A DNA stretch of 64,000 bases. It comes from Desulfatiglans anilini DSM 4660. GTDB lineage: Bacteria > Desulfobacterota > DSM-4660 > Desulfatiglandales > Desulfatiglandaceae. The position numbers were made by a program, and so were the translations under genes. The notes under the pieces were generated by a model. It had not been told where the DNA came from. It saw only the letters and a list, made by a program, of their open reading frames with translations, and made no database searches. The stretch spans positions 186,001 to 250,000 of the forward strand of contig NZ_AULM01000001.1 in the NCBI RefSeq assembly GCF_000422285.1. Reading direction: 5' to 3'. Shown piece by piece: positions 1 through 64,000 of this stretch (its first letter is position 1; each line of letters begins with the position of its first letter).

Positions 1-1
1 G

Positions 2-1060
2 GCGGAGCGCTCGGTCTTGACCGATTTCATGGAGCGCGAAGAGCCCACGAATCAGGTCTATGACTACGGCGAGCCGCTCGAGGCGATGGAGGTCGTCTGG
101 CCGACGGGCGAGATCTTCCGCATGGGCTCGGCGAGCGTGAACGGCTACCCTGACAGCCCGTCGAAGGGGGCGAACCCCTCCGGCCCGGGCCTCGATTTTT
201 ACCGCTTCTTCCAGTGCGCGCAGGGGACGATGGGGGTCGTGACCTGGACCAACCTCAAGATGGAATCGATCCCGCGCAAAGACAAGGTGCTGTTCGCCCC
301 CGTCAAGGACCTGAACTATGCCATGGAGTTCCTGCACCGCATCCTGCCCAGGCGCATCGGTCAAGAGGTGCTGCTGCTAAACCAGGTCGATCTGGCGGCG
401 ATCCTGGCGGAGAACTGGCCTGCGGACTATGGGCGAATGAAGGCCGCGCTGCCTCCCTGGACCCTGATTCTGGTGGTGAGCGGGCTTCTGCGCCGGCCGG
501 AGGAAAAGATCGCCTACGAGATGAACTTCCTGGCCGAAGTGATCAAGAACGAGTTTTCGGAGATGCACCTGGGGGAGAATCTCCCCGGGTTCCCTGGCCT
601 GCGGCACAGGGTTCTGTCGGTTTTGAGGAACCCCTGGCCTGCGGATGTCCCGCACTGGCGGAATCAGGTCAAGGGGGCCTCGCAGAGCCTGTTCTTCCAT
701 ACACGGCCGCTCACGGCGAACCACTTTGTGGAGCGGATCCGGGAGATTGCAACCCGGCACGGGTATCCGGCGCAGGAGATCGGGATGTACATCCAGCCGA
801 TCGAACACAACCGGGCCTGCCGGCCGGAGTTCACCTTCTTCTATGATCCGGGGGACGATGCGGCCAAGGCCGCGGTGCGAAGCCTCTACCTCGATGCAGC
901 GGCGGCCTTCCTGAAGGAAGGCGCGGTGTTTACGCGGCCCTACGGAGAACTCGCGCCGATCGTCTACGAGCGGGCCGCCTCCTATGCCGCGAACCTCAAG
1001 CGGCTGAAGAAGGTGTTCGACCCGAACAACATCATGAATCCCGGGAACCTGTGCTTCTAA
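2..1060 (+). CDS. FAD-linked oxidase, 4-cresol dehydrogenase-like (5' end outside window)
   Basis: The frame is open to the left edge, so this is the C-terminal part (about 350 residues) of a longer protein; the TTG at 17 is not its start. It resembles the second half of vanillyl-alcohol-oxidase/4-cresol-dehydrogenase-type flavoenzymes: the end of the FAD-binding PCMH domain (EVVWPTGEIFRMGS, then a G-rich turn and GVVTW), a substrate cap domain, and the C-terminal signature KKVFDPNNIMNPGNLCF common to FAD-linked oxidases. It is paralogous to the oxidase at 2587. It sits 13 bp before an HdrD/GlcF-like Fe-S protein, which suggests a flavin dehydrogenase that hands electrons to iron-sulfur clusters. 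Substrate unknown; an aromatic side chain or hydroxy acid is plausible. Confidence 0.82.
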   Translation, partial: AERSVLTDFMEREEPTNQVYDYGEPLEAMEVVWPTGEIFRMGSASVNGYPDSPSKGANPSGPGLDFYRFFQCAQGTMGVVTWTNLKMESIPRKDKVLFAPVKDLNYAMEFLHRILPRRIGQEVLLLNQVDLAAILAENWPADYGRMKAALPPWTLILVVSGLLRRPEEKIAYEMNFLAEVIKNEFSEMHLGENLPGFPGLRHRVLSVLRNPWPADVPHWRNQVKGASQSLFFHTRPLTANHFVERIREIATRHGYPAQEIGMYIQPIEHNRACRPEFTFFYDPGDDAAKAAVRSLYLDAAAAFLKEGAVFTRPYGELAPIVYERAASYAANLKRLKKVFDPNNIMNPGNLCF

Positions 1061-1073
1061 GGAGGAGGGGACA

Positions 1074-2402
1074 ATGAGCAAGGAATCAGCTGTCAGATAT
1101 TACAAGCCGAGGGCGGAGTTCGCTCTGGACGTCACCGATATCCAGAACTTCGTCTACGATATGAGCCGTTGCATCAAGTGCAAGGGCTGCACGTGGGTGG
1201 ACCACACCTATATGCCGGGGACGCGGTTCATGACGCGCTGCCCGAGCGCGACGAAATTCGAGTTCGATGCCTACGGCGCCTACGGCAAGATGCGCATCGG
1301 CCACGCCATGGCCGAAGGGGTGCTCGACTGGAACGAGAAGGCGCTCGAGATCATGTATGCGTGCACGCTTTGCGGGGCCTGCGATGTAGGATGCAAGCGC
1401 AACCTTGACCTCGAGATCGAGCTGAGCCTGGAGGCCCTCCGGGTGAAGGCGGTCAAGGACGGGGTGGGACCGATGCCGGCCCACAAGAAGATCGCCGCCA
1501 ACATCGCCGAGACGCACAATTTTTTCAACGCGGCGCACGCGCAGCGCCGGGACTGGGTGGCGGCCTCCGGGGTGACGCCGGCCGAAAAGGCGGAATTGCT
1601 TTACTTTGTTGGGTGCAGCGCCTCCTACACCAACAAGGAGATCGCCCGGGCGACGGCGCGGATCCTGAAGGCGGCGGGGACGGACTTCATGCTGCTGCCG
1701 GACGAGTGGTGCTGCGGCAACACGCTGTTTTCGGTCGGGCTCTACGACGAGGCGAAGGCGCTGGCAGAGCGCAACGTGGAGGCTGTCCGCAGGACCGGGG
1801 CCAAGATCCTCCTGACGAGCTGCGCCGAGGGGTACCGCATGTGGAAGGTGGATTACCCGAAGCTCCTGGGAATCGCCACCGCGGACCTGGGCTTCGAGGT
1901 ACTCCACCTCGTCGAATACGTGGACGAGAAGATCAAGGACGGGGCTTTGAACCTGGACAAGCCTTTCGAGACGCGCATGAGCTATCACGATGCGTGCAGC
2001 CTGAGCCGCCTGAGCGAGCCCTGGACCCCTTACGAGGGCAAGCGCGGCTGGATGGGATGCGTCGAACCGCGCCTGAAGCGCCGCCGCGGGACGAACGGCG
2101 TCTACGCGCAACCGCGGGAGATCCTGCAGGCGATCCCCGGAGTGCAACTGGTCGAGATGCCCCGGATGCGCGAAAACGCCTTCTGCTGCGGCGCGGGGAG
2201 GGGGACAGGCGAGGCCTTCCCGGACTTCGCCCGCTGGGCTGCAGCCGAGCGGCTGGAAGAGGTGAAATACGTCGGCGCCGAGACCCTGGTCTCCACCTGC
2301 CCGTGGTGCAAGAACAACTTCAGCCGGGTGGTGAAGGAAGACGGACTGCCGGTGCAGGTCATGGATATCTCTGAAGTGATCTTGGCATCCATCGAGGGAT
2401 GA
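1074..2402 (+). CDS. HdrD/GlcF-like (Fe-S)-binding oxidoreductase subunit with two CCG domains
   Basis: 442 residues. The N-terminal half has two ferredoxin-type cysteine sets: CIKCKGC near residues 33-39 with a later CP, and CTLCGACDVGC near residues 97-107, suggesting two [4Fe-4S] clusters. The C-terminal half has two cysteine-rich CCG domains (CCGN near residue 213 and CCGAGRGTG near residue 371), as in heterodisulfide reductase HdrD, glycolate oxidase GlcF and lactate dehydrogenase LutA/LldE. No membrane segment is seen. A clear ribosome site (AAGGAGGAGG) precedes ATG 1074. Lying between two FAD oxidases, it probably forms the electron-transfer subunit of the same complex and passes electrons to a quinone or another carrier (inference). 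Confidence 0.85.
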   Translation: MSKESAVRYYKPRAEFALDVTDIQNFVYDMSRCIKCKGCTWVDHTYMPGTRFMTRCPSATKFEFDAYGAYGKMRIGHAMAEGVLDWNEKALEIMYACTLCGACDVGCKRNLDLEIELSLEALRVKAVKDGVGPMPAHKKIAANIAETHNFFNAAHAQRRDWVAASGVTPAEKAELLYFVGCSASYTNKEIARATARILKAAGTDFMLLPDEWCCGNTLFSVGLYDEAKALAERNVEAVRRTGAKILLTSCAEGYRMWKVDYPKLLGIATADLGFEVLHLVEYVDEKIKDGALNLDKPFETRMSYHDACSLSRLSEPWTPYEGKRGWMGCVEPRLKRRRGTNGVYAQPREILQAIPGVQLVEMPRMRENAFCCGAGRGTGEAFPDFARWAAAERLEEVKYVGAETLVSTCPWCKNNFSRVVKEDGLPVQVMDISEVILASIEG

Positions 2403-2586
2403 TCGATGCCTCACCCCGGGAAGGCGGGGCTTTCATCCGAAGGGGCCGCGGTTCAGAGAGGATCGGAGGGTACGGTCAGGAACCGCCGCCGCGCAGGGTG
2501 CCCGCAACCGCCGGACGCCGGGGCGAAGCCTTTGCAGGAATACTCTTGTTTAGACCAATGGACATCCAGGCTGAAGGAGGTAAATC
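2403..2586 (+). other. Intergenic spacer
   Basis: About 180 bp between the Fe-S protein and the second FAD oxidase. Small open frames here have no recognisable composition. The only site seen is a strong ribosome-binding sequence, AAGGAGG, at about 2575-2581 just before ATG 2587. Confidence 0.5.
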
Positions 2587-4209
2587 ATGCCAGCCATAAC
2601 GAAGGAAATCTACCAGGCGCTAAAAGCCGTCGTCGGGCCTGAATATATCTCGGACGATCCGGTGATCTGCGAAAGCTACCGGAGTGGACCGGGCGGATAC
2701 GAAAACGGTCTTGGCTATGAGCGGGTCATGACCAAGATTCCGGGCTGCATCATCATGCCGCGGACAACCGAAGAAGTGCAGCGCATCGTGCGGATATGCT
2801 ACCGCCACGACATCCCGTATGTCCCTTACAGCACCGGTTTCTATGGACCGCGCTCCCACCCGCATGTCGAGGATGCGCTCCTGATCGACCTCAAGCGCAT
2901 GAACGACTTCGTGCTGGACGAGAAGCATTTCTATGTCGAGGTGGGCCCGGGCATGGTCTATTCCCCCATCCAGGAGGAGTGCATGCGCCACGGGGCCTAT
3001 GTGGTGATCGGCGGGGGCGGGGCGCAGGCCTCGGCCATCGCGAACCTGATCGGGGACGGTTGGTCGCCGCTCAGCCACCGGATCGGACTGCCGCACCGCC
3101 GGATCCTAGGGACTGAGGTGGTGATGCCGGACGGCGAGATCCTGCGGATGGGCTCTCTGGCCACCGGGGACGACCCCTTCTGGGGCGAGGGTCCGGGCCC
3201 GGATCTGCGCGGGCTTCTGAGGGGCTACACGGGTCTGCGGGGCTGCCTTGGGATCGTGACGCGGATGGCGATCAAGACCCTTCCGTTCCAGCCCGAGCGG
3301 CTCGAGCCGACCGGAATTTCCCCCAACACCGCCCTGGCCCTTCCCGAGAAGCGCGTCAAGTGGATCAACTTCACCGTTCCCTCCAAGGATGCCCAGGTGA
3401 CGGCCATGCGGAACATCGGGCATGCCGAGATCGCGGGTGCGGTCACGAAGGTGCCGCTTTTCTGGCGGGCCATCGCCAAGGCCGAGTGCAAGGAGGAGTT
3501 CTGGGACATCTGGGGCAAGGAGAACGAGGAGAGCATCGCGAACTTCTTTATCGTGCGCGTGCTCCTGATCGGCTTCACCTCCGAAGAGCAGATGGAATAC
3601 GACGAACGGGTGCTGATGGACATCATGACGGAGGTCGGCGGGGTGGCCCGGCGGACCAAGCCCTCTGACGAGTCGTGGATCAAGAACGCCGACTCGGCCG
3701 GCATGTGGCTCATGTGCGGGGGGTATGTCTCGGTCGACTATGTCATCGAGTCCCTCACCCAGGCGCCCGACCACGGCCCGAGCTACGCGGAGCTGAAGAA
3801 GAAGTACACCCCGCCGTTGATGCCGGACTACGGCGACCCGGGCTGGTTCCAAAGCTTCGAACTCGGGCACCAGGGCTACTCGGAGTTCCTGATCTACTGG
3901 GATCAGGACGACGACACGGACCCGGTCGACCAGTTTTACGTCGACACCTCCAAGATGAACATCAAGAACCGGACCTATACGTCGCTTCTGGGCCCCCACC
4001 AGCCGCTGTACCTGACGGGTCCGAAGTATGGCCCCAATTACCATGAGTTCCTGCTGAAGGTCAAAAACGAGTTCGACCCGAAGTGGCGTTCGCACCCGCC
4101 GGTGCCCCTCGCCCATGACCTGTTCGTGGACCGCGCGCCCTGGATGCACGCCATGCGGGACTGGGATTCCCCCGGGGACATCCTGGGAGATTCGGGCGGC
4201 CGGGAGTAA
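2587..4209 (+). CDS. FAD-binding oxidase, 4-cresol dehydrogenase/vanillyl-alcohol oxidase-like
   Basis: 540 residues, about the family length (500-560). The N-terminal PCMH FAD-binding domain is visible: PRTTEEVQRIVRICYRHDIP, then VPYSTGFYG, FYVEVGPGMVY and VIGGGGAQASAIANLIGDG. The second lobe follows with GTEVVMPDGEILRMGS and GLRGCLGIVTRM. The C-terminal half is the cap domain. It is paralogous to the oxidase at 2-1060 and shares its cluster with the CCG Fe-S protein. The strong AAGGAGG site fixes ATG 2587. Family members oxidise para-hydroxylated aromatic side chains or similar substrates with FAD as hydride acceptor. Because no cytochrome c subunit gene is adjacent, the Fe-S protein is the likely acceptor (inference). 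Confidence 0.85.
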   Translation: MPAITKEIYQALKAVVGPEYISDDPVICESYRSGPGGYENGLGYERVMTKIPGCIIMPRTTEEVQRIVRICYRHDIPYVPYSTGFYGPRSHPHVEDALLIDLKRMNDFVLDEKHFYVEVGPGMVYSPIQEECMRHGAYVVIGGGGAQASAIANLIGDGWSPLSHRIGLPHRRILGTEVVMPDGEILRMGSLATGDDPFWGEGPGPDLRGLLRGYTGLRGCLGIVTRMAIKTLPFQPERLEPTGISPNTALALPEKRVKWINFTVPSKDAQVTAMRNIGHAEIAGAVTKVPLFWRAIAKAECKEEFWDIWGKENEESIANFFIVRVLLIGFTSEEQMEYDERVLMDIMTEVGGVARRTKPSDESWIKNADSAGMWLMCGGYVSVDYVIESLTQAPDHGPSYAELKKKYTPPLMPDYGDPGWFQSFELGHQGYSEFLIYWDQDDDTDPVDQFYVDTSKMNIKNRTYTSLLGPHQPLYLTGPKYGPNYHEFLLKVKNEFDPKWRSHPPVPLAHDLFVDRAPWMHAMRDWDSPGDILGDSGGRE

Positions 4210-4270
4210 CAGAGAACTGCGCAACTGGATCCAGTATCCGGGCCTCGGGCGGAACCATCGCTTGCGGGAA

Positions 4271-4293
4271 GGGCCCTGCACGGTGCAGGGCCC
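4271..4293 (+). terminator. Perfect 10-bp hairpin after the FAD oxidase
   Basis: GGGCCCTGCA at 4271-4280 pairs with TGCAGGGCCC at 4284-4293 around a CGG loop, 61 bp after the oxidase stop. There is no T-tract, so it may be a Rho-assisted stop or an RNA-stabilising stem and not a classical intrinsic terminator. The rest of the 344-bp gap 4210-4553 shows nothing else recognisable. Confidence 0.5.
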
Positions 4294-4553
4294 CCTCCCG
4301 TTGAGTGAACCCCGAAGGTTTGGGCCGAACCCGAGATGGAAGGGTTGAGGCGCAAAGGTGAGGTTGCGGGTTTCATTGGGTCTTTAAGGAGATCTTGGTT
4401 TGCGGAGGGTCATCCAGGGCCGGATCGCACTGGGCGACCCGGTTGTCGGCTTCCGGGAGGGTTGGCGGAAAAGGATCCCAGCCTGCAGACGGGATGGCGA
4501 ATGGCTCTCATGGTGCAATGGATCACTGAGTTGAGAAAGGGAGGTTTGAGGTC

Positions 4554-5579
4554 ATGAGAAAAGGGTTTTGGATCTTGCTGGGGATCGTCGTCATGAGTAT
4601 CGGGTTTATCGCCGCCAACGCAACGGCCGCTGAATACAAGATGCGCCTCGCCCACATGACGCCGCTCATCGAGTCGCATGCCAAGGCCGGGGTGTGGATC
4701 AAGGACGAGATCGAAAAACGCTCGAAGGGCCGGATGGAGGTGCAGTATTTCCACAGCTTCCAACTGGGCAACACGATCGAGATTACCAAGAAGTGCCAGA
4801 TGGGGATGATCGAGGCCGCCTACACCAACGGGAATATCCTGCCCGATATGGCCCCGGAATTCGGGATCGGTTACTGCCCTTATGTCCTGGATTCCTATGA
4901 AAAATGGACCAAGTTCCTGGCGAATGACGAACTGCGGAACGAACTCTTCCAATATGGAGAAAAGCGCACCGGCCTCATGTTTGTCGACCAGATGTGGTTC
5001 GGCCGTTATGTCATCGCAAGCACCAAACCGATCAACACGTTCGAAGAAGTTGGAAAGCTGAAGTTCCGCTGTACGGAATCGCAGATCAATCTCGACTGGT
5101 GGAAGGCATGGGGGGTGAACGCCGACACCATGCCGTGGCCCGAGGTTTATCCGGCGTTGAACCAGAAGGTGATCGACGGGATCGAACAATCGAAAACGGC
5201 GATCCACTTTCTCAAGGTGGACGATCTGACCAAGTACATCCTGCACACCGACCATGTCGTCGGGACATGGTACATCGTCCTGAACAAAAAATGGTACGAC
5301 AAGCTGCCGGACGATCTGAAGACCATGGTGGTGCAAGTCATCCGTGAGGCGTCAGCCCAGGCGCGTGTGGCCCAACTCTACGACGAATGCAGGGTGATCG
5401 CTCCGATGAAGGAGAAAGGGGTCACCTTTACACCGCTGAAACCGGAGGAGGACGCCAAGTTCAGGCAGGCGGTGAAGGAGAAGGTCTGGCCGAAGTGGCG
5501 TGAACAGATCGGCGCCGAGTGGTTCGATAAGGTGGTGGAATTTGTCAAGGATGTGGAGAAGAGCCCTCCGGTGGAATAA
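4554..5579 (+). CDS. dctP: TRAP transporter substrate-binding protein, DctP family
   Basis: 341 residues with a signal peptide (positive MRKG, hydrophobic stretch, cleavage after about ANATAAE at residue 25), so periplasmic. The family core is present: the start of mature DctP (YKMRLAHMTPLIESHAKAG), HSFQLGNTIEITKKCQMG, and the region GKLKFRCTESQINLDWW carrying the conserved arginine that usually contacts a substrate carboxylate, followed by PWPEVYPALNQKVIDGIEQS. It heads a P-Q-M gene set with both membrane subunits downstream. Family knowledge predicts binding of an organic anion for sodium-driven import. The clustering with a CoA ligase suggests an aromatic or other carboxylic acid, but the ligand is not readable from sequence. 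Confidence 0.92.
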   Translation: MRKGFWILLGIVVMSIGFIAANATAAEYKMRLAHMTPLIESHAKAGVWIKDEIEKRSKGRMEVQYFHSFQLGNTIEITKKCQMGMIEAAYTNGNILPDMAPEFGIGYCPYVLDSYEKWTKFLANDELRNELFQYGEKRTGLMFVDQMWFGRYVIASTKPINTFEEVGKLKFRCTESQINLDWWKAWGVNADTMPWPEVYPALNQKVIDGIEQSKTAIHFLKVDDLTKYILHTDHVVGTWYIVLNKKWYDKLPDDLKTMVVQVIREASAQARVAQLYDECRVIAPMKEKGVTFTPLKPEEDAKFRQAVKEKVWPKWREQIGAEWFDKVVEFVKDVEKSPPVE

Positions 5580-5757
5580 AGGGATCGGCTACCGGGGGGA
5601 GGCTGCGCGCCATCGATCCGCTTTCTTCCGCCCGAAGCCGCTCTCGAAGACGGGGTAGGAGCTCTCCATGTCGGAATGGGAGGGCACCTGCAGGAGCAGA
5701 GGGGGTCTGAATTTTTTTGGCGTAGCGGCCGTTTTTACAGCAAAGGGGAGGTGCTGA

Positions 5758-6249
5758 GTGACACGGCAGATCGATAAATTCCTGACTGTGCTCGAAGAGT
5801 ATGGCATCGGCATGTGTATGCTCGTCTCGTTGGTCATACTTGTTGTCAATGTAATCCTTCGTTACCTCTTTCATGCATCCCTTTCCTGGCCGGCCGAGTT
5901 GTCCACCTATCTGATGATCCTTCTCGTATACCTCGGATCAAGCGCCGGCATCAAACACGACTCGGAGCTCAAGGTCGATTTCATCGTCGATATCTTCCCC
6001 CGCACCGGGAAATTCTTTGCCGTCTGGTTGAATATCGTCCGGCTGGCGGCCTGCGTTATCTTTTTCTGGGCGGGGATATCCGTGGTTCAGATGGAATACG
6101 CCTTCAGCAATGTCAGCCCTACCCTGCGCCTTCCGCTATGGATCCTCTTCGGCGTTTTGCCTTTCGCGGCGGTGCTTTTCGCTGTCAGAACGCTGTTGAG
6201 CTTTCGTGAAATCTTTGCGGACCGGCCTACCGGGAAACAAGAGGGCTAG
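5758..6249 (+). CDS. dctQ: TRAP transporter small permease, DctQ family
   Basis: 163 residues, GTG start chosen because GGGGAGG lies a few bases upstream. Four hydrophobic segments are visible (about residues 18-38, 44-62, 81-103, 121-143), the DctQ topology. The pattern VILRYLFHASLSWPAELSTYLMI fits the conserved NV.RY.f...l.w.eEl. motif. It is the small integral-membrane subunit that partners DctM in the cytoplasmic membrane. It follows the binding protein after a 178-bp gap and precedes DctM by 3 bp, so P, Q and M form one transport operon. Confidence 0.9.
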   Translation: MTRQIDKFLTVLEEYGIGMCMLVSLVILVVNVILRYLFHASLSWPAELSTYLMILLVYLGSSAGIKHDSELKVDFIVDIFPRTGKFFAVWLNIVRLAACVIFFWAGISVVQMEYAFSNVSPTLRLPLWILFGVLPFAAVLFAVRTLLSFREIFADRPTGKQEG

Positions 6250-6252
6250 ACG

Positions 6253-7536
6253 ATGCTGATGCTTGCTTTTGCCATTGGGTTATTGCTCATACTGATCTTT
6301 ATGCGGATCCCCGTCTTCCTGTCCCTTTTTCTGTCGGGGTTCGTCTGTTTCATGCTCTTTGCGCCGGTGCCGATGGCGGTCATCGGGCAGATCCTGATCA
6401 AGAAACTCGATAATTACTCTCTGATCGCCATCCCCTTTTTCATCTTCCTTGGCAATATCATGGTGCGCGGGGAGAGTGCGAAGCGGCTGGTGGACCTCGT
6501 TTTTGCGATCGTTTCCCCGTTGCGCGCGGGGCTGCCGATCGCGGCGGTCAATTCCTGCGGGCTGTTCGGTGCAATTTCAGGGTCGAGTATCTCCACCCTT
6601 GTCACCATCGGCGGGATCATTATGCCGGCCCTCGACGAAAACCGATATGAAAGGCGGTTTTCGGTCGGTATTCTCACGGCTTCCTCGATCCTGGGCATCA
6701 TCATCCCTCCAAGCGTTCCCATGATCATCTTTGCGATGATCGCCGGCACCTCCGTCAACCGGGTTTTCGTGGCGGGCATCCTTCCGGGTCTGCTCATCAT
6801 GGTGTTGCTTTCGCTGTACGCCTACGGCTACGGCCGGTTGAAGAAGCAGTCTGCGACGCAGTTCATGGGGTTGATGCACATGGGGCGGACCTTCTGGAGA
6901 GCGGGGTGGTCACTGTTGCTGCCCCTGATCCTTTATGTCGGGATCTACACCGGTGTTTTTACGGTGACTGAGGCGTCCGTCGTGGCGGCAGCCTATGCGA
7001 TCCTGATCGAAACGCTCCTTTACCGGCAGGTCTCCTTCAAAGAGATCTGGCGTCTAGCTGTCCAGTCCGGGATTCTGAGCGGCACGCTGGTCATTATCAT
7101 CGCCGGGGCCATGACCCTCGGAGAGTTCATCGTGCTGCAGGATCTTCCGAACGTGCTGGTCGACACGGCGATGAGATATATTTCGCAGCCCTGGATCTTC
7201 GTGTTCATGACGGTCGTTCTGGTACTCGTCATCGGCACGTTTCTGGACATTATCGGGGCCCTGGCGATCCTGACGCCGGTGATGCTGCCGCTTTCCAGGG
7301 CCTACGGCATGGATCCGGTGCACTTCGGCATCATTCTCTGTCTCGGGTTCGGGATCGGTTACATTACGCCGCCCCTCGGTTTGCTCCTGTACACTTCGGT
7401 CGCTGTGATGAAGGAAAAATTCACGTTCATCTGCCGGTCCATCATGCCGCCCCTGATCGTGTATGTGGTGATCTTGTTTCTGGTCGCGTACATTCCACAG
7501 TTGTCATTGTGGCTGCCGCATGTTCTCTATGATTGA
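6253..7536 (+). CDS. dctM: TRAP transporter large permease, DctM family
   Basis: 427 residues, the usual DctM length, with a dozen or so hydrophobic segments across the protein. Family landmarks are visible: AIPFFIFLGNIMVRG, the G-rich AVNSCGLFGAISGSS, SSILGIIIPPSVPMIIFA, and near the C-terminus GFGIGYITPPLGLLLY. This subunit is the sodium-coupled translocation channel. It starts 3 bp after dctQ and is certainly co-transcribed. The next 353 bp contain a repeat element and no gene. Confidence 0.93.
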   Translation: MLMLAFAIGLLLILIFMRIPVFLSLFLSGFVCFMLFAPVPMAVIGQILIKKLDNYSLIAIPFFIFLGNIMVRGESAKRLVDLVFAIVSPLRAGLPIAAVNSCGLFGAISGSSISTLVTIGGIIMPALDENRYERRFSVGILTASSILGIIIPPSVPMIIFAMIAGTSVNRVFVAGILPGLLIMVLLSLYAYGYGRLKKQSATQFMGLMHMGRTFWRAGWSLLLPLILYVGIYTGVFTVTEASVVAAAYAILIETLLYRQVSFKEIWRLAVQSGILSGTLVIIIAGAMTLGEFIVLQDLPNVLVDTAMRYISQPWIFVFMTVVLVLVIGTFLDIIGALAILTPVMLPLSRAYGMDPVHFGIILCLGFGIGYITPPLGLLLYTSVAVMKEKFTFICRSIMPPLIVYVVILFLVAYIPQLSLWLPHVLYD

Positions 7537-7638
7537 GGGATCGTTCGATATTCTTGGGAGGAGCGTTTAATCCTTCTGAATGGTTCAGAGCGATTAGAAA
7601 GCATGGTTTCCCATAGAGAGTGAAAGCTTAATTCGTCG

Positions 7639-7865
7639 CCAGCCGGAAATGGTCTTATGGGCCGATCTTGGCGTCCATCTGCACGTTTGCTCGAGATTGG
7701 ACGAACCGGGACCCGCCCGCGAAGCGGTGGGATAGAGCGGTCGAAAGGTGTGAAGAAACCGGGACCCGCCCCGCAGTGGCGGGACTGAGCAGTCGAAGGG
7801 TGTGAAAATAAGTCCTCATTATCGGATGGGAAACGGGATTCTACCAGGAGATCATTTCCGGCTGG
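7639..7865 (-). repeat. MITE-like dispersed repeat, copy D (reverse orientation)
   Basis: A 227-bp non-coding segment bounded by a perfect 13-bp inverted repeat, CCAGCCGGAAATG (7639-7651) and CATTTCCGGCTGG (7853-7865). The interior block around 7660-7690 matches the reverse complement of the repeat at 62567-62710. The GGGACCCGCCCCGC blocks match the reverse complement of the repeat at 60106-60298. The middle contains two imperfect tandem units of about 53 bp (7704-7756 and 7757-7809), each starting AACCGGGACCCGCC. It fills most of the gap between dctM and the receiver gene. Confidence 0.65.
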
Positions 7866-7889
7866 ACCTTGATTCCCGTCTTCGAGTGA

Positions 7890-8423
7890 ATGATTGTTCA
7901 ATTTACGGAGAAGGAAGCCAACGGTATCCTCATGAAGCAGAAAAATCTTCTTGAAGGCAAGAAAATCCTTCTGGTTGACGACGAGCCGGATGTCTTGGAT
8001 GCATTGTCAGAGTTGCTCACGATGTGTCATCTCGTGACCGCAACGAGTTTCGAAGAGGCGAGAAAAAGACTTGAAACCGAATATTTCGATATCGCTATCC
8101 TCGATATCATGGGTGTGGACGGGTATGCCCTCCTTGACATCGCCATCGAGCGGGAGGTGATGCCGGTCATGCTGACTGCGCATGCATTGACTCCTGAGGA
8201 TGCCGCCCGCTCTTGGCGCGGCGGTGCCGCCTCGTATCTGCCGAAGGAAGAAATGGCGAACCTCGAGATCTTCCTGAATGATATCCTCGAGGCGAGAGAG
8301 AAGGGGCAAAGCCCCTGGTGGCGATGGTTCGAGAGATTAGGTTCCTACTATGACCGGAAGTTCGGGGTGGGCTGGACGGAGAAGGACAAGGACATCTGGA
8401 ACAAGATCAAATACGGAGTGTAA
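7890..8423 (+). CDS. Receiver-domain (CheY-like) protein without a visible output domain
   Basis: 177 residues; the first ATG is at 7890 but ATG 7932 (MKQKNLLEGKK) is an equally good start, and neither has a strong ribosome site. The core is a response-regulator receiver: acidic pair DDEPDVLDALSELL, phospho-acceptor Asp in IAILDIMGVDGYALL, a T in MLTAHA, and the Lys in SYLPKEEM. The last 50 or so residues (WWRWFERLGSYYDRKFGVGW...DIWNKIKYGV) are not a known DNA-binding domain. No histidine kinase is nearby. Lying between the TRAP operon and the CoA ligase, it may regulate this pathway through protein contacts (inference). Confidence 0.75.
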   Translation: MIVQFTEKEANGILMKQKNLLEGKKILLVDDEPDVLDALSELLTMCHLVTATSFEEARKRLETEYFDIAILDIMGVDGYALLDIAIEREVMPVMLTAHALTPEDAARSWRGGAASYLPKEEMANLEIFLNDILEAREKGQSPWWRWFERLGSYYDRKFGVGWTEKDKDIWNKIKYGV

Positions 8424-8536
8424 GGAGGTCAGCCCTGAAGTCGTCCGCGTTGAACAGTGGTATCCGCTGATCCTTCTTGAGGCGGCTAGACATGACAACA
8501 GCTTGGTTCACCAGCCTGTAAATGGAGGAATGTTAG

Positions 8537-10093
8537 ATGGGCCTAGGAGATATTCTGAGGAGGAGCGCTGCAAAGTTCCCAAATAAGGACGCCCTGGTAT
8601 TCGGCGAGCACCGGTTGACCTACGGGGAATTGAATCGGCGGGTCAACCGCTTGACCGACAGTCTGCTGCGGACCGGTCTCCAGAAAGGCGACCGAGTCGC
8701 CCTGCTTTTGCACAACTGCCCCGAGTTCATCGAACTCTACTTCGCCTGTGCAAAGTCCGGCGGGATCCTCGTTCCGATCAACAACCTTCTTAAAGAGGGG
8801 GAACTGAACTATATTTTCGATTACATCAAGCCCCGGTTCGTCTTTTTTGACCCGGAGTTCATACCGTTGATCCAGGGCATCGGGCCCAGGGCGCCCTTTA
8901 TGGAGCACCCCGTGGTTCTGAATGACACGGGCCCCGGATTCAATGTCTACGAAAATTTCCTCGGAAGGGGTTCTGCTGGTGAACCTGACATGCCGATCTC
9001 CCGCGATGACATCTTCAGCATCTTCCTCACATCCGGAACGACGGGCCGTCCGAAGGGGGCGATGCGGACCCACCATCACAATTTGACGAATATCATGAGT
9101 TGTGCTATTGAACTTGGGTTAACCTACGATGACCGGGTCCTGCTTCTGTCTCCGTTCTATCACGTCTCCTTCGAGGATCAGATCCGGCATGTGTTGATGT
9201 CCAATACGATCGTGATCAAGAAGGAGGGCAGCTTCGATCCCCGGGAGGTCCTGGAGATCCTGGCTACGGAGCGCATCACCACCGCGCAGTTTGTCCCGAC
9301 CATGATCAACGCCATGCTCCAGGCCAAGGACATCGAGACTTACGATCTGGGGCATTTCAGGCTGATGCCCTATGCCGCCTCGCCCATGCCGGTCGAGCTG
9401 CTGAAGCGGGCCATGCAGCGCTTCAACTGCGGCTTTGTGCAGCTTTACGGTCAGACTGAAACGGGTCCGGCCACGACCGCGCTGAGACCGGAGGACCATG
9501 TGCTCGAAGGCAGCGAGGAGCAGATGGCCCGCCTGGCATCAGCCGGCCGCCCGATCGTCGACTGCGAGGTCCGGATCGTCGATGATGAGGGAGACGATGT
9601 CCCGGTCGGCGAGATCGGGGAGATCATCGTGCGGACGGAGGCCATGACGGTCGGCTATTGGGAACTGCCCGAAGAAACCGCCAAGACCATCCGGAACGGC
9701 TGGTTGTACACCGGTGATTACGGCCGGCGCGACGCGGAGGGCTATGTCTTCATCGTCGACCGGAAAAACGACATGATCATCAGCGGGGGCAAAAACATAT
9801 ACCCCCGGGAGGTGGAGGAGGTCATCTACGGCCACGAGGCGGTGCTCGAGGTGGCGGTGGTGGGGATCCCCGACGACTACTGGGGGGAATCGGTCAAGGC
9901 CCTGGTGGTGCTGAAGGAAGGGATGCATGCCACGGAGCGTGAGATCATCGACCTGTGCAAGCAGAAATTGGCCAGTTACAAGAAACCCAAGTCGGTGGAG
10001 TTCAGGTCCGATCTGCCGCGCAACCCGACAGGCAAACTTCTGAAGCGCAAGATCCGCGACGAATTCTGGCAGGGGCGCGAAAGACGGGTCTGA
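8537..10093 (+). CDS. AMP-forming acyl-CoA synthetase/ligase (ANL superfamily)
   Basis: 518 residues, full length. All ANL motifs are present in order: the P-loop-like SIFLTSGTTGRPKGAM (about residue 160), YGQTETGP, the Asp of YTGDYGRRDAEGYVFIVDRKNDMIISGGKNIY-type hinge region near residue 395, and the catalytic Lys in NPTGKLLKRKI near the C-terminus. The reaction is carboxylate + ATP + CoA to acyl-CoA + AMP + PPi in the cytoplasm. GGAGG at about 8523 sets ATG 8537. Next to the TRAP transporter and the Mo hydroxylase it is likely the activating step of the same catabolic route. Substrate class (aryl, cyclic or aliphatic acid) cannot be assigned from sequence. Confidence 0.9.
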   Translation: MGLGDILRRSAAKFPNKDALVFGEHRLTYGELNRRVNRLTDSLLRTGLQKGDRVALLLHNCPEFIELYFACAKSGGILVPINNLLKEGELNYIFDYIKPRFVFFDPEFIPLIQGIGPRAPFMEHPVVLNDTGPGFNVYENFLGRGSAGEPDMPISRDDIFSIFLTSGTTGRPKGAMRTHHHNLTNIMSCAIELGLTYDDRVLLLSPFYHVSFEDQIRHVLMSNTIVIKKEGSFDPREVLEILATERITTAQFVPTMINAMLQAKDIETYDLGHFRLMPYAASPMPVELLKRAMQRFNCGFVQLYGQTETGPATTALRPEDHVLEGSEEQMARLASAGRPIVDCEVRIVDDEGDDVPVGEIGEIIVRTEAMTVGYWELPEETAKTIRNGWLYTGDYGRRDAEGYVFIVDRKNDMIISGGKNIYPREVEEVIYGHEAVLEVAVVGIPDDYWGESVKALVVLKEGMHATEREIIDLCKQKLASYKKPKSVEFRSDLPRNPTGKLLKRKIRDEFWQGRERRV

Positions 10094-10141
10094 ACAAACC
10101 GGTTCATTGATATTTCGGACAAAGATGGAGGGTAAACATCT

Positions 10142-10639
10142 ATGAAACAGCAGATCGAATTGATCGTCAACGGGGATCGCTATTCCCTTTCGGTGGAGCC
10201 GTGGCGGACTCTGAACGAAGTCCTGAGGGACGATTTGAATCTGACCGGAACCAAACTCGGATGCGGGTCCGGGGACTGTGGCGCCTGCACCGTCATCGTC
10301 GACGGCCGCAGCGTCAGTTCCTGCCTGACCTTGGCGGTTTCGGTGAGCGGAAGGGACATTCGCACCGTGGAGGGGCTTGCACGGTCGGGTGAGGAACTGC
10401 ACGCGATCCAGGAGTCGTTCATCGAAAACGGAGCGATCCAGTGCGGTTTCTGCACGGCGGGGATGGAGATGTCGGCCTATTATCTCCTGAGCCACAACCC
10501 GGCGCCGAGCGAAGGCGAGATCCGCGCGGGCCTTTCGGGCAACCTGTGCCGCTGCACGGGCTACAACCAGATCGTGGAAGCCATCGGGGTGGCCGCCGAA
10601 AAGATGCGCAACCAATCCAAAGCGGGGGGCGAGCGATGA
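10142..10639 (+). CDS. Xanthine dehydrogenase-family [2Fe-2S] subunit
   Basis: 165 residues, typical of CoxS/HcrC/small-subunit proteins. The plant-type ferredoxin cluster motif C.S.DC.AC (CGSGDCGACTVIVDG, about residues 40-54) is followed by the second, four-helix [2Fe-2S] site: CGFCTAGM near 101 and CRCTGY near 136. It is the electron-transfer subunit of a three-subunit molybdenum hydroxylase with the two following genes. The stop overlaps the next start (ATGA at 10636-10639), which implies translational coupling. Confidence 0.93.
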   Translation: MKQQIELIVNGDRYSLSVEPWRTLNEVLRDDLNLTGTKLGCGSGDCGACTVIVDGRSVSSCLTLAVSVSGRDIRTVEGLARSGEELHAIQESFIENGAIQCGFCTAGMEMSAYYLLSHNPAPSEGEIRAGLSGNLCRCTGYNQIVEAIGVAAEKMRNQSKAGGER

Positions 10640-11511
10640 GAATGCCTAAATTCGAATACCATGCACCGGAAACCCTGGATGCCGCCCTGCAACTGCTGGC
10701 CGAAAAGGGCGCCGGCGCCCATCTCCTGGCGGGTGGGACGGACCTCGTGGTGAAGATGAACCACGGGATGTTGAAGCCGAAGGCCGTGATCGACCTGAAA
10801 GGGATCCCCGATTTGAACACGATCGAGGTCGATCCGCAAAAGGGCCTGACGATCGGGGCGACGGCGCTCCTCGCGGAGGTAGCGGCGCACCCGGACATCC
10901 TTCGCGACTACCCGGCTGTAGCCTATGCTGCCAACAAAACGGCCAACGTCCAGATCCGCAACATGGGCACGGTGGCCGGAAACCTCTGTAACGCCGCCCC
11001 GTCCGCCGACAATGCCCCGACCCTCGTGGCCATGGGTGGGGAGGCCGTCCTGGTGGGGCCGAAGGGTGAAAGAAGATTCCCCCTCGATCAGTTTTTCAAA
11101 GGCCCGGGGCAGACGGCGATGGAACCGGGCGAGATTATGACCGCCATTCATGTCCCGACCCCGCCGCCGGGAGCCGGTATATCCTACCAGCACATCTCCG
11201 CGCGCGGCAAGGTGGACATCTCGGCTGTTTGCGTCGGAGTGATGGTGACCATGGACGGGAACGTCTGCCGTGAGGCGGCCATTGTCCTCGGGGCGGTTGC
11301 CCCGATTCCCCTGCGGGCGCGGAAGGCGGAGGGAGTCCTTCGCGGGAAGGAATGGAGCGCCGAGCTGGCACGGGAAGCGGCTGCAGCGGCTGAGGCCGAG
11401 GCGCGTCCGATCACGGACGTCAGGGCGAGCGCCGAATACCGGAAACAGATGGTGGCGGTACTGACCCGCCGGGCCCTCGAAGAGGCCCGGGCGCGGGCTG
11501 CGAAACGGTAA
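10636..11511 (+). CDS. Xanthine dehydrogenase-family FAD-binding subunit
   Basis: 291 residues from ATG 10636, which overlaps the previous stop by ATGA. The CoxM/HcrB-type FAD domain is clear: AHLLAGGTDLVVKMN near residue 30, IGATALLAEVA, and NMGTVAGNLCNAAPSADNAP near residue 112. The C-terminal CO-dehydrogenase-flavoprotein domain follows. It lacks the cysteine-rich [4Fe-4S] insertion that marks 4-hydroxybenzoyl-CoA reductase beta subunits, so this complex is better called a general Mo hydroxylase/aldehyde oxidoreductase than HCR. It passes electrons from the 2Fe-2S subunit to its acceptor. Confidence 0.92.
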   Translation: MRMPKFEYHAPETLDAALQLLAEKGAGAHLLAGGTDLVVKMNHGMLKPKAVIDLKGIPDLNTIEVDPQKGLTIGATALLAEVAAHPDILRDYPAVAYAANKTANVQIRNMGTVAGNLCNAAPSADNAPTLVAMGGEAVLVGPKGERRFPLDQFFKGPGQTAMEPGEIMTAIHVPTPPPGAGISYQHISARGKVDISAVCVGVMVTMDGNVCREAAIVLGAVAPIPLRARKAEGVLRGKEWSAELAREAAAAAEAEARPITDVRASAEYRKQMVAVLTRRALEEARARAAKR

Positions 11512-11534
11512 GAAACGAGGAAGGGGATAATCCG

Positions 11535-13805
11535 ATGAAACGATTCAATATGGTTGGCAAGGATGTGCCGCGTAACGACGCCCGCGCCAAGGCGACGGGC
11601 ACCGCTACCTATACCGACGACATGAAACTGCCGGGCATGCTCTATGGAAAGATCCTGCGGAGCCCCCTGGCTCATGCCCGCATCGTCCGGATCGACACGA
11701 GCCGCGCGGCGGCGCTGCCGGGGGTCAAGTGCGTCATTACGGCCGAAGATACCCCCAAGATCAAATACGGCAACTGGCGGCTTTTTCCCGAAACCCAGGA
11801 CGAGTATCCCCTGGCGGTGGACAAGGTCCGCTTTATCGGGGACGAGGTGGCGGCCGTGGCCGCTGTCGACAAGGACACGGCCGAAGAGGCGCTGGAACTG
11901 ATCGAGGTGGAGTACGAGGAACTTCCGGCCGTCTTCGACGTCAACGAGGCCGCCGGGGAAGGGGCCCCCGTGCTGCACGACTATTGCACCAACAACATCA
12001 GCGTCAATCGCAAGATCCAGTACGGGGACGTGGAAAAGGCATTCGCCGAGGCGGACTACGTCCGGGAGGATACGTTCGATGTGCACGCGGTGAGCCACGC
12101 CTATCTCGAGCCTTGCTCAGCCCTGGCGCAGGTGGACCTGGACGGGCGGATCACGCTCTGGACCTCCACCCAGGTGCCTTATATCGTCCAGTGTTTGCTT
12201 GCCTCGACTCTCGGGATGCGTGAAAACGACATCCGGGTGATCAAGCCCTTCGTCGGCGGCGGCTTCGGGGGCAAGATGGAACTCAGGACCTGGGAGTTCT
12301 GCGCTGCGCTGATGGCCCGCAAGACCGGCCGCCCCGTGAAATTCACCCTGAGCCGGGAGGAGGAATTCCTGACCGGGCGGCGCCGCCACCCCATGCGGCT
12401 CCACTCGAAAGTGGCCTTCAAAAAAGACGGCACCCTGGTCGCGAAGGACCTGCGGATTCGGTTGGACGGCGGGGCCTACAACGCCATGGGGCCTACGGCC
12501 ACCTTCCTGTGCGGCAACTTCGGGGCCATGCTTTACCGCTACCCGAACTACCGGTTCCACGGGGAGCATGTCTACACCAACAAGCCGCCCGCCAGCGCCA
12601 TGCGAGGGTTCGGGGCGCCCCAATCGCTTTACGCGGCCGAGATCCAGATGAACCTGGCGGCCGAGGACCTGGGGATCGACCCGGTCGATATCCGCCTCAA
12701 GAACGCGCAGGTCAGCGGCGACAAGATCCCCGATGTGGCGACCATCTCGAGCTGCGGATTCATCGAGGCGATCGAGAAGGTCGCCGAGATGAGTGACTGG
12801 AGGAACAAACGCAAGAACCTCAAGCCGGGGCAGGGGATCGGGATCGGATGCTACAGCTTCATCTCGGGCGGTGTCTTCAACTGGTTCAACACCCAGTATC
12901 CGTTCTCGGCCGCCGAGGTCAGGGTCTTCTCGGACGGTACGGCCCACCTGTTGACCATGGCCTCGGACATCGGCCAGGGGTGCGACACGGCCCTCAAGCA
13001 GATCCTGGCGGAGGAGCTGGGCCTGAAGATGGAGGACATCCGCATCACCTCCGCCGATACGTCCATGACCCCGCAGGCCGATCTGGGGGCCTGGGGCAGC
13101 CGGGTGACCCTGATGGCGGGCAACGCGGTGATCGACGCGGCCCGCAAGATCAAGGCGGAGCTCTTCGGTGCGGTCTCGGCGAGGTTCAACCTGAACGTCA
13201 TCCATGAGATCGTGTGCCGGGACGGCAAGGTTTTCCCGCAGGGGCGGCCCGACCGCTTCATGACCTTCGGCGACGCGGTGGCGATGGTGCAGAAGGCGCG
13301 CCGCGGCGAACCTCTGGTGGCGCGGGGCTCCTACACGCCGCGCGGCAAGGGCTTGGTCACGCCGGCCTTCGGTTTCGGGGCTCAGATCGCGCAGGTGGAG
13401 GTCGATCAGGAGACGGGCCTGGTCGAGGTCAAGCAGATGTGGACCGCCCACGACTCCGGCACGGTCATCAATCCCCGTGCGGTCGAAGGGCAGTTGGCCG
13501 GATCGATCCAGATGGGGCTGGGCTATTCGCTCTCGGAGCAGTTCGTCATGAAGGACGGCAAGACCCTCAATCCCAACTTCCTGGACTACAAGATGCCCTC
13601 GGCCCTCGATATGCCGCCCAGTGCCCTGGCCCATATCGACACCTACGAGCCGGAGGGGCCCATGGGGGCCAAGGAATGCGGCGAGGGACTCGCCTCGCCC
13701 ACCGCCCCTGCGATTTCGGACGCCGTGTATCACGCCGTAGGTTATCGCTGCAAGGACCTGCCGATTACACCGGAAAAGATCCTGGCGGCCATCGGCAAAA
13801 AGTAG
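11535..13805 (+). CDS. Xanthine dehydrogenase-family molybdopterin-binding subunit
   Basis: 756 residues, normal for CoxL/HcrA-type large subunits. The N-terminal aldehyde-oxidase a/b hammerhead domain is followed by the Mo-cofactor domains: GGGFGGK near residue 241, the loop AMRGFGAPQ near 356, GQGCDTALKQILAEELGL near 476, and the catalytic Glu region GAKECGEGLASPTAP near 713. The active site would hydroxylate or dehydroxylate a substrate with water at a Mo=S centre. With the two upstream subunits it is a complete alpha-beta-gamma enzyme. Position directly after the CoA ligase suggests it may act on the acyl-CoA or a related heteroaromatic or aldehyde intermediate (inference). Confidence 0.93.
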   Translation: MKRFNMVGKDVPRNDARAKATGTATYTDDMKLPGMLYGKILRSPLAHARIVRIDTSRAAALPGVKCVITAEDTPKIKYGNWRLFPETQDEYPLAVDKVRFIGDEVAAVAAVDKDTAEEALELIEVEYEELPAVFDVNEAAGEGAPVLHDYCTNNISVNRKIQYGDVEKAFAEADYVREDTFDVHAVSHAYLEPCSALAQVDLDGRITLWTSTQVPYIVQCLLASTLGMRENDIRVIKPFVGGGFGGKMELRTWEFCAALMARKTGRPVKFTLSREEEFLTGRRRHPMRLHSKVAFKKDGTLVAKDLRIRLDGGAYNAMGPTATFLCGNFGAMLYRYPNYRFHGEHVYTNKPPASAMRGFGAPQSLYAAEIQMNLAAEDLGIDPVDIRLKNAQVSGDKIPDVATISSCGFIEAIEKVAEMSDWRNKRKNLKPGQGIGIGCYSFISGGVFNWFNTQYPFSAAEVRVFSDGTAHLLTMASDIGQGCDTALKQILAEELGLKMEDIRITSADTSMTPQADLGAWGSRVTLMAGNAVIDAARKIKAELFGAVSARFNLNVIHEIVCRDGKVFPQGRPDRFMTFGDAVAMVQKARRGEPLVARGSYTPRGKGLVTPAFGFGAQIAQVEVDQETGLVEVKQMWTAHDSGTVINPRAVEGQLAGSIQMGLGYSLSEQFVMKDGKTLNPNFLDYKMPSALDMPPSALAHIDTYEPEGPMGAKECGEGLASPTAPAISDAVYHAVGYRCKDLPITPEKILAAIGKK

Positions 13806-13891
13806 AAACCCTTCCGGGGTCCGGAGTCCCGGGCCTGCAAGGGGGTTCCTATCCCGAAAAGGTCTTTTTCGCCACTCTCGATGTCCAATAG

Positions 13892-13937
13892 CACATCTGC
13901 CCGGAGGCGGCCATCAAGCCGCCTCCGGGCAGATGTT
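13892..13937 (+). terminator. Long perfect hairpin terminator after the Mo hydroxylase operon
   Basis: Bases 13893-13911 pair perfectly with 13918-13936 (19 bp) around a six-base CATCAA loop, 87 bp after the large-subunit stop. Only a short T run (TTTG) follows. Its strength and place make it the likely end of the catabolic operon. Confidence 0.7.
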
Positions 13938-14161
13938 TGATCCCCTTGATATCGTTTGAAAATTATCTTTTCCGGTTCGGAGCTCCGGTCATGCCGGATC
14001 CCCTTTTCCGACGGGGCAAGAAGGAAGCCTTCCAACCTTCTGCCTCAGGGTTGGGATGAAGTGTGTTCGACCGGAGCAATCGGCGCCGGGCGTGCGATTT
14101 CAAGGTAATCCTCGTCTCCCGCACGCTTTGGATTCCGGGGGGTGCTCGCAGGAGGATTGGA

Positions 14162-14935
14162 ATGCATCAGGATCGCGATATCCATACCAAAGAGGTCGGC
14201 CTCGCTGAGCTGATCGGGATGCTTTCAAAAAACGAGCTTCTGATCCCTTCGTTTCAACGGGAGTTCGTGTGGGAGCCGCAGGAGATCATCCAACTCTGGG
14301 ACAGTCTCTACCGGTTCTACCCGATCGGGAGCCTGCTCTGCTGGGAGACGCACATCTCCCTGCGCGTCCACCGAAAGATCGGCGGATACCTGCTGCCGGA
14401 GAACGGCGCCACCGGGCAGGGGGGGCCCAGGCACTACATCCTCGACGGTCAGCAGCGCGCCACGGCGATCATGATCGCCGTGCTCGGCGGGGAGGGGAGG
14501 TTGCGCGGAAGACGGGAGCAGCCGTGCCTTGCACATGCCCTTTATTTCGACGCGGTCGGGGGCACCTTCTTTTTCGGTTACGAACTGAAGCGCAGGAGGC
14601 GGAAGCGCGACCCGGCCTTTCTGGTCCTGTTGAAGGAGATCATGACGGACGCTGCGAGGGTGCGGCGTGCCATATCAGAGGCGGAGGGCTGCGATGAAAC
14701 GGTCCTTTCGAATTTGGACCGGCTGGCACGGGTGTTCAGCGCCTACCGGATCCCCGTCATCTGGATCAGAGGCTTCGACATCCCGGCCGTACGGGACATC
14801 TTCATGCGCATCAACCAGGAGGGGCAGGACCTCAAACCGATGGACATCATGATCGCGAAGACCTTCCAGGACTACGAGTACCTGGTGGAGGATGACCTCT
14901 GGACGCCCTCCGAGGCTCCGCCCGACGCCCACTGA
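14162..14935 (+). CDS. Short DUF262 (GmrSD N-terminal-like) protein
   Basis: 257 residues from ATG 14162, chosen because GGAGGATT lies just upstream; the open frame extends to 14063. It carries the DUF262/ParB-like nuclease fold motifs: LLIPSFQREFVWEPQEIIQLWDSL near residue 23, YILDGQQRATAI near 93, and IFMRINQEGQDLKPMDIMIAK near 216. In GmrSD-type restriction systems DUF262 hydrolyses NTP and is followed by a DUF1524 HNH nuclease. Here the protein stops soon after the core and no DUF1524 follows. It may be a stand-alone DUF262 protein or a truncated remnant. Its stop is 31 bp from the convergent minus-strand gene. Confidence 0.78.
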   Translation: MHQDRDIHTKEVGLAELIGMLSKNELLIPSFQREFVWEPQEIIQLWDSLYRFYPIGSLLCWETHISLRVHRKIGGYLLPENGATGQGGPRHYILDGQQRATAIMIAVLGGEGRLRGRREQPCLAHALYFDAVGGTFFFGYELKRRRRKRDPAFLVLLKEIMTDAARVRRAISEAEGCDETVLSNLDRLARVFSAYRIPVIWIRGFDIPAVRDIFMRINQEGQDLKPMDIMIAKTFQDYEYLVEDDLWTPSEAPPDAH

Positions 14936-14966
14936 CTGCTTCTGAGGGGCGCCGGCACGCCGGCCG

Positions 14967-15923
14967 CTATGTGATCGTGATGCGGGACCCGACGCTGTTC
15001 AGGACGAAGGCCTCAGGAAAGGCCTTCTCGAAGGCCCCGATCGCCTTCCAGCCCGTGCAGTGCATGGGGGCAATCAAGGCGCAGTCCATGGATTGCAGCG
15101 CCTCGATCGTCGGGGGAATCACCTGCTCGAAATAGGGGCCGGTCAAGTGAAACCCGCCGAGGACGGCATGGATCCTCTCCATGCCCGTCACGGTGCGGGC
15201 GTAGAGGATGGTATTGACGATCCCTGCATGGCTGCACCCGGCAATGACCACCAGGCCGCGGTCTTTCAGATGCATCACCAGGGCCTGGTCATCCCGGATG
15301 GGATCGGGCTCGACGGCGCCGTTCCTTTCGACCATCGCTCCGGGAAGCCCGTTCTCGAAGGCGGTGACGCGCTCCACTTCGCCGGTGACGAGCAGGTGAT
15401 CATCGCAGAGAAGAGATGGCTCCTTCGTCTCACGAAGGTCGACCCCGCGCCTCGCCAGTTCGGCCCGATCGATCCTTTGCGGGAAAAGCAGTCGGCGTCC
15501 ATCCGGGAGTTGCAGATAGCGCCGTTCGAGGAAGGCGTCGGGGTGAACCACCAGCGGGACCCTGTTCGGCAGGGTGGCCAGAAGCGGGTAGAGGCCGCCC
15601 GTGTGGTCCATGTGGCCGTGGCTCAGGACCACCGCTTCCACCGCTTCCAGCGTGAGGCCCAGGATCGACAGATTGTGGAGAACGGAAATCCTCGTATAAC
15701 CTGCATCCATGAGGAGGGTGTGGGTCGAGCCGTTCGCTTCGAGCGTGATCAGGAGCGACAGGCCGTGCTCGGCCAGCAGCGTGTCGGAGGGGATCGAACC
15801 GTTTCGGGCGAGCGGCGGCCGCTGCACCCTCGCGTCGCTTTGCAGGAGGAGATCGACATAGTTGTCGGCGAGCGTCAAGACCTCGATGCGGTCCACGCTC
15901 CGGATGGAACGGTGCATGGTCAT
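14967..15923 (-). CDS. Metallo-beta-lactamase-fold hydrolase (MptA/DHPS-like class)
   Basis: About 318 residues from ATG at 15923; a GTG at 15944 just inside the end of the upstream gene is the alternative start. The Zn-binding motif HGHMDHTGG is plain, preceded by LLMDAGYT and followed later by the HPDAF, AGCSHAGIVNT and GGFHLTGPY elements. This pattern matches the MBL subgroup often named after 7,8-dihydropterin-6-methyl-4-(beta-D-ribofuranosyl)-aminobenzene-5'-phosphate synthase. Most such bacterial proteins have no tested function. It is the last gene of the minus-strand group running down from 18565. Confidence 0.8.
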   Translation of the reverse strand: MTMHRSIRSVDRIEVLTLADNYVDLLLQSDARVQRPPLARNGSIPSDTLLAEHGLSLLITLEANGSTHTLLMDAGYTRISVLHNLSILGLTLEAVEAVVLSHGHMDHTGGLYPLLATLPNRVPLVVHPDAFLERRYLQLPDGRRLLFPQRIDRAELARRGVDLRETKEPSLLCDDHLLVTGEVERVTAFENGLPGAMVERNGAVEPDPIRDDQALVMHLKDRGLVVIAGCSHAGIVNTILYARTVTGMERIHAVLGGFHLTGPYFEQVIPPTIEALQSMDCALIAPMHCTGWKAIGAFEKAFPEAFVLNSVGSRITIT

Positions 15924-15937
15924 CCCATTGCCCTTCT

Positions 15938-17377
15938 TCAGCACCCGCCCTTGGAGGCGAGTCTTTCCGCCTGGAGCGTCTGCAGGGTCTTCCAGAGGTC
16001 TTCCACCTGCCGGCGCGTGTCCTCGATCGATGTGTCGTTGCGGATGACATAGTCGGCATAGGCGACCTTTTCATCGATGGGGAGCTGGGATTTCAGGATG
16101 TTAACGGCCTCCTCGAGGCTGATGTTGTCCCGCGCGGCCAGCCGTTCGACCTGGATGTTGTCCGGGACATAGACCACCAGCAGCTTGTGGAACCGGTGCT
16201 GCAGGTTGAGCTCTATCAGAAGCGGGATGACCACCTGGATAACGGCGCCGGGGTTTTCGCCGGCCAGCCGTTCAACCTCGCGGTGGTAGGCCTCGAAGAT
16301 TCGAGGATGGGTAAAGGACTCGAGGCGTTTGCGCTTTTCGAAGTCCCGGAAGACAATCTTGGACAGGGCCTTGCGATCCAGTTGGCCATCAGGCTGCAGG
16401 ACCTGTCGTCCGAAGAATTCCACGATTTCGTCATAGGCCGGTTTCCCCGGCTCGACGACTTCGCGGGCGAGGACATCGAAGTCGATGATCGGCGCCCCGA
16501 GTTCCTCCAGCATGGCGGCCACCGTGCTTTTTCCGCTGCCGATGCCGCCTGTCACTCCCAGAAGAAGGCGGTTGTCGTCGCCCCGGATTTCCAGGATCTG
16601 GTCAAGGCTCCCGTAAGCGCCCGGGAAGCCGCTCGTCACGTCCAGTTCGGCGCCGGCATAGCTGATGGGGTAGCGAATGCCCTTGCGGTAAAGCGTCTCG
16701 AGATTCCGCTGGGCCTTTTCAAGGCTCTCGGGCGGCAGCGCGATGACCAGTTCGTCGTCCTGGGCGTGGCCGTAGCGCCTTTCACCGTAGCAGGGGATGG
16801 TCAGGGAAGGCTTGCCGGTCAGGTAGCACCGGGCGATGGCATCTGAACAGGAAGACTCACCGACGCAGTGGAAGGTCATGACCTCGTAGTCGTCGAACTG
16901 CAGGGCGTTGATGAGAAGCATCATCTGCGCCGGATTGGCGTACAGGAGAACCATGTCGGGTTCGAAGGGGTTGTAGACCTGCGGCGCCAGGGCGACGGCC
17001 TCGAATTTCCCCAGGGGGATGCGCGGAACCGAGGCCTCGTAGCGCTTTCCGTCCTCCCGCGTCCTCACCCAGACGATGCTCCGGAATGTTCCGTCTTTGT
17101 ATAGTTGGGGGATATCGGTGAAGCCCAGAATGGAGGGGCAGGAGATATAGATGAAGTCCTCCCGGGAGGCACCGACCGTCCAGTCGAAGTTGCGCACCAG
17201 ATTGGTCATCTGGCAGAAGGTCACTTTGTGATCCATACGGCGCAAAAATGGAATGGTGTCCAACTCCTCTTTCTTCTCGAGCAGTTTCATCCCTACAGGA
17301 AAGGATTTGAGGCGCAGGAGCAGTTCGAGGCGCCGAATTATTTTTTTCCAGTCACGTTGCGGTTTCATGCAGGGCAC
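15938..17377 (-). CDS. coaE: DUF169 domain fused to dephospho-CoA kinase CoaE
   Basis: 479 residues. Residues 1 to about 262 match DUF169: an N-terminal helix, VTFCQM near the end of the first third, PLGKFEAVALAPQVYNPFEPD and the cysteine-containing HCVGESSCSDAIARCYLTGKP. From about 271 to the end is a full CoaE: P-loop GVTGGIGSGKST, a D in PIIDFDVLAREVV, the LID/adenine region VIQVVIPLLIELNL, and VPDNIQVERLAARDNIS. CoaE phosphorylates dephospho-CoA, the last step of CoA synthesis. CoaE alone is about 200 residues, so the DUF169 half is an addition. No frame disturbance is seen between the two parts, so the fusion looks genuine. It starts 3 bp after the PHP gene ends. Confidence 0.88.
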   Translation of the reverse strand: MPCMKPQRDWKKIIRRLELLLRLKSFPVGMKLLEKKEELDTIPFLRRMDHKVTFCQMTNLVRNFDWTVGASREDFIYISCPSILGFTDIPQLYKDGTFRSIVWVRTREDGKRYEASVPRIPLGKFEAVALAPQVYNPFEPDMVLLYANPAQMMLLINALQFDDYEVMTFHCVGESSCSDAIARCYLTGKPSLTIPCYGERRYGHAQDDELVIALPPESLEKAQRNLETLYRKGIRYPISYAGAELDVTSGFPGAYGSLDQILEIRGDDNRLLLGVTGGIGSGKSTVAAMLEELGAPIIDFDVLAREVVEPGKPAYDEIVEFFGRQVLQPDGQLDRKALSKIVFRDFEKRKRLESFTHPRIFEAYHREVERLAGENPGAVIQVVIPLLIELNLQHRFHKLLVVYVPDNIQVERLAARDNISLEEAVNILKSQLPIDEKVAYADYVIRNDTSIEDTRRQVEDLWKTLQTLQAERLASKGGC

Positions 17378-17380
17378 TCC

Positions 17381-18565
17381 TTATGCGGGTGAGGGGTTGA
17401 CACGAAAAACGACGGGCTGAAAACGGCCGCTTCGAAGGGCTGCCAGAAGCTCCGCCTCGTTCTGGATCGCTGCTTCGAAATGCGTCGCGTAAAGACCCAC
17501 CTCGGAGACCTCATGGGCGTCGCTGCCCCCGGTTGCGGGCAGGTGCAGGGCATCGGCGACTTTGCGTGAGAAGGCGTTTTCCTTTTCCGTCACCTTGCCG
17601 TTCAGGACCTCGACGGCATCGACATATCGAAACAGGGTCCGCTGCATGGCCTTTTCGGGCGTCAGGCCCAAGCGGCCGATCCCGAAGGTCAAGAACCCGC
17701 GGAACGGGTGGGCCGCAATCAGGAAGGCTTCGGGACCTGCCTGCTCCCTCAGTTCCTGGATAGTGACGATGCCGGGGAAGTCCTTCTCAGCGCCGAAGAC
17801 GAGGATGTCTCCCTGATCGGTGGTGACCTCATTGCCGCCGAGGACCAGAAAGTCGTGGGTTTTGGAGAGGCGAGCGAGGGAATCCCGATCCCAGCGGTGA
17901 TGGTGATCGGTCAGGCAAATGCCGTCGAGGCCGATCCGCTTGGCTTCCCGGATCAGGTCATCGACCGAGGCCGAACTGCAGGGCGATGCCGGATAACTGT
18001 GCAAGTGGAGATCGAGGATGCACCCGCCGGCCTCCCGCAAAGTAGCGGGGGCGTTTTGGGTCTTCGGCGGCCGGCTGTGTTCGGGTGCGGGAGTGGACGC
18101 GACAGAGGCTTCAACCGTTTCAGGGTTGAGCCGCCGGTCGGGCTGCGGCGCGGCGGCATGGGCTGCCGGGCTTTCCGCCGATGCTGGGGCGGCGGTTTTT
18201 TCGAGAGGTTTGATCGGCAGTTCTGCCGCCTCCCGTGCGCTGTCGCAGCACTCGAGGAGCAGATTGGCGAAGTGGCGGCACGAAAGGCGTCCCACGGTCT
18301 TTTTGATTTTCTGGCTGAAATCGCTGTCGAGTATGCACGCCCCCACGGCTCGATGCAGTTCTTCGATCGCCCGATGGCATTCCGGCGTTGTCCAGCGGTT
18401 CCACTGCCCTTCGAGGGCATGGATCGTCATGCCGGTGGTGTCGATGTAGACCTTGATCTCGAGACCGTAAATATCGTCGGCAAGCAGCCCGCGGGCGAGG
18501 AGGGTCTTTTCGTTGTGTACTTCGACGGTCACGATCTTGTTGCGGATGAAGGTAACATCAGGCAT
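17381..18565 (-). CDS. DUF2889-like domain fused to PHP metal-dependent phosphoesterase
   Basis: 394 residues. Residues 1 to about 120 resemble DUF2889: GLEIKVYIDTTGMTIHALEG, then CHRAIEELHRAVGACI and RHFANLLLECCDSAREA. They are alignable by eye with the next minus-strand gene upstream (18630-19151). A Pro/Ala-rich linker covers about 120-175. The C-terminal part is a PHP domain with metal ligands in DLHLHSYPAS, LTDHHHRWD, GNEVTT, AAHPFRGF and GGSDAHEVSEVG. PHP proteins of this class hydrolyse small phosphoesters such as RNA 5' ends, nucleotides or histidinol phosphate; the substrate here is unknown. It begins the cluster PHP / DUF169-CoaE / MBL. Confidence 0.82.
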   Translation of the reverse strand: MPDVTFIRNKIVTVEVHNEKTLLARGLLADDIYGLEIKVYIDTTGMTIHALEGQWNRWTTPECHRAIEELHRAVGACILDSDFSQKIKKTVGRLSCRHFANLLLECCDSAREAAELPIKPLEKTAAPASAESPAAHAAAPQPDRRLNPETVEASVASTPAPEHSRPPKTQNAPATLREAGGCILDLHLHSYPASPCSSASVDDLIREAKRIGLDGICLTDHHHRWDRDSLARLSKTHDFLVLGGNEVTTDQGDILVFGAEKDFPGIVTIQELREQAGPEAFLIAAHPFRGFLTFGIGRLGLTPEKAMQRTLFRYVDAVEVLNGKVTEKENAFSRKVADALHLPATGGSDAHEVSEVGLYATHFEAAIQNEAELLAALRSGRFQPVVFRVNPSPA

Positions 18566-18629
18566 GTTGAATAACCTTAATCAATAGTGAGACGCGACAC
18601 GGATCCGCCTGCAGACAGGATCTTCCGGC

Positions 18630-19151
18630 TCATGAGTTCTCGGCCCCGTTGCCTTCAATGTCGATGCCTTCCACCAGAGGACTTCCCGGGGCGAAGGCTG
18701 CGCAGCGGTTGTACAGCCGGATGTTTTCCCTTACCATTTCGTTATAAAAGGCCCTGGAGGCGTCGGCGTCCGTCGGCCGGGGTGACTGCACAAGAACCTC
18801 CTTCGTGAAGGAAAGGATGATCGCCTGGCAGCATTCTTCGAGCATGAAGAAGAGCTCCCGAAATCTCTGTTGATTTCCCCCGAGCCCCTGGATGATCTTC
18901 AGCATACCCGGTCCTATCCGAACACCGATGGCGTGCTGCAGCATCTCTTCTGCCTCGGGTCCGACAGGGTGCTTCCATCGCCGGACTTGGTGATTCACTT
19001 GTGTGATTTCGAGGTCTGGAAGTTCGACCGTGACTTCAACGAGGGCATCGATGAAGGTGTCCCGCAGGACGCAGGATGATTTCATACACTCAGAAGAGAT
19101 TCTTTCGACAACGGTGGAGCGGTTTCTTGAAAAGATCAACAGATGGCCCAT
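18630..19151 (-). CDS. DUF2889 family protein
   Basis: 173 residues from the ATG at 19151, chosen for the GGAGG nine bases upstream; the frame is open to 19217. The DUF2889 core is readable: FIDALVEVTVELPDLEIT, then HAIGVRIGPGMLKIIQGLGG and RFRELFFMLEECCQAII. The family has no established biochemical function. The same fold forms the N-terminus of the PHP protein that starts 64 bp downstream, so the two adjacent genes appear to be duplicates, one of which gained a catalytic domain. Divergent from the receiver gene at 19395. Confidence 0.75.
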   Translation of the reverse strand: MGHLLIFSRNRSTVVERISSECMKSSCVLRDTFIDALVEVTVELPDLEITQVNHQVRRWKHPVGPEAEEMLQHAIGVRIGPGMLKIIQGLGGNQQRFRELFFMLEECCQAIILSFTKEVLVQSPRPTDADASRAFYNEMVRENIRLYNRCAAFAPGSPLVEGIDIEGNGAENS

Positions 19152-19309
19152 CAGGATCGCCTCCAAGGTGGAAGATGAGCGGCCAGGCTGACTAAGAGAC
19201 CCTACTCCCCGGTCCAATCGCTTGTCAAGGGTCCTTTGGCGGATTTCTCCGGATTGCCTCGGCAGGAGGGGCCGGGATGCTTTGAAAGGGCTTCCCCTCC
19301 CAATTCTGC

Positions 19310-19338
19310 TTGACCCGCCTCGGCGAGGTCGCTATCCT
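19310..19338 (+). promoter_or_regulatory. Predicted sigma70-type promoter for the receiver gene
   Basis: TTGACC at 19310-19315 and TATCCT at 19333-19338 are separated by 17 bp, 56 bp before the gene start at 19395. This is the expected spacing and a fair match to both boxes. Confidence 0.5.
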
Positions 19339-19394
19339 GAACCAGTTGAAATATGGATATCAAATAGGTGAGATCTCAGGAAAGCAACGAAGCC

Positions 19395-19766
19395 ATGCCG
19401 CGCATTCTGATCATAGACGACGACGACCAGATCCGGTCCATGTTGAGACAGTTCCTGGAAATGAAGGGCTACGACGTGGATGATGCCGATGACGGGAACG
19501 TAGGGATCGCGCGGTACCGTCAAAATCCCGCCGATCTGGTGATTACGGATGTTCTCATGCCCGGGAAAGAAGGCATCGAAACGATTCGCGATCTGCGCCG
19601 GGACTTTCCCGCAGTCAAGATTATCGCCATATCCGGCGGAGGTCAACTGGGTCCCGAGACTTATCTTCACCTGGCCGAGGCGCTTGGCGCCCATAAGATA
19701 TTTACGAAGCCCTTCGCCTTGAACGAGTTCCTCCAGGGTGTCGAAGATGTGTTGGAGGCCTGTTAA
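19395..19766 (+). CDS. Single-domain response regulator (CheY-like receiver)
   Basis: 123 residues from ATG 19395. A textbook receiver: acidic DDDDQIR at the N-terminus, phospho-acceptor Asp in VITDVLMPGKEGIETI, the Ser in IIAISGGG in place of the usual T/S loop, and Lys in KIFTKPFALNEFL. There is no output domain and no kinase nearby. The following HEAT-repeat gene starts 15 bp downstream, so they are probably co-transcribed. Target unknown. Confidence 0.85.
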   Translation: MPRILIIDDDDQIRSMLRQFLEMKGYDVDDADDGNVGIARYRQNPADLVITDVLMPGKEGIETIRDLRRDFPAVKIIAISGGGQLGPETYLHLAEALGAHKIFTKPFALNEFLQGVEDVLEAC

Positions 19767-19781
19767 CCCCAGAAACCACTC

Positions 19782-20534
19782 ATGACCGACCAGGCTGGTC
19801 TCGATGTGAATCCCGAACCCATGCCAAAGCAGCCCGCCCGCTCCAGACAGATCAAGACCGAAATGGCGCGTGTATTCGGCGAGATGGATGCAAAGACCTG
19901 CCGGGCGTTCATCTCGTCTCTCGCGCCGCGCACAGCCGTGAACCCCCTTTTTTCGCTGCTTCTTCATCCCGTGCCGCTTGTGAAGTGGCGGGCGGTTCAG
20001 GGATTCGGTGTCGTTGCGGAGCGCCTCGCCGGGGAGGATATGGAAGGGGCAAGGACGATCCTTCGCCGGATGATGTGGCAGTTGAACGACGAATCGGGCG
20101 GTATCGGGTGGGGGTGTCCGGAAGGCATGGGTGAGATCGTTGCCGTCCACGCCGGTCTGGCCGTGGAATTCCACCAGGTTTTGATCTCTTATATCCGGGA
20201 AGATGGGAATTTCCTCGAATACGGGCCGCTGCGCAGGGGCGCGCTCTGGGGCGTAGGCCGGGCTGCGGAGACGAGGGCGGATTTGATGCAGAAGGCAACG
20301 GAGCCCCTTCTCGGTTTCTGCCAAAGCGACGATGCCGAAGAATGCGCGCTGGCGGCGAGGGCCCTCGGACAGTTGTCGGCCTCTTCTGCACTGTCCCTGC
20401 TCGAGTCGCTCCGGGCCGATGCCCGTGAAGTGGTCCTGTTTCTGGAGGGTACGCTGCGCCCCTGGCGTGTGGGGGATGTGGCGCAGGAGGCCGTCGAGCG
20501 CGTGCGCCGGGCGTCCGCCGAAAACCATGCATAA
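19782..20534 (+). CDS. HEAT-repeat-like protein, DVU0298-type conserved family
   Basis: 250 residues, mostly alpha-helical, with degenerate HEAT-like repeats: NPLFSLLLHPVPLVKWRAVQGFG, the central ESGGIGWGCPEGMGEIVA, LRRGALWGVGRAAETR and ALAARALGQLSASSALSLLE. The central GWG.PEGMGEI block and the following EFH..LISYI..DGNFLE pattern are what I recall of the DVU0298-type family found in sulfate reducers. Role unknown; probably a protein-binding scaffold. It lies between a receiver and a poly-gamma-glutamate-hydrolase-like gene with small gaps (15 bp each side), suggesting one transcript. Confidence 0.62.
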   Translation: MTDQAGLDVNPEPMPKQPARSRQIKTEMARVFGEMDAKTCRAFISSLAPRTAVNPLFSLLLHPVPLVKWRAVQGFGVVAERLAGEDMEGARTILRRMMWQLNDESGGIGWGCPEGMGEIVAVHAGLAVEFHQVLISYIREDGNFLEYGPLRRGALWGVGRAAETRADLMQKATEPLLGFCQSDDAEECALAARALGQLSASSALSLLESLRADAREVVLFLEGTLRPWRVGDVAQEAVERVRRASAENHA

Positions 20535-20549
20535 GGAGAGTTGGACCCT

Positions 20550-21167
20550 ATGGTGGGATATGCGAGTTTTCAGGTGCTGCGGCTGGAGCAGGCCTTAGGC
20601 AGGGACTATGACATTCGGTTCAGACCTGCCGGACCGACCGGCATCCTTGTCATGGCACTGCATGGGGGCGGTATAGAGCCGGGTACCGGTACTCTGGCCG
20701 AGGCTATTGCGGGAGATCTGCACGGCTTTTACTGCTTCAGGGGGATAGGGGCCGCGGGGAATGCAGCTCTCCGCATCCCAAGCCATCTCTTCGACGAACC
20801 CTGCGCCGTGGAGCTCGCCTGCGCGGCTGAATCGGTTCTTTCCATTCATGGATGCCGCGGTCCCGATTGTTGCGTCTATCTTGGGGGCCGCGATGATGCG
20901 CTGAAGGAAGCCGCCCGGGAGGCGCTCAACGCCGCCTCTTTTACGGTCAGCGAGTCGGCCCGTTTCCCGGGTGTCAACCCGATGAACCTCTGCAACCGCG
21001 GGCGTTCCGGCAAAGGACTCCAGCTCGAACTGACAGCCGGGCTGCGACGCGCCCTTCTGGGGCGGAAGGATGAAGGCCGTTGCAGGAATGGGGGGTTCGG
21101 GCGTTTTGTCAAGGCCCTCCAGGATGTTTTGACTGTCTGCTCGGGGAAACCGGTCGGAGGGGACTGA
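20550..21167 (+). CDS. Poly-gamma-glutamate hydrolase-like protein (DUF867/PghP family)
   Basis: 205 residues from ATG 20550, with AAGGAG about 12 bases upstream. The pattern fits the zinc-dependent gamma-PGA hydrolase family known from phage PghP and Bacillus YmaC-like proteins: VMALHGGGIEPGTGTLAEAIA (metal-binding His near residue 37), a second HG in LSIHGCRG, YLGGRDDAL, and near the end LCNRGRSGKGLQLELTAGLR with its conserved Arg and Glu. Family members cleave poly-gamma-glutamate capsule. No signal peptide is visible, so this copy is probably cytoplasmic and may act on another gamma-glutamyl substrate. No phage genes are nearby. Confidence 0.72.
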   Translation: MVGYASFQVLRLEQALGRDYDIRFRPAGPTGILVMALHGGGIEPGTGTLAEAIAGDLHGFYCFRGIGAAGNAALRIPSHLFDEPCAVELACAAESVLSIHGCRGPDCCVYLGGRDDALKEAAREALNAASFTVSESARFPGVNPMNLCNRGRSGKGLQLELTAGLRRALLGRKDEGRCRNGGFGRFVKALQDVLTVCSGKPVGGD

Positions 21168-21305
21168 TACGGATTCTTTGAAGGGGCCCGGGGCCTGCAG
21201 CCAGACAGGGATTTTTCGGCCTGCCGGACGTGTTCCGCCGGGGGGCACAGGCCACGAGAGAGGAAGAGCGGAGGAAAAAGGCGCTTCAGCAGGGGTTTTT
21301 TAAAG

Positions 21306-22262
21306 ATGATCGAAGTCGCGGCATTGACGAAATGGTTTGGGCAGAAGCGGGCCGTGGATGGGGTGTCCTTCCAGGTGGAGCGGGGGGAGGTCCTGGGTTT
21401 CCTGGGGCCGAACGGCGCCGGAAAGTCCACGACCATGCGCATGATCACCGGTTTTCTCCCCCCGTCTTCAGGGCGCGTGCGGATCGCCGGAGCGGATATT
21501 CTGGACGATCCGCTCATTGCGCGTCGCCGATTCGGATATCTGCCGGAGAACGCGCCGGTTTATCCGGAGATGACGGTGAACGGCTTTTTGAAGTTCATTG
21601 CGGAAATCAGGGGGTTTCGCGGACGCGAAACGGCCGGCAGGGTGGATGCCGTCATGGAAAGGTGCTATCTCGGGGAGGTCAGGAGCCAGCCGGTGCACAC
21701 GCTTTCAAAGGGCTACAAACAGCGGGTCTGCCTGGCGCAGAGCATCCTCCACGACCCGGACTACCTGATCATGGACGAGCCCACCGACGGGCTGGACCCC
21801 AACCAGAAGCACGAGGTCCGGCAGATGATCCAGGAGATGGCCCGGGAGAAGGCGGTCATCCTGTCGACGCACATCCTGGAAGAGGTGGATGCGGTTTGCA
21901 CACGCGCCATCATCATCGACCGGGGACGGATCGCCGCCGACGATACGCCGGGGGCCTTGCGGGCACGATCTCCGCACCACGGCAGTATCCGGATCACCGT
22001 TCAGGGGGACGGAGGGCGGAACCCGATGGAGATTCTGCAGGCCGGGGAGCGGGTGAGGGCGGTCGATGGTCTGGCGGAGGCCGGCGGGTGGAAGGTCATC
22101 AGGATCCGGCCGGTCGATCCTAGAGACGGGGCTGCCGAGATGGTTCTCGGTTTATGCCGTGAGTCGGGCTTGCGCGTAGGTTCCATCACCGTCGAAGAAG
22201 GACGTTTGGACGAGGTTTTTCGAATGATCACGACTTCCGGAACGCCGGAGGGGCATCCATGA
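21306..22262 (+). CDS. ABC transporter ATP-binding protein, GldA-like
   Basis: 318 residues with complete ABC ATPase motifs: Walker A GPNGAGKST near residue 37, signature LSKGYKQRVCLAQ near 134, Walker B YLIMDEPTDGLD near 154 and the switch His in ILSTHILEE. The C-terminal 80 or so residues form the accessory region typical of DrrA/GldA/NatA-type exporters. Its stop overlaps the permease start by 4 bp. With the permease, GldG-like and DUF4340 genes it forms the widespread four-gene system related to gldAFG, whose substrate is unknown outside Bacteroidetes gliding. Confidence 0.92.
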   Translation: MIEVAALTKWFGQKRAVDGVSFQVERGEVLGFLGPNGAGKSTTMRMITGFLPPSSGRVRIAGADILDDPLIARRRFGYLPENAPVYPEMTVNGFLKFIAEIRGFRGRETAGRVDAVMERCYLGEVRSQPVHTLSKGYKQRVCLAQSILHDPDYLIMDEPTDGLDPNQKHEVRQMIQEMAREKAVILSTHILEEVDAVCTRAIIIDRGRIAADDTPGALRARSPHHGSIRITVQGDGGRNPMEILQAGERVRAVDGLAEAGGWKVIRIRPVDPRDGAAEMVLGLCRESGLRVGSITVEEGRLDEVFRMITTSGTPEGHP

Positions 22263-23005
22263 GCGGGGCGTTGCAGAATACGTGGACGGTCGCCAGGCGG
22301 GAACTTGGCGGGTACTTCGGTGCCCCGGTGGCCTACGTCTTCATCATCATCTTTCTGTTGCTGACCGGATTTTTCACCTTTTCCGTCGGACGGTTCTACG
22401 AGATGGGGCAGGCCGATCTGGCGCCTTTTTTCCTTTGGCACCCCTGGATTTTCCTTTTTCTGGTGCCGGCTGTAGCGATGCGCCTTTGGGCGGAAGAGTG
22501 GCGGACCGGAACTATCGAGCTGCTGATGACGCTGCCGGTGAGCATCCCTCAGATCGTGCTCGGAAAATTCCTTGCGGCATGGCTATTCATCGCCATCGCG
22601 CTGTTCCTGACCTTTCCCCTTGTGTTGACGGTGGCCTATCTCGGAGATCCCGATCTGGGTGCCGTAGCCTGTGGTTATGCGGGCAGTCTCCTCATGGCGG
22701 GCGCCTATATCGGTATCGGCGGGATGACCTCTTCCCTGACCCGCAACCAGGTGATCAGTTTCATCGTGTCGCTGGTTATCTGCCTGTTTCTGGTCTTGGC
22801 CGGCTGGCCGCCGGTCACCGGCATGCTTGCGGGCTGGGCGCCGGCATGGTTGGTGGATACGGTCTCGGGGCTCAGCTTTATGCCCCATTTCATGGCCATG
22901 CAAAGGGGCATCCTGGATGTGAGGGATGTCATCTACTTTTTCTCGGTGATCTTTTTCATGTTGTCCGCAACAGGCGTGATTCTCCGCAACCGCCGGGCTT
23001 TCTAG
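22259..23005 (+). CDS. ABC transporter permease, GldF-like (ABC-2 type)
   Basis: 248 residues, start overlapping the ATPase stop (ATGA). Six hydrophobic segments are visible, beginning with VAYVFIIIFLLLTGFFTF. The motif RLWAEEWRTGTIELLMTLPVS is characteristic of ABC-2/GldF permeases, where the EER.tGT.elLlt.P stretch lies between the second and third helices. It is the membrane partner of the upstream ATPase. After it comes an unusually long 255-bp gap before the GldG-like gene; this holds a small hairpin (23010-23027, 7-bp stem) but no gene. Confidence 0.88.
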   Translation: MSGALQNTWTVARRELGGYFGAPVAYVFIIIFLLLTGFFTFSVGRFYEMGQADLAPFFLWHPWIFLFLVPAVAMRLWAEEWRTGTIELLMTLPVSIPQIVLGKFLAAWLFIAIALFLTFPLVLTVAYLGDPDLGAVACGYAGSLLMAGAYIGIGGMTSSLTRNQVISFIVSLVICLFLVLAGWPPVTGMLAGWAPAWLVDTVSGLSFMPHFMAMQRGILDVRDVIYFFSVIFFMLSATGVILRNRRAF

Positions 23006-23260
23006 GGTTCGGGCAGCCGTCTGCCCGCTCGAGGCCACCGACTGGGTTCCGTGGATCCCGGGAATCCGCTGAGGCCGCCGCTCGTGCCGGTTCTACCCTT
23101 TCGGGGCGGATCCTTGCGCGGGCAAGCGCGCCGATGGGCGCCGAGAGCGGCGGGGCGGGCCGTTTTCAGGGGAAATGGGGCGGGCTGGACACCCGGTCGG
23201 GTTCGTTGCGAATGGCTATGAAGGGCCGGATCGTATCGGATGGAACAGGAGAAGTCTTCT

Positions 23261-24817
23261 ATGGAAAAAGGTTACGATTTCAGGAGGACGGTGATTTCGG
23301 CTGTGGGGCTGGCAGCCCTCTTCCTCATCGTGATGCTCGTCAATGTCCTGCTGTCTTTTGTCCCCGCGCGAATCGACGCCACCGAGGAAAAGCTCTACTC
23401 GCTCTCGGAGGGAACCCGCAACATCCTGGCTCGCCTGGATGAGCCGGTGACGATTCAGTTTTTTTTCAGCCGGGAGAGCGCCGACCTCGTCGGGCAGATG
23501 AAGCTCTACGCGCGCCGGGTTGAGGATTTCCTTTCGGAGTATGAACGTGCCGCCGGAGGAAAGATCGTGATCGAGCGGGTTGATCCCAAGCCGGACTCCG
23601 ATGCGGAGGACTGGGCTTTGAGCTACGGGCTGAAATCGCTTCCAACCGGGGGCGGTGAGCCGTTTTACTGCGGCCTGGCTTTTCTGTGCCAGGACCGGGA
23701 GGAGGTCATCGAATTTCTAGATCCCGGCAGGGAGGACCTTCTCGAATACGATGTCACCCGTTCGATCCAGCGGGTGTCGGCCGGTGCCAGGGGTGTCGTG
23801 GGGGTGATCAGCCCGCTGCCGGTCCTCGGGGCAGACCCGGGGCAGCCCGGGGCGGGGTTTCAGCAGGCCGATTCCCGGCCCTGGTTTTTTGTCGAAGAGC
23901 TCAGAAAGACCTACGAGGTTCGGGAGGTCCCCCTTTCGGCGGACAGGATCGACCCGGATGTGGACCTGGTGCTCCTCGTACATCCGAAGGATCTGGAGCC
24001 GGGAATGGAATATGCCTTGGACCAGTATGTGCTGGGGGGCGGCAGGATGGCGGTTTTCGTCGATCCGTTCTGTGTATCCGATACCGGTCGACCAATGATG
24101 TCCGGTGCGGTGCCTTCGTCTTCTCTTCCGCGTTTGTTCGGTGCCTGGGGAATCGATGTGGAAAGCGGCCGCATGGTCGTCGATTTCGAGCATGCCACGA
24201 CGGTTCGCGGCGCGACCGGCCAGACTGAAAACAACCCGCTTATCCTCTCGATCGGGAAGGATGGGCTCGATGCCGGAAACGTGGTCACCTCGCGCCTCGA
24301 GCAGATGCTCTTGCCGGTAGCCGGGGCGATTGCACGCAAGCCGGGCGCCTCTGTGGATTTCGAGCCGCTGGTTTCAACGGGCAGGGAGGCCGCGCTGGTG
24401 GAGACGGCCCGGCTGAGGGAGGATCCGGCCGGGCTCCGGAAAGGCTTTGCCCCCGGCGGGCCCTATCCCGTTGCGGTGCGGATCGGAGGACATTTCGAGA
24501 GCGCCTTTCCCGATGGACCTCCGGCCGATGAAAGCGGCGGCGAAGAGGCTTCTCCTTCGGGAGGGGCCTCCGCCCACCTCGATAAGGGGCTGAAGAGTGC
24601 GGCCGTCATTGTGGCGGCCGACGTCGATTTCCTGGCCGACCGCTTCAGCGTCCAGCGGGGCAGTGTCTTCGGATTCAATGTTGCGCAGACATTCAATGAC
24701 AACCTCAATTTCCTGGCGAATGCGTGTGAAATCCTGATCGGAGGGGATGATTTGATCGGGATTCGAAGCAGGGGGACATTCGAGCGGCCCTTTGACAAAG
24801 TGCTTATCCGTAAATAA
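23261..24817 (+). pseudogene. GldG-like ABC-system protein, 5' part, interrupted by an IS element
   Basis: The first 513 codons or so of a GldG/ABC-associated periplasmic protein, from ATG 23261 (AGGAGA just upstream; an earlier in-frame ATG at 23240 has no ribosome site). It has one N-terminal membrane helix (about residues 12-32), then LYSLSEGTRNILARLDEPVTIQFFFS, the IKVERVDP-like IVIERVDPKPDSD, and VDLVLLVHPKDLEPGMEYALDQYVLGGG, all GldG landmarks. The frame ends at a TAA supplied by the left end of the inserted element after codons for PFDKV. Removing 928 bp (the element plus one target copy) restores an uninterrupted frame of about 628 residues with the piece at 25730-26075. A truncated product lacking the C-terminal membrane helix could still be made. 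Confidence 0.85.
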
Positions 24818-25723
24818 AATGTACTTTTCTCACGACTTTTGCTATCCTGGCAGCCATCTTGAACCTTTGCGATGGAGGCCCTATGACAAAAATTCAATCG
24901 TGGGAAGTATCCGATGCCTTTTGGGAGAGGGTTAAACCCCTTGTGCCGGCGCCCGAGCGGGATCCAGAAAAATCTTACAAGCGCAAAATCGGCGGCGGAA
25001 GAAAGCCGATGCCCCCCCGGCAGATTTTTGAAGCCATCATGTACGTGCTCAGAACCGGCTGTCAGTGGAAAGCGCTTCCCAAGGAACGTTTCGGAAGTCC
25101 CAGCGCGATCCACACCCACTTCATGCATTGGATGCGTGCAGGCTTTTTTGTCGCCTTGTGGAGAGCCGGGCTTGCCGAATACGATGAAATGGAGGGCATC
25201 GCCTGGAGTTGGCAAAGCATCGACGGGGCGATGGTCAAGGCTCCCCTGGCGCTGGAAGCGGTTGGTCGGAATCCGACCGACAGGGGAAAAAAATGGGACC
25301 AAACGCCATCTGCTGGTGGACGGCCGTGGTGTCCCGCTGTCGCTCGTCGTGACCGGAGCAAACCGGCATGATGTGACCCAATTGGAACTGGTGCTGGAAG
25401 AAATCGTCATCGACCGTCCCACCGATATCCAGCAGAATCTGTGTGCGGATAAAGCCTATGATGGCAAACCGGCATTGGAGACCATCGTTGCGCACGGTTA
25501 TATTCCTCACGTGAAAACACGGGGGGACGAGCGCCAGGAAAAAAAGCGCAATCCCGCATGGAAAGCCAGAAGATGGGTCGTTGAAGTGAGTCATTCATGG
25601 TTCAATCGCTTCCGTAAACTCCTGGTTCGCTATGAGAAACTCAGCGATACCTATATGGCTTTGCTGCATATGGCTGCTGCTATCATCGCCTACCGAAAAG
25701 TAGGCGTTATTTACGGATAAGAT
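24802..25723 (+). mobile_element. IS5-family insertion sequence (IS427-like), 922 bp
   Basis: Bounded by a perfect 15-bp terminal inverted repeat: CTTATCCGTAAATAA at 24803-24817 and its complement at 25707-25721. TACTTTTC homology continues further in on both sides. It encodes one transposase in two overlapping frames (see CDS). Flanks carry the 6-bp repeat CAAAGT. The host gene reads on in frame once the element and one target copy are removed, so the insertion is recent and unrearranged. Size, two-frame organisation and transposase motifs all fit the IS427 group. Confidence 0.9.
24883..25720 (+). CDS. IS5-family transposase, two frames joined at an A7 tract
   Basis: Frame 1 starts at ATG 24883 (GGAGG upstream) and encodes the N-terminal IS5/DUF4096 region SDAFWERVKPLVP, GGGRKPMPPRQIFEAIMYVLRTGCQWKALP, and the first catalytic Asp in SIDGAMVKAPL; alone it stops at 25371. 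The rest is in the next frame: KRHLLVDGRGVPLSLVVTGANRHD, second Asp in ADKAYDG, and the third acidic residue in VEVSHSWFNRFRKLLVRYEK. The two meet at A7 (25287-25293); reading one base fewer gives the normal DRGK.GTKRHLL sequence. Such tracts in IS427 elements often support slippage or frameshifting, so the element may be active. A true mutation is the alternative. Confidence 0.85.
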
Positions 25724-25729
25724 CAAAGT

Positions 25730-26075
25730 CATTGCGCTTGAACGGGCGGCGCAGGCCAGGTGGCTCGACAAGGAAAACGAACTGCAGGAGAGGATCGAGG
25801 CGACCAACCGGAGGTTGCGTGAACTCCAGCAGCAGAAGGAAGAGACCCAGAAGCTCGTTCTGAGCCCGGAGCAGGAGGCGGAGATCGAACGTTTCCGGGA
25901 AGAAAGGCGGCGGATCAATCAGGAACTGAAGCGGGTGCGTAAGAACCTGAGGGCGGATATCGACAGACTCGGGGCGGTCCTCAAGGGGGTGAACATCTTT
26001 CTGATGCCTGCCCTGGTCGCTGTCTTCGGTTTGGGGTACGCGGTTCATCGGCGAAAGAGGATGAGGGGGAAATGA
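25730..26075 (+). pseudogene. GldG-like protein, 3' fragment downstream of the IS
   Basis: Continues the reading frame of the gene broken at 24801: VIALERAAQARWLDKENELQERIEATNRRL, a coiled-coil stretch rich in E, Q, R and K, then the C-terminal membrane helix IFLMPALVAVFGLGYAVHRRKR. An internal ATG at 25815 would allow an 86-residue remnant to be translated, but no good ribosome site is seen for it. Its stop overlaps the DUF4340 start by ATGA, as expected of the original operon. Confidence 0.85.
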
Positions 26076-27232
26076 AGGCGAAACAGGCGATCATTCTGGT
26101 GCTGATCCTGGCTGTGCTGGCAGGGGCGACGGCGCTGACCCTGCGGTTGAAGCAGCCGTCCGGAGAGGGCCTCCTTGGCCGTACGCTGCTTGAGGATCTG
26201 CCCTGGCAGGATATCGCCGCCGTTTCGATTCGCGGGTTGGAAGGCTCAGTGGGCCTCGCGGAGCGGGACGGCCGCTGGGTGGTGTTGGAGCGGGAGGGTT
26301 ACCCGGCCGATTTTTCACGCATTGCCGCCCTCGTGAAGGATGTCCGTGAGGCGAAGATCGGGCGGGTTTTCGAGCCCGATCAGGAGACCCTGGGGCGGTT
26401 GGGTCTGAAAGATCCGGAGGACCACGCGGTCCAGGCGGCGGAGGCGGCAACCCTGCTGACGCTGATGAACGCCGAGGGGGAAAGACTGGTGGAAATGGCT
26501 TTGGGCACGGACAAGCCTTCCAATCAGGGTGCCGCTGCCGGCCGGTATGTCAGGTTGAACCGGCTGCCGGGCGTTTACCGGGTGGATCGTTCCCTTGCCG
26601 TGAGCTGCCGGCCTGCCGATTGGCTGGATAAGCTGATTCTGAAAGTCGCGCCCGCCGACATCTCCGAAATCGTCTGCCGAGAGGCCGGCGTTGGCCGGGT
26701 CCGTTACCGTCTGAAACGGAATGCGCCGGAGCAATCTCTTACCCTGGAAAATCTTCCCGAACGTTACGTTTTGGACCCGGAGAAGCTGCGGCGTTTGAGC
26801 GACGCGGTTTCTTCCCTGCAGATGCTCGACCTCGAGGGCCCCCGCAGGAGCGAGGGATCCGATGGGGGCAGCTTCCCCGTGGTAATAGCCTACCGGCTGT
26901 TCAACGGGGTGGTGTATCGGATTTACCCGGGCGCCGCGTGTGTGGATGAGAAGGGCTGCCCTTTGCGGGTGGCGGTTGCCTGGGAGCCGCAGGAAAAGGA
27001 TGCGCCGGACGACGAAGCCGCTGCGTCCGCAGCTGAAACCGCGTCCGAAGGGGACGCTCCGGGGGAGGACCCTTCCGCCAGGGCTGCCGCCGAGGCTGCC
27101 AGGCTGGAGGAGAGGACGTTTCTTGTACCGGAATGGCAGCATCAACATTTTGTCTTGCAGGTGGAAGATCTGCTGGTAGCTCTCGATGAAGAGCCGGACT
27201 ACGGACATGGACAAGGTCCTGGCCGAAGATAA
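26072..27232 (+). CDS. DUF4340 domain-containing protein of the GldG-type ABC operon
   Basis: 386 residues with an N-terminal membrane anchor (AIILVLILAVLAGATALTLRL). DUF4340 features follow: WVVLEREGYPADFSRIAALVKDVREAKIGR, then LGLKDPE and LGTDKPSNQGAAAGRYVRLNRLPGVYRVD. A long Ala/Glu-rich acidic insert sits near residues 305-355. DUF4340 proteins regularly follow GldG-like genes and are thought to be periplasmic parts of the same ABC system. Expression may now be reduced because the IS lies upstream in the operon (inference). Its end overlaps the start of the larE-like gene. Confidence 0.82.
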   Translation: MKAKQAIILVLILAVLAGATALTLRLKQPSGEGLLGRTLLEDLPWQDIAAVSIRGLEGSVGLAERDGRWVVLEREGYPADFSRIAALVKDVREAKIGRVFEPDQETLGRLGLKDPEDHAVQAAEAATLLTLMNAEGERLVEMALGTDKPSNQGAAAGRYVRLNRLPGVYRVDRSLAVSCRPADWLDKLILKVAPADISEIVCREAGVGRVRYRLKRNAPEQSLTLENLPERYVLDPEKLRRLSDAVSSLQMLDLEGPRRSEGSDGGSFPVVIAYRLFNGVVYRIYPGAACVDEKGCPLRVAVAWEPQEKDAPDDEAAASAAETASEGDAPGEDPSARAAAEAARLEERTFLVPEWQHQHFVLQVEDLLVALDEEPDYGHGQGPGRR

Positions 27233-28025
27233 ATTCTCGGCCCTGCTGGACGCCCTGAAAAGGCTGGATTCGCTCGTTGTCGCCTTTTCCGGGGGGGTCG
27301 ACAGCACACTGCTCCTGGCTGGGGGTAAGGCCGCCCTCGGAAAGGACCGGGTGCTGGCTGTCACGGCTGCATCCGCCATCCGTTCAAGCGGAGAAACATC
27401 CTATGCGGTGGAGATGGCGGGCCACCTCGGGGTGCGGCAACGGGTTTTCGATCCTCGGGAAATGGATCTGAAGGCCTTCATGGCCAACGACCGGGACCGT
27501 TGTTATCACTGTAAACGTCTTCTTTTCAAACGGATTCGGGAGATCGCCGAAGAAGTTGGCCTTGCCCGCGTGGCCCACGGGGCGAACCGGGACGACCTGT
27601 TGGATTTCCGTCCCGGGTTTCGAGCTGCGGAGGAAGAGGGAATTCTTTCGCCCCTGATGACAGCAGGGCTCGGGAAGGCGGAAATCCGTGCGTTGGCGGG
27701 CCGTATGGGCCTTCCGAATTGGCGGAGACCTGCCATGGCCTGTTTGGCCACCCGGATTCCCTATGGGGAACCCCTGACGGAACGCGGCCTGAGACGGGTG
27801 GAGGAGGCGGAGGCCTATCTCGACGATCGGGGCTTTTCAGGGATCCGGGTCAGAAGCAGCCTGGGAGTCGCCCGGATCGAAGCGCCGGTGGAGGATCTGC
27901 ACCGGTTCCTGGATCCGGGCTTTCGTGCAGGCCTAATGGAGCACTTCCGGTCGCTCGGTTTCAGCCACATCTCGATCGATCTCGAAGGGTACCTGCCCGG
28001 AAAGGTGAATCGGCCGGTCGACTGA
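27186..28025 (+). CDS. larE: LarE-like ATP-dependent sulfur transferase (PP-loop)
   Basis: 279 residues from ATG 27186, or 272 from ATG 27207; both overlap the DUF4340 gene. It has the PP-loop ATP site VVAFSGGVDSTLLL near residue 32, the RCYHCKRLLF cysteine pair near 107, and MACLATRIPYGEPLT, whose Cys corresponds to the sulfur-donating Cys of Lactobacillus LarE. In lactate racemase maturation LarE converts a carboxylate on pyridinium biscarboxylate mononucleotide to a thiocarboxylate. No larA, larB or larC is in the window, as is common for LarE homologues, so a different sulfur-transfer role is possible. The next gene is a YcaO protein. Confidence 0.88.
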   Translation: MKSRTTDMDKVLAEDKFSALLDALKRLDSLVVAFSGGVDSTLLLAGGKAALGKDRVLAVTAASAIRSSGETSYAVEMAGHLGVRQRVFDPREMDLKAFMANDRDRCYHCKRLLFKRIREIAEEVGLARVAHGANRDDLLDFRPGFRAAEEEGILSPLMTAGLGKAEIRALAGRMGLPNWRRPAMACLATRIPYGEPLTERGLRRVEEAEAYLDDRGFSGIRVRSSLGVARIEAPVEDLHRFLDPGFRAGLMEHFRSLGFSHISIDLEGYLPGKVNRPVD

Positions 28026-28268
28026 AGCGGATCGCTCCCGAAGGTGGACAAGGCCGCCTTCCGGCATTATACTGCATCTCGTTCAGAAACAGACCCGCCC
28101 CGCTTTGGCGCCGCCCGAGGCATCCTGGAGGAACAGGAGCGTCCGACCGGCCACCGCCCTCCATTTCCACGGGGCCGCGCCGGTGATCCCTCAGCGCTGC
28201 AGGCGAACGATCGCGGCCGCGATCGGCTGTAAAGCCCATTTCAGACATGAAAGCAGAATAGGAGGCCG
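28026..28268 (+). other. Intergenic region between larE and YcaO genes
   Basis: 243 bp with no recognisable gene. A GAATAGGAGG ribosome site ends it at about 28257-28266. Nothing else stands out. Confidence 0.4.
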
Positions 28269-30038
28269 ATGCCTTACACCATAACCTTAAAGGATGCCTA
28301 CAAGCATTTCACGCTGGACCAGGATAAGGTCCTGACACCCGAGGAAACCGTAGGGCGTTTCAGGCGGAAACTTGCTTCACTGGATCTGGACATCCTGGCC
28401 GAGACGGTCCGGATCGATAACGGCCGCATCGGGATACCGGTCTATTTCAGTGTCTGCGGCAGGGATGCAGAGGCGGTCACCGGCACGCGCAAGCAGATGG
28501 GCAAGGGCGGAACACCGCAGCAGGCCGAGGCGAGCGCCGTGATGGAGCTGGCCGAGCGTTTCAGCTTCTTCAGTTTCTGCCGGGACGATGCCCATTTTAC
28601 GCTGGATTGCTGGGACAATCTGAAGGAACGCGCCGTCCCGCTCGAAATGATCGCCCGCTCGGTGCACGATACCTCGGAGGATGTCGACAAGGCCCTGGAG
28701 ATCTTCGCGCGGCTCCCACTCAGGTGGACGTGGGGGTACAATCTGACGCGGAAAGAAGCGGTGCTGATCCCCTTCGACTGGTTTTTCGCGATCAACGAGT
28801 TCAACGGCACTTCCGCGGGAAACTGCGTCGAAGAGGCCCTGCTCCAGGGGTTGTGCGAGGTGGTCGAGCGGCATGTCTCGAGCCTCGTGAGCAGAGGGCG
28901 GCTCAGGGTTCCGGCGATCGACCTCGACACGGCGCGGGATCCGCTGGTGAGGGAAATGCTTGCGAAATACCGTGCCGTTGGGATCGAACTGGTTGCGTCC
29001 GATTTTTCCCTGAATACGGGTATCCCGACGGTGGGGGTTCTGGCGTATGACCCGGCGACCTTCCCCCACAGGAGTGAAATCGTCTGGACGGCGGGAACCA
29101 CCCCCGACCCGGAAAAGGCCCTCAGCCGGGCTTTGACGGAGGTGGCCCAGCTCGGTGGGGACTTCGACACCGGCTCGAACTATGTCGCGAGCGGGTTGCC
29201 GAAGTTCAGGACGCTCGATGAGGCAGCCTTCATCCGCAAGGCAGGGGGAACGGTCGGGCTGTGTGATTTGCCGAATCTTTCGGACGCCAATATCCGTGTG
29301 GAGGTCGAAAACTGCGTGGACGCCCTGGCCGGCAGGGGGATGGAGGTGCTCGTGATCGATGTCATCCATCCCCGGCTGGGCGTGCCCGCTTTCTATACGA
29401 TCATCCCCGGCGCCCACTTCAGGGAGCGTGCGGCGGGGACCAGTGTAGGGATGTTTACGGCCAAAATCATGGCTGAAAAGGGAGATCCATTCCGGGCCCT
29501 GGGGGGGCTCGATCGAATGGAGAAGGCGCTTCCCGGCCGATATTACGTCCACTTTTACAAGGGCATGGCGTACCTCGAATCCGGCCGTCATCCCGAGGCC
29601 CTCGAGGCCTTCGAGCGGGCGTTGGGCCGCGATCCCAAGGAGGAGGATATCCCTACCATCCTTGTTTATGCGGCGGTATGCCTCAAGGAACTGGGGCGGT
29701 ACAGCGAGTCGATCGCGGCCGCCCGGCGGGCGGAAGGGTATGATCCCGAAAGGACGGATGTGTTCAACCTGATGGGATTTTGCTATTTCAAACTGCGGGA
29801 ACACGAAAAGGCTATTGCGTGTTTTGAGCGGTCTATCGAGTTGGATCCGTCCTCGGCGATCGACTATGCAAATATTGCCTCCAATTACCGCGATATGGGA
29901 GATCGGGAACGGGCCATCCATTATTATCGGCTTGCATTGGAGATCGATCCGGGAATAGGATTCGCTAGAGAGAATCTCGATCGGCTGACAATGGGAAAGA
30001 CCGGCGGAGGCAGCGGTCCAAACGGCCATGGAGGATGA
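28269..30038 (+). CDS. YcaO-domain protein with C-terminal TPR repeats
   Basis: 589 residues. Residues from about 60 to 400 form a YcaO domain with its ATP/Mg ligands: ASAVMELAERFSFF near 90, GTSAGNCVEEALLQGLCEVVERH near 180 and LSRALTEVAQLGG near 285. Residues from about 425 to 575 are TPR units, e.g. YYVHFYKGMAYLESGRHPEALEAFERAL and FNLMGFCYFKLREHEKAIACFERSIELDP. YcaO enzymes use ATP to activate amide backbones, giving azolines, amidines or thioamides, or assist RimO methylthiolation. No TfuA or precursor peptide gene is visible next to it. The upstream LarE-type sulfur transferase makes a sulfur-related modification a reasonable guess only. Confidence 0.85.
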   Translation: MPYTITLKDAYKHFTLDQDKVLTPEETVGRFRRKLASLDLDILAETVRIDNGRIGIPVYFSVCGRDAEAVTGTRKQMGKGGTPQQAEASAVMELAERFSFFSFCRDDAHFTLDCWDNLKERAVPLEMIARSVHDTSEDVDKALEIFARLPLRWTWGYNLTRKEAVLIPFDWFFAINEFNGTSAGNCVEEALLQGLCEVVERHVSSLVSRGRLRVPAIDLDTARDPLVREMLAKYRAVGIELVASDFSLNTGIPTVGVLAYDPATFPHRSEIVWTAGTTPDPEKALSRALTEVAQLGGDFDTGSNYVASGLPKFRTLDEAAFIRKAGGTVGLCDLPNLSDANIRVEVENCVDALAGRGMEVLVIDVIHPRLGVPAFYTIIPGAHFRERAAGTSVGMFTAKIMAEKGDPFRALGGLDRMEKALPGRYYVHFYKGMAYLESGRHPEALEAFERALGRDPKEEDIPTILVYAAVCLKELGRYSESIAAARRAEGYDPERTDVFNLMGFCYFKLREHEKAIACFERSIELDPSSAIDYANIASNYRDMGDRERAIHYYRLALEIDPGIGFARENLDRLTMGKTGGGSGPNGHGG

Positions 30039-30159
30039 GTTACAGGCCTGACCGCGTGCGGATGGATTGAAGACCGGGGCCTGCGCCCCGAAGGCATGGC
30101 GAGTCTGCGGCGTGAGTACCTGCGTTGATCGGATGGAAACGAGGGAGGACTGAGCTGAC

Positions 30160-31266
30160 ATGGACAGGATCAGGATTGCCATTGCCGGTTTGGGGAATTG
30201 TGCAAGCTCTTTGATCCAGGGGATCGAATATTACCGTCGGAAGGAAGAGCATGAAGCCATCGGTTTCATGCACTGGAAGATCGGTGATTATCGGCCCGGA
30301 GACATCGAAGTAGCGGCGGCCTTCGACATCGATGCAAGAAAGGTCGGCAAGGATGTCTCATCCGCCATCTTCGAATTGCCCAACTGCACGCGCACGATAG
30401 AAGGGAATATTGCGCCCACGGGGGTCAAGGTCCGGATGGGGCGTGTGCTGGACGGCTGCGCCGCGCACCTGAGCCGCTATGATGAGCGGTTTCGCTTCGT
30501 ACCCGCGAAGCAGAGAGAGCCTGACAAGGACGAGGTGGTCTCCGTCCTCGAGGAGTCCGGCGCCCACATGCTGCTTAATTACATGCCGGTCGGCTCCGAG
30601 CAGGCGGCAAGGTTCTATGCCGAGTGCGCGCTGGAGGCAGGGATCGGTTTCATCAACAATATGCCGGTGTTCATTGCCAGTGATCCGGTTTGGGGGGAGC
30701 GTTTCGCCGCCAAGGGTGTCCCGGTGATCGGGGATGACATCAAGTCCCAGCTGGGGGCGACGATTGTGCACCGCGTGCTGACCCATCTCTTCGCCAACCG
30801 GGGAGTCAAGCTCGAGCGCACCTATCAGTTGAATACGGGCGGGAACACGGACTTCCTCAACATGCTCGACCGCAGCCGCCTCGCCTCGAAGCGGGAGTCG
30901 AAGACCGAGGCGGTGCAATCGCAACTGGGGGCGAACCGTTTGGAGGACGAGCAGATTCATATCGGGCCTAGCGACTGGGTGGCCTGGCAGAAGGACAACA
31001 AGGTCTGTTTCATCCGGATGGAAGGAAAGCTTTTCGGCGATGTGCCGATGAATCTCGAGCTGCGGCTCTCGGTCGAAGATTCACCCAACTCCGGCGGGGT
31101 GGTCATCGATGCGATCCGCTGCTGCAAGCTGGCTCTTGAACGCGGAAAGGGCGGCATCCTTTATTCTCCTTCCGCTTATTTCATGAAGCATCCGGCGAGG
31201 CAATACACCGATGAGGAGGCCTGGCAGATGACCGAGGATTTCATCGCCGGGAAGAGGGAGGATTGA
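30160..31266 (+). CDS. ino1: Inositol-3-phosphate synthase (prokaryotic type)
   Basis: 368 residues. The NAD-binding Rossmann start IRIAIAGLGNCASSLIQGIEYY is diagnostic of bacterial/archaeal Ino1, followed by VAAAFDIDARKVG, LLNYMPVGSEQAARFYAECAL and FINNMPVFIASDP. The catalytic core is GDDIKSQLGATIVHRVL (Lys near residue 195) and YQLNTGGNTDFLNML, then SKTEAVQS and HIGPSDWVAW. It converts glucose-6-phosphate to myo-inositol-1-phosphate with an internal NAD redox cycle. Products could feed phosphatidylinositol or di-myo-inositol-phosphate-type solutes; no partner gene is in the window. GGAGGAC upstream supports ATG 30160. Confidence 0.92.
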   Translation: MDRIRIAIAGLGNCASSLIQGIEYYRRKEEHEAIGFMHWKIGDYRPGDIEVAAAFDIDARKVGKDVSSAIFELPNCTRTIEGNIAPTGVKVRMGRVLDGCAAHLSRYDERFRFVPAKQREPDKDEVVSVLEESGAHMLLNYMPVGSEQAARFYAECALEAGIGFINNMPVFIASDPVWGERFAAKGVPVIGDDIKSQLGATIVHRVLTHLFANRGVKLERTYQLNTGGNTDFLNMLDRSRLASKRESKTEAVQSQLGANRLEDEQIHIGPSDWVAWQKDNKVCFIRMEGKLFGDVPMNLELRLSVEDSPNSGGVVIDAIRCCKLALERGKGGILYSPSAYFMKHPARQYTDEEAWQMTEDFIAGKRED

Positions 31267-31368
31267 GACAGGGATTCCCCGGGCTCCCGATCTTTGAGGT
31301 TGACCCGCGGGTTGAGTGGGTGCTATTGACGAATTGATCTGAAACGCTTTCCAGGAGAGGCTGGTTCT

Positions 31369-33060
31369 ATGAAGCGCGTTTTGTCGACATTCATTTTTTC
31401 GGCCGTTGCGGCGGCCGTATTCGCTCTGATGCCCGGACCCTCGGGCCCCTTGGCCGCCGAGCAGCCGGTGAAGATCGCTGTTCTCCCCTTCACGATCAAT
31501 GCGGAACGGGATCTCGGATTCCTCCGGGAGGGCATTCAGGACATGCTCGCTTCACGCCTCTACTGGAAGGACCGCGTCGAGGTCATCGACAAAGGGGTGA
31601 TCCGGGAGGCTGTCGCGGAGGAAAAAGGGCCCCTGAACGTCGAGACGGCCGGGGCCCTGGGGCGGAAACTGGGTGCCGATTATGTGCTTTTCGGCAGTCT
31701 GACGGTCTTCGGGGAAAGTGTGAGCATGGATGCCACGATGGCGAGCCTGACGAAACAGGAGACCCCCGTGACCGTTTACGTTCAGACCCAGGGGATGGAG
31801 ACCGTCATCCCCGAGATCGACCGCTTTGCCCAGAAAGTCAACGGTCAAATCTTCGGGCGCGTGCCCGAGGTTCAGACCGCCTACGCGCCGCCGGCTGCCG
31901 GCACCGGTCCGGGGGTATCCCCTTTGAACCCGAATTTTCAGCAACTCCAGCAGGCGGATGCCATGCAGCAATCCTTCTGGAAAAGCAAGGTTCTCCATAC
32001 GGAGCTGCGGGGGCTCGATATCGGAGACCTCGACGGGGACGGCAAGAATGAGTTCGTGCTGATCGAAGGGATCGATGTGGTGGCCTACCGCTGGGAAAAC
32101 GGCGCCATGCGCCGGCTGGGTTCACACACCTCCGCCGACAAGAACCGGTTCGTCGCGGTGGACGTTGCGGACATCAATGGGAACGGCCGTGCCGAGATAT
32201 TCGCCAGCAGAGTGAGCGGCCTGAATGTGACGTCCATGGTGCTCGAATTGGGTCCGGGCGGCCTGAAGCCGATCGTGGAAAATTCCCCCTGGCTGTTCAG
32301 GGTCATGTCTTGGCCCGGCAGGGGAAAAATTCTGGTTGGCCAGAAAAAGTCGATGGGTCCGACGGGCGGCTACACCGCCTTGATCCGGGACTATTTCGAG
32401 CCGGGCGTGTTTGCGCTCAGTTGGAAAGACGGCCTTTACGCCGCGTCTGAGGAAGCGCCCCTGATCGATCAAAAGGATATTTATATCTACAACTTTGCCG
32501 TCGGGGATCTGGACGGGGACCAGACGGCCGAAGTGGTGATGATCGACCGGGACTATCACCTTCACCTCAAGGATCTTTCGGGGGCCTTGCTGTACGAGTC
32601 CAGTGACCTGTACGGAGGGAGCCTCAATTACATCGTGACCAATCCAGAGCCCGATGCGACCCGGGAGACTGCGGCGAGCGCCATGAAGACCGCCTTCCTC
32701 TATATCCCCGCCCGGATCCTGATCGAAGACCTCGACGGCGATGGGCGGAACGAGGTCATCATCAATCGCAACAAATCGATGACCGGCGGCTGGACGGAGC
32801 GGCTGAAGGCCTTCAAGGACGGCCGGATCGCCGCCCTGCTCTGGAACGGCCTCGCGCTCGAACCTATCTGGGAATCGCGCAAACTGAGCGGCGCTGTGTC
32901 GGACTATCAGATCAAGGACCTCAACAACGACAACCGGCCGGATCTGGTCGTCGGACTGCTGGAGGACCGGAAGGTGTCTATGGTGACCAACGGCCGGAGC
33001 ATGGTGGTCAGCTATGAACTACAGCTCCCTGCCGAGGGGGGCGCAACCGGATCCAGATAG
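31369..33060 (+). CDS. Secreted FG-GAP/VCBS-repeat protein
   Basis: 563 residues with a signal peptide (MKRVLSTFIFSAVAAAVFALM, cleavage around LAAEQ). Residues 35-165 (VKIAVLPFTINAERDLGFLREGIQDMLASRLYW, then ADYVLFGSLTVFGESVSMDATMA) resemble TolB-N/CsgG-like domains found in periplasmic or outer-membrane proteins. The rest has at least five calcium-binding-like FG-GAP motifs: DIGDLDGDGKNEFV, VADINGNGRAEIF, AVGDLDGDQTAEVV, IEDLDGDGRNEVI and IKDLNNDNRPDLV, which suggest a beta-propeller. Probably a periplasmic or surface protein; function unknown. Confidence 0.78.
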   Translation: MKRVLSTFIFSAVAAAVFALMPGPSGPLAAEQPVKIAVLPFTINAERDLGFLREGIQDMLASRLYWKDRVEVIDKGVIREAVAEEKGPLNVETAGALGRKLGADYVLFGSLTVFGESVSMDATMASLTKQETPVTVYVQTQGMETVIPEIDRFAQKVNGQIFGRVPEVQTAYAPPAAGTGPGVSPLNPNFQQLQQADAMQQSFWKSKVLHTELRGLDIGDLDGDGKNEFVLIEGIDVVAYRWENGAMRRLGSHTSADKNRFVAVDVADINGNGRAEIFASRVSGLNVTSMVLELGPGGLKPIVENSPWLFRVMSWPGRGKILVGQKKSMGPTGGYTALIRDYFEPGVFALSWKDGLYAASEEAPLIDQKDIYIYNFAVGDLDGDQTAEVVMIDRDYHLHLKDLSGALLYESSDLYGGSLNYIVTNPEPDATRETAASAMKTAFLYIPARILIEDLDGDGRNEVIINRNKSMTGGWTERLKAFKDGRIAALLWNGLALEPIWESRKLSGAVSDYQIKDLNNDNRPDLVVGLLEDRKVSMVTNGRSMVVSYELQLPAEGGATGSR

Positions 33061-33085
33061 ATTCCATGAGTCAGCCAATTTATGC

Positions 33086-33114
33086 TTGACAAGCACGTGC
33101 CAAGATGTTAAAAA
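33086..33114 (+). promoter_or_regulatory. Predicted promoter for the outer-membrane protein gene
   Basis: A perfect -35 TTGACA (33086-33091) is followed 17 bp later by an AT-rich TAAAAA (33109-33114). It lies in the 212-bp gap before 33273. The same GCTTGACAAGCA context recurs at the serA promoter (37752). Confidence 0.5.
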
Positions 33115-33272
33115 AACGCAACTATTATGTCTAGAGTTTTGTCAGGAAATATCGGGCCCTTAGCCGAAAGCGGGGCGATTCTGGAAAGGAGGTGGTGCTG
33201 AGTACAGCCTTTGAATGCTTCATTTTTGGGTGAGGATGAAGTAAGAATTCAACCATTCCTTAGGAGGAAAGA

Positions 33273-34619
33273 GTGATGAAAAAAGTGCTTTTGGGCGTGA
33301 TGGCCCTGGCCATCGCCTTTGTACTGGCGGTGCCTGCCATGGCCGAAGTCAAGCTGACGACGACCGGCTACATGGATGTCAGGGGGATCATGGTCAAGGA
33401 AAACATCGTGAACGACCCCACCTTCGAGGCGGAGTCCACGAACGCCTACTACAAGCAGAAGATGGTGATCGATCCCGTTCTCCACATCAATGACAAGATC
33501 CGGATCCACGGCCGCGTGACCATCATGGAGAGGTTCTGGGAAGGCAGCATGGGCACGGGCCTCGGCGATGACATCACCAAGACGGATGACCGTGTCAATT
33601 ACCGCGCCAAGAACAACAACTTCTGGTGGGAGAGGCTGTACCTGTCCTTCCCGCTGCTGGGTGGGCATCTTTACGTGGGCCGCCAGTCCGGTGGCGCCTG
33701 GGGTACCTGGTTCCAGGATTGGGACAGCAACCGTGACCGTGTCAAGTGGGTCGGCAAGCTTCCCAACTCCAACATCGTGCTGGCAGCCGGTCTCGAGAAG
33801 CTGAATGAAGGTGACGGCGGTTTTGTCGGCGCCAACTATCGGTCCTTGACCCTCAATCCGGTCCCGAACGATGTCTGGACCAAGAGCTACGATGACATCA
33901 ACGCCTACTTTTTGGGTTCGGTAATCCCCTTCTCGAAGAGCTTTGTCTACAAACCCCTCCTCTATTACATCCAGTTCCAGTCCCTCGAGGGGTATGATTT
34001 CCTCTTCGCCAACCAACTCACCTACACCTCCGGCCCGTTCATGGTGGATGCCGAGATCAACTGGCGCAAGCGCGACTGGGATGTGACAGGCAGGGAAGGC
34101 AGTCAGATCTCCGGCTGGGTGGAAGGCACCTATGCGATGGGCCCCTTCACCATGGGCCTCGGTCTCTTCTATCTGCAGGGCGAGGATGCCGTCAGCGGCA
34201 CCGACAACGACTCCATCTGGTCGGTCGGCCCCGAGTTCCAGCCCTATTTCCTGTTCTTCAGCGAAGATGTCGGCCTCCTGTGGGATACGCTGGGCGTGCC
34301 GAACGGCAGCGTGGGAGCGAGCGGATATGAATCCATCTACGTGAAGGGTTCTTACAAGATCAGCGAGACCATGAAGCTGACGGGCGTCCTCGGATATCTC
34401 CAGGCCTCCGAAATGGAGTGGGCCGGCGTGGACGATTACCTCGGCATGGAGTTCGACCTGAACTTCGAATGGAAGCTCATGGACAACCTGAAGTATGTGG
34501 TCGATCTCGCCTATCTGAAGGCGGGCGATTACTTCGAAGATGTGACCACGGGTGCCTTTGGCAGGGATCTGACCAACGATCCTTATGGTATGCGGCATAT
34601 GCTGGTCATCCAGTGGTAA
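33273..34619 (+). CDS. Outer-membrane beta-barrel (porin-like) protein
   Basis: 448 residues with a signal peptide (MKKVLLGVMALAIAFVLAVPAMA|EVK). The mature protein is rich in alternating aromatic/polar strands such as LYVGRQSGGAWGTWFQDWD, PFMVDAEINWRKRDWDV and MGPFTMGLGLFYLQG, and ends in hydrophobic residues with C-terminal W (RHMLVIQW), close to the terminal aromatic signature of barrel proteins. AGGAGGAAA precedes ATG 33273. It has its own promoter and a strong terminator, so it is likely an abundant single-gene transcript. Similar deltaproteobacterial proteins are called porins or hypothetical outer-membrane proteins. Confidence 0.8.
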   Translation: MMKKVLLGVMALAIAFVLAVPAMAEVKLTTTGYMDVRGIMVKENIVNDPTFEAESTNAYYKQKMVIDPVLHINDKIRIHGRVTIMERFWEGSMGTGLGDDITKTDDRVNYRAKNNNFWWERLYLSFPLLGGHLYVGRQSGGAWGTWFQDWDSNRDRVKWVGKLPNSNIVLAAGLEKLNEGDGGFVGANYRSLTLNPVPNDVWTKSYDDINAYFLGSVIPFSKSFVYKPLLYYIQFQSLEGYDFLFANQLTYTSGPFMVDAEINWRKRDWDVTGREGSQISGWVEGTYAMGPFTMGLGLFYLQGEDAVSGTDNDSIWSVGPEFQPYFLFFSEDVGLLWDTLGVPNGSVGASGYESIYVKGSYKISETMKLTGVLGYLQASEMEWAGVDDYLGMEFDLNFEWKLMDNLKYVVDLAYLKAGDYFEDVTTGAFGRDLTNDPYGMRHMLVIQW

Positions 34620-34637
34620 CCATCTAGGACGGCTTTC

Positions 34638-34672
34638 AACCTCGAAGGGCTTCGGCCCTTCGAGGTTTTTTT
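34638..34672 (+). terminator. Strong intrinsic terminator of the porin-like gene
   Basis: A 13-bp perfect stem (34638-34650 with 34655-34667) closed by a UUCG tetraloop and followed by seven T residues (34666-34672). It ends exactly at the start codon of the next gene, whose only possible ribosome site (CGAGG, 34661-34665) is inside the stem. Confidence 0.93.
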
Positions 34673-37600
34673 ATGATGAAGATCTCGATTCTCACGCTTG
34701 CCTGCTTTTTCTTTTCAGGCCTGGCCGGCCTGATCTACCAGGTGATCTGGGTGCGCCTGCTCGACAAGGTCATGGGGAGCGCCCCGTTTGCCGTGGCGAC
34801 CGTCTTGACCGTATTTATGGGCGGGTTGGCCCTCGGAAGCTACTGGGCCGGCCGGTTGATCGACCGCGGGATGGACAGGCGCCGGCTTCTGCTGCTCTAC
34901 GGGAAACTGGAGGGCCTGATCGGCCTTTACGGCCTCCTGATCCCCCTGCTTCTGGTAATGCTGAAGCCGCTGTACGCCGCGGCTTATCGGAATCTGTACG
35001 ATTCGTTCTGGCCCTACACCGCGATCGCCTTCCTCGGATGCGCCCTTATCCTGATCATCCCGACCGCGTTCATGGGGGCGACCCTGCCGATCCTTTGCCG
35101 GTTTTATGTCGAAGCGCTGGACCATCTTGGGAAACGGACCGGATCGCTTTACGGTCTGAATACGGTGGGGGCGGCGGCCGGCGCCTTCTTGACCGGGTTT
35201 TACTTGATCGAAGCCTTTGGTCTTTGGGGATCGGTCGGTGTCGCGGCCGGGTTGAACGGCCTGGTGGCCGTGGCCTGTTTTGCTGCCGGGCGCAGGAACG
35301 GCCCGTTGGAGGAAAAGCGAGGCCGGGCTGTCAAGCGGGCGGAGGCGCGGGTGAAGCCTCCGGCCGCCCTGGAGGGGGCCCCGGTCTGGCCGCTGTGGAT
35401 TTTCGGGGTGTCCGGATTTTGCGCGATGGCCTACGAGGTTTTCTGGACGCGGCTGCTAGGGTTGCTGCTTGGGCCGACACCGTATTCTTTCGCCCTGGTG
35501 GTCGGGACGTTCATCGTGGGACTGGCGGTCGGGGCGCTCGTCTTCGGCTGGGTTGCGGACCGCTCCGGCGGCGCCGGCTGGCTGTTGGGCACGCAGGCGG
35601 CTGCGGCCCTGTCGGCGTTGTTCGTCAGTCACCTGCTCGGAAATAGTCAGGTCTTCTTCGCGAAGCTGATTTATACCTTGAAGGACGATTTTGGTGCCAT
35701 GGTATGGTCCCAATCCCTGCTGCTTTTTGCCCTGATGCTGGGACCGACGATCTTGTGGGGTGCCGCCTTTCCGCTCGTGAACCGGCTGACGGCGAGGTCG
35801 GTGGAGACCATCGGAGGGAGCGTCGGCAAGGCCTATGCCTTCAATACTGTGGGTGCCATCCTCGGATCGCTCTGTGCCGGATTCGTCCTCTTGCCTTTTC
35901 TCGGCAAGGCTGCGGCTATCCGGTCGATTGGCGGGCTGCAGCTCGCTGTGGCGCTGGTTTCGTGGATCGTATGGTCGATCACTGACGGCAGAAGCAGCAG
36001 AAGGTTCGCTTTGGGGGCCGGATTGGCTGGGGCAGGGCTGAGCGTTTTCATATCGTGGCATGTCCCGTCCTGGGAGAGGCAGCTCCTTTCCTACGGGAGG
36101 TATCATAACTTCAGGGCGGTCGCCGCCGATCTGGAGCGGAGCGGCTGGCTCGATGCGCTGCTCCGCGGTGGCCAGGTGCTTGCGAGGCACGAAGAAGGGC
36201 GAGAGGTTGTGTTCTTCGAGGACGGCCCGGGAGGGTTTACGACGGTCGAGCGGATGGTGGACAGCCTCGGGGTCGAGCGGTTTACACTTCTGAACAGCGG
36301 CAAGCCCGATGCTTCTTCTCATGGAGACCGGTCGACGCAGACCTTGCTGGCCCATGTGCCTCTTCTTTTCCACCCGGGGGCCCGCACGGTGATGGTGCTC
36401 GGGCTTGCGAGCGGTATGACGGCGGGAGAGGTGCTGCACTATCCGGTTGAGAGGGTGGATGTGCTGGAGATCAATTCTGCTGTGATCGAGGCGGCCCGGT
36501 TTTTCGAGCCATGGAACAACGGCTGCCTGGATGATCCGCGGTGTCGGCTGATCATGCAAGATGGACGAAACCACCTCGCCTTGAGTGACGAGCGTTACGA
36601 CGTCATCATCTCTGAACCCTCCAACCCATGGATGGCTGGCCTCGCGAACCTTTACACCCGTGAATTCTTTTCTCTCGTCTCGGAATGTCTGCGGGACGAT
36701 GGGATTTTCGTGCAGTGGATTCACTCCTACGAAATGGATTGGGACACCTTCGCGATGGTCGGGCGGACCTTCGCTGCGGTTTTTCCGGAGGGGGTCTTGT
36801 TTACGACCTTGACTGGAGGCGGGGATTACCTGCTCGTGGGAGCGAAAGGGAGGGCCGTCCTGGACTTCGAGACGGCCGGGGGGAATCTTCGCTATGCCGC
36901 CCTTTCAAAGAATATGGTGCTTCCGGATGCGAGGGTGCTTTCTAATCTGGTTGTGGCGGAGAACCTCCAAACCCTGTTTGGCACGGGGCCGCTGCATACG
37001 GACAATCGTCCGCTGCTGGAATTCGCCGCCCCGAGGGTCCTGCATGTGAGCGACACAGGTATCGAGGAGCGGATTGCGGCAAGGGGCACCATTTCGAGCA
37101 GGACCCGCGCCGTGGTGGCGGGTCGAGACCCCGCACGGGCGGTGCTCGATCTGATCGAGTTCGGCGCATCGGTGGGAAACCCCCTTTTCGGAGTCGTCGA
37201 CCCCGGGGCGATGGCCGAATCCGACCGCGGGCGGTATACAGGGATCCTCGATGCCTATTGCGAGAGAGAGGCGGTCAGCGACTACAGCGAGCTTCCGGAG
37301 GGTTTGTTCAGGCAAAGGTGTGCTGAAACACAAGCCGCGTTGATCCGTGCGCATCTCCGGACCTATCCGGAGGATGCCGGGGCCTGGTACAGCCTCGGGC
37401 TGGCGCTTGGCGTGGCGGGTGATTCGAAGGGGGAGGTGGAGGCCTTCGAGGAGGCGGTGAGCCTGGATCCGTTGCACGCGAAGGCATGGAACAATCTCGG
37501 GATCGCGTATATGCGGAATGGTGTGATGGACGAGGCGGAAAACGCCTTTCTGAGGAGTGTGCGGGTCGCTCCGACGCATGCCAATGCCTATTTCAATCTG

Positions 37601-37720
37601 GCACAAGTACAACTCGAGAAGCAGGATTTCAAAGAAGCCGAACGGTACCTGGAAGAGGGTTTAAAGCAGGAAGAGCATCCAAGAGCCAGGGCGCTGCTGC
37701 AGGAGATTCGCGCACGCTGA
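34673..37720 (+). CDS. Fused membrane/spermidine-synthase-like/TPR protein
   Basis: 1015 residues in three parts. Residues 1 to about 470 hold roughly a dozen membrane helices with repeated signature GLIYQVIWVRLL and AYEVFWTRLLG, the latter beginning a second half-like repeat. Residues about 500-740 form a spermidine-synthase-like Rossmann methyltransferase fold: TVMVLGLASGMTAGEVLHY, DVLEINSAVIEAA, IMQDGRNHLALSDERYDVIISEPSNPWMAG. Residues about 890-1010 carry three TPR units. Such 'fused MFS/spermidine synthase' proteins are common in deltaproteobacteria but their substrate is unknown. The GGGTG-type decarboxy-SAM site is altered (GLASG), so true polyamine synthesis is doubtful. Translation start lies directly after a terminator. 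Confidence 0.82.
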   Translation: MMKISILTLACFFFSGLAGLIYQVIWVRLLDKVMGSAPFAVATVLTVFMGGLALGSYWAGRLIDRGMDRRRLLLLYGKLEGLIGLYGLLIPLLLVMLKPLYAAAYRNLYDSFWPYTAIAFLGCALILIIPTAFMGATLPILCRFYVEALDHLGKRTGSLYGLNTVGAAAGAFLTGFYLIEAFGLWGSVGVAAGLNGLVAVACFAAGRRNGPLEEKRGRAVKRAEARVKPPAALEGAPVWPLWIFGVSGFCAMAYEVFWTRLLGLLLGPTPYSFALVVGTFIVGLAVGALVFGWVADRSGGAGWLLGTQAAAALSALFVSHLLGNSQVFFAKLIYTLKDDFGAMVWSQSLLLFALMLGPTILWGAAFPLVNRLTARSVETIGGSVGKAYAFNTVGAILGSLCAGFVLLPFLGKAAAIRSIGGLQLAVALVSWIVWSITDGRSSRRFALGAGLAGAGLSVFISWHVPSWERQLLSYGRYHNFRAVAADLERSGWLDALLRGGQVLARHEEGREVVFFEDGPGGFTTVERMVDSLGVERFTLLNSGKPDASSHGDRSTQTLLAHVPLLFHPGARTVMVLGLASGMTAGEVLHYPVERVDVLEINSAVIEAARFFEPWNNGCLDDPRCRLIMQDGRNHLALSDERYDVIISEPSNPWMAGLANLYTREFFSLVSECLRDDGIFVQWIHSYEMDWDTFAMVGRTFAAVFPEGVLFTTLTGGGDYLLVGAKGRAVLDFETAGGNLRYAALSKNMVLPDARVLSNLVVAENLQTLFGTGPLHTDNRPLLEFAAPRVLHVSDTGIEERIAARGTISSRTRAVVAGRDPARAVLDLIEFGASVGNPLFGVVDPGAMAESDRGRYTGILDAYCEREAVSDYSELPEGLFRQRCAETQAALIRAHLRTYPEDAGAWYSLGLALGVAGDSKGEVEAFEEAVSLDPLHAKAWNNLGIAYMRNGVMDEAENAFLRSVRVAPTHANAYFNLAQVQLEKQDFKEAERYLEEGLKQEEHPRARALLQEIRAR

Positions 37721-37751
37721 CGGGAAGGCCTGTTGGGCTGCTTCGAATTGC

Positions 37752-37780
37752 TTGACAAGCATCGATGACATGCATAGCAT
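37752..37780 (+). promoter_or_regulatory. Predicted sigma70-type promoter of the serA operon
   Basis: TTGACA (37752-37757), a 17-bp spacer, and TAGCAT (37775-37780) lie 80 bp before ATG 37861. This is the best promoter in the gap following the preceding gene, and likely drives serA and downstream genes. Confidence 0.65.
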
Positions 37781-37860
37781 AAAAACTTTTCGTAAATGCG
37801 TTTGCAGCCTTTCCGGCGTTGCCGGGCCCATTTCAACCTCGTCAGAAGGAGATTTGAAAC

Positions 37861-39441
37861 ATGAAGGTTTTGATAAGTGATCCTATGTCGGAAATCGGCA
37901 TCAAGGTCCTGGAGGAGACGCCGGGCATCGATGTAGACGTCAATACAGGGCTTACGCCGGAGGAGTTGAAAGGGATCATCGGGCAGTATCATGGGCTGGC
38001 CATCCGGAGCGCGACGAAGGTCACGGCCGATATCATCGCCGCCGCCACGCAGCTGAAGGTCATCGGCCGCGCCGGCATTGGGTTGGACAATGTCGATATC
38101 CCCGCCGCCAGTCAACGGGGGATCGTGGTGATGAACACGCCCGAAGGAAACACCATTACGACGGCGGAGCATACGATCGCCATGATGATGGCCCTCACGC
38201 GCAACATTCCTCAGGCGACGGGCTCGCTGAGGGAAGGCAAGTGGGAAAAGAAAAAGCTCAAGGGCCGGGAAGTCTTCAATAAGACTCTGGGGCTTATCGG
38301 AGCGGGGCACATCGGGAGGATCGTGGCTGACCGGGCCAAAGGCCTGAAGATGAAAGTGATCGTCTACGATCCGTACATCAAACCCGAGAGCATTGAAAAG
38401 ATGGACCTGGAGCCGGTTTCGTTCGATGAATTGCTGCAGCGCTCCGACTATGTGACGATCCACACACCGAAGACCAACGAGACGGTGAACATGTTCAATG
38501 CGGACACGTTCGCGCGGATGAAAAAGGGCGCGATGTTGATCAACTGCGCCCGCGGCGGCATCGTGAACGAGGCGGATCTCTATGATGCGCTTGTGTCCGG
38601 GCAGCTCGGGGGCGCGGCCCTCGATGTCTTTGCGAGCGAACCCCCTGGGGCGAACAAACTGCTGGAACTCCCCACTTTTATCTGCACCCCGCATCTCGGG
38701 GCATCGACCACCGAGGCGCAGGATAATGTCGCCAAGGACGTGGCCGAGCAGATCGCCGCCTATCTTTTGCACGGTTCCGTGAAAAATGCGGTCAATGTGC
38801 CGAGCATCAGCAGTGAACTGATGAGCATCCTGCGCCCCTACGTCACGTTGGTCGAGCGGATGGGCGCCTTGCAGTCGCAGCTGGCCGAAAGTGCGGTCCT
38901 CGAGGTCAAGATCCATTATGCCGGAGCTGTCAGCCAGTACGACATGGCCCCCCTCACGACCGCGGTCCTGAAAGGTCTCCTCACGCCGATTCTGAAGGAT
39001 GACGTCAATTTCGTGAACGCGCCTTACATCGCGTCCGAGCGCGGAATCAAGGTCGTGGAATCGAAGAGCCAGACCTCCGAGGATTTCGCGAGCCTCGTCG
39101 CACTGACGGTCAAGACGCTCGAGGGGGAGAATATCGTATCCGGGACGATCTTCGGCAAAGACCGGCCCAGAATTCTCAGAATCAACAACTTTTACATGGA
39201 AGCGATACCGGAAGGACACATCCTGTTGATTCAGAATCAGGACAGCCCGGGGGTTATCGGGCAGATCGGGATGACGCTCGGAAAATTCGGGCTCAATATC
39301 AGCCGTATGCATGTCGGCGAGGAGAAAGAGAAAAAGCAGAATGTCATCATCCTGACGACCAGCACGATCGTCAATGATGACGTGCTGGAAGCTCTGAGGG
39401 GGCTTCCGAATGTGTTTGCGGTGAAGCGGATCGAATTGTAA
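37861..39441 (+). CDS. serA: D-3-phosphoglycerate dehydrogenase, long ACT-domain form
   Basis: 526 residues, the usual long type. Substrate/NAD domains: VIGRAGIGLDNVDIPAASQRGIVVMNTP, the Rossmann motif LGLIGAGHIGRIVADRAKG, the catalytic Arg in INCARGGIVNE, the Glu in DVFASEPP and His in ICTPHLGAST. The allosteric substrate-binding domain spans about 315-450, and the final 75 residues form an ACT domain (GHILLIQNQDSPGVIGQIGMTLGKFGLNISRMHVG) that in this class senses serine. It catalyses the first step of serine synthesis. AAGGAGA upstream and the promoter at 37752 support the start. Confidence 0.96.
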   Translation: MKVLISDPMSEIGIKVLEETPGIDVDVNTGLTPEELKGIIGQYHGLAIRSATKVTADIIAAATQLKVIGRAGIGLDNVDIPAASQRGIVVMNTPEGNTITTAEHTIAMMMALTRNIPQATGSLREGKWEKKKLKGREVFNKTLGLIGAGHIGRIVADRAKGLKMKVIVYDPYIKPESIEKMDLEPVSFDELLQRSDYVTIHTPKTNETVNMFNADTFARMKKGAMLINCARGGIVNEADLYDALVSGQLGGAALDVFASEPPGANKLLELPTFICTPHLGASTTEAQDNVAKDVAEQIAAYLLHGSVKNAVNVPSISSELMSILRPYVTLVERMGALQSQLAESAVLEVKIHYAGAVSQYDMAPLTTAVLKGLLTPILKDDVNFVNAPYIASERGIKVVESKSQTSEDFASLVALTVKTLEGENIVSGTIFGKDRPRILRINNFYMEAIPEGHILLIQNQDSPGVIGQIGMTLGKFGLNISRMHVGEEKEKKQNVIILTTSTIVNDDVLEALRGLPNVFAVKRIEL

Positions 39442-39464
39442 TTTTTCTACGTTTGGGGAAGGCG

Positions 39465-39884
39465 ATGGAAGAGGAAGAAAAGGGTTTTGTCATCAAGGAT
39501 CGCCGTGCCTTCGACCAGCAGGGCGAACTGAAGGAGAAGGCGCCGGCCGAAGAGCCGAAAAGGGAGATGGCTCACGGCCCCGGGGCGGAGGATGCCGGGA
39601 GGGATTCGGGAAAAGCCAAAAAGGCGGAGATCCCGCCGCTGCCTCCCGTCACATTCTCGACACTGATTCTGAGCCTGAGTTCATCGGCGCTCTTCAATCT
39701 GGGGGAAATCCCGGATCCTCAGTCCGGTGAAAAGAGCAAAGATCTGCAATTGGCGAAACACGGCATCGACACAATCGGCATGCTGAAGGAGAAGACCGCG
39801 GGCAACCTGACCAAAGAGGAGCAGAACCTTCTGGAAAGCATCCTGACGGATCTGCGCTGGCGGTACGTCAAGGCCGTGCAATAG
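39465..39884 (+). CDS. DUF1844 family protein
   Basis: 139 residues from ATG 39465 (GGGAAGG upstream; a TTG at 39453 is less likely). The first 60 residues are charged and low complexity. The conserved DUF1844 core follows: PPVTFSTLILSLSSSALFNLGEIPDP, then LAKHGIDTIGMLKEKTAGNLTKEEQNLLESILTDLRWRYV. The family is widespread in deltaproteobacteria and other phyla, with no known function. It begins 23 bp after serA and is likely in its operon. Confidence 0.85.
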   Translation: MEEEEKGFVIKDRRAFDQQGELKEKAPAEEPKREMAHGPGAEDAGRDSGKAKKAEIPPLPPVTFSTLILSLSSSALFNLGEIPDPQSGEKSKDLQLAKHGIDTIGMLKEKTAGNLTKEEQNLLESILTDLRWRYVKAVQ

Positions 39885-40032
39885 GGAGGATCGCGTCGGG
39901 GTGGATGGAGTCCCGATTCTCGTTGGATCCACTGCCGGGTGCGGGGTGTGAGTGGACAGGAGGCAGGCCGCTGCTTTGGGAGGCGACGAACGCGAAAGGG
40001 ATAAAACGCCCCATGAGTGCGGAGGCAACGGG

Positions 40033-40875
40033 GTGCATCTCTTTGCACCGGCCAAACTCAATTTGCGGTTGAAGGTGATCGGGCAACGGCCCGACGGGTA
40101 TCATGAGTTGGTTTCTATCATGGTGCCGGTCGGGCTTTTTGACGAATTGGATATCCGGTTGCAATCGGCGGAAGGGATTCGACTGGTCTGTAAAGGCAGG
40201 TTCGCCCTCTCGTCAGGGGAGGACAATCTGGTGTATCGGGCGGCGGTTGCTTTTCTGGATGCCGCCGGGCTCACTGCGGGGCTGGCGATCGAACTCATCA
40301 AACGCATCCCCGTGGCGGCGGGGCTTGGAGGGGGCAGCAGCGATGCGGCGGCGGTGCTCCTCGGGCTCAACCGATTGTTCCACCTTCCCTTCAGCCAGGG
40401 GCGCCTCCTGACGCTTGCAAGGTCGCTGGGTGCGGACGTCCCTTTTTTTATCGATCCAAAACCCTGTATCGCCAGAGGGATCGGCGATCTCATCGAGCCT
40501 TTGGATGCGTGGCCGCAGCTTTGGTATGTTCTGGTGAACCCGGGGATGGCGGTATCCACGGCCTGGGCCTTTCGCCGTCTGAAATTAGAGTTGACAACAG
40601 GGGAATATGCCTATATAGTAAAAACCTTGAAAAAAAGGCCTCTTGAGCTCTCTGAGCTCCTCGAAAACGACCTTGAAGCGGTCACCGCCGCCCATTATCC
40701 CGCCATCGGAAAATTGAAGGAGGCCCTCAGGGGGGCGGGGGCTTTGGGTGCGCTGATGTCTGGGAGCGGCCCTACGGTCTTCGGGGTGTTTGAATCCGAA
40801 AGACAGGCCTCTCTTGCTGCAGATCGACTACTTGACGAGGGTTGGCCGCACGTCTTTGTGGTGCGAGGCATGTAA
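40033..40875 (+). CDS. ispE: 4-diphosphocytidyl-2-C-methyl-D-erythritol kinase
   Basis: 280 residues from GTG 40033. GGAGG at 40021-40025, seven bases upstream, and the normal family N-terminus (VHLFAPAKLNLRLKVIGQRPDGYHEL) decide this start over the longer open frame from 39952. GHMP-kinase motifs: the substrate-binding PAKLNL, the ATP loop KRIPVAAGLGGGSSDAAAVL near residue 95, and the C-terminal GALMSGSGPTVFGVF. It phosphorylates CDP-methylerythritol in the non-mevalonate isoprenoid pathway. A tRNA-Gln gene follows 9 bp after the stop. Confidence 0.94.
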   Translation: MHLFAPAKLNLRLKVIGQRPDGYHELVSIMVPVGLFDELDIRLQSAEGIRLVCKGRFALSSGEDNLVYRAAVAFLDAAGLTAGLAIELIKRIPVAAGLGGGSSDAAAVLLGLNRLFHLPFSQGRLLTLARSLGADVPFFIDPKPCIARGIGDLIEPLDAWPQLWYVLVNPGMAVSTAWAFRRLKLELTTGEYAYIVKTLKKRPLELSELLENDLEAVTAAHYPAIGKLKEALRGAGALGALMSGSGPTVFGVFESERQASLAADRLLDEGWPHVFVVRGM

Positions 40876-40884
40876 ATCATCCGT

Positions 40885-40959
40885 TGGGGTGTCGTCAAGC
40901 GGTAAGACACGGGCCTTTGGAGCCCGCATTCGGAGGTTCGAATCCTCCCACCCCAGCCA
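40885..40959 (+). tRNA. tRNA-Gln (anticodon TTG)
   Basis: 75 nt including an encoded CCA. The acceptor arm TGGGGTG (40885-40891) pairs with CACCCCA (40949-40955), discriminator G, then CCA at 40957-40959. Anticodon stem CGGGC/GCCCG encloses CTTTGGA, giving anticodon TTG (reads CAA/CAG). T arm GGAGG-TTCGAAT-CCTCC is canonical. It lies between ispE and prs on the same strand with only 6-9 bp on each side, so it is probably processed from their transcript. Confidence 0.97.
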
Positions 40960-40965
40960 TTTTTT

Positions 40966-41916
40966 ATGATGTTTGGAAAAATAGATATGAAGCTTTTCGG
41001 CGGGACCTCCAACCCAACCTTGACCCTCGAAGTCTGCAACTACCTCGGTATCGAGCCCGGAAAGATTACCACCAGGACCTTCAGCGACGGCGAGACCCTT
41101 GTAGAGATCGGCGAAAATGTCAGGGGGCGGGATGTTTTCATCCTCCAATCAACCTGCACACCGGTCAACGACAATATTATGCAGCTTCTGATCATCATGG
41201 ATGCGCTCCGGCGCGCCTCCGCCGAAAGGATCACGGCTGTCATCCCTTATTACGGTTATGGGCGTCAGGACCGCAAAGTCAAACCCCGCGTTCCCATCAG
41301 CGCCAAACTGGTCGCCGACCTGATCACGACGGCCGGTGCCCACCGGGTTGTGTCCATGGATCTGCATGCCGGGCAGATCCAGGGATATTTCAATATTCCC
41401 GTCGACAACATCTTTGCCGCTCCCATCCTGCTCAAGTATATCCGGCGGCACTTTCATAACGACCTGGTCATCGTTTCACCCGACGCGGGCGGCGTCGAGC
41501 GTGCGCGGGCGTTTGCGACGAGGTTGAACGCCTCTCTGGCCATTATCGACAAGCGCCGGGAAGCGCCGAACGTGGCGCAGGCCATGAACATCATCGGCGA
41601 GGTGCGGGGTAAGACGGCCATTGTCCTCGATGACATGGTGGATACCGCCGGGACGCTCACGCAGGCCGCACAGGCCCTGCGCGACCGCGGTTCGGTGTCC
41701 ATCCATGCCTGCTGCACCCATCCGGTCCTTTCGGGGCCGGCCGTCGAGCGCATCGAGGCCTCGAGCATCGACAGCCTGGTTGTCACCAACACCATTCCCT
41801 TGAATGACAAGGCCAAGACCTCCAAACGCGTCGTCGTCCTTTCGGTGGCGGAGCTTTTGGGGGAGACCATCAAGCGAATCCACAATTCCCACTCAGTCAG
41901 CACGCTCTTTGTTTAG
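40966..41916 (+). CDS. prs: Ribose-phosphate pyrophosphokinase
   Basis: 316 residues, the normal length. ATG 40966 has no clear ribosome site because the tRNA ends 6 bp before; ATG 40987 ([12 protein letters not shown]) is an alternative that fits the family N-terminus. Motifs: [32 protein letters not shown] for ATP/ribose-5-phosphate binding, [15 protein letters not shown] with KR in IIDKRRE, and the PRPP loop [13 protein letters not shown]. It makes PRPP for nucleotide, His and Trp synthesis. Part of the conserved ispE/tRNA/prs/rplY/pth order. Confidence 0.96.
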
Positions 41917-41990
41917 GGCGGGGCAGAAGTCCGCCCAAAGGGGAAGACTGCAGGGGTTTGTGAAAAAATTAATTAGTACCGGAGGAAACC

Positions 41991-42635
41991 ATGTCAATGC
42001 CTACGCTCGCTGCCGCGCTGAGAGATGTCAAAGGAAAAGGGGCAGCCAGGAAACTCAGGAGACAGGACCATATCCCAGCCGTATTTTACGGACCTGTATC
42101 GAACCCGATGATGCTGCAAATAGACAGGCCCGCGTTGGAGCGGCTTCTGAGGGAGGCTGGCGGCGAGAATGTCATCCTGAGCCTCGAGATTACCGGTGCC
42201 GGGGGGACGTCCGACCGTCGCAGTGCGATGATCAAGGACCTGCAGATCGATCCGCTGAAGGGCGTCGTGCTGCACACCGATTTCTACGAGATATCGATGG
42301 ACAAGGAAATCAGCGTCAACATCCCGATCGAGCTCACAGGGGACCCGGTCGGAGTGGAGAGCGGCGGCGTTCTGCAGCATGTGCGCCGGGAACTGGCGAT
42401 CTCGTGCCTGCCCGGTGCGCTGGTGGAGAAGCTCGAACTCGACGTCTCCGGGCTGGGGGTTGGCGATGCCGTACATATCCGTGATATTCAGCTGCCTCAA
42501 GGGATCACGGCTCTGGATGATGAGCACCTGACCGTCGCGGTGGTCGCCGCGCCGACGGCGCCGGTCGGCGAGGTGGCCGAAGAGGAGCTCGAGGAGGCCG
42601 GAGGCGCTGAAGAAGCAACCGCTGAGGAATCCTGA
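41991..42635 (+). CDS. rplY: 50S ribosomal protein L25 (long CTC/TL5 form)
   Basis: 214 residues, with the extra C-terminal domain typical of the CTC/TL5 type. The N-terminal 5S-rRNA-binding part has VKGKGAARKLRRQDHIPAVFYGP. The second domain includes IPIELTGDPVGVESGGVLQHVRRELAISCLP and the family-typical GDAVHIRDIQLPQGITAL. The tail is acidic and Ala/Glu-rich. GGAGG lies before ATG 41991. It binds 5S rRNA in the large subunit. Confidence 0.95.
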   Translation: MSMPTLAAALRDVKGKGAARKLRRQDHIPAVFYGPVSNPMMLQIDRPALERLLREAGGENVILSLEITGAGGTSDRRSAMIKDLQIDPLKGVVLHTDFYEISMDKEISVNIPIELTGDPVGVESGGVLQHVRRELAISCLPGALVEKLELDVSGLGVGDAVHIRDIQLPQGITALDDEHLTVAVVAAPTAPVGEVAEEELEEAGGAEEATAEES

Positions 42636-42642
42636 AACCTTG

Positions 42643-43266
42643 ATGGAGAAAGGGGGTGAGTTCCGATCCGAGGAGGCGTACCTGATTGTTGGGATTGGAA
42701 ACCCCGGCGAGGCCTACCGGCAAACCCGGCACAACATGGGATTTCGGGTGCTGGAGAGCTGGCTCGAGGCGCTGGCTGGGCAATGGCTCGAGGGAGCATT
42801 CCATTCCAGGTATGCCCGGGCGGCTCTGAAAGGTGAAAGGTTCATTCTCCTTTGTCCCCAGACCTACATGAACCTGAGCGGGCGGGCCGTGAAGGCCGCC
42901 GCGGACTCGCTTCGAATCTCGACTGAAAAGATTCTGGTGATCCACGACGATATCGATCTCGACTTGGGGCGTGTGAAGGTTGTGAGAAACGGGGGACCGG
43001 GGGGGCACAAAGGTGTCCAATCCATCATTGCGTCTCTGGGTGTGAAGGATTTCACCAGGGTCAAGGTGGGGATCGGGCGGCCGCGTCATGGGGAAAGAGT
43101 GGAGGATTTTGTTCTCGGTCCCTTTTACGAGGATGAGCTTGTCACCGTGGATCAGGTCGTCCGCCTTGCCATTCGCGCCTGCGAGTGGTTTCTTTTGACG
43201 GGGGTTGAAGCGGCAATGAATTGGACCAATTGCCAAAATTTAGCAATTAAGGAGGAAAAAAGCTGA
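42643..43266 (+). CDS. pth: Peptidyl-tRNA hydrolase
   Basis: 207 residues from ATG 42643. Family motifs in order: [22 protein letters not shown] (catalytic His in RHNMG), [14 protein letters not shown], the Asp in [17 protein letters not shown] and [12 protein letters not shown], then [11 protein letters not shown] and VEDFVLGPF. It recycles tRNA from peptidyl-tRNA that drops off ribosomes. The stop TGA shares one base with the ATG of hppA, indicating coupled translation. Confidence 0.95.
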
Positions 43267-45320
43267 TGCAGGGATTAACAGTCTACGCTCCCTTTTTGGG
43301 GATCCTGAGCTTGATCATCGCCTTCCTGATCTATGGCTATGTCAAGAAGCAGCCGAACGGCAGCAAGCTCATGCAGGAACTGGAAGCGATGATCCATGAG
43401 GGGGCCATGGCCTTCTTGAAGAGGGAGTATTCCGTTCTGGTCGTCTTTATCGCGATCGTCTTCATCCTGCTGGGGTGGGGCATCAACTGGCAGACCGGTA
43501 TCGCCTTCCTGACCGGGGCGGCCTGCTCTATCATGGCCGGCTACGCTGGCATGACCGCCGCGACGCGCGGCAACAGCCGCACGGCGGAAGCCGCCAACAA
43601 GCACGGCCAGGCAAAGGCCCTGAACGTCTCTTATTTTTCTGGGTCGGTCATGGGGCTGGCTGTGGCGGGCCTCGGACTCCTCGGCCTCGGTTTCTGGTTC
43701 TACATTTACGGCGGCAGCCCGGACACCGCGCACTATATCAACGGATTCGCCATGGGCGCCAGCTCCATCGCGCTCTTTGCCCGTGTGGGCGGCGGCATTT
43801 ACACCAAGGCCGCGGATGTCGGCGCCGACCTGGTCGGCAAGGTCGAGGCGGGCATCCCGGAAGACGACCCGCGCAACCCGGGCGTCATCGCGGACAACGT
43901 CGGCGACAACGTCGGCGACATCGCGGGTATGGGCGCCGACATCTTCGAATCATTCGTCGGTTCCGTGATCGCCACCATCGCCATCGGGGCTACCCTGGCG
44001 ATTACACCGGAATGGCTCGCGAGCCGGCCCGAACTGGCCGGTCTCGACGAACTGGCCATTCGGCTCAAGTATATGTCGATGCCGCTCCTGGTCGTCATGG
44101 CCGGTCTGCTCTCCTCTTTTGTGGGCGTCTTTTCGATCAAGGTCTTCCAGAAGGGGAATCCCGCCGGGGCGCTGCGGTACACGACCTTTGTGGCCGCGAT
44201 TATCTTCATCATCCTGACCGTCCTGCTGACCAAGGGGCTCGGGATGCCCATGGGGGCCTTCTGGGCAATCTTCTCCGGGCTTCTCTGCGGGATCGCGATC
44301 GGCCTCCTGGCGGAATATTACACCTCCGGGAAACCCGTCAAGGTGATTGCCGAGCAGTCCAAGACCGGCCCGGCGACGGTCATCATCTCCGGTCTGGCCA
44401 TCGGTATGCAGTCCACCTATCTCCCCATGCTCGGCATCTGCGTCGCGACCTTCATCGGCTACAAGATGGCCGGGATTTACGGCATCGGCCTCTCGGCGGT
44501 CGGCATGCTGGCGACGGTTGGTGCGACCATGACGGTCGACGCTTACGGACCGATCGCTGACAACGCCGGCGGTATCTCCGAGATGTCGGGGCTTGGGCCC
44601 GAGACACGAAAGATCACCGACAGCCTGGACGCCCTCGGCAATACCACCGCCGCCATCGGAAAAGGTTTTGCCATCGGTTCGGCGGCTCTGACCGCCCTCG
44701 CCCTTTTCGTGGCCTACACCCAGGCCGCGGGCCTGAAGGTCATTGATATCACCAATCCGATGGTCGTGATCGGCGTTTTCCTGGGTGGCATCGTCCCCAT
44801 GCTTGCCGCCGCCATGACGATGACCTCTGTGGGCAGGGCGGCCTTCAAAATCGTTGAAGAAATCCGGAGGCAGTTCCGGGAGATCCCCGGCCTGCTCGAA
44901 GGCAAGGAAGGGGCCAAGCCCGATCCGAAGACCTGCGTTTCCATCGCCACCGGCGCGGCCCTGAAGGAAATGGTCGCCCCAGGCCTCCTGGCGGTTCTGG
45001 CCCCCGTTGTGGTGGGCTTCCTGCTTGGGAAGGAAACCTTGGGCGGCATGCTGCTCGGTGCCACCACCATGGGCGCCTTCCTGGCCCTGTTCATGGCCAA
45101 TGCGGGCGGCGCCTGGGACAATGCCAAGAAGTACATCGAAGAAGGGCACCACGGCGGCAAAGGTTCCCCCAACCACAAGGCTGCGGTTGTGGGTGACACG
45201 GTCGGCGATCCTTTTAAGGACACCTCCGGCCCTGCCATGAATATCCTGATCAAGCTGATGTCCGTGGTTTCTCTTGTTCTCGCCCCGATCCTGCCGATGC
45301 TCGGCTGGCTCGTCGGCTAG
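43266..45320 (+). CDS. hppA: Membrane-bound ion-translocating pyrophosphatase, K+-dependent type
   Basis: 684 residues with about 15-16 hydrophobic helices. The catalytic segments are intact: [22 protein letters not shown] and [21 protein letters not shown], with a second acidic cluster [18 protein letters not shown] near the C-terminus. The determinant region reads [18 protein letters not shown], with Ala where K+-independent enzymes have Lys, so the K+-dependent subfamily is predicted. That group includes both Na+ and H+ pumps. The enzyme couples PPi hydrolysis to ion export, allowing PPi from reactions such as the AMP-forming CoA ligase to be conserved. Confidence 0.95.
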
Positions 45321-45361
45321 CAGGATTTGCTCGAAAGCCTTTAGGGCTATCTGTGATTCAT

Positions 45362-45394
45362 CCTGGAGACAGGGGCAGTGTCCTTGTCTCCAGG
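45362..45394 (+). terminator. Hairpin after hppA
   Basis: CCTGGAGACA (45362-45371) pairs perfectly with TGTCTCCAGG (45385-45394) and the stem extends inward by about three more pairs. It lies 41 bp after the hppA stop. No T-tract follows, so it may be a Rho-dependent or stabilising stem. The rest of the 185-bp gap shows no gene. Confidence 0.5.
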
Positions 45395-45505
45395 AGAACG
45401 TCAACCGACTGAAAACCTTTTACCGAAGTACTCGCCCTTCTGGAAAATGCCCGTCTTTCAAACCAGGTAAACATCAGGTTTCCAGTGTTTTGCATGGGGG
45501 GTTTC

Positions 45506-45985
45506 ATGTTCAGTGTAGGAGATTTGGCTGTGTATCCCGCCCACGGTGTGGGTGTGATCGAGAAAATCGAAACCCAGGAGATTTCCGGGTGTCAGATGGA
45601 TTTTTATGTCATGCGGATCCTGGATAACAATATGATCATCATGATTCCCACGAAAAACGTCAATAATGTCGGACTGCGTGAAATCATCGACCAGGCCGAG
45701 GTTCTGAAGCTTTATTCGATACTCGAGAAGCGGGATGTCTGTATTGATAATCAGACCTGGAACAGGCGGTATCGGGAATACATGGAAAAGATCAAAACCG
45801 GATCGGTTTTCGAGGTCGCTGAGGTCTACCGTGACCTGTTGATGCTGAAGCTCGAAAAAGACTTGTCTTTCGGCGAACGCAAGATGCTGGACACGGCAAG
45901 GACCTTGCTGGTGAAAGAAATCTCCCTTGCGCGCAATGTCGAAGAAGACCAGATCGAAGACGATCTCGACCGCATCTTTTCATAG
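45506..45985 (+). CDS. CarD family transcriptional regulator
   Basis: 159 residues from ATG 45506, chosen over GTG 45485 because GGGGGG sits just upstream and the CarD fold begins at residue 2. The N-terminal RNA-polymerase-interacting domain has FSVGDLAVYPAHGVGVIEKIETQEISG and FYVMRILDNNMIIMIPTKN, followed by the helical C-terminal half with W at NQTWNRRYREYMEKIKTGSVFEVAEVYRDL. CarD/CdnL proteins bind the RNA polymerase beta subunit and stabilise the open promoter complex, often at rRNA and stress genes. It precedes the rluD-like gene by 18 bp. Confidence 0.92.
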   Translation: MFSVGDLAVYPAHGVGVIEKIETQEISGCQMDFYVMRILDNNMIIMIPTKNVNNVGLREIIDQAEVLKLYSILEKRDVCIDNQTWNRRYREYMEKIKTGSVFEVAEVYRDLLMLKLEKDLSFGERKMLDTARTLLVKEISLARNVEEDQIEDDLDRIFS

Positions 45986-46003
45986 GTATGGCACCGGCCT
46001 GCA

Positions 46004-46987
46004 GTGGCTTCCGATGCTCGTCATCACTGCATTTGCAGCGCACCCGCCGGTCGTGGGGACATCCGGCTAGATGTCTTTCTTTCTTCCCGCTTTCCTGAAT
46101 TATCCCGCTCGCGCATCCAAACCTTGATCAAGGGTGGAAAGGTCGATATCAACGGGGGTCCTGTTACTAAACCCAGCCAGACGGTCAGGCCTGGAGATCG
46201 TGTTTCCATTGTGATCCCCCCTCCCAAGCCCTTGGAACTGGAACCCGAGGCGATCGAGTTCGACATTCTTTACGAGGATGAATATCTGGTCGTGCTGGAC
46301 AAACCGCCCGGCCTGGTGGTGCATCCTGCTCCGGGGCATGACACCGGAACGCTGGTCCATGGACTCCTGCACCGTTGCGATGGTCTGTCCGGGATTGGTG
46401 GAACCGCCCGCCCCGGGATCGTCCACCGGCTCGACAAGGATACCTCCGGGGTGATGATCGTTGCGAAAACGGATGCGGCTCATCAAATCCTTTCGTTGCA
46501 GTTCAAGAACGGTCAGATCGGCAAGGAATACCTCGCACTCGTGCACGGGATCGTGCAGTCGCCATCCGGTAAGATCGACGCAGCGATAGCACGCCATCAA
46601 CTGAAACGCAAGGAGATGTGTGTGCGGGCTTCCGCGGGGCGCCACGCCCTGAGCCTTTGGGAGCGGCGGGAAGCTTTCGCTGTGGGATGTTCTTTGCTTT
46701 CAGTCAAGATCAAGACCGGACGAACCCACCAGATCCGCGTACACCTGGCGCACATCGGTCATCCTGTGGTGGGCGATTCGGTTTACGGGAGAGGTATCGC
46801 TGGTTGGAAACGGATCTGGGCCGGTCGCGAGGTGGATGCACCGGTTGTGCGGCGTCAGATGCTGCACGCCTTCCGGATCTCCTTCGACCATCCTTTAAGC
46901 AGAGAGAGACTGCTGTTCGAGGCCCCATTGCCCGAAGACATGTCGACCGTTTTGGATGCCCTGAGAACCTCGCAATTGAAGAATTGA
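46004..46987 (+). CDS. rluD: RluD-like 23S rRNA pseudouridine synthase
   Basis: 327 residues, GTG start. The N-terminal S4 RNA-binding domain (RLDVFLSSRFPELSRSRIQTLIKGGKVDING) is followed by the catalytic RluA/D domain with PPGLVVHPAPGHDTGTLVHGLL, the catalytic Asp in PGIVHRLDKDTSGVMIVAKT, and KIKTGRTHQIRVHLAHIGHPVVGDSVYG. S4 plus HRLDKDTSG places it in the RluD group, which in E. coli modifies helix 69 of 23S rRNA. The exact target site here is inferred by family only. Confidence 0.9.
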   Translation: MASDARHHCICSAPAGRGDIRLDVFLSSRFPELSRSRIQTLIKGGKVDINGGPVTKPSQTVRPGDRVSIVIPPPKPLELEPEAIEFDILYEDEYLVVLDKPPGLVVHPAPGHDTGTLVHGLLHRCDGLSGIGGTARPGIVHRLDKDTSGVMIVAKTDAAHQILSLQFKNGQIGKEYLALVHGIVQSPSGKIDAAIARHQLKRKEMCVRASAGRHALSLWERREAFAVGCSLLSVKIKTGRTHQIRVHLAHIGHPVVGDSVYGRGIAGWKRIWAGREVDAPVVRRQMLHAFRISFDHPLSRERLLFEAPLPEDMSTVLDALRTSQLKN

Positions 46988-47002
46988 CAGAACAGAAAAG
47001 GA

Positions 47003-47030
47003 TTGACAAGCAGGAAAAACTGCCTATATT
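47003..47030 (+). promoter_or_regulatory. Strong predicted promoter of rho
   Basis: TTGACA (47003-47008), a 16-bp spacer, and TATATT (47025-47030) are near consensus. The start point would be near 47037, about 340 bp before the rho ATG, so rho would have a long untranslated leader. Confidence 0.75.
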
Positions 47031-47041
47031 GTGCGTACATG

Positions 47042-47063
47042 TTCCTCCTGCGTCCAGGAGGAA
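47042..47063 (+). promoter_or_regulatory. Hairpin at the 5' end of the rho leader
   Basis: A perfect 9-bp stem TTCCTCCTG/CAGGAGGAA with a four-base loop lies within the first 30 nt of the predicted transcript. The CAGGAGGAA arm resembles a ribosome-binding sequence that would be sequestered, though no coding start follows closely. The remainder of the leader to 47376 shows no recognised riboswitch. Confidence 0.5.
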
Positions 47064-47376
47064 TCCCTGAACACCACTTATCCCGTTAGCGCCGTGTGCG
47101 CGATCCCGCTGAATCCATTTCTCACCGTTTCTTGCAAGGACTCCTGATAGAGAGTGCCCAAGCGGAAATAGAATGAAGGCGCGGGCAAGTTTCCATATCC
47201 AACGTGGTCTGTTGATCGATGACAGTCTGCCTTTCCTGGGCACCCGGACACGTCAGGCCGTAGGGGCCCGATGGCCGTCCGGTTTGGAATGCCCGGTGAT
47301 TCGACTGCAGAATGGCCTATGTGCAGAATCCCACCTGTTCGATGACGGCAATGATCCCTTGAAACGGAGATGACGC

Positions 47377-48624
47377 ATGAATCTTGTTGAATTAAAGAAA
47401 ATGAAGATCAACGAATTGACCAATATGGCCAGGGAGTTCCATATCGAAGGGGCTTCGGGTATGCCCAAGCAGAACCTCATTTTCTCGCTTCTGCAGGCGC
47501 ATTCCGAGCAAAACGGGTTGATTTACGGGGAAGGGGTTCTCGAGATCCTGCCGGACGGGTTCGGCTTTCTCAGGGCGCCGGACGCCAACTATCTGCCCGG
47601 GCCGGATGATATCTACATCTCTCCTTCGCAGATCAGGCGCTTCAATCTGCGGACAGGGGATACGATCTCAGGACAAATAAGGCCTCCAAAGGCCTCCGAG
47701 CGATATTTCGCTTTGCTCAAGGTCGAAAAGGTCAACCATGAAGATCCGGAGGTGGCAAGGGAAAAGATCCTTTTCGATAACCTGACTCCACTGTATCCGC
47801 AGGAGAGGATTAACCTCGAGACTACACCGACGAATTATTCGGCGCGCATCATGGATCTGATGACCCCGATCGGCAAAGGGCAGAGAGGGTTGATCGTGGC
47901 GCCGCCCCGGACGGGCAAGACCATGCTCCTCCAAAACATCGCGAACAGCGTGACGGCCAATGACACGTCGATCCACAAAATCGTGCTGCTGATCGACGAG
48001 CGGCCGGAAGAGGTCACCGACATGCTCCGGTCAGTGGATGCCGAGGTGATCAGCTCGACCTTCGACGAGCCGCCCCAGAGGCACGTGCAGGTGGCCGAAA
48101 TGGTGATCGAAAAGGCGAAGCGCCTCGTCGAGCACAAACGGGATGTGTTGATTCTGCTCGACAGCATTACCCGTTTGGCGCGGGCCTACAACACCGTCGT
48201 GCCTCCGAGCGGAAAGATCCTTTCCGGAGGGCTCGATTCCAATGCCCTGCACAAGCCGAAGCGCTTTTTCGGGGCCGCCAGGAATGTCGAAGAGGGAGGC
48301 AGCCTGACGATCATCGCGACCGCACTCGTCGATACGGGGAGCCGCATGGATGAGGTGATCTTCGAGGAGTTCAAGGGGACCGGCAATATGGAGATCCATC
48401 TGGACCGAAAACTGAGCGATCGCCGTGTCTTCCCTTCGATTGACATCAACCGGTCGGGGACTCGGAAGGAAGAGCTGTTGATCCCCGAGGCAGACCTGAA
48501 CCGCATCTGGATCCTTCGAAAATTGCTTTCACCGCTGACCCCCGTGGACAGCATGGAATTTTTGCTTGATAAAATCAAAGGAACCAAGGATAATATAGAG
48601 TTTCTAGCTTCCATGAGTGAATAG
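47377..48624 (+). CDS. rho: Transcription termination factor Rho
   Basis: 415 residues, standard. N-terminal Rho-N helix domain ([26 protein letters not shown]) and the cold-shock-like RNA-binding domain with [20 protein letters not shown]. The ATPase domain has Walker [18 protein letters not shown] near residue 175, Walker B region [16 protein letters not shown], the Q/R-loop [20 protein letters not shown] and the C-terminal ERRVFP-like [15 protein letters not shown]. The hexameric helicase terminates transcription. It has its own promoter and a 340-nt leader, consistent with autoregulation known for rho in other bacteria. Confidence 0.97.
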
Positions 48625-48641
48625 GTACAGGAGATGAGAGA

Positions 48642-48860
48642 ATGAAAGAAGGGATCCATCCGGAATATCATCGGGCAAAGGTTCGTTGCGCCTGCGGGAA
48701 TGAGTTCGAAACGGGTTCTACGACAAAAGAGATCCGCGTGGAGATCTGCTCCAACTGCCACCCGTTTTTCACCGGCAAACAGAAGCTCGTCGATTCGGCC
48801 GGCCGTGTCGAGCGGTTCCGCAAGAAATACGCGAAGTTTCAGTCAGGCGACAAGCAGTAG
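48642..48860 (+). CDS. rpmE: 50S ribosomal protein L31, zinc-binding type
   Basis: 72 residues. The zinc-ribbon cysteines of the C+ form are present: VRCACGNEF and [15 protein letters not shown], then the family tail [16 protein letters not shown]. It begins 17 bp after rho and is probably on the same transcript. C+ L31 proteins act also as a zinc reserve. Confidence 0.95.
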
Positions 48861-49484
48861 TCCGATGCTGTGAAAGGTCCTCCCTGGTTGACCGTGTCTT
48901 GCGCCGGGCGGGTTTTGCAAGGTGCCGCCGGCAGTTTGCCAGGCGCCGAGGGGGTGCCTCAAGCCGCTCCGTTGGACTTGATGGATCGCAGCGCTCCGCG
49001 GATGGGGCCTTTTGATGGGCATGGCAAGACGGCCGTAGCATTGCCTGGAGAATACGTTGGTTTCCGTCTTCAGGCAGACGGCCTCGTATAGGGTGTTTGT
49101 CGATCAGGAGCGTGAACTGCCGTCCGGATCGACACCCGCTTCGATCCGACGAGACCGGCCGATGACCGGGTGCCGCCGAAGGCCCGGGCCGCTGCGCTTC
49201 CCGAGGGCTTTTCGGTCATCGGCCGCCAGGGCTTCTGCGCTGTTTGCCTCTCTCCTCAATAGAAGCGAATGGTTCCTCATAGGGGATGATTTGCCTGCTT
49301 CGCGCCGGGGGATGGCTGCATTCCGGCGCTGTATATTGCTGTAAGTATCTGCCCCCGCTTTCTTTCAGGCCGCAGCGGCCCTTCCCTCCATCGACCAATG
49401 GATATGCGCGTGAAGCCCAATGTGGCCCCCCGATGATGCCTTCTAATCAGGGTCGGGCCCCGTCAGGCAAGAGGAATACGTAAG
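48861..49484 (+). other. Gene-free 624-bp gap between rpmE and prfA
   Basis: No open frame here has recognisable protein character. The one structural signal is a perfect 13-bp inverted repeat (49156-49168 and 49213-49225) with 44 bases between the arms. In many relatives a DUF1385 gene occupies this place between rpmE and prfA; no trace of it was recognised. Confidence 0.45.
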
Positions 49485-50558
49485 ATGTTTGCCAAAGTGA
49501 AGGATATCGAAACCCGTTTCGAGGCGCTCGAAGAGAAGCTGGCTCAACCCGATGTTCTGAAGGACCAGAAGGCCTATCAGAAATTCATGAAGGAGCATAG
49601 CCAGCTCAGCCCGATCATCGAGAATTTCCGGCGCTACGAGGCTATACAGGGAGAGATCGAGAACAGCCGCCCGTTGCTGGACGATCCCGATCCCGAGATG
49701 CGCAAGCTCGCCAGGGAGGAAATCGAGGCCCTGAAGGCGGAACTGGAGGATGCAGAGCGCCATTTGACCCTTTTGCTGCTGCCGAAGGATCCCAACGACG
49801 AGAAGAACATCCTCCTCGAGATCCGCGCCGGAACGGGTGGAGAGGAAGCCGCCCTCTTCGCTGCGGATCTGTTCAGGATGTACTGCCGCTACGCCGAACT
49901 GAAAGCGTGGCGGACCGAGATCCTGAGCCAGAGCCAGACCGGTATGGGGGGCTTCAAGGAAGTCGTAATCTTGATCACGGGAGAAAGGGTCTACAGCCGC
50001 CTGAAATATGAAAGCGGAGTTCACCGGGTCCAGAGGGTTCCCGAGACGGAGGCCCAGGGCCGCATCCACACTTCGGCCGTGACTGTTGCCGTGTTGCCGG
50101 AGGCCGAGGAGATCGATGTCCAGATCGAGCCGGAGGATCTGAGGATCGATGTCTACCGTTCGTCCGGGTGCGGCGGACAGCATGTCAACACAACCGACTC
50201 TGCGGTCAGGATCACCCATCTCCCGACCGGTCTGGTGGTGACCTGTCAGGACGAGAAATCCCAGCACAAGAACAAGGCCAAGGCCATGAAGGTGCTCCGT
50301 TCCAGACTCCTCGACATGGAACAGACGGAGCAACAGTCCAGGATTTCCGAGGAGCGCCGCCACATGGTCGGATCCGGCGATCGGAGCGAGCGCATCCGAA
50401 CCTATAATTTCCCGCAGGGACGCATCACCGACCATCGCATCGGACTGACCCTCTACAAGATTGAAACGGTTCTTCAGGGTGAGTTGGATCTGGTGATCGA
50501 GCCCCTGATCAACCACTTCCAGACCGAAGCCTTGAAACAGGGCGCTTCGATCCATTGA
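49485..50558 (+). CDS. prfA: Peptide chain release factor 1
   Basis: 357 residues. The GGQ motif occurs in [23 protein letters not shown] near residue 228. RF1 and not RF2 identity is supported by [29 protein letters not shown], since RF2 has HRLVR.SPFD. It recognises UAA and UAG and triggers peptide release. It is followed 13 bp later by prmC, the methyltransferase that modifies its GGQ glutamine. Confidence 0.96.
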
Positions 50559-50571
50559 CGACCAGCCGTAT

Positions 50572-51456
50572 ATGACAGCCAGGCGTTGGACCATCGGGGA
50601 ACTGTTGAACGTCAGCGCCCTGTATCTGAAGGATAAGGGGGTGGAAAGCCCGCGCCTGACGGCGGAGCTTCTCCTGGCGCTGCAATTGGGGCTCGAGCGT
50701 GTCGCGCTGTATCTCCGGTTCGATCAGCCCTTGCAGGGGGAGGAAGTCGCAGGGTTCAGGGAGTTGATCCGGCGTAGACTGCTTGCTGAGCCGGTGGCCT
50801 ACATCCGCGGCGAGAAGGAATTCTGGTCGATGGTCTTCGACGTCGGGCCGGGGGTGCTCATCCCTAGGCCGGAAACGGAGCTGTTGGTAGAGCAGGTGCT
50901 GCAGATCGTCCGCCAAACGCGGGAGCACGCTGACGACCGCATCCGGATCCTCGAGTTGGGAACAGGATCGGGGGCCGTAGCCGTGGCCCTCGCCACCTCG
51001 CTTCCTTCTTCCGAGGTCTGGGCGACGGACATCTCCTCCGAGGCCCTGGCCTATGCGGGAAGGAACGTTGAGCGGCATGGGGTCTCGGAAAGGGTCCACC
51101 TCCTGCAAGGCGGTCTTTGGGAACCCGTGAGCCCTCTCGGCGTCCGCTTCGATTTCATCGTCAGCAACCCGCCCTATGTGGCTTCGGAGATTTACGATAC
51201 GTTGCCTGCAGGGGTCCGCGATTATGAACCCCGAGTGGCCCTCGATGGGGGCGAAAAGGGGATGCAGGTCGTGTCGCAGATCATCGAGGGCGCCCCGGGG
51301 TTTTTGGTCCGGGGAGGGTGGCTCTTGATCGAGATGTCTCCGGAGCAGACGGAGGCGGCGCTGGGCGTCGTCGCCCAACAAGAGGTCTATGACTCGGCGC
51401 GGCGCGTGGAGGATTACACCCGTCGCTACCGGGTGGTCATGGCCCGGAGAACCTGA
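50572..51456 (+). CDS. prmC: Release factor glutamine methyltransferase
   Basis: 294 residues. The N-terminal helical domain (LLNVSALYLKDKGVESPRLTAELLLA) and PVAYIRGEKEFWSMVFDVGPGVLIPRPETELLVE are typical. The SAM site is ILELGTGSGAVAVALA and the catalytic motif NPPY is in FDFIVSNPPYVASEIY. It methylates the Gln of the GGQ loop in RF1 and RF2. The prfA-prmC pairing is widely conserved. The 177-bp gap to the convergent copA gene shows no clear intrinsic terminator. Confidence 0.95.
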   Translation: MTARRWTIGELLNVSALYLKDKGVESPRLTAELLLALQLGLERVALYLRFDQPLQGEEVAGFRELIRRRLLAEPVAYIRGEKEFWSMVFDVGPGVLIPRPETELLVEQVLQIVRQTREHADDRIRILELGTGSGAVAVALATSLPSSEVWATDISSEALAYAGRNVERHGVSERVHLLQGGLWEPVSPLGVRFDFIVSNPPYVASEIYDTLPAGVRDYEPRVALDGGEKGMQVVSQIIEGAPGFLVRGGWLLIEMSPEQTEAALGVVAQQEVYDSARRVEDYTRRYRVVMARRT

Positions 51457-51633
51457 GCGTGTAGCAACCTGACGCTCCAGTTGCCGTGTGATGACCGGGA
51501 TGGCGGTGCGATCGGGGGTGGGTCAGTCCAAGCGGTTTGTCCGTCCCTATCCCTGGCGCCTTCGGCGTCGCCTGGAATGCTGGGCGGCTGAACCGGACAT
51601 GCCCGTTCGGATAGGCCGGCAGGGCTGGGTATG

Positions 51634-54084
51634 TCAAAGGGACTTCCCTCGGTAGAGCAGGAGGCTGTTACTGACGACCGTTACGCTGCTCGTTGCCATG
51701 GCGAGCGCCGCCAGGATGGGATGCAGGTGCCGCAGGAATTCCGGAAACGCCTCGAAAGGCGCGAGGATGCCGGCGGCGATAGGGATCAGGGCCACATTGT
51801 AGAAAAAGGCCCAGAAAAGATTTTGTTTGACGGTAGCCATGGTCAAGCGGCTCAGAGCGATCGCGTTGGGCACGCCCTTTAGACGCCCGCTTGCCAGGAT
51901 GACATCCGCCGTCTCGATGGCGACATCCGTTCCTGTCCCGATAGCCAGTCCGACGTCGGCCTGGGCCAGGGCCGGCGCGTCGTTGATGCCGTCCCCCACC
52001 ATTCCGACACGGTGCCCGCTGTCCTGCATGGCCTTGATCCGAGCAGATTTGTCTTCCGGCTTGACCTCAGCCACCACATCGTCGATCCCGACTTCCCCGG
52101 CTATAGCCTCCGCCGTCTCACGATTGTCGCCCGTGAGCATCACCACCCGCAGACCGGCCGCATGAAGCGCTTGAACGGCATCCGCGGCCTCCGGCTTGAC
52201 GCGATCTGCCACAGCGATCAATCCGGCCGGGCGGTTTTCGACCACGACCAGCATCACCGTTTTCCCTTCGCCGCGAAGGGCCTGCAGGCTGTCCGCGACA
52301 GGGGCCAGATCGAGGCCCTGCTCTTCGAACCAGCCTGGTTTCCCAACCATGACCTTGCGTCCATCGACGCGGCCGCTCACCCCCATGCCACGGGCGGCGC
52401 TGAAGGCCTCGGGCTTTGAAAGTTCGATGCGTCTAACCTCGGCTTCCTGCACCATGGCGCGGCCCAAGGGGTGCTCGGAGCCTCGCTCGAGGGATGCGGC
52501 CACTTTCAAAAGGGCTTCACTGCCGAATGAGGACGGCTCTAAAGGGACGATATCGGCTACCAGAGGTTTCCCGATGGTTAGGGTTCCCGTTTTGTCGAAT
52601 ACGATGGTGTCGAGCTTGGTCGCGCTTTCCAGGGCCTCGCTTTTCTTGAAGAGTATGCCCTGTTCGGCGCCTTTACCCGTGCCGGCCATCATGGCGGTGG
52701 GGGTTGCCAGGCCCAGTGCACAGGGGCAGGCAATGACCAGGACCGCGACCAGCCGGATCATGGCGGGCACGAACGCTCCGCCGAACGCCCACCAGAGGAA
52801 AAAGGTCCCGAAAGCGATCAGGATGACGCCCGGAACGAAGATCGCCGCCACTCGATCCGCCAAGGCCTGGATGGGCGCTTTGCTGCCCTGCGCTTCCTGA
52901 ACCAGCCGGATGATCCTGGCAAGCGCCGTATCCCGCCCGACCCGCGTCGCACGGAAAAGCAGCAGTCCCTCTCCGTTGATGGTGCCGCCGGCGACGGAAT
53001 CCCCCTGGGATTTATCGACCGGCAGGGGTTCGCCCGTCAGCATGGACTCGTCGACCGCGGAGGCGCCCTCGAGGACGACCCCATCGACGGGGATGCTTTC
53101 TCCAGGCCTGACCACGAGCGTATCGCCGACCTGGACCATGGTGAGGGGAATCTGCTTCTCCTCCTCCCCGTCCGTTCGAATCGTAGCGGTCTTCGGGCGC
53201 AGGTCCATGAGCTTGCGGATGGCGCCGCCCGTCTTCCCTTTGGTCCGTGCCTCGAGCATCTTGCCGAGCTTGATCAGGGTGATGATGACCGCGGAAGTCT
53301 CGAAGTAGACATGTTCACCGAGCGGCGGATGGAAAAGAAGGGCAAGGGAATAAAAATAGGCGACTGACGAGCCCATCGCCACCAGCACGTCCATGTTGGC
53401 GCTCCGGTTGCGGAGGCTTTTCCAGCCGCCGGTGTAGTAGTCCCACCCGGTGAAAAACTGGACAGGTGTCGCCAGTGCGAAGAGCAGCCAGTTTACCCAG
53501 GCGGCATGGCTCCATGGACCGAAAAGACCGAAATCCCGTCCCATGCTGAGAAAAAACAAGGGCGCGGTGAAAACGGCGCCCACCATGAATTTTCGGGTTT
53601 GATCCGCAATTTCGGCCCTGCGTGCAGCCTGTTCGGCATCGTCGCCCTCAGCGGTATCCTCCGGCCGGAGCGCGCCGTATCCCGCCGCTTCGACAGCTGA
53701 AAGGATTTCATCGATGCCGGTCAACCCCGGGACATATTCGACATGGACGCGCTCGGCGGCGAAGTTCACGGTGGCGTTCAACACCCCGGGAACCTTTTTC
53801 TTCAATGCCCGCTCGATGTTCGCGGCGCAGTTGACACAGGTCATTCCTGTCACGGGAAACTCCGTGGACGCCTTGGCCACGCCGTATCCCGCCTGTTCGA
53901 TCTGCTGGATGATCGCGTCGATCGAGAGGGCTTGGGGATCATAGGTGATGGTTGCCCGTTCCGAGGCGAAGTTGACCTGCGCCTTGTGAACGCCATCGAG
54001 CCGTCCAAGGGTCCGTTCGATGGTCATGGCACAGTTCGCACACGTCATGCCCGTGATTGGCAGATCGATGGTTTTCTCGGTCAT
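51634..54084 (-). CDS. copA: Copper-translocating P1B-type ATPase
   Basis: 816 residues. Two N-terminal heavy-metal domains (GMTCANC near residue 14 and GMTCVNC near 81), eight membrane helices with the metal-binding CPC in [14 protein letters not shown], the phosphorylated Asp in [16 protein letters not shown] in [13 protein letters not shown] in SEHPLGRAM, and the hinge [22 protein letters not shown]. The CPC plus following motifs place it in the Cu(I) exporter class P1B-1. It pumps Cu(I) from the cytoplasm. A small CopZ-like chaperone gene lies 9 bp upstream in the same operon. Confidence 0.95.
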
Positions 54085-54093
54085 GCTGAAGCC

Positions 54094-54300
54094 TTATTCG
54101 CTTGGGGGATAATGGATTTCCTCGAGCGTCGCCTTGATTTTATCGAGCGTGGCAGGCGCTTCCCAGTGGACGACGACGGACTTGAGACCCGGGTCTCCTT
54201 CTACGCCGGTCACGCCGGGGATCTCCATCAGTTCGCGTTGGATCGTCTTGACGCAGTGTCCGCAGCTGATGTTGGGGATCGAAAAGGTCTTTTTTTCCAT
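54094..54300 (-). CDS. copZ: CopZ-like heavy-metal chaperone (HMA domain)
   Basis: 68 residues from the ATG at 54300, chosen for GGAGG nine bases upstream; the frame is open to 54351. A single HMA fold: TFSIPNISCGHCVKTIQRELMEIPGVTGVEGD, with the metal-binding CGHC. SCGHC (not TCANC) is typical of soluble chaperones. It probably delivers Cu(I) to the adjacent CopA. No copper-responsive regulator gene was recognised in the next 700 bp. Confidence 0.88.
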   Translation of the reverse strand: MEKKTFSIPNISCGHCVKTIQRELMEIPGVTGVEGDPGLKSVVVHWEAPATLDKIKATLEEIHYPPSE

Positions 54301-55038
54301 CTCAAATGCCTCCATAGGGGTGTTTAGTCCTCTGACACAGGATAAAACCACGTTTCCAGCAACCCCGCCGCGGCGCGTCTGTCAGTCCCTGCGCCGAATC
54401 CCGGCAGTCCCCTGGCAAAAACACACATCCTCCCATCCCGGCAAAATGTCCGGTCATTATGCAGATACGGAACGCAAGCGCCGAAGTCTAAAAGGGTTCC
54501 CGAACTCTCCAGGAAAAACGGCACCGGGTTTCTTCCTCTTCCATTCGATGCTCTGCGGAGCGGCGGCCGGTTGATCTCTCCCCGACGGTCGGCCAGCCGC
54601 CTCCAGATGTGGATGGATGGCGTATCAGCGAAGTTCCGCTGATCGCATACGATACAAACTAAGACCAGACAGCAACGATTGCAACACCACCGGAAGGAAG
54701 TCAGCGCGAAAGACGGACCCGAATCCCGGGTGATGCCTGCAATCCACGAGGAACTGTCCCGGGGATAACCCTTGATTTCGGGGGCGACCTTCTTTAAGAT
54801 TATATGATAAGGCCAAGGTGGAAAAGGCGCTTTAGCTTGTGCCGGCCTGTTTTCGTGACAGGGTGCCCGACACAGGGCCCCCTGTTGCATGGGAAGCAGG
54901 TGGCGGCAGCCGCGGCTTCAGAAGGGTGCTTATATTCGCGTCGAATGGAAATGAAATACCGGGCAAGAGCCGGCTGGCATCCAAGAAAGGTTGGCCGGCC
55001 CCTAATCCTGGACAGGGCTCTGCAGGAGGAGGTGTTCT
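54301..55038 (+). other. Gene-free 738-bp region between copZ and the usp gene
   Basis: Small open frames on both strands lack ribosome sites and protein-like composition. A short stem-loop ATCAGCG/CGCTGAT is visible near 54625-54644. The AGGAGGAGG before the usp start lies at about 55026-55034. Promoters for the divergent copZ-copA and usp genes must lie here but no strong -35/-10 pair was found. Confidence 0.45.
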
Positions 55039-55509
55039 ATGGGCAAGAAGGTGCTGGTCGCGATGGATTATTCTGAAAACTCGATTAGGGCGGTTCAATT
55101 TCTTTCCGAAACCTTCAGTAAAGATCATGATGTCACCCTTTTCAGCGTTCTCCCGAATCTGGCGGCCGCATGCGAACTGGAGGGCGGCGGTGTGACGCCT
55201 TACTTCGCTGCGCAGAAGAATGCCTTTTGTGAGGTCGAAGAGCAAAAGCGTCAACTGGTCCAGACAGCCGTGACGAAGGCCAAGGATATGCTCGTGGAGT
55301 GCGGGTTTCAACCGGAGCATGTTCACATGAAAGTCGAACCGCAGAAGGACGGTGTCGCTCGTGACATCATCCATGAGGCCGAAGCGGGCTATGATGTGGT
55401 GGTGATGGGCCGCAAGGGCCTCTCGGCCTTCAAGGAATTTTTTCTGGGGAGTGTTTCACAAAAGGTGCTGCAGGGCATCAAGAACCTTCCAATAATGCTT
55501 GTCGGTTGA
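55039..55509 (+). CDS. Universal stress protein (UspA family)
   Basis: 156 residues from ATG 55039 with a very strong ribosome site. The fold starts KKVLVAMDYSENSIRAVQF, and the ATP-binding signature G-2x-G-9x-G-S/T is intact in GRKGLSAFKEFFLGSVSQKV near residue 122, so an ATP-binding type is predicted. USPs respond to starvation, redox and metal stress. It is alone on its strand between copper and ZraP-like genes. Confidence 0.92.
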   Translation: MGKKVLVAMDYSENSIRAVQFLSETFSKDHDVTLFSVLPNLAAACELEGGGVTPYFAAQKNAFCEVEEQKRQLVQTAVTKAKDMLVECGFQPEHVHMKVEPQKDGVARDIIHEAEAGYDVVVMGRKGLSAFKEFFLGSVSQKVLQGIKNLPIMLVG

Positions 55510-55514
55510 GATGA

Positions 55515-55540
55515 GGATCGGAGGCGCCTGCCCCCGATCC
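55515..55540 (+). terminator. Hairpin after the usp gene
   Basis: GGATCGG (55515-55521) pairs with CCGATCC (55534-55540), starting 6 bp after the stop; a short T-rich segment (GTTTGGTTTT) follows. Probable weak terminator. Confidence 0.5.
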
Positions 55541-55669
55541 CCGTTTGGTTTTCGGCCCCGATCCATGCCGGGTGCCGGTTCAGTGTGTTGGAAAAAGTCT
55601 CTCAATCAGCTGGTCCCCAGTATTGGATCGCTCCTCAGAGGCCCATAGGGTGTCATCGTACCCTCCTTG

Positions 55670-55707
55670 GTACCGGGTCTTTCGGCTAAGGCCGGAAGCC
55701 CCGGTAC
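55670..55707. terminator. Long hairpin between convergent usp and ZraP-like genes
   Basis: GTACCGGG/CCCGGTAC (8 bp), a one-base internal mismatch, then CTTTCGGC/GCCGGAAG (8 bp with one G-U) around a four-base loop. It lies 15 bp beyond the 3' end of the minus-strand gene and could stop transcription from either side. Confidence 0.6.
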
Positions 55708-55722
55708 TGGAAGAGAGCCCGA

Positions 55723-56193
55723 TCAATTCCAACACCGGCCATATCCGCCCTTGCCGCCTCTCGAGCCTTTTCCGTACCCCTTTCCCGCCCTGAAGTTCCC
55801 CGCCTCAGGAGCGATCTTGCGGGCCTCTATGTCGTATTCGAGGCGTTTTTCAGCCATCTGCCCTTTGAGTCCGTTCAACTCGCGCTGGAGGCCCTTGGCT
55901 TTTTCGAGATCAGGTGCCTCGGCGTTCATGACGGTGTTCAGCTCACGCTGCTTGGTCCACATCTGGTTTCGGATTTCGCTCGTCTCGTTGTAGAATCTCT
56001 GGTGCAGTTCATCCAACTGGACCTGCTGATCGTCGGTCAGATTCGCCGCCGCGGTCCCTCCATCTCGGCAGGGTCCATACCCGTCGCCGAAGCCGGAACC
56101 GAAGCCGCCTCGTCCGGGGCCCCAGGCGAATACGGGGTAGGCCAAGGCTCCGACCAGCAAGAGAACTCCCAAAACCATTCCTGTCTTTTTCAT
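55723..56193 (-). CDS. Periplasmic Spy/CpxP/ZraP-like metal-stress protein
   Basis: 156 residues with a signal peptide (MKKTGMVLGVLLLVGALAYPVFA). After a Gly-rich stretch comes the helical LTXXQ-type core: LTDDQQVQLDELHQRFYNETSEIRNQMWTKQRELNTVM and LEKAKGLQRELNGLKGQMAEKRLEYDIEARKIAPE. This is the ZraP/Spy chaperone pattern, where subunits bind zinc or copper and protect envelope proteins. The C-terminus is again Gly/Lys-rich. AAGGAGG lies before the ATG. Position near copA/copZ fits a metal-stress role. Confidence 0.82.
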   Translation of the reverse strand: MKKTGMVLGVLLLVGALAYPVFAWGPGRGGFGSGFGDGYGPCRDGGTAAANLTDDQQVQLDELHQRFYNETSEIRNQMWTKQRELNTVMNAEAPDLEKAKGLQRELNGLKGQMAEKRLEYDIEARKIAPEAGNFRAGKGYGKGSRGGKGGYGRCWN

Positions 56194-56541
56194 GACAAAA
56201 CCTCCTTATGATTGGGTTTGATGTTGTCGAACTGGAATTGCAAGCTGCGTGCCAAATCCTAGGCAAAGAATTCTCTTGTGGCGGACGCGCCCTCGTCCGT
56301 CGGGCCGCCTGCTGGATCGAGCGGTGCCTGCCGGGCGCCATCGGATCCATGCTCGGGTCCCCTGATACGGGCCTGACAGCGTCGGTCGCTCTGCGTTGGC
56401 AGGGACGTAGAGCTCGAAGGCCGCCAAGAAAAAGCGTCATTTCTTGCGGGAAGGAACTTCAGAAAAAGGGAATGCTCAGGAAGGGCAATAGCGAGCGCGG
56501 CTGGTTCAGGAGGACCGGATCTGACAGGGTGGATGAAAATA

Positions 56542-56590
56542 TGGATCATTTTTATCCAACAGAAACGGGAGAGCGGATAAAAATGATCCA
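56542..56590. repeat. 16-bp perfect inverted repeat
   Basis: TGGATCATTTTTATCC (56542-56557) and GGATAAAAATGATCCA (56575-56590) are separated by 17 bases. It lies in the 547-bp gap 56194-56807+, which otherwise holds nothing recognised. It could be an operator, an RNA stem or a recombination site; AT-rich arms stand out against the GC-rich background. Confidence 0.6.
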
Positions 56591-56807
56591 CCTGATCCAT
56601 TAAAGGCGTGGAGAAGCGCGCTTCGAGAAGAATGGCGCGGGCGTCCTATCCTGTGCGATTCACAGGATGACTGCGGGTCAAGAGGTCCAGGGCCGCCCCT
56701 CAGAGGGGCTCAGCGGATGCCTCAGCGAGCGAGCGGAGGCCGTGTGTTCAATGGATGGATGGCCGGTTTTACCCCGGATGCCCGGCAACCCGCAACGCCT
56801 GAGCGGC

Positions 56808-57260
56808 CTATTTTTTCGCGGGTTCCGGAGACCGCGAAGAGGGGCGGATCTCCGCGCGCATTTCCACCACGACATGCCCCCAGCCGCCGCAGGCAGGGCC
56901 GACGTCAAAGCAGCCCGTCCGGTTGAACATGACCTCGTTCGGGTCGCGGCCGTTCATCAGATTTTCGAAAAAGGCGTTGATCAGGGTGGTCAGGTTCGGC
57001 ATCAGGAAGGCGCAGATGCGCTCCGGCGATTCCCGGGTGAGAAGGTTTCCGGATGAATCGAAGACCAGGCGCTGTCCGACGACATGGCCCGAGTGGCATC
57101 CTTCCGATTGAACGACCTCGGCGATCAGCTGATACGAACTGGCTTTCATGGCATTGGCGAAAAGGTGCTGATACTTAGGATTCGCAGCAATCTGTTCGAA
57201 GTCTTCCGGGGGCAGTGCAAGACGCCGCCGGATGATGTCGATCAGACCGTTTGTGTCCAT
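56808..57260 (-). CDS. Small conserved protein, TIGR04076-like
   Basis: 150 residues from the ATG at 57260, chosen because AAGGAGAGAGG lies upstream; the frame extends to 57365. The first 60 residues are helical (MDTNGLIDIIRRRLALPPEDFEQIAANPKYQHL). The rest, EGCHSGHVVGQRLVFDSSGN, ICAFLMPNLTTLINAFFENL and FNRTGCFDVGPACGGWGHVVVEM, follows the C..GH..G..f...p..iC.f..p.l..li pattern I recall of TIGR04076 proteins. Function unknown. Cysteines at CHSGH and CFD...C may bind metal (inference). Confidence 0.6.
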   Translation of the reverse strand: MDTNGLIDIIRRRLALPPEDFEQIAANPKYQHLFANAMKASSYQLIAEVVQSEGCHSGHVVGQRLVFDSSGNLLTRESPERICAFLMPNLTTLINAFFENLMNGRDPNEVMFNRTGCFDVGPACGGWGHVVVEMRAEIRPSSRSPEPAKK

Positions 57261-57629
57261 TTCCTCTCTCCTTTCCTGTGCAAGGCCCCGTAGGGATCGG
57301 GCGGGATCTCCAGGGGAATCAAGTCCGCGGGCAGGGATTCCTCTTTTCGATGATCCCCTGCCCAAGCCCGCCGCCTGAGGGGCATCTCCGTCTCTTGCTC
57401 TGCACCGGCTGCCGGGACCCGGCGCTTCATTACGTCATCCGTTTCTCTCGGCAAGGGCATCCGCAGGACAGTCCCCGCTTCCGGGCGGACTCCAAGGCGG
57501 GAGGGATGGAGAGAAGCGCCTCCATACAAGTAATCGGCCTGAAGAGCCGAATGCCCGGGAGGCGTGTCCATCGAAACTCCAGCCAATGGCCTTCTCCGGA
57601 TGGACACGAGAGGCGATTCTAAGAAGGGG
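57261..57629 (+). other. Gene-free spacer
   Basis: About 370 bp between two minus-strand genes. Open frames here on either strand show no protein-like character or ribosome site. No repeat or hairpin of note was seen. Confidence 0.35.
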
Positions 57630-57989
57630 CTAGGCTGACGGTTGAGCCTTGCCTTCCTTTTTCTTCTGCTTCTTCTGCTGCCTTTTGCTGACGGCCTGCT
57701 CTTCCTCTTCCTGCTTCCTTCTTTTCTTTTCGCCCTTGTCCTCTTTGGGCTGGGCGAGTTTTTCAGCCTTCACGCGGGCCATTTCCTCTTTCTTCCGCTC
57801 CAAGCCGTCGATCACATCCAGGCGGTTCTGGGTGGCTCTGAGCGCAGCTCTCAACTTCCGGACCGCTGCGTCCTTGGCGATGCCGGCCTGATCGAGTCCT
57901 GCTTCCACCAGTTCGGCAATCCGCTGATTCAATTTGGTCTCCCAGTGGATCTTCTGCTGGGCTCTGGCTTCTAAACTCTTGGATGGCAT
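57630..57989 (-). CDS. Small charged coiled-coil protein of unknown function
   Basis: 119 residues from the ATG at 57989, with AGGAAAGGAG upstream; the longer open frame to 58073 is less likely. The N-terminal half is MPSKSLEARAQQKIHWETKLNQRIAEL... with AGLDQAGIAKDAAVRKLRAALRATQNRLDVID, which looks like a conserved helical pair. From residue 70 on it is a coiled coil that turns into a very Lys/Glu-rich tail (KKRRKQEEEEQ..KRQQKKQKKKEGK). Such tails often bind nucleic acid, but nothing more can be said. Confidence 0.65.
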   Translation of the reverse strand: MPSKSLEARAQQKIHWETKLNQRIAELVEAGLDQAGIAKDAAVRKLRAALRATQNRLDVIDGLERKKEEMARVKAEKLAQPKEDKGEKKRRKQEEEEQAVSKRQQKKQKKKEGKAQPSA

Positions 57990-58367
57990 GGGTCTGAACT
58001 CCTTTCCTTGTTCACACCTGGCGGCTGATCCCATCCTCGGATCGGCACGCGATTCTTCTGAACGGGTACTCACCGGCCGAGAGGCTTGAGAAGCGACCGG
58101 TATTGACCTATAATCGGCTTCCGCGCAAACGAACGGGGCCGGTAGCCCTGGATCGGGTGCCGCCCCAGGGATCTTCGCCGGCGGAACGAGCCTTTGTGCC
58201 TTCTGCCTGTGTCCTGTCGAAGGCTCATGGCCAACGTGTCGTTGAGTCGCACCCCGGGAAAATGCTCAAAGAGCGGATCTGCAGGGATAGGCGCTCCAGT
58301 CTTTGAGACGAAACTAATTTTAAACTTTCACTACTATCATAAAAAGATCGGAATAATAAACAGAAAA

Positions 58368-59282
58368 ATGGGCCGAAACTATCTTTCCCTCGAACCGGTC
58401 TTGCCATGGATGGAGATGGATAGACCGCTCCGCTGGTCGCACATATTCGGCGAATGCGGGCCAACCGTGGTGGAGATCGGATTCGGCCTCGGAGACTACC
58501 TGGTTTCCCAGGCCCGAACCTGCCCGGGCAAACATTTTGTCGGCATTGAAACCGGATGGCTTCCAGTCAAGCGTACGCTGCGAAAAATTTCCTTTGCGGG
58601 GATCTCCAACGTTCGCATCTTGAAGGTAGACGCGGTCCTGGCTTTTGAGAGGCTCTTTCGGGAGCGCGCCGTGGAATCAGTATGCTGCCTTTTTCCCTGT
58701 CCGTGGCCCAAGCAGCGGCATGCCAAAAACCGGCTGTTTTCACAAAATTTCCTGCGTCTTCTGAACAGTCGCCTGATGGAAGAGGGCGAGCTGGTCATCG
58801 TGACCGATGACCCGGCTTATTTTGCCTGGCTCCAGGAGCAGGTGCCGGATACCGGCTTCCGGATGGATCCGCGGCGTGTTGGCCCGCAGTTTTCCACCAA
58901 GTATGAGAAAAAGTGGCTTTCGGCCGGTCAGGAGGTGTTTTACGAACTGAGTTTGAAGAAACACAGCCATTGGGCCTGGCCTCTGAAGGAGGACATCGGT
59001 TTGATCACCTATCGCGTGGAGCATTTCGATCCGTCACGGTTCAAGCCGCAGCGCTGCTACGGGAACCCGGCGGTTGCGTTCAAGGAAAGCCTGTACGACC
59101 CGGTGCGGAAAAAGGCCATGATCCGATGCATCGTCGGAGAGGAAGGGTTTATGCAGAACTTCTGGGTTGAAATCGTCCGGGAGGAAGGTCTGTGGCACAT
59201 CAGGCCGGCGAAGGGCTGCAGTCTGTTGCCGACCTGCGGGGTTCAGAGGGCTCTGGACATCGTCTATGCATCGATCCGATAG
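58368..59282 (+). CDS. trmB: tRNA (guanine-N7)-methyltransferase TrmB, extended form
   Basis: 304 residues from ATG 58368; the open frame begins at 58194 but the extra N-terminus has no family character. SAM motifs: VVEIGFGLGDYLVSQA, HFVGIETGWLPVKRTL, and FPCPWPKQRHAKNRLF, where most TrmB proteins have PDPWPK. This D-to-C change at a residue family members use in catalysis or binding is unusual. Residues from about 210 form a C-terminal extension not found in E. coli TrmB but present in Aquifex- and delta-type enzymes. It makes m7G46 in tRNA. Confidence 0.82.
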   Translation: MGRNYLSLEPVLPWMEMDRPLRWSHIFGECGPTVVEIGFGLGDYLVSQARTCPGKHFVGIETGWLPVKRTLRKISFAGISNVRILKVDAVLAFERLFRERAVESVCCLFPCPWPKQRHAKNRLFSQNFLRLLNSRLMEEGELVIVTDDPAYFAWLQEQVPDTGFRMDPRRVGPQFSTKYEKKWLSAGQEVFYELSLKKHSHWAWPLKEDIGLITYRVEHFDPSRFKPQRCYGNPAVAFKESLYDPVRKKAMIRCIVGEEGFMQNFWVEIVREEGLWHIRPAKGCSLLPTCGVQRALDIVYASIR

Positions 59283-59356
59283 AGGTCCCGGCGATCCTTC
59301 GTCCGAGGCACCTTGAAGACTGGGAGGGAGTGCCGCTCTGCAACGGGCGAACGGTC

Positions 59357-59385
59357 TTGACCCCCGAAAACGGAAGACGTATAGT
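59357..59385 (+). promoter_or_regulatory. Strong predicted promoter for the secreted rhodanese gene
   Basis: TTGACC (59357-59362), a 17-bp spacer, and TATAGT (59380-59385) lie 95 bp before ATG 59480. Both boxes match consensus at five of six positions. Confidence 0.7.
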
Positions 59386-59479
59386 TTCCGCAATTCTTTG
59401 GAGATATCCGGCCCGGAAAGGAGGTGTTTCGCAGGCGAAGGGCTTCATGGATCCGTTCAATTCAAATGGAGGAAGGCAT

Positions 59480-60067
59480 ATGAAAAAGCTGGCTGTTTCT
59501 GTTATCGCGTTTCTGTTCTTGTTTTCTGCTGCAGCCGTGGCATCGGCGGCTGACAACCCGCTGGCGGACCAGGAAAAGGCGGTTCACAAGGAATTTTCCG
59601 CCGCCATCCCGGCGGACAGGCTCGTCGATGTCTTCAAGCTTCACGAGGCCTGGACCAAGGCCATGGCCGATCCGGAATACCGGAAAAAGGTCTATTTTCT
59701 GGATGTCCGCACCCATCCGGAATTTTACGCGTTCCATATCCGCGGGACCGATCATGTACACGCCGGGCACATGTACACCTTGCCGAAAAAGATCACGGAC
59801 CCGAATGCCGAAATTTACGTATTCTGCCGCACCGCACACAGGGCCCAGTACGTTGCCGGGTTTCTTTACAAGTACGGTTACAAGAACGTTTATTGTATCG
59901 TGGATGGGACCAAAGACGGCAAGAAATACGAGGGTGGCGTGGTCGGTTGGGCCATGGCCGGATTCCCCTTTGTCAACCAGTTCACGGGCGAGTTTGTCAT
60001 CACGGGATACTCCAAGGAGCTCAAGGAAACGGGCGAGTACAACCTCCGCGAGTTCCATCCCTATTAA
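59480..60067 (+). CDS. Periplasmic rhodanese-domain protein
   Basis: 195 residues from ATG 59480, set by GGAGGAAGG just upstream. A signal peptide (MKKLAVSVIAFLFLFSAAAVASA) directs it to the periplasm. The rhodanese fold is seen in YFLDVRTHPEFYAFHIRGTDHV, with active-site Cys in VFCRTAHRAQYVAGFLYKYGYKNVYCIVDG, where the loop CRTAHR carries the sulfur-binding Cys. A GWAMAGFPF stretch matches the usual rhodanese end. It may move sulfane sulfur in the periplasm. Its own promoter lies at 59357. Confidence 0.85.
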   Translation: MKKLAVSVIAFLFLFSAAAVASAADNPLADQEKAVHKEFSAAIPADRLVDVFKLHEAWTKAMADPEYRKKVYFLDVRTHPEFYAFHIRGTDHVHAGHMYTLPKKITDPNAEIYVFCRTAHRAQYVAGFLYKYGYKNVYCIVDGTKDGKKYEGGVVGWAMAGFPFVNQFTGEFVITGYSKELKETGEYNLREFHPY

Positions 60068-60105
60068 ATCGTATCCATCCGGAAAGGATTTCCTAGTAGA
60101 ACCCG

Positions 60106-60298
60106 GTTTCCAATCCGGAAATGGGGATTTTTCTTTACACGCTGCGCGTGCGCAGTCCCACCCCTGCGGGGCGGGTCCCGGTTTGGCCAATATCAAGGCA
60201 ATCGAGCGTTTGCGCGGAGGCGACCTGGTGGTCGCCACGCAAGCAATCGGGCAGATTGACGCCGAGATTGGCCAAAAAGACCATTTCCGGATGGAAAC
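60106..60298 (+). repeat. MITE-like dispersed repeat, copy A
   Basis: 193 bp with imperfect inverted ends: GTTTCCAATCCGGAAATGG at the left and the complement-type CCATTTCCGGATGGAAAC at the right (60281-60298). The interior holds a G/C block GGGGCGGGTCCCGG and an 18-base hairpin GGCGACC-TGGT-GGTCGCC near 60218-60235. No open frame. A further degenerate end-like sequence, TCCATCCGGAAAGGATTTCC, sits just before it. Confidence 0.65.
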
Positions 60299-60502
60299 TG
60301 AATCGTTTTATCGGGTCATCCTTGAGGGGTGAACCCGGTGCCTTTTCGCGATGTTGCGTGTGCGTGCTGCACGGAGTATATCGCACACGCAACATCTCCT
60401 GCTCCTGATCCCCGCTTGTGAGCATCTTTTCCCGGACAACGGCCTTTCCTCCACCACGTTTTTTCTGCGAGGTGTCCGTCCTTGTGAGGCCCGCTATCAA
60501 CC

Positions 60503-60687
60503 GGTTGTGTCCGGAAAAGAGGATTTTTTGTGGGCAACCCTCGGGTGCTCGGTCCCAGCCCTTCGGAGCGGGTCCCGGTTTGTCCGTATTAAGGAAATTA
60601 AGCATGGGTGCGCTGGCGACCTGCAGGTCGCCGCACAAGGAAACGTGCGAAAAGACGCCGCCCGGTTTTCATCGCCGGACTGGAAAT
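60503..60687 (+). repeat. MITE-like dispersed repeat, copy C (degenerate)
   Basis: About 185 bp. The left end GGTTGTGTCCGGAAAAGAGG resembles the copy A terminus; the right end near 60670-60687 (ATCGCCGGACTGGAAA) is diverged. The interior matches copy A through CGGAGCGGGTCCCGGTTTG and the hairpin GGCGACC-TGCA-GGTCGCC at about 60615-60632. The hairpin stem is identical to copy A but the loop differs. Confidence 0.55.
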
Positions 60688-60876
60688 CAGCGCACGCCCC
60701 CGCGCATGCCGACACAGCCGCCATTGAACAACGTGTTGAAGAACCCGTTGCACGCAGGCTGTTGAAAAACGGCCGGACAAGGCTTGCGGAATCCCGTGGA
60801 ATGAGGCGCACCGATAAATGCGCCTCAGTGATACGGGATGGGGGTAAGCAGCAGACGGTCGATTTTCGACCGCCTG

Positions 60877-61794
60877 TCAAGGCTCCGTCGGGAGATGTTG
60901 CGCGACCCAGAGAGACCAGCCGTTAATGAGAACCCGTACGTTTTCGTATCCCTGTCCCCGCAATGCACGGGCCAGTTCGATCCCGAGACCACAGGTCTCG
61001 CCGTCGCAGTAGGTGATGATCAGTGCGTCGAGAGGAATGGGGCCCATGACCGGTTCGAAAAGGATATCGAATTGATCCCATGGAAGATTCACGGCTCCAA
61101 GGATATGCCCGGCAAGATACGCCTCGGTCGACCTCGCATCCGCGAAAAATGCCGCCCCGTTCGCAAAGGCTTCCTCAGCTTCCTCCAAGGATATCGTCAG
61201 GATCTCACCGTTTTCGAGCTCCAGTCTGGACGCCGGCGACCAGTTCTCCGTCAACGGGAGAGGCTCGGGGCGAAGGGCGTTGACACACCAGGCGAAGGCC
61301 GCCGAAAGGATAAGAATGAACGCCGCCTGCAACAGGGCCCGGCGCCGGAAAGAGCCTGCCGCGTTTGTGCGGCCGGGAAGGGTGCCGTCTGTCTGCCTTA
61401 AGCGGTAAAGGAGATAAAAGGCTGGAACCAGAAAAAGGGCGTCGCGTACGACGTACCAGATCATCTCGGCCTGACTGGCGGACGCGCTGGACGACGTGAA
61501 GCACCCGCAATCGACGTTGAGGCCGCGCGCAAGATTGAAGGCTACGGACAGGAAGAACACACTCAGGACGGAACTCGAGAGCAGCACGCCGCCGGCCAGC
61601 CAATGTCCCAGAAGGAGCAGGACGCCAAGGACCAGTTCGAACGGCGGAAGGAGGATGGCCGTCAGGTTGATCAGATCGTCGGGCAGGATGCGGTAATTGA
61701 AAACGACTTCGGCAAAAGCGGCGGGGTTCAGGATCTTGTCGATAGACGCGTAGACCAGAAGACCCCCCAGGAAGAAACGCGCCAGCCGCGTCAC
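60877..61794 (-). CDS. MauE/DoxX-like membrane protein fused to a rhodanese domain
   Basis: About 305 residues from the GTG at 61794, preferred because AAAAGGGG lies six bases upstream and the membrane domain starts there; an ATG at 61878 would overlap the arsR gene and has no ribosome site. Residues 1-140 have four helices with MauE features (LARFFLGGLLVYASIDKILNPAAFAEVV, LPPFELVLGVLLLLG, and the NVDCGCF cysteine pair). A further helix follows at about 150-175, then a rhodanese domain with FFADARSTEAYLAGHILGAVNLP and active-site Cys in YCDGETCGLGIELARALRGQG. The MauE part may handle thiol redox and the rhodanese part sulfur transfer. It is co-directional with the ArsR gene 59 bp upstream. 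Confidence 0.8.
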   Translation of the reverse strand: MTRLARFFLGGLLVYASIDKILNPAAFAEVVFNYRILPDDLINLTAILLPPFELVLGVLLLLGHWLAGGVLLSSSVLSVFFLSVAFNLARGLNVDCGCFTSSSASASQAEMIWYVVRDALFLVPAFYLLYRLRQTDGTLPGRTNAAGSFRRRALLQAAFILILSAAFAWCVNALRPEPLPLTENWSPASRLELENGEILTISLEEAEEAFANGAAFFADARSTEAYLAGHILGAVNLPWDQFDILFEPVMGPIPLDALIITYCDGETCGLGIELARALRGQGYENVRVLINGWSLWVAQHLPTEP

Positions 61795-61852
61795 CGCGGG
61801 CCCCTTTTCATTCGAGGGATCGGGACGCAGCGCCCCTGCGGAGGATGAACGG

Positions 61853-62236
61853 TTATGAACATTTCTTGCATGTTGCATTGGTGGCAGGGCCCCCGTGTTG
61901 ACAGATATCTTCCCTCCGGATGTGGGGCAGGCGGGTGATGATCTCGGCGATTTCCTTTTCTTCGTTCAGCCAGTGCGCCAGGTTGCCCCGCATGATTTCG
62001 GCGAAGGGATTGGCGTTGTCTCCGGCCAGGAAGTAATTGACCCAGAGGCCGTCTTTGCGACAGTCCACCAGATCGGCCTCTGCAAGGATCTTCAAGTGTT
62101 TGGAAACCGTCGGCTGGCTGATGCCCAAGGCAGCCTGTATTTCGCACACACACATTTGACGATGTTGGAGGATCTTGAGGATTTTGACCCTGTTCGCGTC
62201 TGACAGGGCCTTCATGACCCTGATGAACCTTTTCAT
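61853..62236 (-). CDS. ArsR/SmtB-family transcriptional regulator
   Basis: 127 residues. A winged helix begins at LSDANRVKILKILQHRQMCVCEIQAALGISQPTVSKHLKILAEADLVDCRKDGLWVNYFLA. The CVCEIQ motif on helix 3 is the ArsR metalloid site (CxC). The C-terminal tail adds CQHGG and CKKCS, more possible ligands. Such regulators repress their own operon until arsenite, antimonite or another thiol-reactive ligand binds. It likely controls the MauE-rhodanese gene directly downstream. No arsenite pump is in the window. Confidence 0.9.
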   Translation of the reverse strand: MKRFIRVMKALSDANRVKILKILQHRQMCVCEIQAALGISQPTVSKHLKILAEADLVDCRKDGLWVNYFLAGDNANPFAEIMRGNLAHWLNEEKEIAEIITRLPHIRREDICQHGGPATNATCKKCS

Positions 62237-62266
62237 GGCGGAATCTCCTAAGGGTTATTGTCCAAA

Positions 62267-62295
62267 AATGTAGTCAGAGCTGCCTTGGGAGTCAA
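62267..62295 (-). promoter_or_regulatory. Predicted promoter of the arsR gene
   Basis: Read on the minus strand: TTGACT (62295-62290), a 17-bp spacer, and TACATT (62272-62267), 30 bp before the start codon at 62236. Confidence 0.6.
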
Positions 62296-62566
62296 CATCA
62301 AAGGGCATGGACATGGCCGCGATCAGGTCACCTGTCGCGGACTACCCGCGGTCACGAGAACGAGGAAAGCTGTACCCGGATCGAGGCCGGACTCGAGGGT
62401 GTTCGGCAGCGTGATCAGTATTTTCCTTGACCCTCATAACACCGTTTCCTATACTACAACATTTCAGTAAAAAGGAATAATCGGCACAGACAGAAAGCGG
62501 TTTCAGGGTCGCGGCCGGCGGCGATCGATTCCTCGGAATACGGAGGTGATTTTCCGGTGCAGCCCA

Positions 62567-62710
62567 GTTTCCCATTCTGAAATGAAGATTTCTTGCCCCT
62601 ATCAAGGAAATCAAATGCTGGTGCGGAGGCGACCTGTTGGGCAGCACCGCACAGGCAAATGTCCAGATGGATGCCGGGATGGGCAAGAAGGACCATTTCT
62701 GGATGGAAAC
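62567..62710 (+). repeat. MITE-like dispersed repeat, copy B
   Basis: 144 bp with inverted ends GTTTCCCATTCTGAAATG (left) and CATTTCTGGATGGAAAC (right, 62694-62710); the next inward blocks TTTCTTGCCC and GGGCAAGAAG are also inverted. The interior shares TATCAAGGAAATCAA, GTGCGGAGGCGACCTG and the GTCCAGATGGATGCCGGGATGGGC segment with copies A, C and D. It lies in the gap before the thiolase gene. No coding capacity. Confidence 0.65.
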
Positions 62711-62777
62711 CAGTTCGCAGCGCCGATCGATCCTTTCATGACGGCCGGCAGGCCGACGATCTTAAGGGAGGTCATTT

Positions 62778-63944
62778 ATGGGAAAAGTAGCGATTATCGG
62801 AGTGGGACAGAGCGCCTTCGTCAGAGGTTATCCGGGTTCCATCAGGGAACTGGCGTTTGAAGGCTTCAAGGATGCCATGCGGGATGCGCAGATCAGTACG
62901 AAGGACATCGATGCATCCGTCGTCTGCTCGGCGCCGGAGTACGACAAGCAGCGTTCACCGGCGGGGGTTTTGGCCGAATATTTCGGCCTGACCCCGCAGC
63001 CGACCTTTTACCTCGAGAGTCTGTGTTCGTCGAGCAGTATGGGCCTGAAGGTCGCCTATGCCCTGGTGGAATCCGGACTTCATGATGTGGTGGCGGTCGT
63101 CGGCTTTCAGAAGATGTCGGAGATCTCTTCGGCCGAGTCCCAGGAACGGATGGGGCGCGGCGCCGACATCCAGTGGGAAAGCCCCTTCGGAACGATGATG
63201 CCTGCTTATTACGCCATGTATGCCCGCGCGCACATGGCCAAGTACGGGACCACATCCGAGGACCTGGCGCTGATCCGCGTGAAGGCGGCCACATACGGAC
63301 AGATCAACGAAAAGGCGGTTTATCGCAAGCCGGTGACCTTCGAGATGTTTTCGGATCCCAAGAGCCCGATGGCCTCACCGGTCGCGAGCCCCCTGCGCGT
63401 CGGAGACTGCTGTGCCAATGCGGACGGCAGTTCGTGCGTGATTGTCGCGAACGAGGAAAAGGCGAAGGCCTTCTGCAAGAAGCCGGTCTGGATCCTGGGC
63501 GTCGGCAGCGCCTCCACGGCTGTGAATCTGGCCGGGCGTGAGTTGTTTACGGGCCTGACGGTGGCCCAGCAGGCGGGGGAGCAGGCCTACAAGATGGCCG
63601 GTGTGGGCCCCAAGGACATCAATGTGGCGGAGGTCCACGACTGCTTCACCATCGCGGAGATGATGGCCTACGAGAACCTCGGTTTTGCCAAACCCGGCGA
63701 GGGGAAGGACCTGATCCGCGGCAAGGAGACCTACAAGGAAGGCAGCATTCCGGTCAATGTCGACGGCGGGCTCCTTTCCAAGGGGCATCCGATCGGTGCC
63801 ACAGGAGGTTCGCAGATCCGGACCATCGTATTGCAGTTGAGGGGCGAGGCGGGCCCGATGCAGGTCAAGGATCCTGCAATCGGCCTCGTCCACAATATCG
63901 GCGGTGTCGGCCTTTACGGCAATGTCACCATCTTGGGGAGGTAA
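62778..63944 (+). CDS. SCP2-type thiolase-family protein
   Basis: 388 residues from ATG 62778 (AAGGGAGG upstream). The thiolase fold is clear: MGKVAIIGVGQSAFVRG, nucleophile Cys in YLESLCSSSSMGLKVA near residue 79, VHDCFTIAEMMAYENLG and the His loop GLLSKGHPIGATGGSQI. The second catalytic Cys of normal thiolases (CGG near the end) is replaced by LVHNIGGVGLYGN, as in the SCP2/lipid-transfer-like group that works with DUF35 OB-fold proteins. The following gene appears to be such a partner. These pairs serve in beta-oxidation-like thiolysis, e.g. the benzylsuccinate pathway BbsAB; the exact reaction here is unknown. Confidence 0.88.
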   Translation: MGKVAIIGVGQSAFVRGYPGSIRELAFEGFKDAMRDAQISTKDIDASVVCSAPEYDKQRSPAGVLAEYFGLTPQPTFYLESLCSSSSMGLKVAYALVESGLHDVVAVVGFQKMSEISSAESQERMGRGADIQWESPFGTMMPAYYAMYARAHMAKYGTTSEDLALIRVKAATYGQINEKAVYRKPVTFEMFSDPKSPMASPVASPLRVGDCCANADGSSCVIVANEEKAKAFCKKPVWILGVGSASTAVNLAGRELFTGLTVAQQAGEQAYKMAGVGPKDINVAEVHDCFTIAEMMAYENLGFAKPGEGKDLIRGKETYKEGSIPVNVDGGLLSKGHPIGATGGSQIRTIVLQLRGEAGPMQVKDPAIGLVHNIGGVGLYGNVTILGR

Positions 63945-63949
63945 AGAAC

Positions 63950-64000
63950 ATGGCGGGACAGAAGAAAGAGATAGACGATCGATTCAAAAAGTTCGGGACG
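63950..64000 (+). CDS. Probable DUF35 (Zn-ribbon/OB-fold) protein, 3' end outside window
   Basis: Only 17 codons are inside the window: MAGQKKEIDDRFKKFGT, from ATG 63950 with GGGGAGG upstream, 5 bp after the thiolase stop. The DDRFKKFGT beginning resembles DUF35 proteins that partner SCP2-type thiolases. Identification rests mainly on position and this short start. Confidence 0.5.
   Translation, partial: MAGQKKEIDDRFKKFGT

Follow-up and report, generated by a model that had tools for sequence, protein, structure and literature searches.

A predicted two-flavoprotein iron–sulfur complex of Desulfatiglans anilini: a widespread branch of the family that includes the benzene-degrader complex

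How benzene is activated under anaerobic conditions has been an open question for decades. The leading candidate as of 2026 is a complex of the same kind as that encoded at the very beginning of the stretch of DNA analysed here, a window of 64,000 nucleotides from Desulfatiglans anilini DSM 4660 (genome coordinates C1:186001-250000). We find that the three-gene unit in the window is real and non-trivial, and that it is a branch of the protein family described in 2026.

The three genes, called A, B and C in the following, are arranged head to tail, all on the + strand. Gene A (2..1060) codes for a FAD oxidoreductase of the VAO/PCMH superfamily and is open at the window edge, with the C-terminal 352 of its 485 residues inside the window; the full gene (L002:9603-11060) starts at C1:185603, 398 bp before the window. 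Its Pfam domains are FAD_binding_4 (2.5e-21) and FAD-oxidase_C (2e-05). Gene B (1074..2402) codes for an Fe-S protein of the HdrD/GlcF type with 442 residues, having CCG (3.7e-28, two stretches) and Fer4_8 (8.1e-09) domains. Gene C (2587..4209) gives a flavoprotein of 540 residues, in which a FAD_binding_4 domain (1.2e-20) is followed by a highly conserved C-terminal part that has no Pfam match. The original prediction of two FAD oxidases flanking a CCG-type Fe-S protein is thus confirmed at these positions for all three reading frames and their domains. A and C are diverged paralogues of each other (profile-profile comparison, 99.9% probability, 24% identity), and both are expected from the domain to bind flavin. 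Membrane or hydrophobic segments are absent from A, B and C, the maximum Kyte-Doolittle values being 1.2-1.3 as compared to 2.7 for the transporter subunit DctM encoded downstream. One residue from its C-terminus, A carries a nearly invariant cysteine, C484 (NPGNLCF).

A scan of contigs with B yielded 72 loci, found in Desulfobacterota, Chloroflexota, Acidobacteriota, Spirochaetota and Bacillota, the last including gut Clostridia. Order and strand of A-B-C are kept in 61 of the 67 loci that belong to the window's branch, and the remaining six end at contig ends, which argues against a chance array. The median intergenic gaps in the branch are 10 and 11.5 bp, while the B-C gap in the window, 184 bp, is the largest among the branch loci. 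C is the most conserved of the three proteins, with a mean identity within the branch of 74%, as compared to 66% for B and 63% for A. Their pairwise distances correlate with each other at 0.79-0.87 over 22 loci, while the correlation with the neighbouring Mo subunit at the same loci is 0.58-0.68. Since this control itself shares much species history with A, B and C, the excess suggests that the three genes have been inherited as a unit. In a survey of the phylum, B-like proteins (E <= 1e-40) were found in 216 of 395 sampled genomes, often in several copies, and not every one of these homologues belongs to a full A-B-C trio. By this count, the kind of complex is no rarity of benzene specialists. 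The hosts of the window's branch include the cultured NaphS2 and Desulfonema magnum, and also a Desulfosporosinus genome.

The ligand pattern of B is that of the HdrD/GlcF-type CCG proteins, with two [4Fe-4S] cubane motifs (C33/36/39/56 and C97/100/103/107) and two CCG domains (C181/213/214/250 and C308/371/372/409/412). In the first CCG domain, a glycine, G253, is found where the fifth cysteine is expected. This position is Gly in 44 of the 68 branch members, the window copy included, and position 97 in the second cubane motif is Asp in 26 of the 68; in contrast, both positions are Cys in each of the 27 sequences from outside the branch. These replacements, Cys-to-Asp in the second cubane and Cys-to-Gly in CCG1, distinguish the branch from the HdrD, TfrB and LdhH-type proteins, with which B otherwise shares the two cubane motifs and two CCG domains. 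Among the NCBIfam models, TfrB gives the best score for B, 156.5 bits against a cut-off of 385, and B falls under all equivalog cut-offs.

The two flavoproteins were placed in a FAD-domain tree with PchF, eugenol oxidase, a VAO, GlcD, GlcE, LctD and LDHD as references, in line with the check proposed in the original prediction. The clades of A (support 100/99), C (99/99) and VAO/PCMH (100/100) are separate, and the side with A and C is split from GlcD/LctD/LDHD with 100/99 support, a result that holds after removal of long branches, GlcE included. The references are aligned fragments from PDB searches together with E. coli GlcD and GlcE, and they fix neither the root nor a sister relationship between A and C. 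Judged by this tree, A and C are two separate paralogous clades of old origin, located on the VAO/PCMH side and apart from GlcD. The predicted structure of A (pLDDT 87) agrees with this, with query-normalised TM scores of 0.79-0.84 to VAO/PCMH enzymes and 0.75-0.77 to D-lactate dehydrogenase. The FAD_binding_4 (PCMH-type) domain and VAO fold are present in A, and less certain in C. With both flavoproteins on the VAO/PCMH side of the tree, away from GlcD, and with an invariant three-gene unit built around an HdrD/GlcF-type hub, the suggested GlcDEF-like complex made of VAO-type flavoproteins is supported at the level of sequence.

Downstream of C, and likewise on the + strand, the genomic context consists of the TRAP genes for the substrate-binding protein DctP (4554..5579, present in the same-genus genome G313), the small permease DctQ (5758..6249) and the large permease DctM (6253..7536), followed by a response-regulator receiver protein (7890..8423) and an AMP-forming acyl/aryl-CoA ligase (8537..10093). 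Next to these are the [2Fe-2S] (10142..10639), FAD (10636..11511) and Mo (11535..13805) subunits of an XDH-type Mo hydroxylase. Upstream of the trio there are a divergent MarR regulator, HyuA/HyuB, a hydroxyacyl-CoA dehydrogenase fusion and a second Mo subunit. This neighbourhood is kept in a same-genus genome (L083) across the stretch compared. Across the branch, the recurrent neighbours are the Mo hydroxylase (25 of 68 loci), MarR (13/68) and the CoA ligase (11/68). Eleven Mo subunit genes are present in the 4.67 Mb of the own genome, i.e. one per 424 kb, and two of them lie within ca 10 kb of the trio; the 25 loci, in 555 kb of flanks, correspond to a roughly twenty-fold excess over the density in the window's own genome, which is the sole baseline. 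TRAP genes like those of the window, on the other hand, show no recurrence across the 68 branch loci and pass the threshold in the window's own lineage alone. Of the proposal that TRAP system, CoA ligase and Mo hydroxylase form one route with the trio, a statistical link with the Mo hydroxylase is supported, and the transporter as a part of the system is not. The closest NCBIfam model to the Mo subunit is 4-hydroxybenzoyl-CoA reductase, yet the score of 762.6 bits is below the cut-off of 994.55. This assignment was rejected, as the FAD subunit (10636-11511) lacks the four-Cys [4Fe-4S] insertion and has only scattered cysteines.

We consider it reasonably probable that the three proteins together form a single soluble flavo-iron-sulfur dehydrogenase, independent of oxygen and of GlcDEF-like architecture. 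The complex most likely acts on an organic or aromatic acid and releases the electrons via its Fe-S clusters; substrate and acceptor are here read from the neighbourhood, which differs between lineages. In the mechanism we propose, the two paralogous VAO/PCMH-side flavoproteins would dock onto the HdrD/GlcF-type Fe-S protein. One flavin would take a hydride from the organic substrate, probably an aromatic or alicyclic acid, and the electrons would then reach the second flavin by way of the cubane and CCG clusters and leave the complex for ETF, ferredoxin or a quinone-linked acceptor. The XDH-type Mo hydroxylase and the CoA ligase encoded nearby would serve earlier or later steps of the same pathway.

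One alternative is that the complex also has the function of GlcDEF, that is, it would be a 2-hydroxyacid dehydrogenase for glycolate, lactate or an aryl 2-hydroxyacid, with electrons going to menaquinone. E. coli GlcDEF has the same subunit plan, two flavoproteins and one two-CCG Fe-S protein, with 21% identity between B and GlcF and 26% over ca 200 residues between A or C and GlcD. The best single PDB profile match of A is mitochondrial D-lactate dehydrogenase, and the profile of A scores almost the same with D-lactate dehydrogenase (140.6 bits) as with PchF (134.4 bits), the PchF match being full-length. D-lactate dehydrogenase is also the best fold match of C, whose model is poor (pLDDT 69), and C retains within its own branch one His that aligns, with some uncertainty, to the metal motif. 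However, the HAGDGNLH and EHG motifs, which form the metal site of the hydroxyacid enzymes, are absent from A in the alignment, and both flavoproteins group apart from GlcD/LctD/LDHD. The NCBIfam glcD scores are only 28.5 (A, window part) and 62.5 (C), as compared to a cut-off of 567.9, and neither A nor C is truncated like GlcE. We therefore regard a 2-hydroxyacid dehydrogenase as unlikely.

The relation to the benzene degraders brings in a second alternative. Toth et al. reported in 2026 that the 'Magic' proteins 24-26 of Ca. Anaerobenzenivorax ORM2, which are a FAD oxidoreductase, an Fe-S protein and a FAD oxidoreductase, exceed all others in abundance in a benzene-degrading culture, and presented an AlphaFold 3 model of them that is GlcDEF-like (PMC13101534). 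In the same year, Musat et al. found the equivalent trio BzS1_12970/80/90 to make up about one fifth of the BzS1 proteome (PMC13416013). With this heterotrimer already published for benzene degraders (PMC13101534, PMC13416013), the earlier description of the system as possibly undescribed has to be given up. The window has the same FAD - CCG Fe-S - FAD order on one strand as the benzene-type heterotrimer of ORM2, BzS1 and BPL; ORM2 and BzS1 are likewise strict anaerobes, and their Fe-S protein is also reported to be without some of the expected cysteines.

Syntenic homologues with 23-42% identity to the benzene trio are known from NaphS2 and Ds. variabilis, and these are likely to have another function, since neither strain uses benzene (PMC13416013). 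The main text of the paper on naphthalene-dependent expression in NaphS2 mentions neither FAD nor heterodisulfide (PMC2988823). A, B and C of the window are 77, 80 and 90% identical to the NaphS2 locus, and B occurs in NaphS2 in just one high-scoring copy. Because of this identity to the only copy, the window trio is assigned by transitivity to the NaphS2-type branch. Its identity to the benzene core cluster, judged indirectly through the NaphS2 copy with its reported 23-42%, is below the high values of 63-89%. The surroundings differ as well: MaoC and the paired class III CoA-transferases are absent beside the window trio, where instead the TRAP, response regulator, CoA ligase, Mo hydroxylase and HyuAB genes are found. 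Three further loci with ca 38-41% identity in B (L071-L073) were considered as candidates for the benzene type, and were discarded as their neighbours did not match. The window complex itself is probably not a benzene enzyme. The trio represents a distinct and very widespread branch of the family, with the abundant complex of the benzene degraders forming the other one.

It is nevertheless conceivable that the branch performs flavin-based aromatic activation like that proposed for benzene, with another unactivated ring as substrate, coupled to a CoA co-substrate in a radical or redox-neutral reaction. The match of the trio and its order to ORM2 24-26 and BzS1_12970/80/90 would fit this, as would the class III CoA-transferases located 5' of ABC at some loci, two directly 5' of A at the Acidobacteria-type L034 and L043 and one at L032, which is on a short contig. 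At these loci, they are accompanied by hydroxyacyl-CoA dehydrogenase and thiolase, like in the benzene clusters. On the other hand, the benzene mechanism is itself unproven, no CoA-transferase III adjoins ABC in the window, and the branch carriers NaphS2 and Ds. variabilis cannot use benzene (PMC13416013). We assign a low probability to such an activation, and prefer the dehydrogenase, for which known chemistry is enough.

As a third possibility, which we consider quite improbable, the complex could be a dehydrogenase of 4-alkylphenols or p-cresol that has the Fe-S protein in place of the PCMH cytochrome c. The hosts do degrade aromatics, and A and C are on the VAO/PCMH side by FAD-domain tree and fold, so that A shares both with PchF, eugenol oxidase and vanillyl-alcohol oxidase. 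In PchF, Tyr384 holds the covalent FAD and Tyr95 and Tyr473 bind the phenol. None of these is conserved in the aligned A, while the conserved R445 of A (motif FTRPYG) corresponds in the alignment to Arg474 of PchF. No cytochrome c partner is present among the Pfam-scanned neighbours, the operon having an Fe-S protein instead. Of the original label, 4-cresol-dehydrogenase-like, the fold and the FAD domain stand, but the active site does not. As both the PchF tyrosines and the HAGDGNLH/EHG motifs are missing, A fits neither the standard alkylphenol enzymes nor the standard hydroxyacid dehydrogenases that depend on a metal. Finally, a flavin-based electron-bifurcating or confurcating complex, with A and C serving acceptors of different potential, would be compatible with two flavins and up to four Fe-S clusters, with the suggestion made for the benzene homologues (PMC13416013) and with the EtfAB (ferredoxin domain) and acyl-CoA dehydrogenase genes ca 20-25 kb upstream, but no NAD(P)-binding or ferredoxin-docking domain was found in A, B or C and Etf genes are not conserved neighbours, which makes it very doubtful.

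Returning to the dehydrogenase that we favour, the NaphS2-type branch is the more tractable one, and its substrate would establish the base chemistry, ordinary dehydrogenation or radical activation, for testing the benzene claim. A more far-reaching idea, which we put forward as rather unlikely, is that this branch is a general class of anaerobic C-H activating flavoenzymes. In many phyla, two flavins and an Fe-S hub, together with a water-dependent Mo hydroxylase, would functionalise unactivated aromatic or alicyclic acids, and the benzene-activating complex would have diverged from this class.

A few further observations concern the surroundings and the other copies. After the Mo hydroxylase, the window contains a lone GmrSD_N/DUF262 protein (14063-14935). 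As GmrSD_N-type proteins are also found near A-B-C in L004 (NaphS2), L006 and L010, they may be recurrent neighbours. The region upstream (L003, C1:160001-176000) has a class III CoA-transferase, ca 24 kb from the trio, EtfB, the ferredoxin-fused EtfA and the acyl-CoA dehydrogenase, and also B12-binding and methylmalonyl-CoA-mutase-type subunits, another TRAP set, a PaaK-like CoA ligase and Mo hydroxylase subunits; it has the appearance of an island of catabolic genes for organic or aromatic acids.

The own genome has three A-B-C sets, the one in the window and those on C52 (L080) and C5 (L081). In the B tree, the window falls within the 68-row branch, while L080 lies immediately next to this branch, outside of it, and L081 belongs to a different clade. 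One of the two additional sets adjoins a CoA ligase, and the other, the C5 copy, a Mo subunit. Related A-B pairs at L093 and L094, where the C subunit was not detected, are possibly simpler dehydrogenases. In a genome of the same family (L082, G132:C3:262000-281000), two complete A-B-C sets are found in tandem.

Follow-up and report, generated by a model that had tools for sequence, protein, structure and literature searches.

What does a LarE-type sulfur transferase do beside a YcaO enzyme with a TPR tail, and what might that YcaO enzyme modify? The question is raised by two genes in the window, by which we mean the entire 64,000-nucleotide stretch of Desulfatiglans anilini DSM 4660 DNA analysed here. 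The original prediction that they are neighbours is confirmed by the list of open reading frames (ORFs), which places larE directly 5' of ycaO-TPR on the same strand. The locus is laid out as follows.

26072-27232, + strand: DUF4340 gene (PF14238, 67 bits), overlapping the larE start from upstream
27186-28025, + strand: larE (279 aa; ORF list), a PP-loop ATP-dependent sulfur transferase with SGGVDS as residues 35-40
27501-27512, + strand: codons of C106-xx-C109 in larE, first half of CxxC-C (LpLarE alignment and motif scan; motif as given in PMC9283937)
27741-27743, + strand: codon of C186, third cysteine of the larE CxxC-C (LpLarE alignment)
28026-28268, + strand: intergenic gap of 243 bp between larE and ycaO-TPR (ORF coordinates)
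28269-30038, + strand: ycaO-TPR (589 aa), whose architecture and motif match those of D. vulgaris DVU2210
28497-29414, + strand: YcaO domain, residues 77-382 (PF02624, 259 bits; structure match to 6peu, Z 39.6)
28812-28871, + strand: ATP motif SAGNCVEEALLQGLCEVVER, residues 182-201 (DVU2210 counterpart SAGNTEEESILQGSCELVER, printed in PMC7774982)
29445-29999, + strand: TPR superhelix, about residues 393-577 (TPR family matches; helices in the predicted model)
30160-31266, + strand: inositol-3-phosphate synthase-like gene downstream of ycaO-TPR (PF01658, 126 bits)

Membership of the larger protein in the YcaO superfamily is evident from the PF02624 score, which compares with a cut-off of 25.7, and TPR repeats follow the domain. 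Its predicted model (pLDDT 92.5, pTM 0.88) has as closest solved fold the M. jannaschii YcaO (6peu, MJ1094), kin of the McrA-thioamidating enzymes; the ATP-motif residues N185, E189, Q193, E197, E200 and R201 are invariant in 47/47 sequences, and the first Ser of the motif is kept in 24 of them. The archaeal enzymes forming the McrA thioglycine share fold and ATP site with the window protein; unlike it, they have no TPR, no Mcr substrate is known for the window protein, and its 133 bits against the TIGR03266 cut-off of 365 place it outside that family. For the azoline-forming SagD/TOMM subfamily (TIGR03604) it reaches 113 bits against 219, and a RiPP/azoline cluster was rejected as the main reading on this low score and the variability of the neighbours. 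The type that fits is that of DVU2210 from D. vulgaris Hildenborough (PMC7774982), which combines a YcaO domain, a C-terminal TPR and the same form of ATP motif, and a 98/98 branch of the YcaO tree has the TPR-type proteins together on a single side. This assignment is judged from the printed motif and the architecture rather than a full-length alignment, the DVU2210 motif being identical to the window protein's in 14/20 letters and to that of a relative from family f45 in 17/20. No LarE link is reported for DVU2210 (PMC7774982), unlike the window ycaO-TPR.

DVU2210 was published as a molybdate-sensitivity protein with no assigned function; molybdate resistance arises when it is lost together with sat, and also through S195R in the ATP motif (PMC7774982). 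A futile molybdate cycle is the role proposed for it, from which one could suppose that YcaO-TPR acts on an oxyanion or small molecule rather than on a protein. We consider this very unlikely, given that peptides or proteins are the substrates of the closest characterised folds and that E. coli carrying DVU2210 is not molybdate-sensitive in rich medium.

The upstream gene is a LarE by its 282 bits against the TIGR00268 equivalog cut-off of 150 and by its alignment to LpLarE (E 8e-44), and it is the single LarE over cut-off in its genome. The predicted transfer of sulfur from the enzyme's own cysteine is not supported by this alignment, in which Ala185 takes the position of the sacrificial Cys176 of L. 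plantarum LarE, with C186 one residue off. The cysteines C106, C109 and C186 make up the CxxC-C motif that, together with the one-residue shift from Cys176, the available text of PMC9283937 describes for [4Fe-4S] LarE. By motif, the window LarE is therefore of the cluster type and not of the sacrificial-cysteine type. It resembles the T. maritima enzyme in its PP-loop as well as in CxxC-C and shift; a ycaO partner, as in the window, does not feature in that part of the T. maritima account (PMC9283937). The arginines R212 and R214, named in the same text as phosphate-binding in LpLarE, are retained as R221 and R223.

The original prediction had further set the pair apart from tfuA, larA, larB and larC, which proved accurate in part. 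TfuA has no match anywhere in the genome, so that no YcaO-TfuA thioamidation pair is found, and larA (PF09861) has a best match of only 21.0 bits, below the cut-off of 23.3, in an ORF that we rejected as a LarA candidate because it reads as an Fe-S protein. Profile searches of the genome did find larB (G000:C2:217699, 300.8 bits) and larC (G000:C2:256776, 211.2 bits), absent locally and present on another contig. Since the genome holds larB, larC and one LarE only, the window LarE must also serve the synthesis of the nickel-pincer nucleotide.

Conservation of the pair is a matter of lineage. Within the window's order it is kept in 33/51 YcaO-TPR loci, with 5 of the other 18 cut by contig ends; locus L087 is linked in this count (1288 bp between the matches) and unlinked in the comparison of surroundings, where two spurious ORFs intervene. 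The surrounding genes shuffle across the order and the pair outlasts most of its other neighbours, with 14/32 of the gaps overlapping or at most 20 bp long. The window's own gap contains a single sigma-70-like site (28045-28073), which is not above the yield of shuffled sequence. The DUF4340 gene ends a GldA/GldG-type ABC operon that frequently flanks the pair in the window's family (neighbour cluster c3), and the inositol-3-phosphate synthase-like cluster c6 lies downstream in 6/25 linked relatives with a visible downstream gene. The constant linkage to LarE expected across Desulfobacterota did not materialise: LarE adjoins YcaO-TPR in 19/68 named loci with upstream room and in 1/37 loci sampled beyond the order, YcaO-TPR is found widely with no LarE linked to it, and LarE is missing altogether from 8 genomes that carry YcaO-TPR. 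That the genes might not be neighbours in related genomes, proposed as grounds for refutation, thus does not apply in the window's order and does apply in most of the phylum. Family f41 has the pair in 3/3 loci; its YcaO nests with own-order YcaOs, and we therefore do not claim an independent origin there.

These results bear on two explanations of the pair. In a dedicated two-enzyme thiolation, LarE would load sulfide on its [4Fe-4S] cluster and pass it to the amide activated by YcaO. From the pathway as originally conceived, there survive the adjacency kept amid changing surroundings, to which frequent overlap may be added, the lack of TfuA and the M. jannaschii-like YcaO fold, and cluster-type LarE is catalytic with IscS according to PMC9283937; the own-cysteine LarE, the constant partnership and the absence of the lar pathway do not survive. 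We regard the dedicated pathway as unlikely, considering that the sole LarE coexists with larB and larC and keeps the LpLarE phosphate-binding arginines, that YcaO-TPR occurs in genomes devoid of LarE, and that the YcaO-linked LarEs are not one clade (36 linked of 58 LarE rows need 11 tree changes, 5 of them forced by starred branches), whereby a dedicated YcaO-linked LarE clade was rejected. Alternatively, the operon might be one of convenience, with LarE acting only for the nickel-pincer nucleotide, YcaO-TPR working alone with free sulfide, and mere co-regulation between them. Sulfide is abundant in the cells of sulfate reducers, most lineages have YcaO-TPR without adjoining LarE, and the single LarE beside larB and larC agrees as well; the persistence of the pair beyond most other neighbours in the order speaks against it, leaving a real chance that is clearly below even. 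We understand LarE as a lineage-specific operon partner of YcaO-TPR that is only possibly a sulfur donor to it.

What YcaO-TPR follows across the phylum is dsrA. Among 395 Desulfobacterota genomes, related and hence not independent counts, YcaO-TPR is nested inside the dsrA carriers (145/149 YcaO-TPR genomes; YcaO-TPR only 4, dsrA only 44, neither 202); by family, both occur in 40 and dsrA only in 14. The four exceptions comprise G160 (62% complete), G194 (76% complete) and the near-complete G370 and G383. YcaO-TPR and dsrA are jointly absent, with LarE retained, from G066 and G067 (f4) and G226 (f21). DsrD tracks YcaO-TPR more poorly (both 127, YcaO only 22, DsrD only 33) and was rejected as the better partner. 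At the 56 gene-bearing loci outside the order (L246, L252, L258 and L291, 4/60 loci with no YcaO ORF called, are left out), the gene next to YcaO-TPR is dsrC at 11 loci (6 families), and at 8 loci (3 families) a NIL-ferredoxin gene adjoins it; neither occurs at the named loci (0/80), and most YcaO-TPR loci have no adjacent sulfur gene. A search for the substrate among the kept neighbours found none common to all lineages. A second YcaO sits in the dsr locus in 8/8 members of the window's family that have it, in three of them immediately 3' of the dsrAB block, with a TPR gene coming after it; the YcaO at L309 (G040, 432 aa), similar in length, is not among the 8, lying outside any dsr locus and branching elsewhere.

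Further observations stand against a link to Dsr. The D. vulgaris DVU2210 deletion strain shows wild-type-like growth on sulfate, and its authors did not see the protein directly involved in reducing sulfate (PMC7774982); the 44 dsrA genomes lacking the gene imply that Dsr works without YcaO-TPR; and the second YcaO belongs to a different clade in the tree.

The tracking of dsrA could also arise only via the sulfide supply of sulfidic cells, with YcaO-TPR thioamidating a ribosomal protein such as uL16. E. coli YcaO, like the window protein, has a C-terminal TPR and no TfuA, and it thioamidates uL16 (PMC13063428). It falls outside the YcaO-TPR clade on long branches, and the window protein, at 65 bits against the NF040716 cut-off of 700, is outside the E. 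coli-type family. Moreover, uL16 is universal whereas the distribution of YcaO-TPR follows dsrA, and we hold this explanation to be quite improbable.

Our preferred reading, given slightly less than an even chance, is a Dsr-linked YcaO-TPR whose probable task is to thioamidate a protein that takes part in dissimilatory sulfur metabolism; LarE figures in it as a lineage-specific operon partner and possible donor only. Its observed basis is the genes and their motifs, the conserved adjacency, the dsrA nesting and the dsrC, NIL-ferredoxin and dsr-locus neighbourhoods; product, substrate and sulfur donor we infer. YcaO-TPR would be an ATP-dependent amide-activating enzyme belonging to the Dsr sulfur metabolism of Desulfobacterota, its TPR domain holding one conserved cellular protein, likely DsrAB, DsrC or a close partner. 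By analogy with YcaO action on McrA and uL16, it would use ATP to activate a backbone amide, with sulfide displacing the oxygen to yield the thioamide; respiratory sulfide or a lineage-specific relay would supply the sulfur. Within the order of the window, larE has become the operon partner; its product makes the nickel-pincer nucleotide and may also hand sulfide to YcaO. The more specific proposal that DsrAB or DsrC bears a backbone thioamide from YcaO-TPR (in some genomes also from the second, dsr-locus YcaO), with LarE, DsrC or NIL-ferredoxin as sulfur relays, we put forward as a low-probability one.

Lastly, the nesting of YcaO-TPR in dsrA carriers, the dsrC and NIL-ferredoxin neighbours and the second YcaO in the dsr locus are new in this analysis, and among the papers searched none connected YcaO to LarE or to DsrC in this way. 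For the sulfur source of TfuA-free YcaO enzymes, an open question stated for E. coli YcaO (PMC13063428), the neighbours LarE, DsrC and NIL-ferredoxin offer candidates. Where DVU2210 had a molybdate phenotype without a function, the dsr context points to sulfur-related protein modification in sulfate reducers, and with the family nested in dsrA carriers and found beside dsrC and other sulfur-transfer genes, thioamidation of a sulfate-respiration protein becomes testable. A thioamide in DsrAB or DsrC, if true, would be the sulfate-respiration counterpart of the thioglycine in methyl-coenzyme M reductase.

Within the Desulfatiglandales, the pairing of larE with a YcaO-TPR gene, to which the original prediction had pointed, is a real and kept arrangement. 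In the window the two neighbouring genes share a strand and are separated by a gap of 243 bp, with ycaO-TPR downstream:

27186-28025, + strand: larE, 279 aa (282 bits; cut-off 150)
28269-30038, + strand: ycaO-TPR, 589 aa (YcaO domain at residues 77-382, then TPR repeats; YcaO 259 bits, cut-off 25.7)

Among 85 genomes of the order, LarE occurs in 67 and a YcaO of any type in 55, and LarE is the immediate upstream, same-strand neighbour for 33 of the 51 matches to TPR-type YcaO, which include one fragment (genome G055). LarE is encoded elsewhere in the genome for 14 of the other 18 matches and is lacking for 4; five of these unlinked loci have less than 600 bp of contig upstream, which makes the informative count 33/46. 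The flanks comprise many different clusters (11 gene clusters and 10 single genes upstream of LarE in 29 loci; 10 clusters and 8 single genes downstream of YcaO in 25 loci): the pair is retained with changing surroundings. Its members overlap or lie at most 20 bp apart in 14/32 loci. The minus strand opposite ycaO-TPR also holds an open frame of 601 aa (28377-30182), taken to be a shadow ORF arising from the GC-richness of the gene.

In the window's own family, a GldA/GldG/DUF4340 ABC operon repeatedly flanks YcaO-TPR on one side or the other, including loci with no linked LarE (loci L104, L106, L109, L110, L113, L114, L115, L070, L087, L100, L101 and the window). In the window, an IS4/5-type transposase (PF13340, about 24859-25720) splits the GldG-like gene (23240-26075):

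23240-24817: first 525 aa of the GldG-like gene, upstream of the transposase insertion
25815-26075: 86-aa ORF matching the C-terminus of intact GldG-like relatives

At two loci (L310:7521-8611 and L311:5804-7153), YcaO-TPR genes with internal stops, apparently decayed copies, stand beside a GldA-type ABC operon; the genome of the former (G032) has an intact LarE-linked copy besides.

Constant linkage to LarE across the Desulfobacterota, the check proposed at the outset, did not hold. YcaO-TPR is present in 149 of 395 genomes of the phylum and 84 of 246 genera, mostly as a single copy, and LarE in 343 of the 395. The two adjoin in 19 of the 68 named loci with at least 600 bp upstream (80 loci in total, from records titled as Desulfobacterota-type organisms or just "Proteobacteria bacterium"), and in one of the 37 loci with a YcaO ORF among 40 sampled outside the order, mostly one per family. 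That one locus belongs to family f41, all three loci of which have the adjacency, but the f41 YcaO nests among those of the window's order in the tree; the LarEs linked to YcaO form no single clade. At least eight YcaO-TPR genomes lack LarE, as counted among 20 listed of 52 LarE-negative genomes, and seven of the eight are 99-100% complete (G112, G148, G156, G182, G183, G186, G188). Since YcaO-TPR is often unlinked and present in LarE-negative genomes, LarE is not its obligatory partner.

Judged from its residues, the window LarE is not of the sacrificial type, so that the proposed donation of sulfur from its own cysteine finds no support. In pairwise alignment, Cys176 of L. plantarum LarE falls opposite Ala185, with Cys186 one residue further, and C106, C109 and Cys186 make up the CxxC-C motif of the [4Fe-4S] LarE, the same shift being described in passages of PMC9283937. 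Those passages report for T. maritima LarE a bound [4Fe-4S] cluster, retained cysteine sulfurs and turnover with IscS, and propose Arg212 and Arg214 of L. plantarum LarE as binders of the substrate phosphate. The alignment places R221 and R223 of the window LarE as conserved counterparts of these arginines, and Thr189 at Ser180. A motif scan found the CxxC half in 42/42 LarE ORFs and the third-cysteine pattern in 33, the remaining 9 being partial or not fitting the pattern used.

The pair had also been described as standing without tfuA, larA, larB and larC. In the window's own genome (G000), TfuA has no match and LarA was not found by profile search (one weak match falls in an ORF whose cysteine motifs read as ferredoxin-like), but LarB (G000:C2:217699, 300.8 bits) and LarC (G000:C2:256776, 211.2 bits) are each present once, over cut-off. 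Because they are accompanied by a single LarE over cut-off, the window LarE must also serve as the nickel-pincer LarE. With larB and larC present and no recognisable larA, the user enzyme of that pathway is not apparent.

The AlphaFold2 model of YcaO-TPR is of good quality (pLDDT 92.5, pTM 0.88; 47 aligned sequences). Its top solved match is Methanocaldococcus jannaschii YcaO (6peu; Z 39.6, 344 aligned, 2.7 Å), with lower scores for heterocyclases (Z about 36) and for E. coli YcaO (Z 31.5); Foldseek gives the YcaO fold too, and the ATP residues of YcaO are kept. The printed motif of DVU2210 SAGNTEEESILQGSCELVER, a YcaO-like TPR protein of Desulfovibrio vulgaris Hildenborough, is identical to the window motif SAGNCVEEALLQGLCEVVER at 14 of 20 places, and to that of a relative in family f45 (locus L289) at 17/20. 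The window protein is placed in the DVU2210 family, its orthology judged from architecture, clade and printed motif. PMC7774982, which gives the function of DVU2210 as unknown, attributes molybdate sensitivity to DVU2210 and Sat jointly; the S195R change in the ATP motif mimics the deletion, and the deleted strain matches the wild type in growth on sulfate. According to the same paper, mutations of DVU2210 and of sat also appear in evolved cocultures, seemingly in separate cells. In passages of PMC8319347, one of the two dilution lines has a mutated DVU2210 and the other a mutated sat (DVU1295).

The gene dsrA of dissimilatory sulfite reductase (TIGR02064) is present in 189/395 phylum genomes, distributed as 145 with both genes, 4 with YcaO-TPR only, 44 with dsrA only and 202 with neither; 40 families have both and 14 dsrA only (the family-level Fisher p takes 107 families, a number inferred from family codes, and relatedness makes it too small). 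Joint absence with LarE kept is seen within families (genomes G066 and G067 of f4, G226 of f21), and the counter-cases G075 (f4) and G295 (f80) retain dsrA but lack YcaO-TPR. The association runs in one direction: YcaO-TPR accompanies dsrA, but dsrA needs no YcaO-TPR. For DsrD the partnership is weaker (127 genomes with both; 22 with YcaO alone, of which 12 in f12 and 5 in f55; 33 with DsrD alone; 213 with neither).

Sixty loci outside the order (the 40, plus 20 added to enlarge f82, f35, f45, f69, f34 and f41) gave 56 with a YcaO ORF. The next same-strand gene is dsrC (PF04358, 120 bits; TIGR03342) in 11 of these, from six families (L249, L288, L253, L256, L263, L268, L282, L283, L285, L286, L289; antisense ORFs below 75 aa skipped in three). 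A NIL-domain ferredoxin gene (PF09383) adjoins YcaO-TPR in 8/56, from three families (L248, L296, L297, L262, L293, L294, L295, L278); passages of PMC5764234 describe such proteins as required for homocysteine formation in D. vulgaris. In the first 40 loci, picked before neighbours were known, dsrC was found in 5, the NIL-ferredoxin in 3 and LarE in 1 of 37. Neither dsrC nor the NIL-ferredoxin occurs in the 80 named loci, and YcaO-TPR therefore stands alone in many lineages.

In YcaO chemistry, ATP activates the amide oxygen, and sulfide as nucleophile leads to a thioamide. Passages of PMC13063428 give McrA and uL16 as examples of thioamidation, describe the way sulfur reaches the E. coli enzyme as unknown and TfuA as absent from E. 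coli, and assign to the TPR domain of that YcaO a role in dimerisation and possibly in binding uL16. The window enzyme is similar in having a TPR domain and no TfuA. YcaO-TPR would, we infer, install a thioamide on a protein of the Dsr system, with LarE a possible sulfur donor in the window's lineage only. Wild-type-like sulfate growth of the D. vulgaris deletion is compatible with a fine-tuning modification but is evidence against an essential one. YcaO, LarE and YcaO-TPR are already known as kinds, and the DVU2210 phenotype is published; searches of open-licence full text turned up no account of the nesting within dsrA carriers, of dsrC, NIL-ferredoxin and LarE as neighbours, or of the YcaO of the dsr locus.

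That shorter YcaO, of about 442 aa, occurs in eight own-family genomes (G023, G024, G025, G049, G051, G053, G058, G061), among dsr genes in 8/8. At L301, L305 and L307 it directly follows the dsrA-dsrB block and precedes a separate TPR gene (at L301, the one locus examined by coordinates, dsrD lies between dsrB and ycaO); at L302, L303, L304, L306 and L308 it lies near dsrC, from which a DUF6955 gene separates it, and its opposite flank holds a nitrilase-type gene (part of dsrA is visible at L304; the L306 and L308 contigs are too short to show dsrAB). Names at these loci derive from Pfam on one member per cluster, dsrB from dsrA similarity and position. In the tree the 442-aa YcaO forms a clade apart from YcaO-TPR, on long branches, and its nearest likeness is E. 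coli YcaO (112 bits, under cut-off). The dsr locus of the own genome (L313) showed no such YcaO, and that of its sister retains the TPR gene at that position (L318); TPR similarity is generic and, alone, weak evidence. A third, distant YcaO of the own genome (G000:C15, L002:724-2457; 577 aa, the C-terminal half of which holds the YcaO domain) has a MobA-like ORF, by its reading, as neighbour. The tie of YcaO and TPR modules to dsr thus takes two forms, and the 442-aa YcaO of the dsr locus is a direct YcaO-dsr linkage that merits its own study.
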